Positions 1-32,974 of a stretch of 32,974 bases of DNA are shown here, piece after piece. This DNA comes from Acidobacteriota bacterium (GTDB lineage: Bacteria > Acidobacteriota > Terriglobia > Bryobacterales > Bryobacteraceae), in assembly GCA_016871155.1 (NCBI GenBank), contig VFZO01000042.1:1-32974 (forward strand). The letters run 5' to 3'. Within the stretch, counting starts at the first letter, position 1; every line of letters starts with the position of its first letter. The position numbers were made by a program, and so were the translations under genes. The notes beneath the pieces were generated by a model. That model saw only the letters and a program-made list of their open reading frames with translations, had not been told where the DNA came from and searched no databases.

Positions 1-1629
1 GAGGACAACCCGACAACGGAAGCGACGAATCCGGGCTATCCCTTCTCGTGGCGCTTTCGCGATTGGGTGATTACGGCCCTGAACGACGACATGCCCTATG
101 ACCGTTTCGTAAAACTGCATCTGGCCGCGGACCAAATGCCCGGAACGCCAAGGAGCGACTACCGGGCGCTGGCGTTCCTTGGCGCCGGGCCGGTTTATCA
201 CAAAGATGCCCGGCTCTCGCAGGAAGTGATCGAGACCCTTGCTTCCGACGACTGGGACGAACGAGTGGATGCAGTCACACGCGGATTCCTCGGCCTGACG
301 GTAGCATGCGCACGTTGCCACGACCACAAGTTCGACCCGATCCTAACCAAGGACTACTACTCCATGGCAAGCGTTTTCGCGAGCGTTTTGCCCACGAAGC
401 GGCCGCTCACCGAGATCGACCCCGAAGTCGAGAAGAAGTTCACCTGGATGCAGGAACGCATTTTCCACGTGAACTATCTGGCGAACCTGATGAAGAACGA
501 GCCGGGGACGAAGCCGGCCGAGGCAAAGGTGAAATCGGAGAAGTTTTTTGCCGAGCTGGAGCGACTCCGAAAGGAAATTCCAAAGGTCGATGCGCCTTTG
601 ACCCACGCGGTGATCGACGCCGGCTACTGGTACAGCGGCTCCGACCCGGACCTGACACTCAACGACGTGCGGATGGATCAGCCACGCGACCTGCCCGTCT
701 TCATTCGAGGCAACGTGGCAAACCACGGCGAGCCGGCTCCTCGAGGCTTCGTCAGCGTTTTGTCGAAACCCGGAGCGGAGCGATTTACCAGGGGCTCCGG
801 TCGTCTGGAACTGGCCGAGCGAATGTTTACCGACGCCGGGCCGCTGGCGGCTCGTGTGATTGTGAACCGCGTGTGGGGCTGGCACTTTGGAAAACCACTT
901 GCGCCGACCACCAGCGATTTCGGCACTCAGGGTGAGAAGCCTTCGCATCCGGAGTTGCTGGATGCGTTAGCGGCTCGGTTCGTTGAGCAGGGCTGGTCAC
1001 TGAAAAAGCTGCATCGTGAAATTCTGCTCTCCGCCGCCTATCGCCAGTCCAACGCACCGAACGCCGCCAACGAGGCAAAGGATCCCGGAAACAAGTATCT
1101 GTGGCGCATGAGTCCGCGCCGCCTGGACTTCGAAGCGTGGCGCGACAATGTCCTGCGCGCCTCCGGAGCGCTGTCCCCGCTGATCGGCGGACCGTCGCTG
1201 GATTTGGAAACGGGTGAGTCGCGACAGGCGTTTAAGACGAGTGGGCAAGCGGAGGAGACACCCGCCCGGCCAAATTACCGGCGTACCGTCTACGCGAAAG
1301 TCAATCGGTCCCGCTTGAGTTCGCTCTTGAAACTGTACGATTTCGCCGATCCGAATCAGCACAGCCCGGCGCGCGATGTGACAACAACACCGCTGCAGCA
1401 GCTCTTTGTGATGAACGGTCCGTTTCTGCAGGAGCAGGCCGGAGTCCTGGCGCAATCGGTGGACGGCGCGACCGACACGGACAAGATTCGGGGCCTGTAC
1501 CGGCGGATCTTCGGCCGCGCCCCCCGGCCGAAAGAGATCGACCTGGCCGCCAGTTACCTGAATAGCGCATCGTTACCTGCATACGCGCACGCGCTCCTGT
1601 CAACGAACGAAATGATGTTTTGGCCATGA
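1..1629 (+). CDS. PSD1/DUF1549-DUF1553 family protein, 5' truncated by the window
   Basis: The open frame is intact from base 1, so the true start lies to the left; the GTG at 67 is internal, because the codons before it already read a family-like sequence ending WRFRDW. The visible part holds the end of the DUF1549 (PSCyt2) region, with CARCHDHKFDPI encoded at 307-342, followed by a DUF1553 (PSD1) region over roughly the last 250 residues. Both are known from planctomycetes, verrucomicrobia and Solibacter-type acidobacteria, usually in large exported proteins of unsettled function. The CARCH string formally matches a CxxCH haem motif, but in this family it sits in an invariant CxRCHDHK block and need not bind haem. 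The stop overlaps the next gene's ATG (ATGA), as expected for the usual PSD1/DUF1501 pair. Confidence 0.9.
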   Translation, partial: EDNPTTEATNPGYPFSWRFRDWVITALNDDMPYDRFVKLHLAADQMPGTPRSDYRALAFLGAGPVYHKDARLSQEVIETLASDDWDERVDAVTRGFLGLTVACARCHDHKFDPILTKDYYSMASVFASVLPTKRPLTEIDPEVEKKFTWMQERIFHVNYLANLMKNEPGTKPAEAKVKSEKFFAELERLRKEIPKVDAPLTHAVIDAGYWYSGSDPDLTLNDVRMDQPRDLPVFIRGNVANHGEPAPRGFVSVLSKPGAERFTRGSGRLELAERMFTDAGPLAARVIVNRVWGWHFGKPLAPTTSDFGTQGEKPSHPELLDALAARFVEQGWSLKKLHREILLSAAYRQSNAPNAANEAKDPGNKYLWRMSPRRLDFEAWRDNVLRASGALSPLIGGPSLDLETGESRQAFKTSGQAEETPARPNYRRTVYAKVNRSRLSSLLKLYDFADPNQHSPARDVTTTPLQQLFVMNGPFLQEQAGVLAQSVDGATDTDKIRGLYRRIFGRAPRPKEIDLAASYLNSASLPAYAHALLSTNEMMFWP

Positions 1630-2960
1630 CACCCACTCGACGCAAGTTTGTACACGACCTTTGCGCAGGCTTTGGCGGCTTCGCCCTCGCGGACCTGCTC
1701 GGAGCCGCGCCTCGCGGCCCGCACTTCGCCCCGAAGGCAAAGCACGTCATTTTCCTCTTCATGGCCGGCGGGCCTTCGCACATGGACCTGTTCGACCCCA
1801 AACCGGCACTTTTGAAATACCAAGGACAACGGCCCTCGAGCGTCGACCTGCGAACCGAGCGGGTGACCGGCGGCCTGCTGCCGTCGAAATTCGCGTTCCG
1901 GAAGCATGGCCGCAACGGCATCGAAGTCAGCGAGTTGCTTCCTCGCATGGCCGCGGTGATCGATGATGTCTGCGTGCTTCGCGGCATGTACACGTTTAAT
2001 CCAACCCATACTCCGGCGCGGAGTCTGATTCACTCGGGCAATATCGCCGCCACGCGCCCATCGATGGGAGCGTGGATCTCGTATGGTCTTGGCACGGAAA
2101 ATCAAAATCTACCTGGCTTTGTAGTCATCAGCCCCGGAGCCAGCGCGTCCTTGTGGCGCTCCGGCTTTCTGCCTGCCGAACATCAGGGCACGCTATTTAA
2201 TCAGGCGGAAGCGGACACAACCCAGTTGATCCGCTACCTGCGCAATTCGAACATGAACCCGGACGCGCAACGGAAGCAGTTGGACCTTGTCCAGGCTTTG
2301 AATGCGGAGCACAAGAGCGGATTCGGCGAAGATGCGTTTCTGGATGGGAAGATCGCGGCCATGGAAACCGCGTACCGGATGCAGTTCACCGCGAGCGACG
2401 TTTTCAATCTCAAATCGGAGCCGGAACAGACACGGGAACTCTACGGCACCGGCAAATACGCGGACGCCTGCCTGATCGCCCGGCGCCTGGTGGAGCGTGG
2501 CGTGCGGTATGTCCACGTTTACTATGGCGCGGGTCAGGTTTGGGACGACCACGCGAAGATCGAAAAGAATTTACGGGAACGGTGTCCGGACATGGATCGA
2601 GCGTCAGCAGCGCTGCTCTCGGATTTGAAGCAGCGGGGCTTGCTGGACGAAACTTTGGTCGTCTGGGGCGGCGAGTTCGGCCGGACGCCCGTGTCGGAAA
2701 GCGGCGACGGGCGTGACCACAATCCCTACGGATTCACCATGTGGATGGCGGGCGGCGGGATCAAGGGCGGCATCGCCCACGGCGCTACGGACGAATTCGG
2801 CTTCAAGGCCGTTGAGGGCCGGGTGAGCGTTCACGACCTGCACGCCACGATCCTGAATCAGCTTGGGCTCGATCACGAGAAGTTAACCTATCGCTACGCC
2901 GGACGTGACTTCCGGCTCACCGATGTCCACGGCAATGTGGTTCGCGAAATCCTCGCCTAA
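1626..2960 (+). CDS. DUF1501 family protein with Tat-type leader
   Basis: The product has 444 residues from the ATG at 1626, which overlaps the upstream stop (ATGA). A TTG six bases earlier is also in frame but less likely. The N-terminus MTPTRRKFVHDL carries a twin-arginine motif followed by a hydrophobic stretch, implying Tat export of a folded protein. The body is a DUF1501 domain, related to the alkaline phosphatase/sulfatase superfamily: FLFMAGGPSHMDLFDPKP at residues 44-61, and VVWGGEFGRTP followed by GRDHNPYGF near residues 345-370. DUF1501 genes are commonly paired with PSD1/DUF1553 genes, as here. The substrate is unknown. The stop codon overlaps the stop of the convergent gene on the other strand. 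Confidence 0.92.
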   Translation: MTPTRRKFVHDLCAGFGGFALADLLGAAPRGPHFAPKAKHVIFLFMAGGPSHMDLFDPKPALLKYQGQRPSSVDLRTERVTGGLLPSKFAFRKHGRNGIEVSELLPRMAAVIDDVCVLRGMYTFNPTHTPARSLIHSGNIAATRPSMGAWISYGLGTENQNLPGFVVISPGASASLWRSGFLPAEHQGTLFNQAEADTTQLIRYLRNSNMNPDAQRKQLDLVQALNAEHKSGFGEDAFLDGKIAAMETAYRMQFTASDVFNLKSEPEQTRELYGTGKYADACLIARRLVERGVRYVHVYYGAGQVWDDHAKIEKNLRERCPDMDRASAALLSDLKQRGLLDETLVVWGGEFGRTPVSESGDGRDHNPYGFTMWMAGGGIKGGIAHGATDEFGFKAVEGRVSVHDLHATILNQLGLDHEKLTYRYAGRDFRLTDVHGNVVREILA

Positions 2961-3916
2961 CGAAGGAAGAGCCGCTCCACCGACCAGTACAGACCAGCGG
3001 CCATGATGAGCAGCGAGCCGATCCTCACGACGGGTTTCCGCTGATGGCGAAACCGTTTGATGAGAGGGACCACCAAGCCAACGATAGCGAGTTGGCCAAC
3101 CTCCACTCCGATATTGAACCCTGCAAGCGCCCAACCCAGCGCGTGACTGGGCAAACCGGCTTCGCTCAACGCTCCGGCGAAACCGAATCCGTGTACGAGT
3201 CCGAACCCCGCGGCGTAGAGCGCGCGAACTCTCACCCGGGTTTCCCCTTTCGAAAGCAAATTTTCGCCTGCCGCCGCCACAATTGAGAGCGCAATAATCC
3301 CTTCGACAAGCCAGGAGACCGGCGTCACGATGCGAAGAACCGCCAAGGCCAGCGTCACGGAGTGGGCGAGTGTGAATCCGGTGATAACGGCAAGCAACGA
3401 CTTAAAGCGTCCACCGGGCAGGAGCAGGGCGAGGAGGAAGGCGATGTGATCGGCGCCCAGCCAGATGTGCTCGATCCCGATGGGAATGAAACGCCCCAGC
3501 GCTTGGCCGAAAGTCTCGCCAACCGCCGCCGGCCCGGAGTTGGCGTCCAGTACCGTCTCGCCAAACGGCTGGCCGTTTCGAACGACGGTCACGAGAGTCT
3601 TTTCCGATGGATGTTCGGGAAACAGCGGCGCGTCGATGGCGACGGTCTCGGCCGTCCCCTTCTTGCGGCCCTCCCACACCAACACGTCGTTCAGGCCTTC
3701 GGGAACGATTCGGATCGTATCCGGAGCAAACGGTACGTTGTCCAGGCGCAATTTCAAGCGCTTGGTAATTTCGGCCTGCGGTTCGGTGCGATGAAGCAGG
3801 ATGCCGTGTACCTGCACGCGGACGAGAGTTTCGTGCGCGGTCAGTTCCACGTGAACGCCGGTGACGCCGAGATCGTGCGCATGCAGCGCAAGCGATGCGA
3901 AGAGTAGAAATCTCAC
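2957..3916 (-). CDS. HupE/UreJ_2-like membrane protein
   Basis: The product has 319 residues from the GTG at 3916, which overlaps the upstream stop (GTGA). The frame stays open further upstream, but that part lies inside the transporter gene and does not look like a leader. From this GTG the protein begins MRFLLFASLALHAHD, a signal peptide probably cut near ALHA. An extracytoplasmic region of about 130 residues precedes a C-terminal membrane domain with five or six segments and HupE/UreJ_2 hallmarks: GIEHIWLGADHIAFLL, FTLAHSVTLAL, FGLVHGFGFAGAL and FNIGVEVGQ. The histidine-rich helices suit a metal-handling permease, and some relatives are linked to nickel or cobalt. It is the last gene of a five-gene operon with no hydrogenase or urease gene nearby, so its role is open. 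Confidence 0.85.
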   Translation of the reverse strand: MRFLLFASLALHAHDLGVTGVHVELTAHETLVRVQVHGILLHRTEPQAEITKRLKLRLDNVPFAPDTIRIVPEGLNDVLVWEGRKKGTAETVAIDAPLFPEHPSEKTLVTVVRNGQPFGETVLDANSGPAAVGETFGQALGRFIPIGIEHIWLGADHIAFLLALLLPGGRFKSLLAVITGFTLAHSVTLALAVLRIVTPVSWLVEGIIALSIVAAAGENLLSKGETRVRVRALYAAGFGLVHGFGFAGALSEAGLPSHALGWALAGFNIGVEVGQLAIVGLVVPLIKRFRHQRKPVVRIGSLLIMAAGLYWSVERLFLR

Positions 3917-5154
3917 AATAGGATTTGGAACAAGAGCCAGGATAACAGGGCTCCGGCCACAGTCATCGAGAGGCCCCAGACAAGGAGCTGATTGAATAGC
4001 CGCCGGCTCTCGGCCACCGGAACCGCCGCTACACACAACGCACCGATCGTCGAAAGCGGCGAGACATCCACGAGATGTCCCGCCACGCACATCGTCAAGG
4101 CGATTCCGAGGGCGTCCCCGCCGCCCAACTTCGCGATCAGGCTCGGTATCAATGGGAGAAACGCCGGCAAAACGACGCCAGAGGTGCTGGAATACGCCGA
4201 GATGAGACCGATCATCGCCGCCAAAAGAGGAATGACGGTTTCAGGCGTCGAGACACTGGCAATCAAGCCGCTGAAGATCTCCAACCCGGCCGTTTTTTCG
4301 AGGAGCGCGATTAGAATGGAAACGCCGCACACCATCAGAATTGTGCCCCAAGGCATTCTTCGAATCGCTTCTTCCTCGTCCGCGGCACGCAGCAAGCTGA
4401 GCAACACGGCGGCCGTAAACGACGCGAGGCCGATATGAACCTTGAGTGCAACTACGCTGAGCACGAGGCCCGCTATGACGGCGATGGTTGTCCAATGCGT
4501 TCGCGTCAGGTTGGCTTCCGCCTCCTGGGCGGCTACGCGGTCGTTCCGCCGGAGCAGCGCAACACCGCCGAAGGCCAGGTAGCCGCCGAACGCGACAAGT
4601 GCGTGCGCCAGAACGTTGTAAAGCCAGATTTCCAATGAGTGCCCTGATAGAGAAATCCTGGCCATCAATCCGTTCGCAATGAGGCCGGTTGGAGCCAATG
4701 GCGAGAGCGAACCGGCGTTCGCACCGTTGCCGACCATGATCGCCATCAGGAAAGGCGGAATGCCGCTGCGCGTCGCGGTGGCCATTGCGACGGGAGAAAG
4801 CAACCCTGCGGTGGCGATGTTCCCGGGACCGCAAGACGCCAGAACGGCACCCAGCGCAAAAAAGAGCACGGGGATCAGTCCGGCACGGCCTTGACACAAG
4901 CCGACCGCGCGCCTGGATAGGCGCTCCAACGTCCCGTTCACGGTGGCTTGGCTAAACAAGAGCGAAACGCCGGCAAGCGTTAGAAACAGGTCCACCGGAA
5001 AGCCGGCAACCACTTCCTTCACAGGCTTTCCAGCGACGTAGACGCCGAGTATCCACGCCATGGCGGCGGCCAGCAACCCAACGTTCAACCGGGTGAAACA
5101 ACTGAGCGTCACGGCCAGCGCCAGCGCGCCCAAAGAGAGCCAGCCCAGGTTCAT
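3913..5154 (-). CDS. MatC-like dicarboxylate carrier (SLC13/ArsB-NhaD-type transporter)
   Basis: The product has 413 residues from the ATG at 5154, whose last bases overlap the upstream stop (ATGA). An upstream extension to 5232 would be buried in the dehydrogenase gene. About a dozen hydrophobic segments cover the protein. The N-terminal half resembles the MatC_N family: AGFPVDLFLTLAGVSLLF at residues 50-67, then ATVNGTLERL, then a re-entrant-type loop CGPGNIATAGLLSPVAMA (108-125), and NGANAGSLSPLAPTG. A matching loop in the second half reads SAYSSTSGVVLPAFLPL. MatC relatives take up malonate or other dicarboxylates. Its place directly after a 2-hydroxyacid dehydrogenase suggests it supplies or exports an organic acid of that pathway. 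The substrate cannot be read from sequence. Confidence 0.83.
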   Translation of the reverse strand: MNLGWLSLGALALAVTLSCFTRLNVGLLAAAMAWILGVYVAGKPVKEVVAGFPVDLFLTLAGVSLLFSQATVNGTLERLSRRAVGLCQGRAGLIPVLFFALGAVLASCGPGNIATAGLLSPVAMATATRSGIPPFLMAIMVGNGANAGSLSPLAPTGLIANGLMARISLSGHSLEIWLYNVLAHALVAFGGYLAFGGVALLRRNDRVAAQEAEANLTRTHWTTIAVIAGLVLSVVALKVHIGLASFTAAVLLSLLRAADEEEAIRRMPWGTILMVCGVSILIALLEKTAGLEIFSGLIASVSTPETVIPLLAAMIGLISAYSSTSGVVLPAFLPLIPSLIAKLGGGDALGIALTMCVAGHLVDVSPLSTIGALCVAAVPVAESRRLFNQLLVWGLSMTVAGALLSWLLFQILL

Positions 5155-8030
5155 CTTGCAAGCAGGCTTTCTAATAGCTGCGCGGGATGCAGCGCGCGAA
5201 CTCCGGTGAAGTCGTTCACCTGATGCCGGCACGACGTTCCGGCCGCAACCAGCACGCTATCCCGTTTAAGCGCCCGGGCGGCCGGCAACAGGCGCCGCTC
5301 GCCGATCGCTTTGGAGACTTCATAGTTGGACTTGGCGTAACCAAACGAACCTGCCATGCCGCAGCATCCCGAGTCCAGCGCCGTCACCTCGCATTCGGGA
5401 ACGCGGCTGAGCAGCGCGACTGCGGGCGCCTGCAGGCCCATCGCCTTTTGGTGACAGTGGCCATGAAGAACGATCTGTTTGGGCCCCGGCCGGAGGTTCA
5501 GGTCCATGTCCGCCGCGAACTCCTCGAACAAGCGCGCAACTCCGGCCACTTCTCTCGCCCGTCTCTGCTCTTCGCCACGAAGCAGGTCGGGCGCATCCTC
5601 TCGAATCGCGGAAAGGCAACTCGGTTCGCAGAATACGATTGGCACACCCTTCTCCGCGGCAGAGTGCAGCAGGACCGTGTTCTTTCTCGCCAGTTCCGCG
5701 GCCTCGGCCAGCAGGCCCTGCGAGATCAGCGGCCGGCCGCAGCAAACGTTTGGCGCCAGTCCGCAAGAAACACCGGCGCTTTCCAGCACGCGAATGGCGG
5801 CGATGCCGATTTCCGGATCGTAGTAGTTCGTGAATGTGTCGGCGAATAGCAGTGCCTGAGGGCTAGTAGCCGCGCGGTCCGCAAACCAGCCGGTCAATGA
5901 ACGGCGGCGCCATGCCGGAACGGGCCGGCGCGCGTCAATTCCGAGGATCAACTCGTTCAACGCCCTTCCGAGCGTTGAGTTGGCCACCCAGTTGGAGACC
6001 GGTGCAAGTGCGCTTCCCAATGCCGCCAACCGGCGGGCGTTACCCAAGACCCGGCTGCGCAGCGGCGGTGGCTGCGTCCGCCAGCGAGCGGCCAGAAACT
6101 CACTCTTGAAGCGCGCCATGTCGACGCCAACCGGGCACTCCGTGCGGCAAGCGCGGCACTCCAGGCAAAGGTCCAACACCTCCTTTACGCCATCGGCGTC
6201 CAACCCGGATTCGCCCAACCGGCCAGACATCGCCAGCCGCAATACGTTCGCCCGGCCCCGCGTCGAATGCCGCTCGTCGCGCGTCGCCATGTAGGACGGA
6301 CACATCGTGCCTTCCATCTTTTTCCGGCAAGCGCCCAGTCCGCTGCACATCTCTACCGCGCCCGCCCATCCGCCAAACGTGGAGTAGTCAAAATGGGTCT
6401 CAGGCTTCAGAGCTTGATACGCAGGGCCGTAGCGCAGGTTCGCGGTGAGCGGCGGCGCGTCGACGATCTTGCCCGGATTCAGCAGGTGGTTCGGATCGAA
6501 GGTCCGTTTGATCTCCCGGAACGCATCGTAAATTCGGTCGCCGAACATCCGGCGGATAAACGGACTGCGCACCATGCCGTCGCCATGTTCGCCCGAAAGT
6601 GCGCCGCCGAAGGAGAGAACAAGCTCCGCCACCTCATGGGCCAGACTTTCGAACTTCCGGATGCCCTCTTCGGTCTTCATGTTGATGACCGGCCGGACGT
6701 GCAGGCAGCCGACAGACGCATGCGCATAGATCCCGGCTCGCGAGCCATACTTACTCACGAGTCCCAGAAACCGTTCGATATAATCCCGCAGCCGTTCCGG
6801 CGGCACCGCAGTGTCCTCGACAAAGGACCACGATTTGTTGTCATCCTTCATCGCCATGCTCAGCCCGAGAGCCGCTTCTCGCAGCCCCCAAATGCGGCCC
6901 TGCGTCAATGCGTCCAGCGCGTGAACGAAGCGGTTGCCCAGGTTTCGCCGCCGCAAATCCTCCTCACATCGCTGCAACCGCGGCGCCAGCGCGGCGGTTG
7001 ATTCGTCATAGAACTCCACGCAGAGCAGTGCGCCTGGCTCTCCCTCGATGAACGTCTGCCGCTGCCGGTGCAGTGCCGGATTCTGCACGGTGTGACCGAG
7101 AATGAAGCCATCCATGACCTCGATCGCGGAAGGACCGTGCGTTAGGATATGCGGCGTAGCGGCAAGTGCATCCAACAGTTCCTCGAACTGAATCGCCAGC
7201 ACCGCCTTCGCCTTCGGCAACTCCACCAGACGAAGCTTGGCCTCCAGCACGACACCTAAAGTGCCCTCCGAACCCACCATCAACTTGGTCAAATCGAATG
7301 GTTTCGACGCATTCACAAACTCGTCCAGGTTGTAACCCATTACGCGCCGCAGCACTTTCGGGAAACGAGCGTCCACTTCCGCCGCAAGTTCTGGACCCAT
7401 CCGCCGGAGCAAGCGATATCCCTGCGCCGCGATCGACGTTCCTTCGCATTCCCGGTCCAACTCCGCCGCATTCAGCGGCCGCAATTGCCGGATCTCGCCG
7501 TCGGCGAACAGGACGGTCTGTTCCAGCACGTGATCGATGGTCTTGCCGTACAGAACGCTCCGCGCTCCGGAGGAGTTGTTGGCCATCATCCCGCCGACGG
7601 TGGCGCGGCTGGCCGTTGAGATATCGGGCGCAAAGCGCAAGTTGTGCGCCTTCAGTTGGGCGTTCAATTCATCCAAAACAATGCCGGGTTCAACGCGGCA
7701 CCATTTCTCCGCCGCGTTGACTTCCAGCACTTTGCACAGATGTTTCGAAGTATCGACAATAATGCCTTCGCCGATCGCCTGGCCCGCTTGGGAGGTGCCG
7801 CCGCCGCGAAGTGTGACGGGGCAGCGGTTGCGCAAAGCGATGCGGACCGTCTGCACCAACGCGTCCCTGTGAAGCGGGACAACGACACCAGCGGGCCGAA
7901 TCTGGTAGACGCTCGCGTCGGTTGAGTAAAGTGCCCGCGAGACGTCATCGAAACAAACCTCTCCCAGCTCCGCAGCCTCCAATTCGCGACGAAGCGCGGC
8001 GGCGTCAAAGCCGATGGAGACGAGGCTCAC
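5151..8030 (-). CDS. FAD-binding 2-hydroxyacid dehydrogenase fused to Fe-S and CCG domains
   Basis: The product has 959 residues from the GTG at 8030, which overlaps the upstream stop (GTGA) and has GAGGTG eight bases before it. A GTG at 8039 is a weaker alternative. Order of parts: a PCMH-type FAD domain with RGGGTSQAGQAIG near residue 75-87; an FAD-oxidase C-terminal domain with ALSGEHGDGMVRSPF; CSGLGACRKKMEGTMCPSY near 560-580; a ferredoxin-like motif CLECRACRTECPV near 620; and two cysteine-rich CCG motifs, CCGRPL near 763 and CCGMAGSFGY near 890. This is the single-chain fusion of GlcD-like and GlcF/GlpC-like parts, seen in quinone-linked oxidases of D-lactate, glycolate or D-2-hydroxyglutarate. 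The gene order (PLP aldolase before, dicarboxylate carrier after) suits glycolate or another short hydroxyacid, but the substrate is inference. Confidence 0.88.
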   Translation of the reverse strand: MSLVSIGFDAAALRRELEAAELGEVCFDDVSRALYSTDASVYQIRPAGVVVPLHRDALVQTVRIALRNRCPVTLRGGGTSQAGQAIGEGIIVDTSKHLCKVLEVNAAEKWCRVEPGIVLDELNAQLKAHNLRFAPDISTASRATVGGMMANNSSGARSVLYGKTIDHVLEQTVLFADGEIRQLRPLNAAELDRECEGTSIAAQGYRLLRRMGPELAAEVDARFPKVLRRVMGYNLDEFVNASKPFDLTKLMVGSEGTLGVVLEAKLRLVELPKAKAVLAIQFEELLDALAATPHILTHGPSAIEVMDGFILGHTVQNPALHRQRQTFIEGEPGALLCVEFYDESTAALAPRLQRCEEDLRRRNLGNRFVHALDALTQGRIWGLREAALGLSMAMKDDNKSWSFVEDTAVPPERLRDYIERFLGLVSKYGSRAGIYAHASVGCLHVRPVINMKTEEGIRKFESLAHEVAELVLSFGGALSGEHGDGMVRSPFIRRMFGDRIYDAFREIKRTFDPNHLLNPGKIVDAPPLTANLRYGPAYQALKPETHFDYSTFGGWAGAVEMCSGLGACRKKMEGTMCPSYMATRDERHSTRGRANVLRLAMSGRLGESGLDADGVKEVLDLCLECRACRTECPVGVDMARFKSEFLAARWRTQPPPLRSRVLGNARRLAALGSALAPVSNWVANSTLGRALNELILGIDARRPVPAWRRRSLTGWFADRAATSPQALLFADTFTNYYDPEIGIAAIRVLESAGVSCGLAPNVCCGRPLISQGLLAEAAELARKNTVLLHSAAEKGVPIVFCEPSCLSAIREDAPDLLRGEEQRRAREVAGVARLFEEFAADMDLNLRPGPKQIVLHGHCHQKAMGLQAPAVALLSRVPECEVTALDSGCCGMAGSFGYAKSNYEVSKAIGERRLLPAARALKRDSVLVAAGTSCRHQVNDFTGVRALHPAQLLESLLAR

Positions 8031-9061
8031 CGGGGCCACACCTCAACAATCTCGCCATTCCGGTGGGCGTACATGTACTGGTGAAGGTTGACGGTCGGGT
8101 CGGTATGCGGCGTAATGAACTCAACCTGCCGGCCGATTTCCGGCAGGAACTCACCGAATACGATGCCATGCTCGTCGCCCGCCCACTGCCACTCCGCCTC
8201 CGGAATTCCAATCGCTTCCGGACCGAATGGGCGGTCCGTGGAAAATGCTTTAAACCCGGCGTCGACAGTAACCCGATCCCTGTGCGAAGCGCTAATCACG
8301 GTGGCCAGCACGGTCATTGAAACCGCGAAAGGAACATCACCGATTCGCCGGTACGCAACGTCCATGAGCGGATAGGAACCCGCCTGCAACTCCGTGAACT
8401 CGGGAATCTCGATGTCGATATTCCACGTCCCGGTAGACCCCCCGGTCAGCCGTGTTGCATCGAGACCAACGCGAAGCAACTCGCGCTGCACGGCAACGGC
8501 CTGGGCTAAGGCATTCCGTGAATGTTGGCCGCGCTCCAGCAGCCCCACGGTGTGGGAACCGGAGACCGAGTACGCCTGCAACCCGCCGAATCGCAAAGCG
8601 CCGTTCGCGTCCACAAGTTTCGCGAGCTCCACCGCGCGCTCGTCGCACGGCACGCCCGTCCGATGGTCGCCCACATCCAAATCGACCAGCGTGTCCAAGA
8701 CGATTCCGTGTTTTCTCGCCGCCTCGGCGTACAGGGAAACCTGCACGGGGCTGTCCACGACGACGGACACGTTCCGTGCCGCCGCGATGCGTTCCGCCTT
8801 GACCGGCGACGCGGCTGGCGTCGTTAGCAGAACATTGATTCCGGCGGCAGTGAACATCTCCAGTTCACCGAGTGTCGCGGCGCAAACGCCGCACGCGCCG
8901 GCCTCCATTTGCCGCTGCGCGATCGGCACCCGCTTGTGCGCTTTGCCGTGCGGGCGAAGCTTCTTTCCCCTGGCCGATACGGCCGCCTGCAGGGTGGCGA
9001 TGTTCGCCTCCAACTTGTCGAGATCGACCATCAGCGCGGGCGTCGGAATTTGAAACTTCAT
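8027..9061 (-). CDS. DSD1-family PLP enzyme, D-threonine aldolase-like
   Basis: The product has 344 residues from the ATG at 9061, overlapping the upstream stop (ATGA). There is no leader, so it is cytoplasmic. The N-terminal alanine-racemase-type barrel opens IPTPALMVDLDKLEANI; the PLP lysine should be K40 in RPHGKAHK, and VDLDVGDHRTGV is the usual phosphate-side strand. The C-terminal domain has GDEHG and PHTDPTVNLHQY. H319 and D321 match the His-x-Asp pair that binds the divalent metal in D-threonine aldolases. Members cleave beta-hydroxy-D-amino acids to glycine plus an aldehyde; erythro-beta-hydroxyaspartate aldolase (BhcC) belongs to the same broad fold. It stands between an aminotransferase and a hydroxyacid dehydrogenase, which makes a glycine/glyoxylate role plausible. 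Dehydratase activity (D-serine type) is the main alternative. Confidence 0.85.
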   Translation of the reverse strand: MKFQIPTPALMVDLDKLEANIATLQAAVSARGKKLRPHGKAHKRVPIAQRQMEAGACGVCAATLGELEMFTAAGINVLLTTPAASPVKAERIAAARNVSVVVDSPVQVSLYAEAARKHGIVLDTLVDLDVGDHRTGVPCDERAVELAKLVDANGALRFGGLQAYSVSGSHTVGLLERGQHSRNALAQAVAVQRELLRVGLDATRLTGGSTGTWNIDIEIPEFTELQAGSYPLMDVAYRRIGDVPFAVSMTVLATVISASHRDRVTVDAGFKAFSTDRPFGPEAIGIPEAEWQWAGDEHGIVFGEFLPEIGRQVEFITPHTDPTVNLHQYMYAHRNGEIVEVWPR

Positions 9062-10209
9062 AGCGTTGCCAGTCCGGCGCGAACGCGGCGCAGGCCTTCC
9101 TGCAACGCGTCTCCACCGGCCGCGAACGACACACGCAGGGTGCCTTCGCCACCAGGACCATATGCCGCTCCGTGGATCACCACCACACGCTGCTCGTGCA
9201 ACAAGCGGCGGCGAATTTCGTCCGACGGTATCCCGGACCGGCGAACGTCGACCATCGCGAAGAAGCCGCCCTCGGGCGCCATCGCGCCGTAGGGTCCCAA
9301 TTCTCGCAGCACCAGGTCGCGGCGCCGCGAATACTCCTCAATCCCGGGTCTGGGTCCGTCCAGCGCAACCGCCGCGGCGTCTTGAACGAAGGTCGCTGGA
9401 CCACGGCTGGATTGCTGCAGCACCAGAAACATCGCTTGAATGAGCGGTGCTGGCGCCGCGACGTAGCCGGCGCGCCAGCCGGTCATCGCATACGTCTTCG
9501 AGAGAGCGTTGATCAATATCGTCCGCTGGCGGACCTCATCGGAAAGGGCTGCGGGCGAAACGTGCTCGAAACCGTCATAGACAATCGCTTCGTAGATCTC
9601 GTCGGAGATCAGGGCAATGCCGTGCCGGCAACAGAAGTCGGCAATCGCAGCAAGTTCGGTTTTTGAAAACACGGTCCCCGTAGGATTCCATGGGGTATTG
9701 AGCAGCAACGCCTTCGTGCGCTGCGAAACCGCCGCCTCCAATGCGTCCAGCGGCAACACGAATCTTCCCGCTACGATCGACGACGGGACGGGAACGGGCT
9801 GCCCCCCGGCCAGCCGGATTGGCGAGAGATACGCGTCATAGACCGGATCTGGCACAAGGACTTCGTCCCCCGGATTCAACAGCGCCATCAGCGCGGCATG
9901 GATTCCAAAGGTCGCACCCGGTGTCACCAATACTTCGGTACCAGGATCGTAGCGCAAGCCATTCTGGCGTGCTAGCTTTCCGGCAACGGCCTCGCGCAGC
10001 CGTATTTCGCCGCGATTGTCCGGATAGCCGGTGCGCCCGCCGGCCAGGGCCTTTTGCGCCGCCTCGACAATGTGGAGCGGGGTTTTCAGGTCCGGCTCAC
10101 CGCGCATCAGCGAAACGACCGGCTCATGCAAGGATTTCACTTCAGCCAGGATCGAGTTGACCGCCGTAGGACGGAGAAGGTCGAGCCGGCCGGATACAGG
10201 AAGACTCAT
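9058..10209 (-). CDS. pyridoxal phosphate aminotransferase, class I/II
   Basis: The product has 383 residues from the ATG at 10209 (MSLPVSGR); an in-frame TTG two codons earlier is less likely. Fold-type-I hallmarks are all present: GYPDNRGEIRLREAV near 61-75, TPGATFGIH, NTPWNPTG (171-178), SDEIYEAIVYDG (202-213), and the PLP lysine K238 in LSKTYAMTGWRAGY. Length and motifs fit aspartate-type aminotransferases of subgroup I-gamma, which act on aspartate, aromatic or other amino acids with 2-oxo acids. It is the first gene of the five-gene minus-strand operon and overlaps the PLP aldolase gene by four bases, so the two enzymes are probably made together. Amino donor and acceptor cannot be decided here. 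Its promoter must lie in the 83 bp it shares with rpsU. Confidence 0.88.
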   Translation of the reverse strand: MSLPVSGRLDLLRPTAVNSILAEVKSLHEPVVSLMRGEPDLKTPLHIVEAAQKALAGGRTGYPDNRGEIRLREAVAGKLARQNGLRYDPGTEVLVTPGATFGIHAALMALLNPGDEVLVPDPVYDAYLSPIRLAGGQPVPVPSSIVAGRFVLPLDALEAAVSQRTKALLLNTPWNPTGTVFSKTELAAIADFCCRHGIALISDEIYEAIVYDGFEHVSPAALSDEVRQRTILINALSKTYAMTGWRAGYVAAPAPLIQAMFLVLQQSSRGPATFVQDAAAVALDGPRPGIEEYSRRRDLVLRELGPYGAMAPEGGFFAMVDVRRSGIPSDEIRRRLLHEQRVVVIHGAAYGPGGEGTLRVSFAAGGDALQEGLRRVRAGLATL

Positions 10210-10231
10210 GGGCAAAAAGGCATCATCTCAC

Positions 10232-10245
10232 GGTACACTGGTACA
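10232..10245. repeat. short direct repeat GGTACA-CT-GGTACA in the divergent aminotransferase/rpsU spacer
   Basis: Two copies of GGTACA separated by two bases (10232-10237 and 10240-10245) lie in the only spacer between the divergent operons. Each GTAC is itself a palindrome. The position would suit a regulator site or overlapping -10 elements (TACACT, TACATT), but no good -35 partner is visible. The repeat is short and could be chance. Confidence 0.25.
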
Positions 10246-10276
10246 TTGCGCCCCAGTCAGGGCAGCCCACAGTGCT

Positions 10277-10286
10277 AGGAGGTGAT
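10277..10286 (+). promoter_or_regulatory. extended, perfect Shine-Dalgarno sequence of rpsU
   Basis: AGGAGGTGAT is fully complementary over ten bases to the usual 3' end of 16S rRNA and is spaced six bases from the rpsU ATG. Most other starts in the window depend on stop/start overlaps and have weak sites, so this one stands out and fixes the start. Confidence 0.85.
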
Positions 10287-10292
10287 TGATAT

Positions 10293-10490
10293 ATGGCTGA
10301 AGTGATCGTCCAAGAAGGCGAAACACTGGAAAATGCGCTACGCCGTTTTAAGCGCAAGGTCCAGCAGGAGGACATCATCAAGGAGATCAAACGTCACTCC
10401 TTTTACCTAAAACCCGGCGAAAAGAAGCGGGTCAAGGAAGCACTGGCTCGTAAGCGGAACCGAAAGAAGCGCCGCAGCGAACCCGAATAG
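10293..10490 (+). CDS. rpsU: 30S ribosomal protein bS21
   Basis: The product is a 65-residue, strongly basic protein. MAEVIVQEGETLENALRRFK matches the bS21 N-terminus, IKRHSFYLKPGEKKR is the conserved middle, and the C-terminus is a run of lysines and arginines (ALARKRNRKKRR). bS21 sits on the small-subunit platform next to the anti-Shine-Dalgarno end of 16S rRNA and takes part in initiation. Length and composition are normal. The ATG at 10293 follows a perfect extended ribosome-binding site. The gene is monocistronic: it is divergent from the aminotransferase operon and followed within nine bases by a strong hairpin. The unusually strong initiation site recalls bS21 autoregulation described in Bacteroidota, but whether that happens here is inference. 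Confidence 0.97.
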   Translation: MAEVIVQEGETLENALRRFKRKVQQEDIIKEIKRHSFYLKPGEKKRVKEALARKRNRKKRRSEPE

Positions 10491-10498
10491 ATCGACAC

Positions 10499-10533
10499 CA
10501 CGAAGGGCGCCGGCAACACCGGCGCCCTTCGTG
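10499..10533 (+). terminator. rpsU downstream hairpin, probable transcription terminator
   Basis: A perfect 15-bp inverted repeat (10499-10513 with 10519-10533) encloses the loop CAACA just after the rpsU stop. The stem is very GC-rich. The T-tract behind it is poor (TGTCTTGTAC), so it may act as a Rho-assisted or RNA-stabilising stem. It lies only 19 bases before the amidohydrolase start, separating the two genes. Confidence 0.75.
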
Positions 10534-10551
10534 TCTTGTACACTGCGATGG

Positions 10552-11982
10552 ATGAAGACTCGCCGTGTATTCCTGGGAGCGCTGAGCGCTTCGGCCCTGG
10601 TGGCGCAGAACCGGTTTGACGTCGCCGTCAACGGCGGGCGCGTGCTGGATCCGGAATCGGGCCTTGACGGCATTCGGTCGCTGGGTATTCGAAATGGCAT
10701 GATTGCAGCGATTTCCGCTGCACCGCTAAGCGCCAAAAAGGTCATCGATGCGAAGGGACTTGTCGTGAGCCCCGGCTTTATCGATCTGCATTCGCACGGT
10801 CAGTCCGATGAGAACTATCGTTACAAAGCGCGCGACGGCGTTACCACGGCATTGGAGCTGGAGGTCGGAGTCTCTCCAATGAAGAAGTGGGTGGACGAGA
10901 GACGGGGCAAGTCGCTGATCCACTACGGCGCTTCTATCGGCCACATCCCCGCACGAATGGCCGCGATGGACGACACCAGCGAATGGCTGCCCGCCGGACC
11001 GGCCGCGACGCGCGCGGCCTCCGATCCGGAGCAGGTGAAAACACTGGAATTGATCCGCGCTGGACTCCGCGACGGGGGCGTGGGCATCGGCATGGGAATC
11101 GCCTACACGCCGTTCGCCAGCCGCTCGGAAATTCTCGACGTGTTTCGGGTCGCGGCAAACGCTGGAGTGCCGATTTTCGTCCACATGCGGGCCGCCGGCC
11201 GGAAGGATCCCGGCATGGTGGATGCGCTGCAGGAGATGATTTCCGACGCCGCCATCTCCGGCGCAGCGGTACACATCGTGCATTTGAATTCCAGTTCGGG
11301 AAAGTCGTTTGAGCTCGGCCTGTCGATGGTACGGGGGGCGCGCGCCCGGGGCGTTGACGTCACGACGGAAGCCTACCCGTACATCGCCGGCATGACGCGC
11401 CTGGATTCGGCGATCTTCAATCCTGGCTGGCGCGAGGCGTTGGAGGCCGATTTCGGGGACTTGCTTTGGATCGCAACGGGCGAACGCCTGAACGCAGAGA
11501 CCTTCGAAAAGCGCCGGAAGGAGGGAGGCACCGTAGTGGCCTTCACGATGCGTGAGCAGGACATCGAGTTGGCAATGGCGGCGCCCGACGTCATGGTAGC
11601 CAGCGACGGCTGGATCACCAATGGCAAGGGGCATCCGCGCGCGGCCGGGTGCTACGCGCGGGTTCTTGCGCACTACGTCCGGGAGCGAAAGGTCTGCACT
11701 TTGATGGATGCGGTGCGGAAGATGTCCTTGCTGCCAGCAAAGCGGCTGGAGAAGTTTGTGCCCAGCATGCGGAAAAAAGGCCGCATTCAAGTTGGCGCGC
11801 ACGCCGATCTGGCTGTATTCGACGCAGCAAAAGTGCAGGACAAAGCCACCTACGAGAATCCGGCCCAATACTCGGAGGGCATTCCTCACGTCCTGGTGAT
11901 GGGTGTCCCAGTGGTCGAAAACAGCAAACTGGCCGAGGGCGTATTCCCCGGCCAGCCAGTTTTGGGAAAAGTTTCGATTTAA
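10552..11982 (+). CDS. N-acyl-D-amino-acid deacylase-like amidohydrolase with Tat-like leader
   Basis: The product has 476 residues from the ATG at 10552 (MKTRRVFLGALSASALVAQ), a twin-arginine-type leader. Starts at 10531 or 10548 are respectively inside the hairpin and out of frame. The body is a metal-dependent amidohydrolase barrel: GFIDLHSHGQSD with H80/H82 as metal ligands, E102 or E104 in the next strand, FVHMRA (H211), HIVHLNSSSG (H244) and MVASDGWITNGKGHPRA with the catalytic-type D352. This pattern matches D-aminoacylases and related D-glutamate or D-aspartate deacylases, which release D-amino acids from N-acyl forms. A dihydroorotase-like or isoaspartyl dipeptidase-like role is less likely. 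The gene stands alone on its strand, and its stop abuts the stop of the convergent gene with no base between. Confidence 0.82.
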   Translation: MKTRRVFLGALSASALVAQNRFDVAVNGGRVLDPESGLDGIRSLGIRNGMIAAISAAPLSAKKVIDAKGLVVSPGFIDLHSHGQSDENYRYKARDGVTTALELEVGVSPMKKWVDERRGKSLIHYGASIGHIPARMAAMDDTSEWLPAGPAATRAASDPEQVKTLELIRAGLRDGGVGIGMGIAYTPFASRSEILDVFRVAANAGVPIFVHMRAAGRKDPGMVDALQEMISDAAISGAAVHIVHLNSSSGKSFELGLSMVRGARARGVDVTTEAYPYIAGMTRLDSAIFNPGWREALEADFGDLLWIATGERLNAETFEKRRKEGGTVVAFTMREQDIELAMAAPDVMVASDGWITNGKGHPRAAGCYARVLAHYVRERKVCTLMDAVRKMSLLPAKRLEKFVPSMRKKGRIQVGAHADLAVFDAAKVQDKATYENPAQYSEGIPHVLVMGVPVVENSKLAEGVFPGQPVLGKVSI

Positions 11983-13053
11983 CTACTTCTGCATCGGGCT
12001 CTTCACCAGCTTGAAGCCTGCCGGTGTTTCGAAGACCGAATCGTCCACGGGCGAATTTGAGAAGTTTGACTGCTTGGCCGTCATCTCCATCAGTGATGCC
12101 TCTCCGTCGAACGACGGCTGCGGACCAGTGGGTGCGGCAGGCGCTTCCGCGGCTGGCGGAGGCGGAGGAGGCGGTGCGCTTTCGGCCTTCTTCCGGCGAA
12201 GTCCACCAAAACCGCCCAAACCTCCGGGCAAACTACCGACCCGGCCCAACCGGCCGGCCACTTCTCGAGTCGCCGCGTCGCCGGCGGCTTCCTTCACGGT
12301 CGGGGAGTTCGCCTGAGCTGCCTGCTGCTGCTTTGCCTGCTCGTTCGCCGCTTCCATCTGCTTAATCTGTTCCGGATCGGTAGGCATCATTCGAACGATC
12401 TGCAACACCGGTATGCCTTCGATCGTCGCCAGTTTCTTCGCACCCTCCGCCATCCCGCGGCCGATGCCGGCAGCCATGCCAGCGCCAAACCCGGCTTGCG
12501 CCAGCTTCTGTCCCATTTTGAGGTGGAAGTCCTGCACCTCCTTGTGGCCCGGCAACGCGGGCGCCAGCCAGGAGCTGATGACGATCACCATCTCACCGGC
12601 CTTCCCGGTCTGCGGATTCTGCGCGGTCATCTTCATCGTGAGCAGGTACTCTTTGGTCTTCAGGCCGTCGATTGTCTCGGTCTTGCCTGTCTCCCGGGCG
12701 TCCACTTCAACGTCGCCGGTGGTCTTCAAGTCCTTAAAGGCCTTCTCCGAAAACGCCTTCATCTCGGCGAACGTCGTTACGGAGTACTCGCGCTTCTCGT
12801 AGTTGATGTCGATAAAGGCATCCTTGTCCAGGTCCGTGATCTGCGCGGTCTTGCCTGCGTTGGTCACCGACATCCGGTTTCCCTTTATGAAGACGCCTCC
12901 CGTCTGGCCATCCAATGCACCTTTGGTGAATTTCGCCGCCAGTTGCATGATCCCCAGCATGGCGCCACCAGTTATTTTCGTGCTCTGGTCATACTTGAAA
13001 TCTGCGAAAACGAGAGGTGCCGCGAGCGCTAACACGCCGAGTGAACGATACAT
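11983..13053 (-). CDS. secreted proline-rich protein of unknown function, DUF4412-like ends
   Basis: The product has 356 residues from the ATG at 13053; AGGAGG four bases before it decides the start against a longer frame to 13275. Residues 1-17 (MYRSLGVLALAAPLVFA) form a signal peptide with no lipobox cysteine, so the protein is periplasmic or outer-surface. The mature part begins DFKYDQSTKITGG and holds strand-rich sequence (GNRMSVTNAG, YEKREYSVTTFAEM, LKTKEYLLTMK) like DUF4412-type proteins. The C-terminal third is low-complexity: a Gln/Ala-rich stretch, a glycine-rich patch PGGLGGFGGLRRKK, and PPPPPPPAAEAPAAPTGP. It then ends with SVFETPAGFKLVKSPMQK, an ending typical of DUF4412-like proteins. 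I cannot assign a function. It is convergent with the amidohydrolase and divergent from the PH-domain gene. Confidence 0.8.
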   Translation of the reverse strand: MYRSLGVLALAAPLVFADFKYDQSTKITGGAMLGIMQLAAKFTKGALDGQTGGVFIKGNRMSVTNAGKTAQITDLDKDAFIDINYEKREYSVTTFAEMKAFSEKAFKDLKTTGDVEVDARETGKTETIDGLKTKEYLLTMKMTAQNPQTGKAGEMVIVISSWLAPALPGHKEVQDFHLKMGQKLAQAGFGAGMAAGIGRGMAEGAKKLATIEGIPVLQIVRMMPTDPEQIKQMEAANEQAKQQQAAQANSPTVKEAAGDAATREVAGRLGRVGSLPGGLGGFGGLRRKKAESAPPPPPPPAAEAPAAPTGPQPSFDGEASLMEMTAKQSNFSNSPVDDSVFETPAGFKLVKSPMQK

Positions 13054-13135
13054 AGAGCCTCCTGTTCCAATCATACCGGGAAGACAGACGAACCGCTGCT
13101 GTACAATAGCGCGTAATCCACCGGATTGTTCCATC

Positions 13136-13591
13136 ATGGCCGGACACATTATTAAGCCCAGCATCAAAGGTGTACTTGTTTGGTACGCTCTCAGTGCGCT
13201 GCTGATCGTTGGGATCGCGGCGTTTCTCGTCCTGAGCCCCTCGGCTCCGCCCGCACTTTGGGCGCTGCTTATCATTCCAGTCGCACTCGATGGCTGGACC
13301 GCTCTGAAGCATATTCATCTCAATTCGCGGCGGCTGGTTCTGGACGGCAACGTGCTTCGATACGAGGACGGCTTGATGAACAAAAAGCAACGTTCGCTTC
13401 TGCTCGACAAGATTCGCGATGTACGGACCGAGCAGTCCTTCGCGCAGCGTCTGGCGGGGGTAGGAGACTTGTCAGTGGAAGCGCTGGGCGAATCCGGTAG
13501 CATCACGTTGCAGAACGTGGATCATCCCGTGGAGGCCGCGAAACGGATCCTGGACGCGATGCGCGTGGCAACAGACAAAGGGAGACAATAA
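13136..13591 (+). CDS. membrane-anchored bacterial PH-like domain protein
   Basis: The product has 151 residues from the ATG at 13136 (MAGHIIKPSIKG). The longer frame to 12803 lies over the opposite-strand gene and is rejected. Two hydrophobic segments (about residues 13-33 and 38-52) form a hairpin. A soluble PH-like domain of the YdbS/bPH2 kind follows: LNSRRLVLDGNVLRYEDGLMNKKQRSLLLDKIRDVRTEQSF, then the strand LSVEALGESGSITLQNVDHP and a C-terminal helix. The family's role is poorly known; it is generally membrane-associated. It stands first in the long co-directional series, five bases before the SDR gene. No clear Shine-Dalgarno is seen; a TACAAT at 13102-13107 could be a -10 element but has no good -35. 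Confidence 0.8.
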   Translation: MAGHIIKPSIKGVLVWYALSALLIVGIAAFLVLSPSAPPALWALLIIPVALDGWTALKHIHLNSRRLVLDGNVLRYEDGLMNKKQRSLLLDKIRDVRTEQSFAQRLAGVGDLSVEALGESGSITLQNVDHPVEAAKRILDAMRVATDKGRQ

Positions 13592-13596
13592 ATCGC

Positions 13597-14352
13597 ATGA
13601 GCGAATTCTTGAAGGGCAAGACCGCCGTAATCACCGGTGGCAGCCGGGGCTTGGGAAAGGCAATGGCCCTCGCGCTGGCCGCCGAAGGGGTGCGCATCGC
13701 ACTGGTCGCGCGCGATGAGGCCGCGATGGCGGAAGTCGCGAAGGAGATCCAAGCTGCCGGCGGCGACGCGGCTTGTTTCAAAACGGACGTGACGGACGAA
13801 GCTTCGATCGCGACTTTGGAGAAAGAGGTTCTCCTGCACTTCGGCGGCGTCGACATCTTGATCAACAACGCCGGCATCAACATCCGGAAACCGATTCACG
13901 AGTTCACACTGGAAGAATGGCGCCGCGTGAACGATACCAACGTGACATCCGTTTTTCTCTGCTGCCGCGCATTCGTTCCCCATATGAAAGGCAAAGGCTA
14001 TGGCCGGATCTTCAACATGACATCAATCATGAGCCACATCTCATTGCCGGGCCGGTCCGCCTATTCCTCGAGTAAAGCTGCACTCCTCGGGCTAACGCGC
14101 GCGCTCGCATTAGAACTCGCCACCGATGGAATTACGGTGCTCGGCATCAGCCCCGGCCCCTTCGCCACCGAGATGAATCTCCCTTTGATCAACAACCCGG
14201 AGGCGAACGCCAAGTTCCTCTCCAGCATTCCGGTCGGCCGCTGGGGCCGTGTGGAGGAGATCGGCAAACTGGCGGTGTTCCTTTGCGGCGACGAGGCCGG
14301 TTTTATCACGGGAACCGATATCCTCATCGACGGCGGTTGGTGCGCGCAGTGA
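13597..14352 (+). CDS. short-chain dehydrogenase/reductase
   Basis: The product has 251 residues, a normal size for a classical SDR. The cofactor loop is TGGSRGLG (13-20), then NNAG (90-93), the catalytic serine S143, the Y156-x3-K160 pair in SAYSSSK, and PGPFATEM after the active site. The C-terminal stretch FLCGDEAGFITGTDILIDGG is that of FabG/gluconate 5-dehydrogenase-like enzymes. It probably oxidises a sugar acid or polyol, or reduces a 3-oxo acid, with NAD(P). The start ATG at 13597 lies five bases after the previous stop. The stop overlaps the GTG start of a sugar-binding lipoprotein gene, which favours a carbohydrate substrate; that link is inference. Confidence 0.9.
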   Translation: MSEFLKGKTAVITGGSRGLGKAMALALAAEGVRIALVARDEAAMAEVAKEIQAAGGDAACFKTDVTDEASIATLEKEVLLHFGGVDILINNAGINIRKPIHEFTLEEWRRVNDTNVTSVFLCCRAFVPHMKGKGYGRIFNMTSIMSHISLPGRSAYSSSKAALLGLTRALALELATDGITVLGISPGPFATEMNLPLINNPEANAKFLSSIPVGRWGRVEEIGKLAVFLCGDEAGFITGTDILIDGGWCAQ

Positions 14353-15305
14353 AACGGCGCGACGCCATCCTGGCTGGCGCCGCTGCTCTGGCCGGTTGCA
14401 ATCGCGGCGGCAAGAAAGTTATCGCCGTGGTGCCGAAGGCGACCTCCCATCTTTTCTGGGTCTCGGTTCAAGCAGGGGCTATGGCAGCGGGCGAAGAATT
14501 CGGCGTCACCGTCGAATGGAACGGGGCCGCATTGGAGACCGAGTACCCTCGGCAAATCCAAATCGTCGATTCCTTCATTTCGCGCCGCGTGGATGGGATC
14601 GCCCTGGCCGCTACGGAGAGAAAGGCCCTCGCCGGTGTTCTGGACCGTGCCGCGCAAGCGGGCATTCCGGTGACCGTGTTCGATTCCGGCGTGGAGTCCG
14701 AAAACTACATGAGTTTCCTGGCGACGAACAACTACGAAGCGGGCCAGATGGCCGGCCGTACCCTCGGCCGGCTGATGAATGGCAACGGCAAGGTGGGGGT
14801 GGTCATGCACGCCCCGGGAAGCGGCTCCACCATGGACCGCGAGCGCGGTTTCGAGGACGCAATGAAGGCGGAGTTCCCCGGCATCACGATTGCCGCGAGT
14901 CAGTTTGGCCAGTCGGACCGGTCTAAAGCCATGGCCGCGATGGAAAATATCTTGACGGCGCATCCCGATCTCGATGGCGTGTTCGCCTCTTCGGAACCGT
15001 CCAGCATGGGTGCATCGCTCGCGTTGAAATCTCGAGGCCGCGCCGGGCATGTGCATCTGGTGGCGTTTGATTCCAGTGAGACCATGATCGAGGACCTGCG
15101 GGCCGGAGTAATTTCGGCCATGGTGGTGCAGGACCCGTTCCGAATGGGCCACGATGCGGTCAAGACGCTGGTCGACAAGCTTGCCGGTCAAACCCCGCCC
15201 AAGCGCATCGATTTGAGCGCCCGCGTAGTGACCAAAGCGGATCTGGAGAAAGCGGAAGTGCAGCGGCTGCTTTTTCCGGACGTGAAGAAGTATCTCAAGC
15301 AATGA
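14349..15305 (+). CDS. sugar-binding periplasmic lipoprotein (Peripla_BP_4 type)
   Basis: The product has 318 residues from the GTG at 14349, overlapping the SDR stop (GTGA); the upstream frame from 14283 is inside the SDR gene. The leader MKRRDAILAGAAALAGC ends in a lipobox (LAGC, C17), so the mature protein is lipid-anchored. The fold is that of ribose/galactose-type binding proteins (LacI-like periplasmic domain): KVIAVVPKATSHLFWVSVQ, ISRRVDGIALAATE, VTVFDSGVES, LATNNYEAGQMAGRTL, GVFASSEPSSMGAS and VAFDSSETMIEDLRAG. No ABC permease or ATPase gene lies in the window, so it is either an orphan subunit or feeds a sensor. The stop overlaps the GAF gene (ATGA). Confidence 0.88.
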   Translation: MKRRDAILAGAAALAGCNRGGKKVIAVVPKATSHLFWVSVQAGAMAAGEEFGVTVEWNGAALETEYPRQIQIVDSFISRRVDGIALAATERKALAGVLDRAAQAGIPVTVFDSGVESENYMSFLATNNYEAGQMAGRTLGRLMNGNGKVGVVMHAPGSGSTMDRERGFEDAMKAEFPGITIAASQFGQSDRSKAMAAMENILTAHPDLDGVFASSEPSSMGASLALKSRGRAGHVHLVAFDSSETMIEDLRAGVISAMVVQDPFRMGHDAVKTLVDKLAGQTPPKRIDLSARVVTKADLEKAEVQRLLFPDVKKYLKQ

Positions 15306-15742
15306 TTCCTGAATCCATCGTCAACGCCTCAGACTTAGGTGCGGCGTTGGAAGCGGCAGTCGCACATTTCAAAGCGGACAGCGGCACCGTGCACCTGACT
15401 GCGGAGGATGGGACACTCCATTTGCGCGCTGCGACGAAAGGTATTCCGGAGCCGGTCCTGCAAATCGTTCGAGTCGTCCCGGTTGGGAAAGGCATGGCAG
15501 GCCTGGCCGTCGAACGGGTGCAGCCGGTCACAGCCTGCAACATTCAGACCGACTCCAGCGGCGACGTGCGGCCCGGCGCAAAGCTTACCGGCTTGGAGGG
15601 CGCCATCGTGGTACCGATGCTGCGCGACGGAGTGCCGTACGGAGCGCTGGGCATTGCCAATCGCACCGAGCGCACGTTCACCGGCGAGGAGACCTCGGCT
15701 CTGCTGGAAATCGGCGCCCTGCTGGCGGCCAAGTATGGCTGA
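15302..15742 (+). CDS. stand-alone GAF domain protein
   Basis: The product has 146 residues, and the ATG overlaps the upstream stop. Almost the whole protein is one GAF domain: the first strands SGTVHLTAEDGTLHLRAATK, the loop-helix VGKGMAGLAVERVQPV (61-76), the central AIVVPMLRDGVPYGALGIAN (101-120), and a final helix FTGEETSALLEIGALLAAKYG. No output domain is attached. It overlaps the next dehydrogenase gene by eight bases. GAF domains bind small molecules or act as redox sensors. The single cysteine C79 lies in the usual ligand loop, and the multi-cysteine pattern of free-methionine-R-sulfoxide reductases is absent. It may be an allosteric or signalling partner of the adjacent enzymes; ligand unknown. 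Confidence 0.85.
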   Translation: MIPESIVNASDLGAALEAAVAHFKADSGTVHLTAEDGTLHLRAATKGIPEPVLQIVRVVPVGKGMAGLAVERVQPVTACNIQTDSSGDVRPGAKLTGLEGAIVVPMLRDGVPYGALGIANRTERTFTGEETSALLEIGALLAAKYG

Positions 15743-16811
15743 CGCGAAGTTTGTGGTCGAACACCGCACCCTCCGGCAATTCGCGCAGGACTTGCTGGAG
15801 GCAGGCGGTGTTGCAACGGCAAGGGCGTCGCTCGTGGCCGATAATCTGATCTTTGGCAACTTGCGCGGCGTGGACTCGCATGGAATGCAGTTGTTGCCCG
15901 CCTATATCGAGCACCTGGAACAGGGACTCATGCTCGGTAATGAGGACGGACACGTGTTGAGCGAGCAGGGCGCAACGGTTCTCTACGACGCCGCCAACGG
16001 GATGGGCGCCGTAACGGCCGATCACTGCTGTCAGCATGTTATCCGCCTGGCCAAGTTGCACGGCATCGCCTTCGCCGTCGCGCGCAACGCCAATCATTTC
16101 GGCGCGGCTGCATTCTGGGCGCGCCGCATGTCAAACGAGGGGTTGCTGGGCCTGGCATTTTGCAACGCATCGCCCATCGTGCCCCCGGCGCAATCGAAAG
16201 AGGCGCGTCTCGGCACCAACCCGATCTGCATGGCGGTTCCTGGCCCTCCGGATACCAGTTGGCTGCTCGACATGGCGACGACCACGGTCGCCGCCAACCG
16301 GATTTTCAAGGCCTATCATAATCGCGAACCGGAGATCCCGGCCGGCTGGGCAATGGACAAGGACGGCCGCCCCACGACAAGTACCGATGAGGCGTTTCAC
16401 GGCCTCATTTCGCCTCTCGGCGGATACAAGGGCACCGGCCTAGCGGCGATGGTCGAGATCCTAAGCGCCGTTCTGGGCGGCGGAGCGATGAGCATCGAGG
16501 TTGGCGGCCTTCGCATCAAGGACCGGCCCATGGGTGTGAGCCATTCCTTCCTAGCCATCAATCCGGACGGTTTTCTTCCTCCCGCCGAATTCGGCCTGCG
16601 CATGGACCGGCTAACGAACTACCTCCATTCGGCGGCACCGGGCGCGGGCTACCGCGAGGTGCTCATCGCCGGCGAACCGGAGGCTCGTATGGAAAAAAAC
16701 AGGGCGCAAACCGGCATTCCGCTCGGCCCCGGCGAATGGCGCCGCCTGGTGGAATGGGCGGAAAAATATGGCGTCAAGGCGCCGCGCTACAATACCGAAG
16801 AACATGGCTGA
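15735..16811 (+). CDS. Ldh_2-family NAD(P)-dependent dehydrogenase (malate/L-lactate type)
   Basis: The product has 358 residues from the ATG at 15735, eight bases inside the GAF gene; the long upstream frame is a shadow of that gene. Ldh_2 marks: GNLRGVDSHGMQLLPAYI (41-58), YDAANGMGAVTA, VARNANHFGAAAFWAR (115-130), LAFCNASPIVPP, LGTNPICMAVPGP, and SPLGGYKGTGLAAMVEILS. Relatives include ureidoglycolate, 2,3-diketogulonate, sulfolactate and malate dehydrogenases, all reducing 2-oxo acids or the reverse. The neighbours (SDR, sugar-binding protein) favour a sugar-acid or hydroxyacid substrate. The end of the gene overlaps xseB by eight bases, so a catabolic enzyme is translationally coupled to a DNA-repair subunit. 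Confidence 0.9.
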   Translation: MADAKFVVEHRTLRQFAQDLLEAGGVATARASLVADNLIFGNLRGVDSHGMQLLPAYIEHLEQGLMLGNEDGHVLSEQGATVLYDAANGMGAVTADHCCQHVIRLAKLHGIAFAVARNANHFGAAAFWARRMSNEGLLGLAFCNASPIVPPAQSKEARLGTNPICMAVPGPPDTSWLLDMATTTVAANRIFKAYHNREPEIPAGWAMDKDGRPTTSTDEAFHGLISPLGGYKGTGLAAMVEILSAVLGGGAMSIEVGGLRIKDRPMGVSHSFLAINPDGFLPPAEFGLRMDRLTNYLHSAAPGAGYREVLIAGEPEARMEKNRAQTGIPLGPGEWRRLVEWAEKYGVKAPRYNTEEHG

Positions 16812-17040
16812 AGATACGGATTGGAGTTTTGAGAAGGGATTGGCCGACCTCGAGTCTGTAGTGAAGGAACTGGAATCGGCAGACCTGCCTCTGGAGCGCG
16901 CCATCCAGGTATTCGAGCGTGGGGTGTCGTTAAGCGATCGCTGCCGGAAAGAACTCGACGATGCCGAAACCCGCGTGGAAGTACTTATGAAGCGCGGCGA
17001 CAAACTGGAAGCCGAGCCGTTCGAAGCTGCGAAGGAATGA
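16804..17040 (+). CDS. xseB: exodeoxyribonuclease VII small subunit
   Basis: The product has 78 residues from the ATG at 16804. Family pattern: WSFEKGLADLESVVKELE, then LPLERAIQVFERGVSLSDRC and a coiled tail ETRVEVLM. XseB binds the large subunit XseA to form exonuclease VII, which degrades single-stranded DNA. xseA is not in the window. The gene overlaps ispA by four bases (ATGA), the arrangement found in many bacteria. Confidence 0.93.
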   Translation: MAEDTDWSFEKGLADLESVVKELESADLPLERAIQVFERGVSLSDRCRKELDDAETRVEVLMKRGDKLEAEPFEAAKE

Positions 17041-17921
17041 ACCTCAAAGAGTATTTGGCCGCGCGCATTGAGCGCGTGGAACGGGCGCTGGAACGCTGGG
17101 TGCCGCCCGAGACGATGGCCCCGGAGACGATTCACCGGGCAATGCGCTACAGCCTGTTTGCCGGCGGCAAACGGATCAGGCCGGTTCTTTGCATCGGCGC
17201 CGCCGAGGCCTTAGGCCGGACGCCGGAGGGTATTGAGGACGCGGCTTGCACGCTGGAGATGATCCACACGTACTCGCTGATTCACGACGATCTGCCAGCG
17301 CTTGATAACGATGAACTTCGCCGTGGGAGGCCTACCAATCACGTCGTGTTCGGTGAGGCGATGGCCATCCTCGCCGGAGACTCTCTGCTAACACTTGCGT
17401 TTGAGGTGCTCGGCAAACTGCCGCACGCATCCGACGGAACAAAGGCCAAGCTGGTTATCGAACTCGCAACGGCGTCAGGCACGGCGGGTGGAATGATCGG
17501 TGGCCAGGTGCACGACATGGAAGGCGAGGGCAGGCCGCCAACGGCGGAGCTGCTTGAGGCCATTCACCGCGCGAAAACCGGCGCGCTTTTGCGCGGGAGC
17601 GTGCGGATGGGAGCTATCTATGCCGGCGCGTCGCCGGAGCAGCTACAGGCATTGAGCGATTTTGGAACGCACGTCGGCCTCGCGTTTCAAATTGTCGACG
17701 ACATCCTGGATGTAGAGGAGTCTTCCGAAACGCTGGGCAAGACGGCCGGTAAGGATCAGGCGCAGCGGAAGATTACATTTCCCGCAGTCTACGGATTGAC
17801 CCGTTCGAAAATCATGGCCGAAAGCGAGAGACTCGCGGCCCTCGAAGCGCTCACCCCGTTTGGCCCCGGGGCCGATCCGCTTCGCGCGCTCGCGGACTAC
17901 GTGGTGAAGCGTAAGGCATGA
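17037..17921 (+). CDS. ispA: trans-polyprenyl diphosphate synthase (farnesyl/geranylgeranyl type)
   Basis: The product has 294 residues, starting at the ATG that overlaps the xseB stop. The enzyme condenses isopentenyl diphosphate with allylic diphosphates in the cytoplasm. Visible motifs: GGKRIRP (43-49), the first aspartate-rich motif DDLPALD at 84-90 followed by NDELRRGRPT, GALLRGSV, and the second aspartate-rich motif DDILD at 221-225. The form and length fit short-chain synthases. The two residues inserted in the first motif are the bacterial FPP-synthase type, but a geranylgeranyl product cannot be excluded. It is coupled by ATGA to tlyA. The xseB-ispA-tlyA-nadK order is a common bacterial cluster, here without dxs between ispA and tlyA. 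Confidence 0.92.
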   Translation: MNLKEYLAARIERVERALERWVPPETMAPETIHRAMRYSLFAGGKRIRPVLCIGAAEALGRTPEGIEDAACTLEMIHTYSLIHDDLPALDNDELRRGRPTNHVVFGEAMAILAGDSLLTLAFEVLGKLPHASDGTKAKLVIELATASGTAGGMIGGQVHDMEGEGRPPTAELLEAIHRAKTGALLRGSVRMGAIYAGASPEQLQALSDFGTHVGLAFQIVDDILDVEESSETLGKTAGKDQAQRKITFPAVYGLTRSKIMAESERLAALEALTPFGPGADPLRALADYVVKRKA

Positions 17922-18649
17922 AGACCGTCCGGCAGCGATTGGACCAATTGCTCGTCGATCGAGGATTGGCCGAGTCGCGGGAGAAAGCGAAAGCGTTGAT
18001 TCTGGCCGGGCAGGTCATGGTGGACGGTCAACGTTCCGGCAAAGCGGGCAAGGAGATCCCAGCCGATTCCACAGTCGCCCTGCTAGCGCCGCCGCCTTAC
18101 GTGAGCAGAGGTGGCCTCAAATTGGCCAAGGCGCTCGACGAATTTTTGATCGATCCGCGCGGCTGGACCTGCCTGGACGTCGGCTCCTCGACTGGGGGAT
18201 TCACCGACTGCCTGCTGCAGCGCGGAGCGGAGCGCGTCTTTGCCTTCGACGTGGGAACGGGCCAGCTCGATTGGAAATTGCGAACCGATCCGCGGGTGAT
18301 CTCCCGTGAAGGAGTCAACGCCCGGTTCCTCAAGCCTGAGGATACGGGCCAACCCGTGCGCCTGATTGTTTGCGACGTGAGCTTCATATCCGTCACGCTC
18401 ATAATTCCCGTGCTGCCACCGCTGCTAGAACCGGAAGGGGAGATGGTCATCCTGGTAAAGCCGCAGTTCGAAGTCGGACGTGACCAGGTAGGGAAAGGCG
18501 GCATCGTCCGCGATCCCGAACTGCATCAACAGGCCATCGACCGCGTGGCGTCCGGAGCGCGTGCGATCGGATTTTCGGTACAGTGGACCGATAGTCCCAT
18601 CCTCGGAGCGGAGGGCAACAGAGAATTTCTCCTGCATGCAAGACGTTAA
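17918..18649 (+). CDS. tlyA: TlyA-family rRNA 2'-O-methyltransferase
   Basis: The product has 243 residues; the ATG overlaps the ispA stop. The N-terminal S4 RNA-binding domain covers about residues 5-60 (RLDQLLVDRGLAESREKAKA), and the linking motif YVSRGGLKLAKALD is typical of TlyA. The FtsJ-like Rossmann fold has the SAM loop LDVGSSTGGFTDCLL (86-100), FDVGTGQLDWKLR, DVSFISV and LVKPQFE. Known members methylate ribose 2'-OH groups in 16S and sometimes 23S rRNA; the old name 'hemolysin' is misleading. The end overlaps nadK by fourteen bases. Confidence 0.93.
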   Translation: MKTVRQRLDQLLVDRGLAESREKAKALILAGQVMVDGQRSGKAGKEIPADSTVALLAPPPYVSRGGLKLAKALDEFLIDPRGWTCLDVGSSTGGFTDCLLQRGAERVFAFDVGTGQLDWKLRTDPRVISREGVNARFLKPEDTGQPVRLIVCDVSFISVTLIIPVLPPLLEPEGEMVILVKPQFEVGRDQVGKGGIVRDPELHQQAIDRVASGARAIGFSVQWTDSPILGAEGNREFLLHARR

Positions 18650-19499
18650 GACCATAGGCATCATCTCGAAACCGAACAGCGAGGCCGCGCCAAGCGTCTT
18701 GGCCGGTCTGCTCGAATGGCTCGCAGCACGATCTATCGCTGTGCGCCTGGATGCCGTCTCAGCCCATTATCTGAATCGCACCGATGGTATCGACCGGGAG
18801 CACGTTCCGGACGGCACTCAACTCGTGATTGTGCTCGGCGGCGACGGAACATTACTGTCTGCAGCGCGCGCCATCGCCGGCCGCGACATTCCGCTTTTCG
18901 CCGTGAACCTTGGCTCTCTGGGTTTTCTCACTGCCATCACCCAGGACCAGCTGTACCCGGAACTGGAACGCACTTTGCGCGGCGAGCACCGGATCGGGCT
19001 GCGCCGGATGCTGCGCTGCGAACTGATGCGCGGTGACGTGCGCATCGCCGGCTACGATGCACTCAACGACGTCGTCCTGACGAAAGCCGCGCTGGCCCGA
19101 ATCGTCGACCTGGAAGCCTACTGGAACAACCACTTTATCGGCAACTACAAAGCCGACGGGCTGATCATTTCGACACCCACCGGCTCAACTGCGTACTCGC
19201 TGGCCGCCGGCGGCCCCATCATTTTTCCCCAGGTAGAAGCGCTGACCTTGACACCCATCTGCCCGCATATGCTCACCAATCGTCCGGTCCTTGTGCCGGA
19301 CACCGGCGAAATCACAGTCTGGGCGCGGAGCGAGGACGAGGAGACGTTTCTCACCGTCGACGGCCAAGTAGGCCAGCCGCTGCGTCAGGGCGACCGGGTA
19401 ATTTGCCGCCGCTCCGGCTTCACTCTTCAACTTGTGCGCCCGCCGCGAATGCTGTTCTTCGATGTCCTGCGCCAAAAACTTAAGTGGGGAGAACGTTAA
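18636..19499 (+). CDS. nadK: NAD kinase
   Basis: The product has 287 residues from the ATG at 18636 (MQDVKTIGIISKPN), inside the last 14 bases of tlyA; the longer frame to 18561 would extend too far into tlyA. It makes NADP from NAD and ATP or polyphosphate. Key motifs: LGGDGTLLSAAR with GGDGT at 68-72, NLGSLGFLTAI (91-101), the NE-type variant DALNDVVLTKAALARIVDL, ADGLIISTPTGSTAYSLAAGGPII, and CPHMLTNRPVLVP. All the family's functional blocks are present. The gene is followed after five bases by the symporter gene. Confidence 0.95.
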   Translation: MQDVKTIGIISKPNSEAAPSVLAGLLEWLAARSIAVRLDAVSAHYLNRTDGIDREHVPDGTQLVIVLGGDGTLLSAARAIAGRDIPLFAVNLGSLGFLTAITQDQLYPELERTLRGEHRIGLRRMLRCELMRGDVRIAGYDALNDVVLTKAALARIVDLEAYWNNHFIGNYKADGLIISTPTGSTAYSLAAGGPIIFPQVEALTLTPICPHMLTNRPVLVPDTGEITVWARSEDEETFLTVDGQVGQPLRQGDRVICRRSGFTLQLVRPPRMLFFDVLRQKLKWGER

Positions 19500-19504
19500 G
19501 AACA

Positions 19505-20749
19505 ATGAAACGCAATTCCGCGACGGTCTGGATCTTCGTTGCCATGGCCGCAGGCATTCTGCTGGGCCACTTGAATCCCGAAATTGCCAAAACGCTGGAG
19601 CCGGTCAGCCACATCTTTCTGAAGCTGATCAAGAGCATCATCGCACCGCTGTTGTTCGCCACTCTGGTCTACGGCATCGCCGCGTCCGGGAACGTGAAGA
19701 CGATGGGCCGCATTGGCGGCAAGGCGATTCTGTACTTTGAAATAGCCACGACAATCGCCCTGTTCATCGGACTGTTCGCCGTGAATTGGATTAAGCCGGG
19801 CGTCTCGCAAACCCAAACGCAAGCGGTGGAACAAACGGCACCCGCAAAACCTGTGGTCGAAGTGAAAAAGCAGCCAACGGCGGGCGAAATTCTCGAGCAT
19901 ACCTTTCCCTCGAGCGTGATCGATGCCATGGCGAGGGGCGATGTTCTTCAACTCGTGGTGTTCTGCTTCCTCTTCGGCGCAGCCTGCACGGCCATTGGCG
20001 ATAAGGCCAAGCCGGTGATTGAATGGTGCGAATCTCTGGCCGAGATCATGTTCCAGTACACCCGATACGTCATGATGCTGGCGCCCTTGGGCGTGGGCGC
20101 CGCCATAGCGGTGACGGTCGGCACCTACGGCTTGTCGTCGCTCAACAAACTCGGCCTGCTGCTGCTCACGATGTATGCCGCGCTTATCGTCTTCGTGGTG
20201 GTGGTCTTCGGCGCTGTAATCCTGATTTGCCGCATTCCCCTTGGACGATTCATCGACGCGGCGAAGGAGCCGTGGCTCATCGCATTCTCCACGGCCTCGA
20301 GCGAAGCGGCCCTGCCCAAGGCACTGGAGAACATGGAAAAGTTCGGCGTGCCGAAGCACATCGTCAGCTTTGTGCTGCCCACCGGCTACAGCTTCAATCT
20401 CGACGGCACAACGCTCTACCTCTCCGGCGCCTCGATATTCTGTGCCCAGGTCGCGGGTATTGAGCTGACATTTGGGCAGCAGGTGCTCATGATGCTCTCG
20501 CTGATGCTGACCAGTAAAGGCGTAGCCGGCGTGCCGCGTGCATCGCTCGTCATTCTCACCGGGACCCTCACCACTTTCGCGATTCCGCAGATGGGCATCA
20601 CGCTCATCCTCGGCATCGACGCCGTCTTGGATATGGCCCGCACATCGGTCAACGTGCTTGGAAACTGCCTGGCCAGCGCCGTCGTCGCGCGCTGGGAGGG
20701 CGTGGACCTAAGCAAAGCCCCGGCCCTAGAAGAGAGCCGGGGCCACTGA
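19505..20749 (+). CDS. dicarboxylate/amino acid:cation symporter (DAACS family)
   Basis: The product has 414 residues from the ATG at 19505, with GGGGAGAA about ten bases upstream; the longer frame to 19484 lies in nadK. The family is unmistakable: IKSIIAPLLFATLVYGIA, AFSTASSEAALPKALENMEKFGVP (HP1-like re-entrant loop with the serine-rich tip), FVLPTGYSFNLDGTTLYL, and SKGVAGVPRASLVIL (HP2). Such carriers (GltP/DctA type) import glutamate, aspartate or C4-dicarboxylates with sodium or protons. A hydrophilic stretch near residues 98-128 (QTQTQAVEQTAPAKPVVEVK) forms an extended loop that is longer than usual in this part. The gene closes the co-directional series and ends in a hairpin shared with the convergent aldolase gene. 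Confidence 0.92.
   Translation: MKRNSATVWIFVAMAAGILLGHLNPEIAKTLEPVSHIFLKLIKSIIAPLLFATLVYGIAASGNVKTMGRIGGKAILYFEIATTIALFIGLFAVNWIKPGVSQTQTQAVEQTAPAKPVVEVKKQPTAGEILEHTFPSSVIDAMARGDVLQLVVFCFLFGAACTAIGDKAKPVIEWCESLAEIMFQYTRYVMMLAPLGVGAAIAVTVGTYGLSSLNKLGLLLLTMYAALIVFVVVVFGAVILICRIPLGRFIDAAKEPWLIAFSTASSEAALPKALENMEKFGVPKHIVSFVLPTGYSFNLDGTTLYLSGASIFCAQVAGIELTFGQQVLMMLSLMLTSKGVAGVPRASLVILTGTLTTFAIPQMGITLILGIDAVLDMARTSVNVLGNCLASAVVARWEGVDLSKAPALEESRGH
20717..20743. terminator. GC-rich hairpin between convergent symporter and aldolase genes
   Basis: GCCCCGGC (20717-20724) pairs with GCCGGGGC (20736-20743) across an 11-base loop, within the last codons of the symporter gene. On the minus strand the stem is followed by TTTGCTT, so it fits best as a terminator for the aldolase operon, and possibly for both sides. 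Confidence 0.55.
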
Positions 20750-20763
20750 AATAGAACGTGAAC

Positions 20764-21759
20764 CTATCCGAGCTTAGCGAAAATTGAATGCGCGGGTTTT
20801 AGCGACTCGTTCACCGCGTTGATGTTCTTGACGCCTTCGGTGGAAAGCCAGTCTTCCAACGCCTTCACGCCACTCTTGCCGTACACCGGAATGCCTTCCT
20901 TCCAGGTTGCCCGGCCGCACAGGACACCATTGAAGTCCGTGCCGGCTTCGGCGGCCATCCGCAGGCTCTCGTTGAACTGTGCGTTCGACACACCAGCGCT
21001 CAGGTAGATGAACGGCTTCTTCGCAACGGCGGCGGCCTTACGATACAGGTCTAGTGCCTCTTCGCGGCTCTGCGCCTTCTCGCCCTTGTACACGGAGCTG
21101 CCTTCCACGTAGTCGGCGTTCACCGGTACTTCCACTTTCAGCACGTCCACCTTGTAGTAAGGCTTCGAGAACTCTTCCATGCTCTTGATTACGACTTCGG
21201 GCTTGATCTTGGCGAACGCAACGCCCTTCTCGTCGCCGCCCTTCGGGTCGTAGCCAACGAACTCCAGGAAGAACGGAATTTGATTGTCCTCGCACTCGCT
21301 GCCGATTCGCTCCACGAAGGCGTGCTTGATGTCATTCACGCCCGGCTCGTCGAACGGCGAGTAGTAGATCAGGATCTTAACAGCATCGCCGCCCATGTCG
21401 ACGATTCGCTTCACCGAGACGTGCGGTAGAAGATCGGGCAAGCGGCCCGGCTGGGTGTTGTCATAGCCGGATGCTTCATAGGCCAGCAGCAGGCCCGCGT
21501 TCTTGGCGCGCGCCGCCGCGGCGGGCAGACCATACTCGGGATCGAGCAAAATCGCCGAAGCGTGAGGTGTAAGAACCTTCACGACGGCGATCTTGAACTC
21601 TTCCATCATTTCATTGGTGACTTCACCGGCCGGAATTCCTTTCGCGGCGGCGATGGACTTCTGTAAGCTGCCACGCTGATCCATGGCGGCGGCGGCGATC
21701 ACACCGCGACTGTCGGCAAGCGCCGTAAGGTGCTTGCGTTTTCCTGCTGAGAGGCTCAT
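20764..21759 (-). CDS. LacD-like class I tagatose-1,6-/fructose-bisphosphate aldolase
   Basis: The product has 331 residues; its ATG at 21759 overlaps the ribF stop (ATGA). The sequence follows the LacD family: IAAAAMDQRGSLQ near residue 21-33, SAILLDPEYGLPAA (68-81), LLAYEASGYD, GGDAVKILIYYSPFD (123-137), FFLEFVGYD, and VDVLKVEVPVN with K208 as the expected Schiff-base lysine. LacD-type enzymes cleave tagatose 1,6-bisphosphate and often fructose 1,6-bisphosphate to dihydroxyacetone phosphate and glyceraldehyde 3-phosphate. No lac/tagatose genes accompany it, so a glycolytic role is more likely here. It is the last gene of a five-gene minus-strand operon. Confidence 0.88.
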   Translation of the reverse strand: MSLSAGKRKHLTALADSRGVIAAAAMDQRGSLQKSIAAAKGIPAGEVTNEMMEEFKIAVVKVLTPHASAILLDPEYGLPAAAARAKNAGLLLAYEASGYDNTQPGRLPDLLPHVSVKRIVDMGGDAVKILIYYSPFDEPGVNDIKHAFVERIGSECEDNQIPFFLEFVGYDPKGGDEKGVAFAKIKPEVVIKSMEEFSKPYYKVDVLKVEVPVNADYVEGSSVYKGEKAQSREEALDLYRKAAAVAKKPFIYLSAGVSNAQFNESLRMAAEAGTDFNGVLCGRATWKEGIPVYGKSGVKALEDWLSTEGVKNINAVNESLKPAHSIFAKLG

Positions 21760-22739
21760 TGTGTTTTGGGGAAACTCCTGGTGGGTATCTCTGTATTACA
21801 ACGTCTCGCGAGCCGGCGATGAAACGCGTTCGCGCGGCCCACATCCAAAAGAATTTGCTGTTTCAGGGCTTCTGGCGATTCGAACTTGCGCTCCGTGCGG
21901 ACCCAGCGCAGTAGCGACACCGCGATGCGTTCGGGCGTCTCCCCATCGAACGCGCCCAACAAAAAGGTCTCAATCGTCAGACTCTCTCCATCGAACGTCG
22001 GCCGCATCCCAACGTTGGTGATCGACTCCCACTCGCGGCCGTCAGTCAGATCCCGGGTCCGCGTGATGTAGACGCCCCGCGCCGGCAGAACTTCGTTCTC
22101 CGTCTCCAGGTTCAGCGTCGGCACCGTCTGCTTTGACCCAACGCCGTGGCCCCGTATGACGCGGCCGTGTAACTCGTACGGACGCCCTAACAATCGAGCC
22201 GCATGGCCCGCCCGGCCGCTTGCGACGGCCACCCGCACGGCCGTCGATGAGATGATCGTGCCGCGCCAACGGATAGCCGGTTCGATGTGCGTGGAGAACC
22301 CAAGTTCGCGCCCGAGATTCGCTAGCAGATGAATATCACCGGCACTCCTGTGGCCGAAGCGAAAATTGTCCCCGACAACGACGGACCGCACGTCTAGCTT
22401 CCGAATCAGAATGTCCCGCACGAATTCGTCCGGCGGAACCAGCGCCAACTCCCGTGTGAACGGCAGCACCAGAATCTTCCGCATGCCGCACCGCTCCATC
22501 ACCGCGATGCGTTCACTTTGCGTGCTGATCCGCAGCGGCGCACGGTCCGGCGCCACGACCTTCGCCGGGTGCGGATCAAACGTGAGAACCGCTGGAGTCC
22601 AGCAATGAGCGCCGGCCAGCAACGCGACCTCCCGGAACAACTCCTGGTGCCCCACATGCGTCCCGTCGAAGTTTCCGATCGTCACGGTGCATGGCCCGAA
22701 CCGCCCGGCCGCCTCTTCCAGCGAACGATAGACCTGCAT
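21756..22739 (-). CDS. ribF: bifunctional riboflavin kinase / FAD synthetase
   Basis: The product has 327 residues; the ATG lies two bases after the upstream stop. The N-terminal FAD synthetase (nucleotidyltransferase) has TIGNFDGTHVGHQ (20-32), LTFDPHPAKV, VVGDNFRFGHRSAGD and ISSTAVRVAVASG. The C-terminal flavokinase starts ELHGRVIRGHGVGSKQTVPTLNLE and continues VGMRPTFDG and IETFLLGAFDGE. The flavokinase loop reads GSKQTVPTLN where many species have GRxxGFPTAN; this looks like a lineage variant, since the rest is intact. It makes FMN and FAD, needed by the flavoprotein dehydrogenase elsewhere in the window, although that link is not specific. Confidence 0.94.
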   Translation of the reverse strand: MQVYRSLEEAAGRFGPCTVTIGNFDGTHVGHQELFREVALLAGAHCWTPAVLTFDPHPAKVVAPDRAPLRISTQSERIAVMERCGMRKILVLPFTRELALVPPDEFVRDILIRKLDVRSVVVGDNFRFGHRSAGDIHLLANLGRELGFSTHIEPAIRWRGTIISSTAVRVAVASGRAGHAARLLGRPYELHGRVIRGHGVGSKQTVPTLNLETENEVLPARGVYITRTRDLTDGREWESITNVGMRPTFDGESLTIETFLLGAFDGETPERIAVSLLRWVRTERKFESPEALKQQILLDVGRANAFHRRLARRCNTEIPTRSFPKTQ

Positions 22740-22741
22740 CG

Positions 22742-23518
22742 CTACTCGTCCACCGTAACTGTCAATCCGTCATAGGCGAGGCGAACATGAGGCGGTAGGA
22801 GGCTCTCCGCCCGCTCGTGCCACAGATCGTGGCAGATGTGGGTGAAGAAAGTTCGCTTGGGCTGTAACGCTTCCACGATCCGCAAGGATTCGTCGACGGT
22901 CGAATGAGTGGGATGCGGCTTGTAGCGGAGAGCGTCGAGGAATAGCACCTCCAGCCCCTGAAGCATCTCCATCGACTCGGCCGGAATCCGGTTGTGATCC
23001 GTCAGATATGCCAACTTTCCAAACCGGAACCCGTACACCGGCATGCTGCCGTGCAGCAGCGGCACCGGAAGCACCTGCCTTCCGAACAGGTCCAAAGGCT
23101 CGCCCGTAATCTCTTCGGTCACGACCTTGGGACAGCTCGACTCCTTCTTCTCATCGTTGAAGACGTACTGGAACACCCGCCGCACAATCTGCAACGTGGC
23201 CGCGCTGCCGTAGACGGGAATCGGCCCGCTTTGCTTGAAGTTAAACGGACGCAGGTCGTCGAGCCCAAGGATATGGTCTGCGTGTCCGTGAGTCAACAGA
23301 ATGGCGTCCACGCGCGGCACCTCCGCGCGCAGCATCTGGTAGCGGAAATCCGGTGTCGTATCGATCACAACTTCCTTGCCGCCGAACCGCACCCACACCG
23401 ACGGGCGCAGTCTTTTGTCCCGGGGATCGGCCGAAGTGCAAACATGACAATCGCACCCGATCGACGGCACGCCGACCGACGTTCCGGAGCCCAGGACGGT
23501 CAGCGTCAAAGAACTCAC
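22742..23518 (-). CDS. PhnP-like MBL-fold phosphodiesterase/hydrolase
   Basis: The product has 258 residues from the GTG at 23518, overlapping the upstream stop (GTGA). The metallo-beta-lactamase fold shows LLTHGHADHILGLDDLRPFN (74-93) with the HxHxDH metal motif, a conserved DHN near YLTDHNRIP, and a late THICHDLWHE histidine. The N-terminal GCDCHVCTS (21-29) is the extra zinc-type cysteine set of PhnP-like proteins. Relatives hydrolyse cyclic phosphodiesters such as phosphoribosyl 1,2-cyclic phosphate, but no phosphonate genes are nearby, so the substrate is unknown. It is one of five genes read together from the sigma-54 activator gene downward. Confidence 0.88.
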   Translation of the reverse strand: MSSLTLTVLGSGTSVGVPSIGCDCHVCTSADPRDKRLRPSVWVRFGGKEVVIDTTPDFRYQMLRAEVPRVDAILLTHGHADHILGLDDLRPFNFKQSGPIPVYGSAATLQIVRRVFQYVFNDEKKESSCPKVVTEEITGEPLDLFGRQVLPVPLLHGSMPVYGFRFGKLAYLTDHNRIPAESMEMLQGLEVLFLDALRYKPHPTHSTVDESLRIVEALQPKRTFFTHICHDLWHERAESLLPPHVRLAYDGLTVTVDE

Positions 23519-23793
23519 GCGCCGGCGGCTTTCGAGGTCGCCTGCACGTACCGGAACCGGAGTTCGGTGAGCGAGTTCTCCAGCAGCCGCTTCTCCGGCA
23601 TTTCCAGATTGCCGTTCGTCTTCTCCAACAGCATCGCCAACATATCGATGGCATGCTGCGCCAACGGATAGTTCGGTTCCTGCTTCTCCTCTCCGAACTG
23701 CACCAGGCCCAGATGACTCTCTGCCTGCATGCGAATGCTGAAGATCAGAAACTCAAAATTCGCGGGGGGTACGGGAACGGAAGATTCGCTCAT
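23515..23793 (-). CDS. DUF1844 family protein
   Basis: The product has 92 residues from the ATG at 23793, eleven bases after the activator's stop; the longer frame to 24048 is a shadow of that gene. DUF1844 pattern: FEFLIFSIRMQAESHLGLVQFG, then YPLAQHAIDMLAMLLEKTNGNL and LLENSLTELRFRYVQAT. It is a small helical, probably cytoplasmic protein of unknown function, frequent in acidobacteria and deltaproteobacteria. It is coupled by GTGA to the PhnP-like gene. Confidence 0.85.
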   Translation of the reverse strand: MSESSVPVPPANFEFLIFSIRMQAESHLGLVQFGEEKQEPNYPLAQHAIDMLAMLLEKTNGNLEMPEKRLLENSLTELRFRYVQATSKAAGA

Positions 23794-23804
23794 TACTTCC
23801 GATT

Positions 23805-25172
23805 CTATTCTTCGCCGAGCAGCCGGTACAACGTCGACCGTGTGACACCCAGGATTTCGGCGGCCTTGCTTTTGTTCCCGGTGCAATGCTCCAGCACGGC
23901 CCGCGCATGCCGTTTGCCCAGTTCGTCGAGCGAAACCAGTTCGAGCTCGGCGCTTGGCGCGCTCGAAGCGGCCCCGCCGGGAGCCATGCGTTGGAACTGC
24001 GCCGGCAGGTCGCGGACATCCACCAGAGCGCCATCCGCCATCATACACGCGGAGCCGATCACGTTCTCAAGCTCTCGAATGTTTCCCGGCCATTCATGCC
24101 GCGCCAGAAGCGCCTGCGCGCGCGGCGTCAGGCCAGACAGCGGCTTTCCGTACTCGGTAGCGTAGTGCGCCACGAAGTGCCGCACCAGAAACGGAAAATC
24201 CTCCATCCGGGAGGCCAATTGCGGCAGGTGAATCTCCACCATGCTGAGCCGGTAGTACAAATCCTCGCGGAACTCTCCGCGTCCCATCATCTCTTCCAGG
24301 TCCCGATTCGTCGCGGCAACCACCCGAACGCTGATCTTCTTCGATGCTGTCGCACCGACAGGCTTAATCTCCTGCTGCTGAATCGCGCGAAGTAGCTTGC
24401 TCTGCATGCCGAATGGCAGATCTCCCAATTCGTCCAGAAACAAGGTGCCGCCGTGCGCCGCTTCGAACAGTCCCTTCTTATCGCCCGTCGCGCCGGTGAA
24501 CGATCCCCGGATATGACCGAACATCTCGCTTTCAAACAGCGACTCCGTGATCGCGGAACAATTCGCGATCACGAACGGGCCGCTCGCCACCGGGCTCAGC
24601 ACATGCAGCGCGTGCGCGGCCAACTCCTTGCCGGTGCCCGTCGCGCCGCGTACCAGCGCCACGCGAAAGTGCGGCGCCACACGCCGTATCAGCGCGAATA
24701 CCTCCAGCATCTGTGCGCTGTGCCCGACCATTCCTTGGAACCGGTTTGCGTGCACGAGTTCCGTTTCCAGGCGGGCCGCGTCGATACGGCGCTGGGTCTC
24801 CTCCACTAGTTCCCGGACACGCGCCCGAAGTCCGGCCACGTTCACGGGTTTGGTCAAATAGTCGCACGCGCCTTTCCGCACGGCGGCCACCGCGGACTCC
24901 GGCGTATAGTGCCCCGTCAACAGGATCACGTCCGTCCCCGGCGTATCCCGCGAGATCTCTTCCAGCAGCTCCAACCCATCGGCGTCCGGGAGCTTCAGGT
25001 CCAAAATCACGACATGCGGCCGGTGCGCGGCCAGGGCCGCGCGCGCTTCCGTGCCGCTGGATGCCTTCAAAATCCGGAGCGGCAGCGCCGCCAGCGCGTC
25101 TTCCACCAGGTCGAGACTGAGCGGGTCGTCGTCGACGGCCAACAGGGAGAGCTGCAGATCGGGATTCGCCAT
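23805..25172 (-). CDS. NtrC-family sigma-54-dependent response regulator
   Basis: The product has 455 residues. The receiver (about 8-122) has the acidic pocket AVDDDP, the phospho-acceptor D58 in [12 protein letters not shown], and the lysine of YLTKPV. The AAA+ domain (about 148-375) has Walker A GATGTGKE (176-183), the Walker B region [13 protein letters not shown] (241-253), and [11 protein letters not shown]. The loop that touches sigma-54 reads GSFTGA (223-228), not GAFTGA. A Fis-type helix-turn-helix closes the protein ([19 protein letters not shown]). It should bind upstream elements and drive sigma-54 RNA polymerase when phosphorylated. Divergent to it, across 41 bp, is a hybrid histidine kinase, the likely partner. 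It leads a minus-strand operon ending in ribF and a LacD-like aldolase. Confidence 0.93.
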
Positions 25173-25213
25173 CGCCTAACCCCTCAGCGTACCAAGCCTG
25201 TAGCATATAAGGG

Positions 25214-27337
25214 ATGAATGCTAGGCCATCGAGACTCCGGCCGCTGGACGAGATGTTCTACGTTCTCATCGGCGCGCTTGTGTTATTGCTGGGCGTCGGT
25301 GCCGTCTACCTGAACTGGCAGAAAGCCCAACAGGCCGAGCTCCAGGCGGAGCGAAGCCGGAGCGCGGTCGCCCAACTGCGGCAGCTCCAGTTGGCGGTCA
25401 GCGACGCCGGCAGCGCCCATCGCGGCTACCTCGTCACCGGCAAAGAGCCCTATCTTGACGCCTATCGGGACGCCATGGCGATCGTCACTTTGCGCCTCAC
25501 GCAACTCCGCGAGACGTCCCATACCTTAGCGCCCATCGCAGAGCGCCTTGTGGAGCTCGAACAACTCGTGGCTTTAAAGGAGGCCGAAATGAAGACCTCC
25601 CTTCAAGCCGCCTACATTGGCGAACGGGAGGCGGCGAACGAGTTCATGGAACAGGGCAGCCTCACTGGCAGCGTCGACAAACTGCGCGCCCTGGTCCGGG
25701 ATGTCGAGCAGGCCACCTTCAAAGAGGGCGAAGATCGAACCGTGGAGACTCGCGACAACATGCGCATGGCGGCCATCCTCGCCGTCTCCTGTTGCGTTAT
25801 CCTCTTCATCCTCTTTGCCGTCGAGAACCAGCGAGTCGCCGCGCGCCACCGTGCCGCCGAGCGTGCCAACGAAGTGAAGTCCGCATTCCTCGCCAGCATG
25901 AGTCACGAACTGCGCACACCGCTCAACGCGGTCATCGGCTACAGCCAGATGCTGCAGGAAGAGGCCGAGGCCGGCGGCCGGAAATCCGACCTCCAGGATC
26001 TGCAGAAAATCGAAACTGCCGGCAAACACCTGTTGGAACTCATCAACGCCATTCTTGAAATGTCGAAGATCGAAGCGGGCAAGGTGGAAGTGTCCGCCAC
26101 GCCGTTCGTCGTCCGCGACATCCTCGACGATGTGCTGGAGCTTGTCCAGCCGCTGGCCCAAAAAAATGGGAACAGCCTGGAGCTGATCGTCGCCCCAGGT
26201 GTCGGCCGCATGCACTCGGACTCCATGAAAATCCGCCAGTGCCTGATCAATCTCCTTAGCAACGCCGTGAAATTCACCGCGAACGGCACCATCAAGCTCC
26301 GCGTGGAGCGCGTGCTGGACGTCAACCGCCCCTACGTTCGGTTCGCCGTTTCCGACACCGGGCCCGGCATCCAACCCAATGAGCTCTCGTTGCTGTTCGA
26401 GCCATTCCATCAGTTGGAGTCCTCGACCGTTCGCTCCAAGGGCCAGGGCACCGGCCTCGGCCTGGCCATCACGCGGCGACTCAGCCGCATGATGGGCGGC
26501 GACACGCTGGTGGACAGCGAAGTCGGCCGTGGCACCACTTTCACACTCTCTCTGCCGGAGGAAATGACGCCGGGTTCCCTGGCCGCCGTGCGCGCCGCGG
26601 AGAAGCCCACGAAACCGGTGGTCCTTGTCATCGATGACGACGTGGCCATTCACGATATGGTCCGCCGTCTGCTCGAAAAGCAGCCGCTCCATGTGGTCAC
26701 AGCCCGGAACGGTGACGAAGGCCTCCGCCTGGCGCGCGAGCTCAAACCGAGGGTGATCACGCTTGACATCGTGATGGACGGCGCCGACGGGTGGGAGATT
26801 CTTCGCAGGTTGAAAAACGATGCCGATCTGGCTTCCATTCCCGTCGTCCTGTTGAGCGTCCTGGATGCGCAAGGCGACCCGCGCGGCTTCATGGCCAGCG
26901 AAGTTCTCAGCAAACCGATCGACGTGGAAAACCTTTCCGGGGCGATTCTCCGTCACGCCACGTCCGGCCGGGCGCACTCGGCTCTCATCGTGGACGACAA
27001 TTCCGATTCGCGCTCCCTGATTCGGAAGCCGCTCGAAAGACTCGGGTGGGATATTCACGAGGCCAGCGACGGAGCCGAGGCGCTGGAGAAGTGCGGCCGT
27101 CTCAAGCCCGGCCTTGTCTTGCTCGATCTGATGATGCCGAACGTGGATGGCTTCGAATTCCTGAGCCGCCTTCGTGCCGCCGAATCGGGCAACCAAACGC
27201 CCGTCCTGGTGGTGACCGCGATGGATTTAAACGCATCGCAACGGGAGCGCCTGCGCCAACAGGCCGCCGCCGTTGTGAGCAAAAGCGCCCTTCGGGGCAA
27301 TGAACTACTCTCCCAAGTGCTCGCAACGCTCAATTAA
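25214..27337 (+). CDS. CHASE3 hybrid histidine kinase with two receiver domains
   Basis: The product has 707 residues. Order: transmembrane segment about 14-33; CHASE3 sensor about 40-175 with [16 protein letters not shown] (69-84); second transmembrane segment about 184-203; HisKA with H231 in [13 protein letters not shown]; HATPase with N box [15 protein letters not shown] and [10 protein letters not shown]; receiver 1 with D518 ([12 protein letters not shown]) and SKPID; receiver 2 with D638 ([11 protein letters not shown]) and a late lysine in VVSKSAL. So the sensor lies outside the cytoplasmic membrane and the output is a phosphorelay. The ATG at 25214 has AAGGG directly beside it; residue 14 (ATG at 25253) is a possible alternative start, but it would leave only a bare membrane segment in front of CHASE3. 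The next gene, a lone receiver, follows after two bases. Confidence 0.92.
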
Positions 27338-27339
27338 AC

Positions 27340-27699
27340 ATGACGATTCTGCTGGTGGAAGACAACGAGATGAATCGCGACATGCTGTCGCGGCGTTTGG
27401 AACGAAAGGGCCATTCGGTGCTGCTCGCGCTAGACGGCGAACAGGCGATTCAAATGACCCGCGAGCACCAGCCGGCCGTCGTGCTCATGGACATGAGCCT
27501 GCCGGTCCTTGACGGCTGGGAGGCCACGCGCCGCCTGAAAGCGGACGCGCAGACTGCCCACATTCCCGTCGTGGCTCTCACGGCCCATGCCCTGCCCGCC
27601 GAACGTGACCGCGCCCTGGAAGCCGGCTGCATCGCGTTTGAAACCAAACCCATCGATTTCCCCAAACTGCTGTCGGTCATCGACACGGTTACAAAATGA
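27340..27699 (+). CDS. single-domain CheY/DivK-like response regulator
   Basis: The product has 119 residues and is a complete receiver: VEDNEMNRDML at the acidic pocket, the phospho-acceptor D51 in VLMDMSLPVLDG, ALTAHA with the switch threonine, and the KPID lysine near residue 108. The NEMNRDML opening is of the DivK/hybrid-kinase type. No output domain is attached, so it works as a phosphate shuttle or by protein contact. It follows the hybrid kinase by two bases and overlaps the next gene by ATGA, so the three are made together. Confidence 0.93.
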   Translation: MTILLVEDNEMNRDMLSRRLERKGHSVLLALDGEQAIQMTREHQPAVVLMDMSLPVLDGWEATRRLKADAQTAHIPVVALTAHALPAERDRALEAGCIAFETKPIDFPKLLSVIDTVTK

Positions 27700-28115
27700 A
27701 GTTAGCGCTCGTGGAGATCGACGATGCGCTTCGAGCGCAACTGGAGAGCTGGAACATCGATTGCGCCGGCGAAACGGATTCTCCAGGACTCGACGCGATT
27801 CTGACAACGACTCCGGTCAATGCACCCGGCGACACACCCGTCCTCGGAGTGAATTCGCCTCTCGGCCAGGACTTTCTCCAAACCCCCTTCCCGCTGAAGG
27901 AACTTGAACTCCGAGTCCAGCGCGCGCGCCAACGCCGCCAAAGCGAAATCGATCTGGTTCACGATCTCCGTTCGCCGCTTAACGCAATGCAGGGCTACGC
28001 CGAGCTGATCTCCGAGTCCGCCTCTGGCGAAGAGAAACGCTTCGCCGAAAAGATCCGTCTCGCTGCGATACAAATGACGGAACGGTTAAGTAGACTTCGC
28101 GATCACGGTGTTTGA
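27696..28115 (+). CDS. pseudo-receiver/HisKA protein lacking an ATPase domain
   Basis: The product has 139 residues; its ATG overlaps the CheY-like stop. Residues 1-80 follow a receiver plan (VEIDDALRAQLESW first; GQDFLQTPFPLKELELRVQ last), but the phospho-acceptor region reads DAILTTTP, so Thr replaces Asp near 38, and QTPF replaces the usual KPF lysine. A HisKA dimerisation helix follows with H89 in LVHDLRSPLNAMQGYAELI. The protein ends after the second HisKA helix (AIQMTERLSRLRDHGV), with no HATPase_c region. The next ATG gene is 87 bp downstream in another frame, so this is not a simple frameshift of a longer kinase. It could be phosphorylated in trans and relay to a receiver, or form mixed dimers with a kinase. 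A remnant of a decayed kinase is the alternative. Confidence 0.75.
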   Translation: MKLALVEIDDALRAQLESWNIDCAGETDSPGLDAILTTTPVNAPGDTPVLGVNSPLGQDFLQTPFPLKELELRVQRARQRRQSEIDLVHDLRSPLNAMQGYAELISESASGEEKRFAEKIRLAAIQMTERLSRLRDHGV

Positions 28116-28168
28116 ATATTCGACACTCCCGCAGGACGCATTCGTTAAATCGTAGAAACCATTGGCTT

Positions 28169-28174
28169 TATAAT
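28169..28174 (+). promoter_or_regulatory. sigma-70-like -10 hexamer before the sigma-factor gene
   Basis: A perfect TATAAT lies 29 bases before the ATG at 28203. The -35 region is poor (TTAAAT at 28145-28150, spacer 18). It overlaps the neighbourhood of a sigma-54-like element, so only one may be used. Confidence 0.4.
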
Positions 28175-28175
28175 T

Positions 28176-28190
28176 TGGCACGCGACATGC
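28176..28190 (+). promoter_or_regulatory. sigma-54-like -24/-12 element before the sigma-factor gene
   Basis: TGGCAC-N5-ATGC places GG and GC exactly ten bases apart, as sigma-54 promoters need. The -24 half is perfect and the -12 half has one mismatch (ATGC for TTGC). The start of transcription would be about 28202, almost at the ATG, so transcripts would be leaderless or begin translation further in. A sigma-54 activator gene lies 3 kb away. Confidence 0.4.
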
Positions 28191-28202
28191 TCAAAAGAAG
28201 GC

Positions 28203-28748
28203 ATGACCAACGCAATCCTCGAAATGGATGCCCTGAACCCGGTGGCTGCCGTCGAGCTGACTGAATCCGCCTTCGCTGCCGCCTACACCAAAGGATTTTC
28301 CCGCACCGTTCGTTTCCTGCAGTCCAACGGAGTCCAGCAGGAACTGGCCGAGGAGATCTCCCAAGCCGCATGGACCCGCGGTTGGGAATGCCGCGCGCAG
28401 TTGAAGAATCCGGCTGCGTTAGGAGTGTGGGTCAACTCCATCGCCAAGAATTTATTGCGGGTCGACTACCGCCGCCGCAAAGCCGTCGAGGAACTCTCCG
28501 AGGACTCCGCGATCATCGGCGCCTCCACCGATTCGACCGCTCTGGCCGAACTGCTCTCCCACTGCAACCAGGACGACCGCGAATTGTTGGTCAAGCACTA
28601 CATGGAAGGCTGGTCCAGTAACGAACTGGCTCCGGCCCTGGGCATCTCGCCTGTCTCGGTTCGCGTCCGCCTGCTCCGAATCAAGCAGAGCCTTCGCGAA
28701 GCGCTGCAGCTCCGGAACTTTCGAATCGAAGCCGCGGAGGCCGCGTGA
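28203..28748 (+). CDS. ECF-like RNA polymerase sigma factor
   Basis: The product has 181 residues from the ATG at 28203; an ATG at 28224 is also possible because neither has a well-placed ribosome-binding site. The region-2 part covers about residues 20-95 (AAYTKGFSRTVRFLQSNGV, AWTRGWECRAQL, VNSIAKNLLRVDYRRRK). The region-4 part covers about 115-170: DRELLVKHYMEGWSSNELAPALGISPVSVRVRLLRIKQSL, a helix-turn-helix for the -35 element. The short linker and the lack of regions 1 and 3 mark the ECF group. No classical anti-sigma gene with a zinc motif is adjacent. The stop overlaps the GTG of a 50-residue membrane protein, which may take that place. Confidence 0.87.
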   Translation: MTNAILEMDALNPVAAVELTESAFAAAYTKGFSRTVRFLQSNGVQQELAEEISQAAWTRGWECRAQLKNPAALGVWVNSIAKNLLRVDYRRRKAVEELSEDSAIIGASTDSTALAELLSHCNQDDRELLVKHYMEGWSSNELAPALGISPVSVRVRLLRIKQSLREALQLRNFRIEAAEAA

Positions 28749-28897
28749 GCCGGGCCTTCTCGATGATCGTGATCGGTGTCTCCTGCACGGCGGCGTATGG
28801 GCTCACGCAAGCGAGCGCCCTGTTTTTGGTCTTGGGTCCCGCGCTCATCGCCGCCGGCGTCGGGCACCTGGTTTGCACGGAGTACGAAATTCGCTAA
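28745..28897 (+). CDS. 50-residue two-segment membrane protein coupled to the sigma factor
   Basis: A short frame begins at the GTG at 28745, overlapping the sigma-factor stop (GTGA), and ends at a TAA at 28895-28897. The product starts MSRAFSMIVIGVSCTAAYGL and continues ASALFLVLGPALIAAGVG, giving two hydrophobic segments with a short polar turn (TQ) between them, and a charged end TEYEIR. The overlap style is the same as at the proven gene pairs of this window, which supports translation. I do not recognise a family. Given its place it could hold or sense for the sigma factor at the membrane, but no sigma-binding region is evident. It could also be a non-functional open frame. Confidence 0.55.
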   Translation: MSRAFSMIVIGVSCTAAYGLTQASALFLVLGPALIAAGVGHLVCTEYEIR

Positions 28898-28907
28898 ACT
28901 CTAACGC

Positions 28908-30119
28908 ATGATCACGCGTCGAGGAATCGTGCTCGCGGCGCCCGCCGCCCTGGCCGCATCGAAACAGAAAGCCTTTCATTACGCCGATGTCGAAGCGCGC
29001 ATCGCCCGGCGCGACTTCAAGGGAATCACGAAGGACGATCTTCCAACTCCGGCGCTTGTCGTCGATAAGATCGCGTTCGATAAGAACCTCCGCCACATGG
29101 CGGAACACTGCAAAGCGACCGGCATCGACATCCGGGCGCACTGTAAGATTCACAAAAGTGTGAACATCGCCAAGCAGCAGATCGCGCTTGGCAGCCTCGG
29201 CATCTGCTGCGCCACCATCGCCGAGTCGGAGCTGATGGTCGCGGCGGGCATCCGGAACGTCCTCCACACCTGCCAGCCCGCCGGCAAGAACAAGATTTCC
29301 CGCGCGGTCGACCTCGGTGCGAAGGATCCTACCTTCATGGTGGTCGCCGACGATCCTGAAACCGTGGATCTGCTCAACGAAGCGGCCGCGGCCGCCGGCA
29401 TCCGGCTTCGCACGCTGGTCGACATATACGCCGGCCTTTCGCGCCACGGCCACGCCGCAGGCGCGCCCGGCCTCGCCGTCGCACAGCGAATCGACAAGTC
29501 GAAGAACCTCGTCTTCAGCGGCGTGATGGGTTACTCCGGCGTCGCGTCCCACACCAAGGGCTGGGAGAACCGCCGCGCGCAGTCGCGCAAGGACGTCGGT
29601 CCCGTGGTTGAAACTGCGCTGCTCTGCAAAAAGTCGGGCCTGAACGCGGCCATCGTCACGGGCGGCTCCACCGGCACATACAACATCGACAAGGAAATCG
29701 GCCTCACCGAACTCCAGGCCGGTTCCTACGTATTCATGGACACGGCTTATAACCATATCGGCGCAAAGGCCGGCGTGGAGCGGTACAGCGATTTCGGCAC
29801 CTCGCTGCACGTCCTCACCACCGTCATCAGCCGCAATCACCCGAAACAGGTCACGATCGACGCGGGCAACAAGGCCCTGCTGCGCCCCACCGACCAGGTG
29901 GCCGGCCGCCCGGAAGTGACCGTCGAAAACCAGGGCGCCGAGTTCGGCATTCTGAAGTGGAACGACGGCAATGGATTCAAGCTCGGCGAGAAAGCCGAAT
30001 TGATCACCACCAACCTCGACATGACCACCAACTGCTATGACCGCTACTACGTCTGCGAGGGCGCAAACCTCGTCGACGTCTGGCCCGTCATGGGACGCGC
30101 CGGAGCTCTGCAACGTTGA
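28908..30119 (+). CDS. exported DSD1/D-threonine-aldolase-like protein with altered metal site
   Basis: The product has 403 residues. MITRRGIVLAAPAALAAS is a twin-arginine-type leader, unusual for a PLP enzyme. The barrel follows: LPTPALVVDKIAFDKNL (45-61), the PLP lysine K80 in RAHCKIHKS, LVDIYAGLSRHG, VTGGSTGTYN, and LTELQAGSYVFMD. The C-terminal domain has GAEFG where relatives have E-H-G, and TNLDMTTNCYDRYYVC where D-threonine aldolases have a His-x-Asp metal pair. N369 stands for the histidine; D371 is kept. Such enzymes act on beta-hydroxy-D-amino acids or D-serine; the changed ligands suggest another chemistry or metal-free action. This is a full-length, ordered protein, so a distinct subfamily is likelier than decay. 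The sulfatase gene overlaps its stop (TTGA). Confidence 0.83.
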   Translation: MITRRGIVLAAPAALAASKQKAFHYADVEARIARRDFKGITKDDLPTPALVVDKIAFDKNLRHMAEHCKATGIDIRAHCKIHKSVNIAKQQIALGSLGICCATIAESELMVAAGIRNVLHTCQPAGKNKISRAVDLGAKDPTFMVVADDPETVDLLNEAAAAAGIRLRTLVDIYAGLSRHGHAAGAPGLAVAQRIDKSKNLVFSGVMGYSGVASHTKGWENRRAQSRKDVGPVVETALLCKKSGLNAAIVTGGSTGTYNIDKEIGLTELQAGSYVFMDTAYNHIGAKAGVERYSDFGTSLHVLTTVISRNHPKQVTIDAGNKALLRPTDQVAGRPEVTVENQGAEFGILKWNDGNGFKLGEKAELITTNLDMTTNCYDRYYVCEGANLVDVWPVMGRAGALQR

Positions 30120-31444
30120 TCTCCCGCCGCGCCCTACTCGCCGCCGCGGCGCAGCAGCCGGCCAAACCCAATATCGTTTTCGTACTGGTCGACGATTTGC
30201 GCTTCGACGAGCTCGGCTGCACCGGCCACCCGTTCGCCTCCACGCCGCACTGTGACCGCCTGGCGCGCGAAGGCGCGAACTTCGTCAACGCGTTTTCCGT
30301 CGCTCCGCTGTGCTCGCCCAGCCGCGCTTCGTTTCTCACCGGCCAGTATCCGCACCGTCACGGGATCATCGACAATACCAGCCGCGCCGCCGCCAGCCAC
30401 AAGCTCACCACGTGGCCGCGCCTGCTCCGTGACGCCGGTTACGAAACGGCTTTCATCGGCAAGTGGCACATGGGGAATGACGATTCTCCGCGGCCTGGCT
30501 TCGATACCTGGGTCAGCTTCAAGGGTCAGGGCGAATGCATCGACCCGGAGCTGAACGTCAACGGCAAATCGGTCTCGACACACGGCTACATCACCGACCT
30601 GCTGACCGATCACGCCGTCGATTTCATCGACAAGCGCCGTACCAAACCCTTCTGCGTTTATCTTTCGCACAAAGCCATCCACCCGAACGTGCAGCAGCGG
30701 GACGATGGCAGCGTCACCGCGGCCCTGGGTGGCGCGGAAGACTTCATCCCCGCGCCACGCCACAAAACTCTCTACACCGGCCAGACTCCTCCGCGGCGCG
30801 CGAACTACCGCATAGCTCCCTCCGGCAAGCCCGCGCTGGAAAAGACGCAACAAGCCGCCGAACCGACGTCCGGCGCCGTTATTCTCAACCGCATGCGAAT
30901 GATGAAGGCTGTTGACGATAGTCTGGGGCGCATTCTCGCCGTTCTGGAGAAGAACAACGTCTTGAACAACACGGCGATCATCTTCACAAGCGACCATGGC
31001 TATTTCTACGGAGAGCACGATCTCGGCGCGGAGCGGCGCCTGGCTTACGAAGAGGCCATCCGCATTCCCCTGCTCATCCGGTATCCGGCGCTCTTCCCAA
31101 AACCCGTCCGCCCGCCCGGTCTTACCCTGAGTATCGACATCGCTCCAACCGCGCTGCAAATGGCGCAGGCAATGATTCCGCCGTCCATGCAAGGCTTGCG
31201 CATTCAGGCGGCGAAACGGGACCATTTTCAGATTGAATACAGCTCCGACACGGTCTTCGCTCGCATCCGCAACATGGGCTACCGCGCCGTGCGCGGCACC
31301 AACTGGAAGTACATCGAGTACAAGGAACTTGCCGGCAGCGACGAGTTCTACGACCTGGCGAACGACCCCTTCGAATTGCATAACCAGATCGCCAATCCAA
31401 ATTACAAAACCCAAATCGACAAAGCCCGCCGCCTTTTGCAATAA
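30116..31444 (+). CDS. type I sulfatase with Tat-like leader
   Basis: The product has 442 residues from the TTG at 30116, which overlaps the upstream stop; no ATG or GTG precedes the conserved region in frame. MISRRALLAAAAQQ is a short twin-arginine-like leader. Sulfatase marks: PNIVFVLVDDLRFDELG with metal aspartates D26/D27, the formylglycine motif LCSPSRASFLTG with C66 and R70, KWHMGND, and FTSDHGYFYGEHDLG. The cysteine type needs a formylglycine-generating enzyme, which is not in the window. It probably removes sulfate esters from carbohydrates or other exported substrates. It is translationally linked to the exported DSD1-like protein, so both may act on one periplasmic substrate; that is inference. 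Confidence 0.9.
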   Translation: MISRRALLAAAAQQPAKPNIVFVLVDDLRFDELGCTGHPFASTPHCDRLAREGANFVNAFSVAPLCSPSRASFLTGQYPHRHGIIDNTSRAAASHKLTTWPRLLRDAGYETAFIGKWHMGNDDSPRPGFDTWVSFKGQGECIDPELNVNGKSVSTHGYITDLLTDHAVDFIDKRRTKPFCVYLSHKAIHPNVQQRDDGSVTAALGGAEDFIPAPRHKTLYTGQTPPRRANYRIAPSGKPALEKTQQAAEPTSGAVILNRMRMMKAVDDSLGRILAVLEKNNVLNNTAIIFTSDHGYFYGEHDLGAERRLAYEEAIRIPLLIRYPALFPKPVRPPGLTLSIDIAPTALQMAQAMIPPSMQGLRIQAAKRDHFQIEYSSDTVFARIRNMGYRAVRGTNWKYIEYKELAGSDEFYDLANDPFELHNQIANPNYKTQIDKARRLLQ

Positions 31445-31455
31445 TTCCTAGCACG

Positions 31456-31923
31456 ATGCCCAAAGTCAAACCCATCCCAAAGGGCTACCACACGGTCACG
31501 ACGGCCGTGACCGTTTCCGGAGCCAAGGCTTTCATTGGCTTTTGCAAGAAGGCGCTGGGGGCCAAGGAGGTGCTCCACCTGCCTGGTCCGGGCGGAATGG
31601 TCGTTCACGCCGAATTGGTCATCGGCGACACACACTTGATGGCCGGCGATGAGATGCCGCAGATGGGCAACAAATCCGCACGGACACTTGGGGGCTCACC
31701 GTTGACGTTGCACGTCTATGTGCCCAACTGCGACAAGGCCATCGCAAAGGCCGTCAAGCACGGCGCCACCGTCACGATGCCCGCCTCCGATCAGTTCTGG
31801 GGCGACCGTTATGGCCGGGTCGTCGATCCATGGGGCAATAACTGGGCCTTTGCCACCCATATTGAAGACGTCACGCCGCGCGAAATGAAAAAGCGCACGG
31901 CCAAACTCTTTGGCGGTGCCTAG
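31456..31923 (+). CDS. VOC/glyoxalase-fold protein (PhnB-like)
   Basis: The product has 155 residues and starts MPKVKPIPKGYHTVTTAVTV, as PhnB-like VOC proteins do. The paired beta-alpha-beta3 modules follow: FIGFCKKALGAKEVL, HAELVIGDTHLMAGDEMP, then LTLHVYVPNCDKAIAKAVKHGA, and the closing GDRYGRVVDPWGNNWAFATH. Candidate metal residues H51 and D128 lie in these strands. The function of the group is unsettled. The last eight bases overlap the next gene. Confidence 0.85.
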   Translation: MPKVKPIPKGYHTVTTAVTVSGAKAFIGFCKKALGAKEVLHLPGPGGMVVHAELVIGDTHLMAGDEMPQMGNKSARTLGGSPLTLHVYVPNCDKAIAKAVKHGATVTMPASDQFWGDRYGRVVDPWGNNWAFATHIEDVTPREMKKRTAKLFGGA

Positions 31924-32728
31924 TACGCCCCGCCTGGCCTTCGTCGGCGCGGGCCGCGTCGCCCGCGCCCTGTCGAAGGCCTTCGACAATGCGGGTATCG
32001 CGGCGGCGACGGTGTCCAGCCGGAATCCGGGCGAGATTCAATCCGCCGTCGAACGAAGCGATTGGATTTTTCTCACTGTCGCCGATCACGCCATCGAAAC
32101 CGTTTGTACCGCAATCCAGTGGCCGGCGGACAAGTTGGCAATCCACACAAGCGGAGCTCACGACCTCGATGTTCTCCAAGCGGCGCCGCACCGCGCGAGC
32201 TTTCACCCGATGCAGAGCTTTCCTCAAGCGTCGCTGTCGCATGCGCTCGCCCCGGGGATCACGATCTCGATCGAGGCCTCCGGCGAGGATGCGGCACGCC
32301 TCGAAGATCTGGCCCGAAGAATCGGCGGGAATCCGCTCCGTCTTCCGCCTGGCGCGCGGCCGCTCTATCACGCCAGCGGCTACTTCGCCAGTCCGTTGCT
32401 TGTCACCATGCTGCATCAGGCGGCCGGCATCTGGGCCGCCATGGGGTTTGAGGAAAAAACGGCCCTTGCCACGCTGCTGCCTCTGCTGAAAGAGACGGTG
32501 CGAATGATCGAGGATCACGGCCTTGAGAATAGTCTCACCGGCCTGGTCGTCCGGGGCGACGCAGGCACGCTGCGGCGCCACCTGGATCACCTGCGGCGTT
32601 CGAGTCCCGAAACCGCCGGGCACTACGCCTACCTCACGGCCGTGTCGATCAACCTGGCGGAATCCACCGGCGGAATCACCGCCGGTCAGGCACAACTGCT
32701 TCGCGCGGCGCTCTCAGATTCTGGCTGA
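31916..32728 (+). CDS. Rossmann-like/DUF2520 domain oxidoreductase-like protein
   Basis: The product has 270 residues from the GTG at 31916, eight bases before the VOC stop; a TTG at 31910 is the other in-frame choice. The N-terminal dinucleotide fold reads LAFVGAGRVARALSKAF, then DWIFLTVADHAIE, HTSGAHD and the family motif FHPMQSFP. The C-terminal DUF2520 helical domain has YHASGYFASPLLVTMLHQA and LENSLTGLVVRGDAGTLRRHL. Relatives resemble pyrroline-5-carboxylate reductase or ketopantoate reductase in fold, but their substrate is not established. It often lies next to pantothenate genes in other bacteria; none is seen here. Confidence 0.88.
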   Translation: MPSTPRLAFVGAGRVARALSKAFDNAGIAAATVSSRNPGEIQSAVERSDWIFLTVADHAIETVCTAIQWPADKLAIHTSGAHDLDVLQAAPHRASFHPMQSFPQASLSHALAPGITISIEASGEDAARLEDLARRIGGNPLRLPPGARPLYHASGYFASPLLVTMLHQAAGIWAAMGFEEKTALATLLPLLKETVRMIEDHGLENSLTGLVVRGDAGTLRRHLDHLRRSSPETAGHYAYLTAVSINLAESTGGITAGQAQLLRAALSDSG

Positions 32729-32759
32729 CTCCAACGGCGCGGGTAGAGAAGACCGGCTT

Positions 32760-32974
32760 CTAGCGGCTCTTGCGCTCTTTCAGTTCGTTCATAATCCGTC
32801 CGAACTTCTTGCGTTGCTCCTCGTTTAGGACCGTGTCGATCTGCTGCTTACTCTGCGTCATTACCTCTTCCATCTGCTGCGAAAGCATCTGGTAGTACAT
32901 GGCGAAGTCGTCCAAAACGGTCTCGATTTTTCCAGCCTGATCCGGCGTCAGATCCAACTCCTTCCGGAGGTGCG
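32760..32974 (-). CDS. LTxxQ (Spy/CpxP-like) periplasmic protein, 5' truncated by the window
   Basis: The frame is open to the window edge: codons before the TTG at 32957 read HLRKE, so the start lies to the right. The visible 71 residues are highly charged and helical: the LRKELDLTPDQAGKIETVL motif, then QMLSQQMEEVMTQSKQQID and LNEEQRKKFGRIMNELKER. The LTPDQ motif and helical repeats are those of Spy/CpxP-like chaperones and related small metal-sensing periplasmic proteins. The leader cannot be seen. It is convergent with the DUF2520 gene across 31 bases. Confidence 0.7.
   Translation of the reverse strand, partial: HLRKELDLTPDQAGKIETVLDDFAMYYQMLSQQMEEVMTQSKQQIDTVLNEEQRKKFGRIMNELKERKSR

Follow-up and report, generated by a model that had tools for sequence, protein, structure and literature searches.

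The small gene at 27696-28115 of the window (the whole stretch of DNA analysed here, 32,974 nucleotides) encodes a stand-alone HisKA hairpin protein. The gene is real, is under selection and does not resemble a decaying kinase. Judged from sequence comparison, the likeliest job of the hairpin, to which we give a probability of roughly 55%, would be to carry phosphate between the neighbouring CheY-like receiver and a second receiver, in the manner of Spo0B or ChpT. A histidine phosphotransfer protein derived from HisKA had been suggested in the original prediction; this reading appears to be the best-supported one and is partly supported by the comparison of genomes.

We infer the following relay, including the dimerisation of the hairpin, the phosphotransfer, its direction and the NtrC-type activator as acceptor. 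The hairpin would dimerise to form a four-helix bundle and act as a histidine phosphotransferase resembling Spo0B and ChpT, without an ATPase domain. The membrane kinase would phosphorylate the CheY-like receiver, and the phosphoryl group of CheY~P would be passed to H89. From H89~P it would be handed on to another receiver. The likeliest one is the receiver of the divergent NtrC-type activator, which together with sigma-54 would turn on the adjacent ECF sigma gene. The features of the window are as follows.

23805-25172, minus strand: divergent NtrC-type sigma-54 activator with a receiver and a GSFTGA loop (Pfam); proposed terminal acceptor
25214-27337, plus strand: CHASE3-HisKA-HATPase-REC-REC hybrid sensor kinase (Pfam); proposed phosphate source
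27340-27699, plus strand: CheY-like single-domain receiver with intact catalytic residues (Response_reg, E 5.4e-24); proposed Spo0F-like intermediate
27696-28115, plus strand: stand-alone HisKA (DHp) hairpin protein, 139 aa (HisKA match; homologues in 15 other genomes of the genus)
27696-27893, plus strand: variable N-terminal alpha/beta part, residues 1-66, possibly a shrunken receiver; missing in the short clade
27894-28103, plus strand: two-helix hairpin, residues 67-136, containing the HisKA match (Pfam; predicted structure with pLDDT block means of 87-96 over residues 81-130)
28176-28191, plus strand: sigma-54-type -24/-12 element (GG-N10-GC; TGGCAC-N5-TTGCW with one mismatch)
28203-28748, plus strand: gene for an ECF-type sigma factor, proposed as the target of the cascade, with a homologue in 19/19 genomes of the genus; the true start may lie downstream

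The small gene in the window and in the genus

In the Pfam search, PF00512 (HisKA) matched residues 86-136 of the window protein with an E-value of 6.2e-9 and 36.2 bits against a cut-off of 26.9, which the relatives at L069, L071, L081 and L083 also passed. H89 lies in the motif HDLRSPLNA and is encoded by CAC at 27960-27962. No HATPase match was found in the window protein or in the four relatives run, and the window protein stops three residues past its second predicted helix. PF01627 (HPt) was not matched at E<=1, in a search whose filters drop most matches above 0.1, and the SPOB family was not matched at E<=1. The 139-residue frame with an intact HisKA helix, H89 and no ATPase domain was as originally predicted. 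So was the coupling of the gene to a lone CheY-like receiver gene, the TGA of which overlaps the ATG of the small gene by 4 bp (ATGA), and to an upstream double-receiver hybrid kinase, recognised by Pfam.

The structure of the window protein, predicted with an alignment of 16 sequences, had a mean pLDDT of 86.2 and a pTM of 0.68. Two helices were modelled at residues 67-108 and 112-136, preceded by a small N-terminal part of b-a-b-b-b order. A Foldseek search of this model against the PDB returned nothing at E<=0.001; DHp domains (ZraS, CpxA, ERS1 and EnvZ) appeared among its rows, mixed with unrelated structures. Since helical hairpins are common folds, the DHp rows in Foldseek and VIA-align give weak support for the identity of the hairpin. 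The profile search of PDB sequences matched histidine kinases from E 4.2e-7.

The conservation of the gene was analysed in 101 genomes (its own and 100 relatives), of which 19 belong to the genus. A homologue was found in 16 of these 19; a strong short-frame match was present in 15 of the 18 other genus members, and all 15 loci were compared. Chance is excluded, because these 15 further genomes have the homologue at the same place. The order NtrC, kinase, CheY, small gene and ECF sigma gene was complete in 13 of the 16 loci, the window included, the other three (L069, L073 and L080) being cut by contig ends. The frame was open in all 16 loci, and its start overlapped the stop of the CheY gene (NTGA) in all 16. 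Homologues of the same size beside CheY-like genes, which the original prediction had proposed to look for, thus occur in 16 of the 19 genomes; an intact full-length kinase in that position, which it had named as a sign of decay, was seen in 0/16.

Three genomes of the genus remain. In G012, the tail of the small gene was recognised at a contig end (its translation was read by eye). In G013 and G014, only 109 and 191 bases of contig, respectively, are left upstream of the aligned sigma start, and no trace of the small gene was seen in them. No CheY orthologue was found in these three genomes, the best matches having 39-43% identity versus at least 65% in the other genus members; the candidates scored were 44 of 89 in G012, all 39 in G013 and 44 of 72 in G014. 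For the three window proteins further downstream (28908-31923), the stretches compared around the 15 loci of the genus, several of them short, gave no match at E<=1e-4. The sigma gene seems to be the last gene of the conserved block.

The homologues occur in two size forms. The long form, with the N-terminal part, has nine members of 123-139 aa; the short form has seven members of 67-87 aa, which start just before the hairpin. In the alignment, H89, D90, L91, R92, P94, L95, A97, G100, Y101, A102, R115, I120, R121, A123, L131 and R135 were invariant in 16/16, as were M1 and an aligned Glu. What is conserved in the small protein is the HisKA hairpin.

The residue at H+4 is Ser in the nine long members, including the window protein, Thr in six of the seven short members and Asn in the seventh. 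The own genome has 33 HisKA places; the H+1/H+4 pairs read at 28 of them were E/T (20), E/N (4), D/N (2), E/S (1) and E/Q (1); the combination of Asp and Ser found in the long clade occurred at none of these 28. This position bears on the question of whether the hairpin instead acts on CheY~P (or NtrC~P) as a phosphatase or phosphate sink, which would drain the signal with no through-relay. HisKA domains dephosphorylate receivers, Asn or Thr at H+4 being key in the proteins tested (PMC3510030), and a phosphatase role has been proposed as possible for archaeal HisKA proteins without HATPase (PMC5847659). The Thr and Asn of the short clade are consistent with such activity. However, the Ser of the long members is not among the substitutions described at H+4 in the accessible text of that study (PMC3510030). 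The phosphorylatable His is invariant, which also speaks against a sink, though this residue is described as contributory rather than essential to HisKA phosphatase activity (PMC12632262). We consider the phosphatase unlikely, and a transferring hairpin remains our preferred reading.

The N-terminal part had been described as a pseudo-receiver that has lost its phospho-acceptor (TTTP for DxxP) and its lysine. Response_reg was not matched by this part at E<=1 in Pfam, and its profile, built from nine sequences, aligned to two receiver profiles (CheY; mixed) in hhalign with probabilities of only 0.05% and 1.7%. In seven relatives, the stretch aligned with TTTP is TAN-, TPN-, SVA-, TLV- or TQV-, and L069 lacks it; the altered phospho-acceptor is therefore a property of the window sequence alone. 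The missing lysine, on the other hand, is true of all nine long members, in which the Pro of "TPF" is retained and the preceding residue is T, L, F or P, never Lys. The predicted fold has no a2, a3 or a4. In VIA-align, the part was superimposed on CpxR receivers with Z 5.9 (82-84 residues, rmsd 4.8-5.0) and on EutV, a receiver protein, with Z 5.8, tied with unrelated a/b domains, namely aminoacyl-tRNA synthetase domains at 5.7-5.8. An origin as a shrunken receiver is possible. The pseudo-receiver half of the prediction appears weak and, because the seven short members lack the whole part, not essential.

Origin of the hairpin and selection

A tree built from 83 HisKA hairpins placed the small proteins in one group with a support of 100/93, separate from the HisKA domains of the neighbouring kinases and of the sampled own-genome kinases; the tree was based on 81 columns, with weak resolution and several long branches. 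Wider searches covered the family (200 genomes) and the class (299 genomes), in overlapping draws, with at most the best 31 and 20 candidates per genome scored, respectively. Among the matches listed, which in the family draw extended down to E ~4e-10, no stand-alone copy of the hairpin was found outside the genus. Genus members scored 102.7-117.2 bits, and the next best among the matches listed, in a frame of 589 aa, scored 51.3 bits. Four frames shorter than 250 aa (212-248 aa) were listed outside the genus, all with ATPase-domain motifs as judged by eye. A single-protein scan of named genomes gave 30 loci matching the HisKA part only, 28 in Qipengyuania or Erythrobacter, one in an Erythrobacteraceae bacterium and one in a Legionellales MAG. 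The own genome has six Hpt domains above the cut-off elsewhere, one of them within a 137-aa frame, and the need for the hairpin protein is therefore not proven.

The tree also bears on a reading in which the hairpin regulates the neighbouring kinase by pairing with its DHp domain, either breaking the dimer or being trans-phosphorylated, as in RetS-GacS. The solved DHp co-complex of RetS and GacS (7n0e) was among the structural and profile matches, and in every locus with enough contig the kinase gene lies two genes upstream of the small gene. The HisKA domains of the neighbouring kinases nevertheless fall into a group separate from the small hairpins, and the start-stop overlap is with the CheY gene; neither is a strong point. 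We regard this pairing as distinctly unlikely, and the dimer-breaking partner, which had also been suggested in the original prediction, gained no support.

Selection was analysed by dN/dS (Nei-Gojobori) in fourteen pairs, which share sequences and are not independent. The hairpin is under purifying selection in seven of the eight close pairs, with dN/dS of 0.04-0.08: 0.039 (L071/L072), 0.047 (L071/L073), 0.064 (L072/L073), 0.069 (L074/L075), 0.040 (L080/L081), 0.081 (L080/L082) and 0.066 (L081/L082). The exceptional close pair, L077/L078, gave 0.61. In the six more distant pairs, the ratio was 0.13-0.25 in four, and dS was saturated in two.

These values bear on whether the gene is a functionless, decaying remnant of a REC-HisKA-HATPase kinase. 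The N-terminal part would fit such a remnant: its dN/dS lies at 0.11-0.59 across the six computable pairs, its length is variable, and seven relatives lack it. The purifying selection on the hairpin, the frame open in every locus, the invariant H-box and the single group in the tree all stand against it, and we find a remnant hardly tenable. Decay of a full-length kinase at this place is largely refuted by conservation, selection and the tree.

The neighbouring kinase, CheY and NtrC genes

The kinases of the long clade have two receivers in eight of nine loci, L069 being cut. In the short clade, the kinases of L077-L079 stop after the ATPase domain, at 462 aa (L077 and L079 by Pfam, L078 by length and alignment), and that of L080 is cut by a contig end. 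Receivers are recognisable in the kinases of L081-L083 (by Pfam in L081 and L083), with the acidic pair and other key residues lost as judged by eye. These three C-termini appear to be recent pseudo-receivers, in a clade where other kinases have no receivers left. The CheY acidic pair, Asp, Thr and Lys are retained in 16/16, and the Asp, Thr, Lys and G[AS]FTGA loop of NtrC in 14/14 of the loci that reach it; its acidic pair was read in 13 of the 14. Because the receivers of the short-clade kinases are lost or degenerate while the CheY and NtrC motifs are intact, the parts that persist, namely the kinase core, CheY, hairpin and NtrC, would make up the part list of a relay of the Spo0F-Spo0B type. 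As an alternative, the receiver-less kinase of L077-L079 could phosphorylate NtrC directly.

The relay may extend throughout the genus. A bare hairpin of 67-139 aa would act between CheY and NtrC and lead to the ECF sigma gene. Spo0F-Spo0B-Spo0A would then have been reinvented independently and in minimal form, and in one clade the kinase would have become receiver-less while the CheY-hairpin pair was kept. This proposal is tentative, and we place its odds somewhat below even.

The surroundings of sixteen relatives of the CheY protein (L128-L143; 54-61% identity) were also compared; two of these belong to the genus and most to other genera. Eleven of the 16 adjoin a kinase resembling P0003. 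Several are followed by REC-fused outputs (cyclase, SpoIIE-like and GGDEF-EAL). Five proteins in four genomes have an N-terminal HisKA without an adjacent ATPase domain, then a second hairpin and a receiver; those that are uncut continue with a cyclase, a kinase or a PAS domain. Four of the five were recognised by Pfam, and that of L129, cut by a contig end, by eye.

L128, 5595-7319, plus strand: HisKA-hairpin-receiver protein
L129, 1-887, minus strand: HisKA-hairpin-receiver protein
L134, 5700-7352, plus strand: HisKA-hairpin-receiver protein
L138, 5274-6626, plus strand: HisKA-hairpin-receiver protein
L138, 7702-9402, plus strand: HisKA-hairpin-receiver protein

The model of one of these N-terminal parts had four helices and matched generic four-helix bundles. 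Such parts are possibly a single-chain, HPt-like unit made of two hairpins.

The ECF sigma gene and its sigma-54-type element

The window element, TGGCACGCGACATGCT at 28176-28191, has one mismatch to TGGCAC-N5-TTGCW. The pattern GG-N10-GC (as TGG-N9-TGC), which was picked after the window and the alignment had been seen, occurs once in the gap before the sigma gene in 15/15 loci, 52-81 bases past the stop of the small gene. In Markov-resampled sequence, the chance of TGG-N9-TGC was 0.8-11% per locus; the loci are related, and these values do not combine into a joint probability. TGGCAC-N5-TTGCW was found within two mismatches in 11/15 loci, failing in L075, L077, L078 and L079. The whole window holds three such one-mismatch consensus matches versus 0.96 expected, a number reached in 5 of 100 shuffles. 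The genome has rpoN. Before the kinase gene, no forward match to a sigma-54-type element was found in the 13 loci examined, and L071 and L072 each had one reverse-strand match. G014 had no sigma-54-type site in the 191 bases upstream of its sigma gene.

ECF genes switched on by sigma-54 activators have precedents in HrpS-hrpL and QseF-rpoE (PMC8103513). The element alone, however, does not tie NtrC to the relay, because GG-N10-GC also lies within 250 bases of 7/10 more distant sigma homologues or paralogues outside the operon (L118-L127), a count made with no shuffle control. Sigma factors of this group may more generally be under sigma-54 control. In L119 (7293-12411), from the same-family genome G024, a related sigma gene (43%; the match contains one counted stop) is accompanied by genes for a kinase, for an NtrC of 54% identity and for a single receiver; no hairpin gene was seen in this set.

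The sigma gene stands next to the small gene wherever the contig reaches, and it would be conceivable that the hairpin binds the ECF sigma factor or the activator in an anti-sigma-like way, with H89 as a phospho-switch. NepR is a small helical protein. As an anti-sigma protein, it acts together with PhyR and EcfG (PMC5898713). The hairpin has the sequence of a standard HisKA, nothing examined points to sigma binding, and a conserved promoter-like element of its own precedes the sigma gene. We consider an anti-sigma role very unlikely.

Comparison with known systems

Spo0B has a C-terminal ATPase-like domain, which is missing from the hairpin protein (139 aa). The Spo0 genes are dispersed, whereas the hairpin gene adjoins the receiver gene, and the output proposed here is an NtrC/sigma-54 step. 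In its proposed position, the hairpin would be like Spo0B, a kinase-like phosphotransferase that acts after the single-domain receiver Spo0F and before a DNA-binding regulator (PMC6136694). Spo0B, ChpT and PhyT are described as kinase-derived proteins that move phosphate between receivers (PMC5898713, PMC3433190, PMC6136694). With ChpT, the protein shares the DHp hairpin, the candidate phospho-His and the Pro at H+5, and ChpT receives its phosphate from a hybrid kinase (PMC3433190, PMC9981736), as the hairpin would. An atypical ATPase-fold domain is retained in ChpT, whereas the hairpin protein has none.

The third case is PhyT of Sphingomonas, which we take to be the same protein as PhyP. The PhyT/SdrG/PhyR system has an order similar to the proposed one, from a single-domain receiver through a kinase-derived phosphotransferase to a regulator of an ECF sigma factor (PMC5898713). 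Unlike the hairpin, PhyP is described as membrane-anchored, with an HRxxN motif and a degenerated ATPase domain, and the output of the system is sigma-factor mimicry rather than the sigma-54 transcription proposed here (PMC5898713). The job proposed for the hairpin, moving phosphoryl groups between receivers, is also that of HPt (PF01627); the hairpin, however, does not match that family, has two helices and would need to dimerise.

The original prediction spoke of a possible unrecognised phosphorelay part; to call it unrecognised goes too far. HisKA proteins without HATPase have already been classed as phosphotransfer or incomplete-kinase proteins in P2CS and in an archaeal survey, with a phosphotransfer or phosphatase role proposed (PMC2716373, PMC4618731, PMC5847659). 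The P2CS phosphotransfer class is defined by HisKA or HPT in the absence of HATPase and a receiver (PMC2716373). The window protein has this composition, and it has no HATPase_c after HisKA, by which a histidine kinase is recognised. Proteins with HisKA and no HATPase have usually been filed as incomplete or misannotated kinases, their function being left open (PMC5847659). The archaeal ones differ from the hairpin in having N-terminal sensor domains, and the accessible text of that survey describes no operon-level relay with a CheY partner (PMC5847659).

To these classes, the comparison within the genus adds a defined gene set, a stripped form of 67-87 aa, a natural experiment and a probable transcriptional output. 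Whether phosphotransfer can be performed by a DHp hairpin alone thereby becomes directly testable with four proteins. In the proposed model, by analogy, the hairpin protein would act like Spo0B, ChpT and PhyT but without the ATPase remnant that they have kept.
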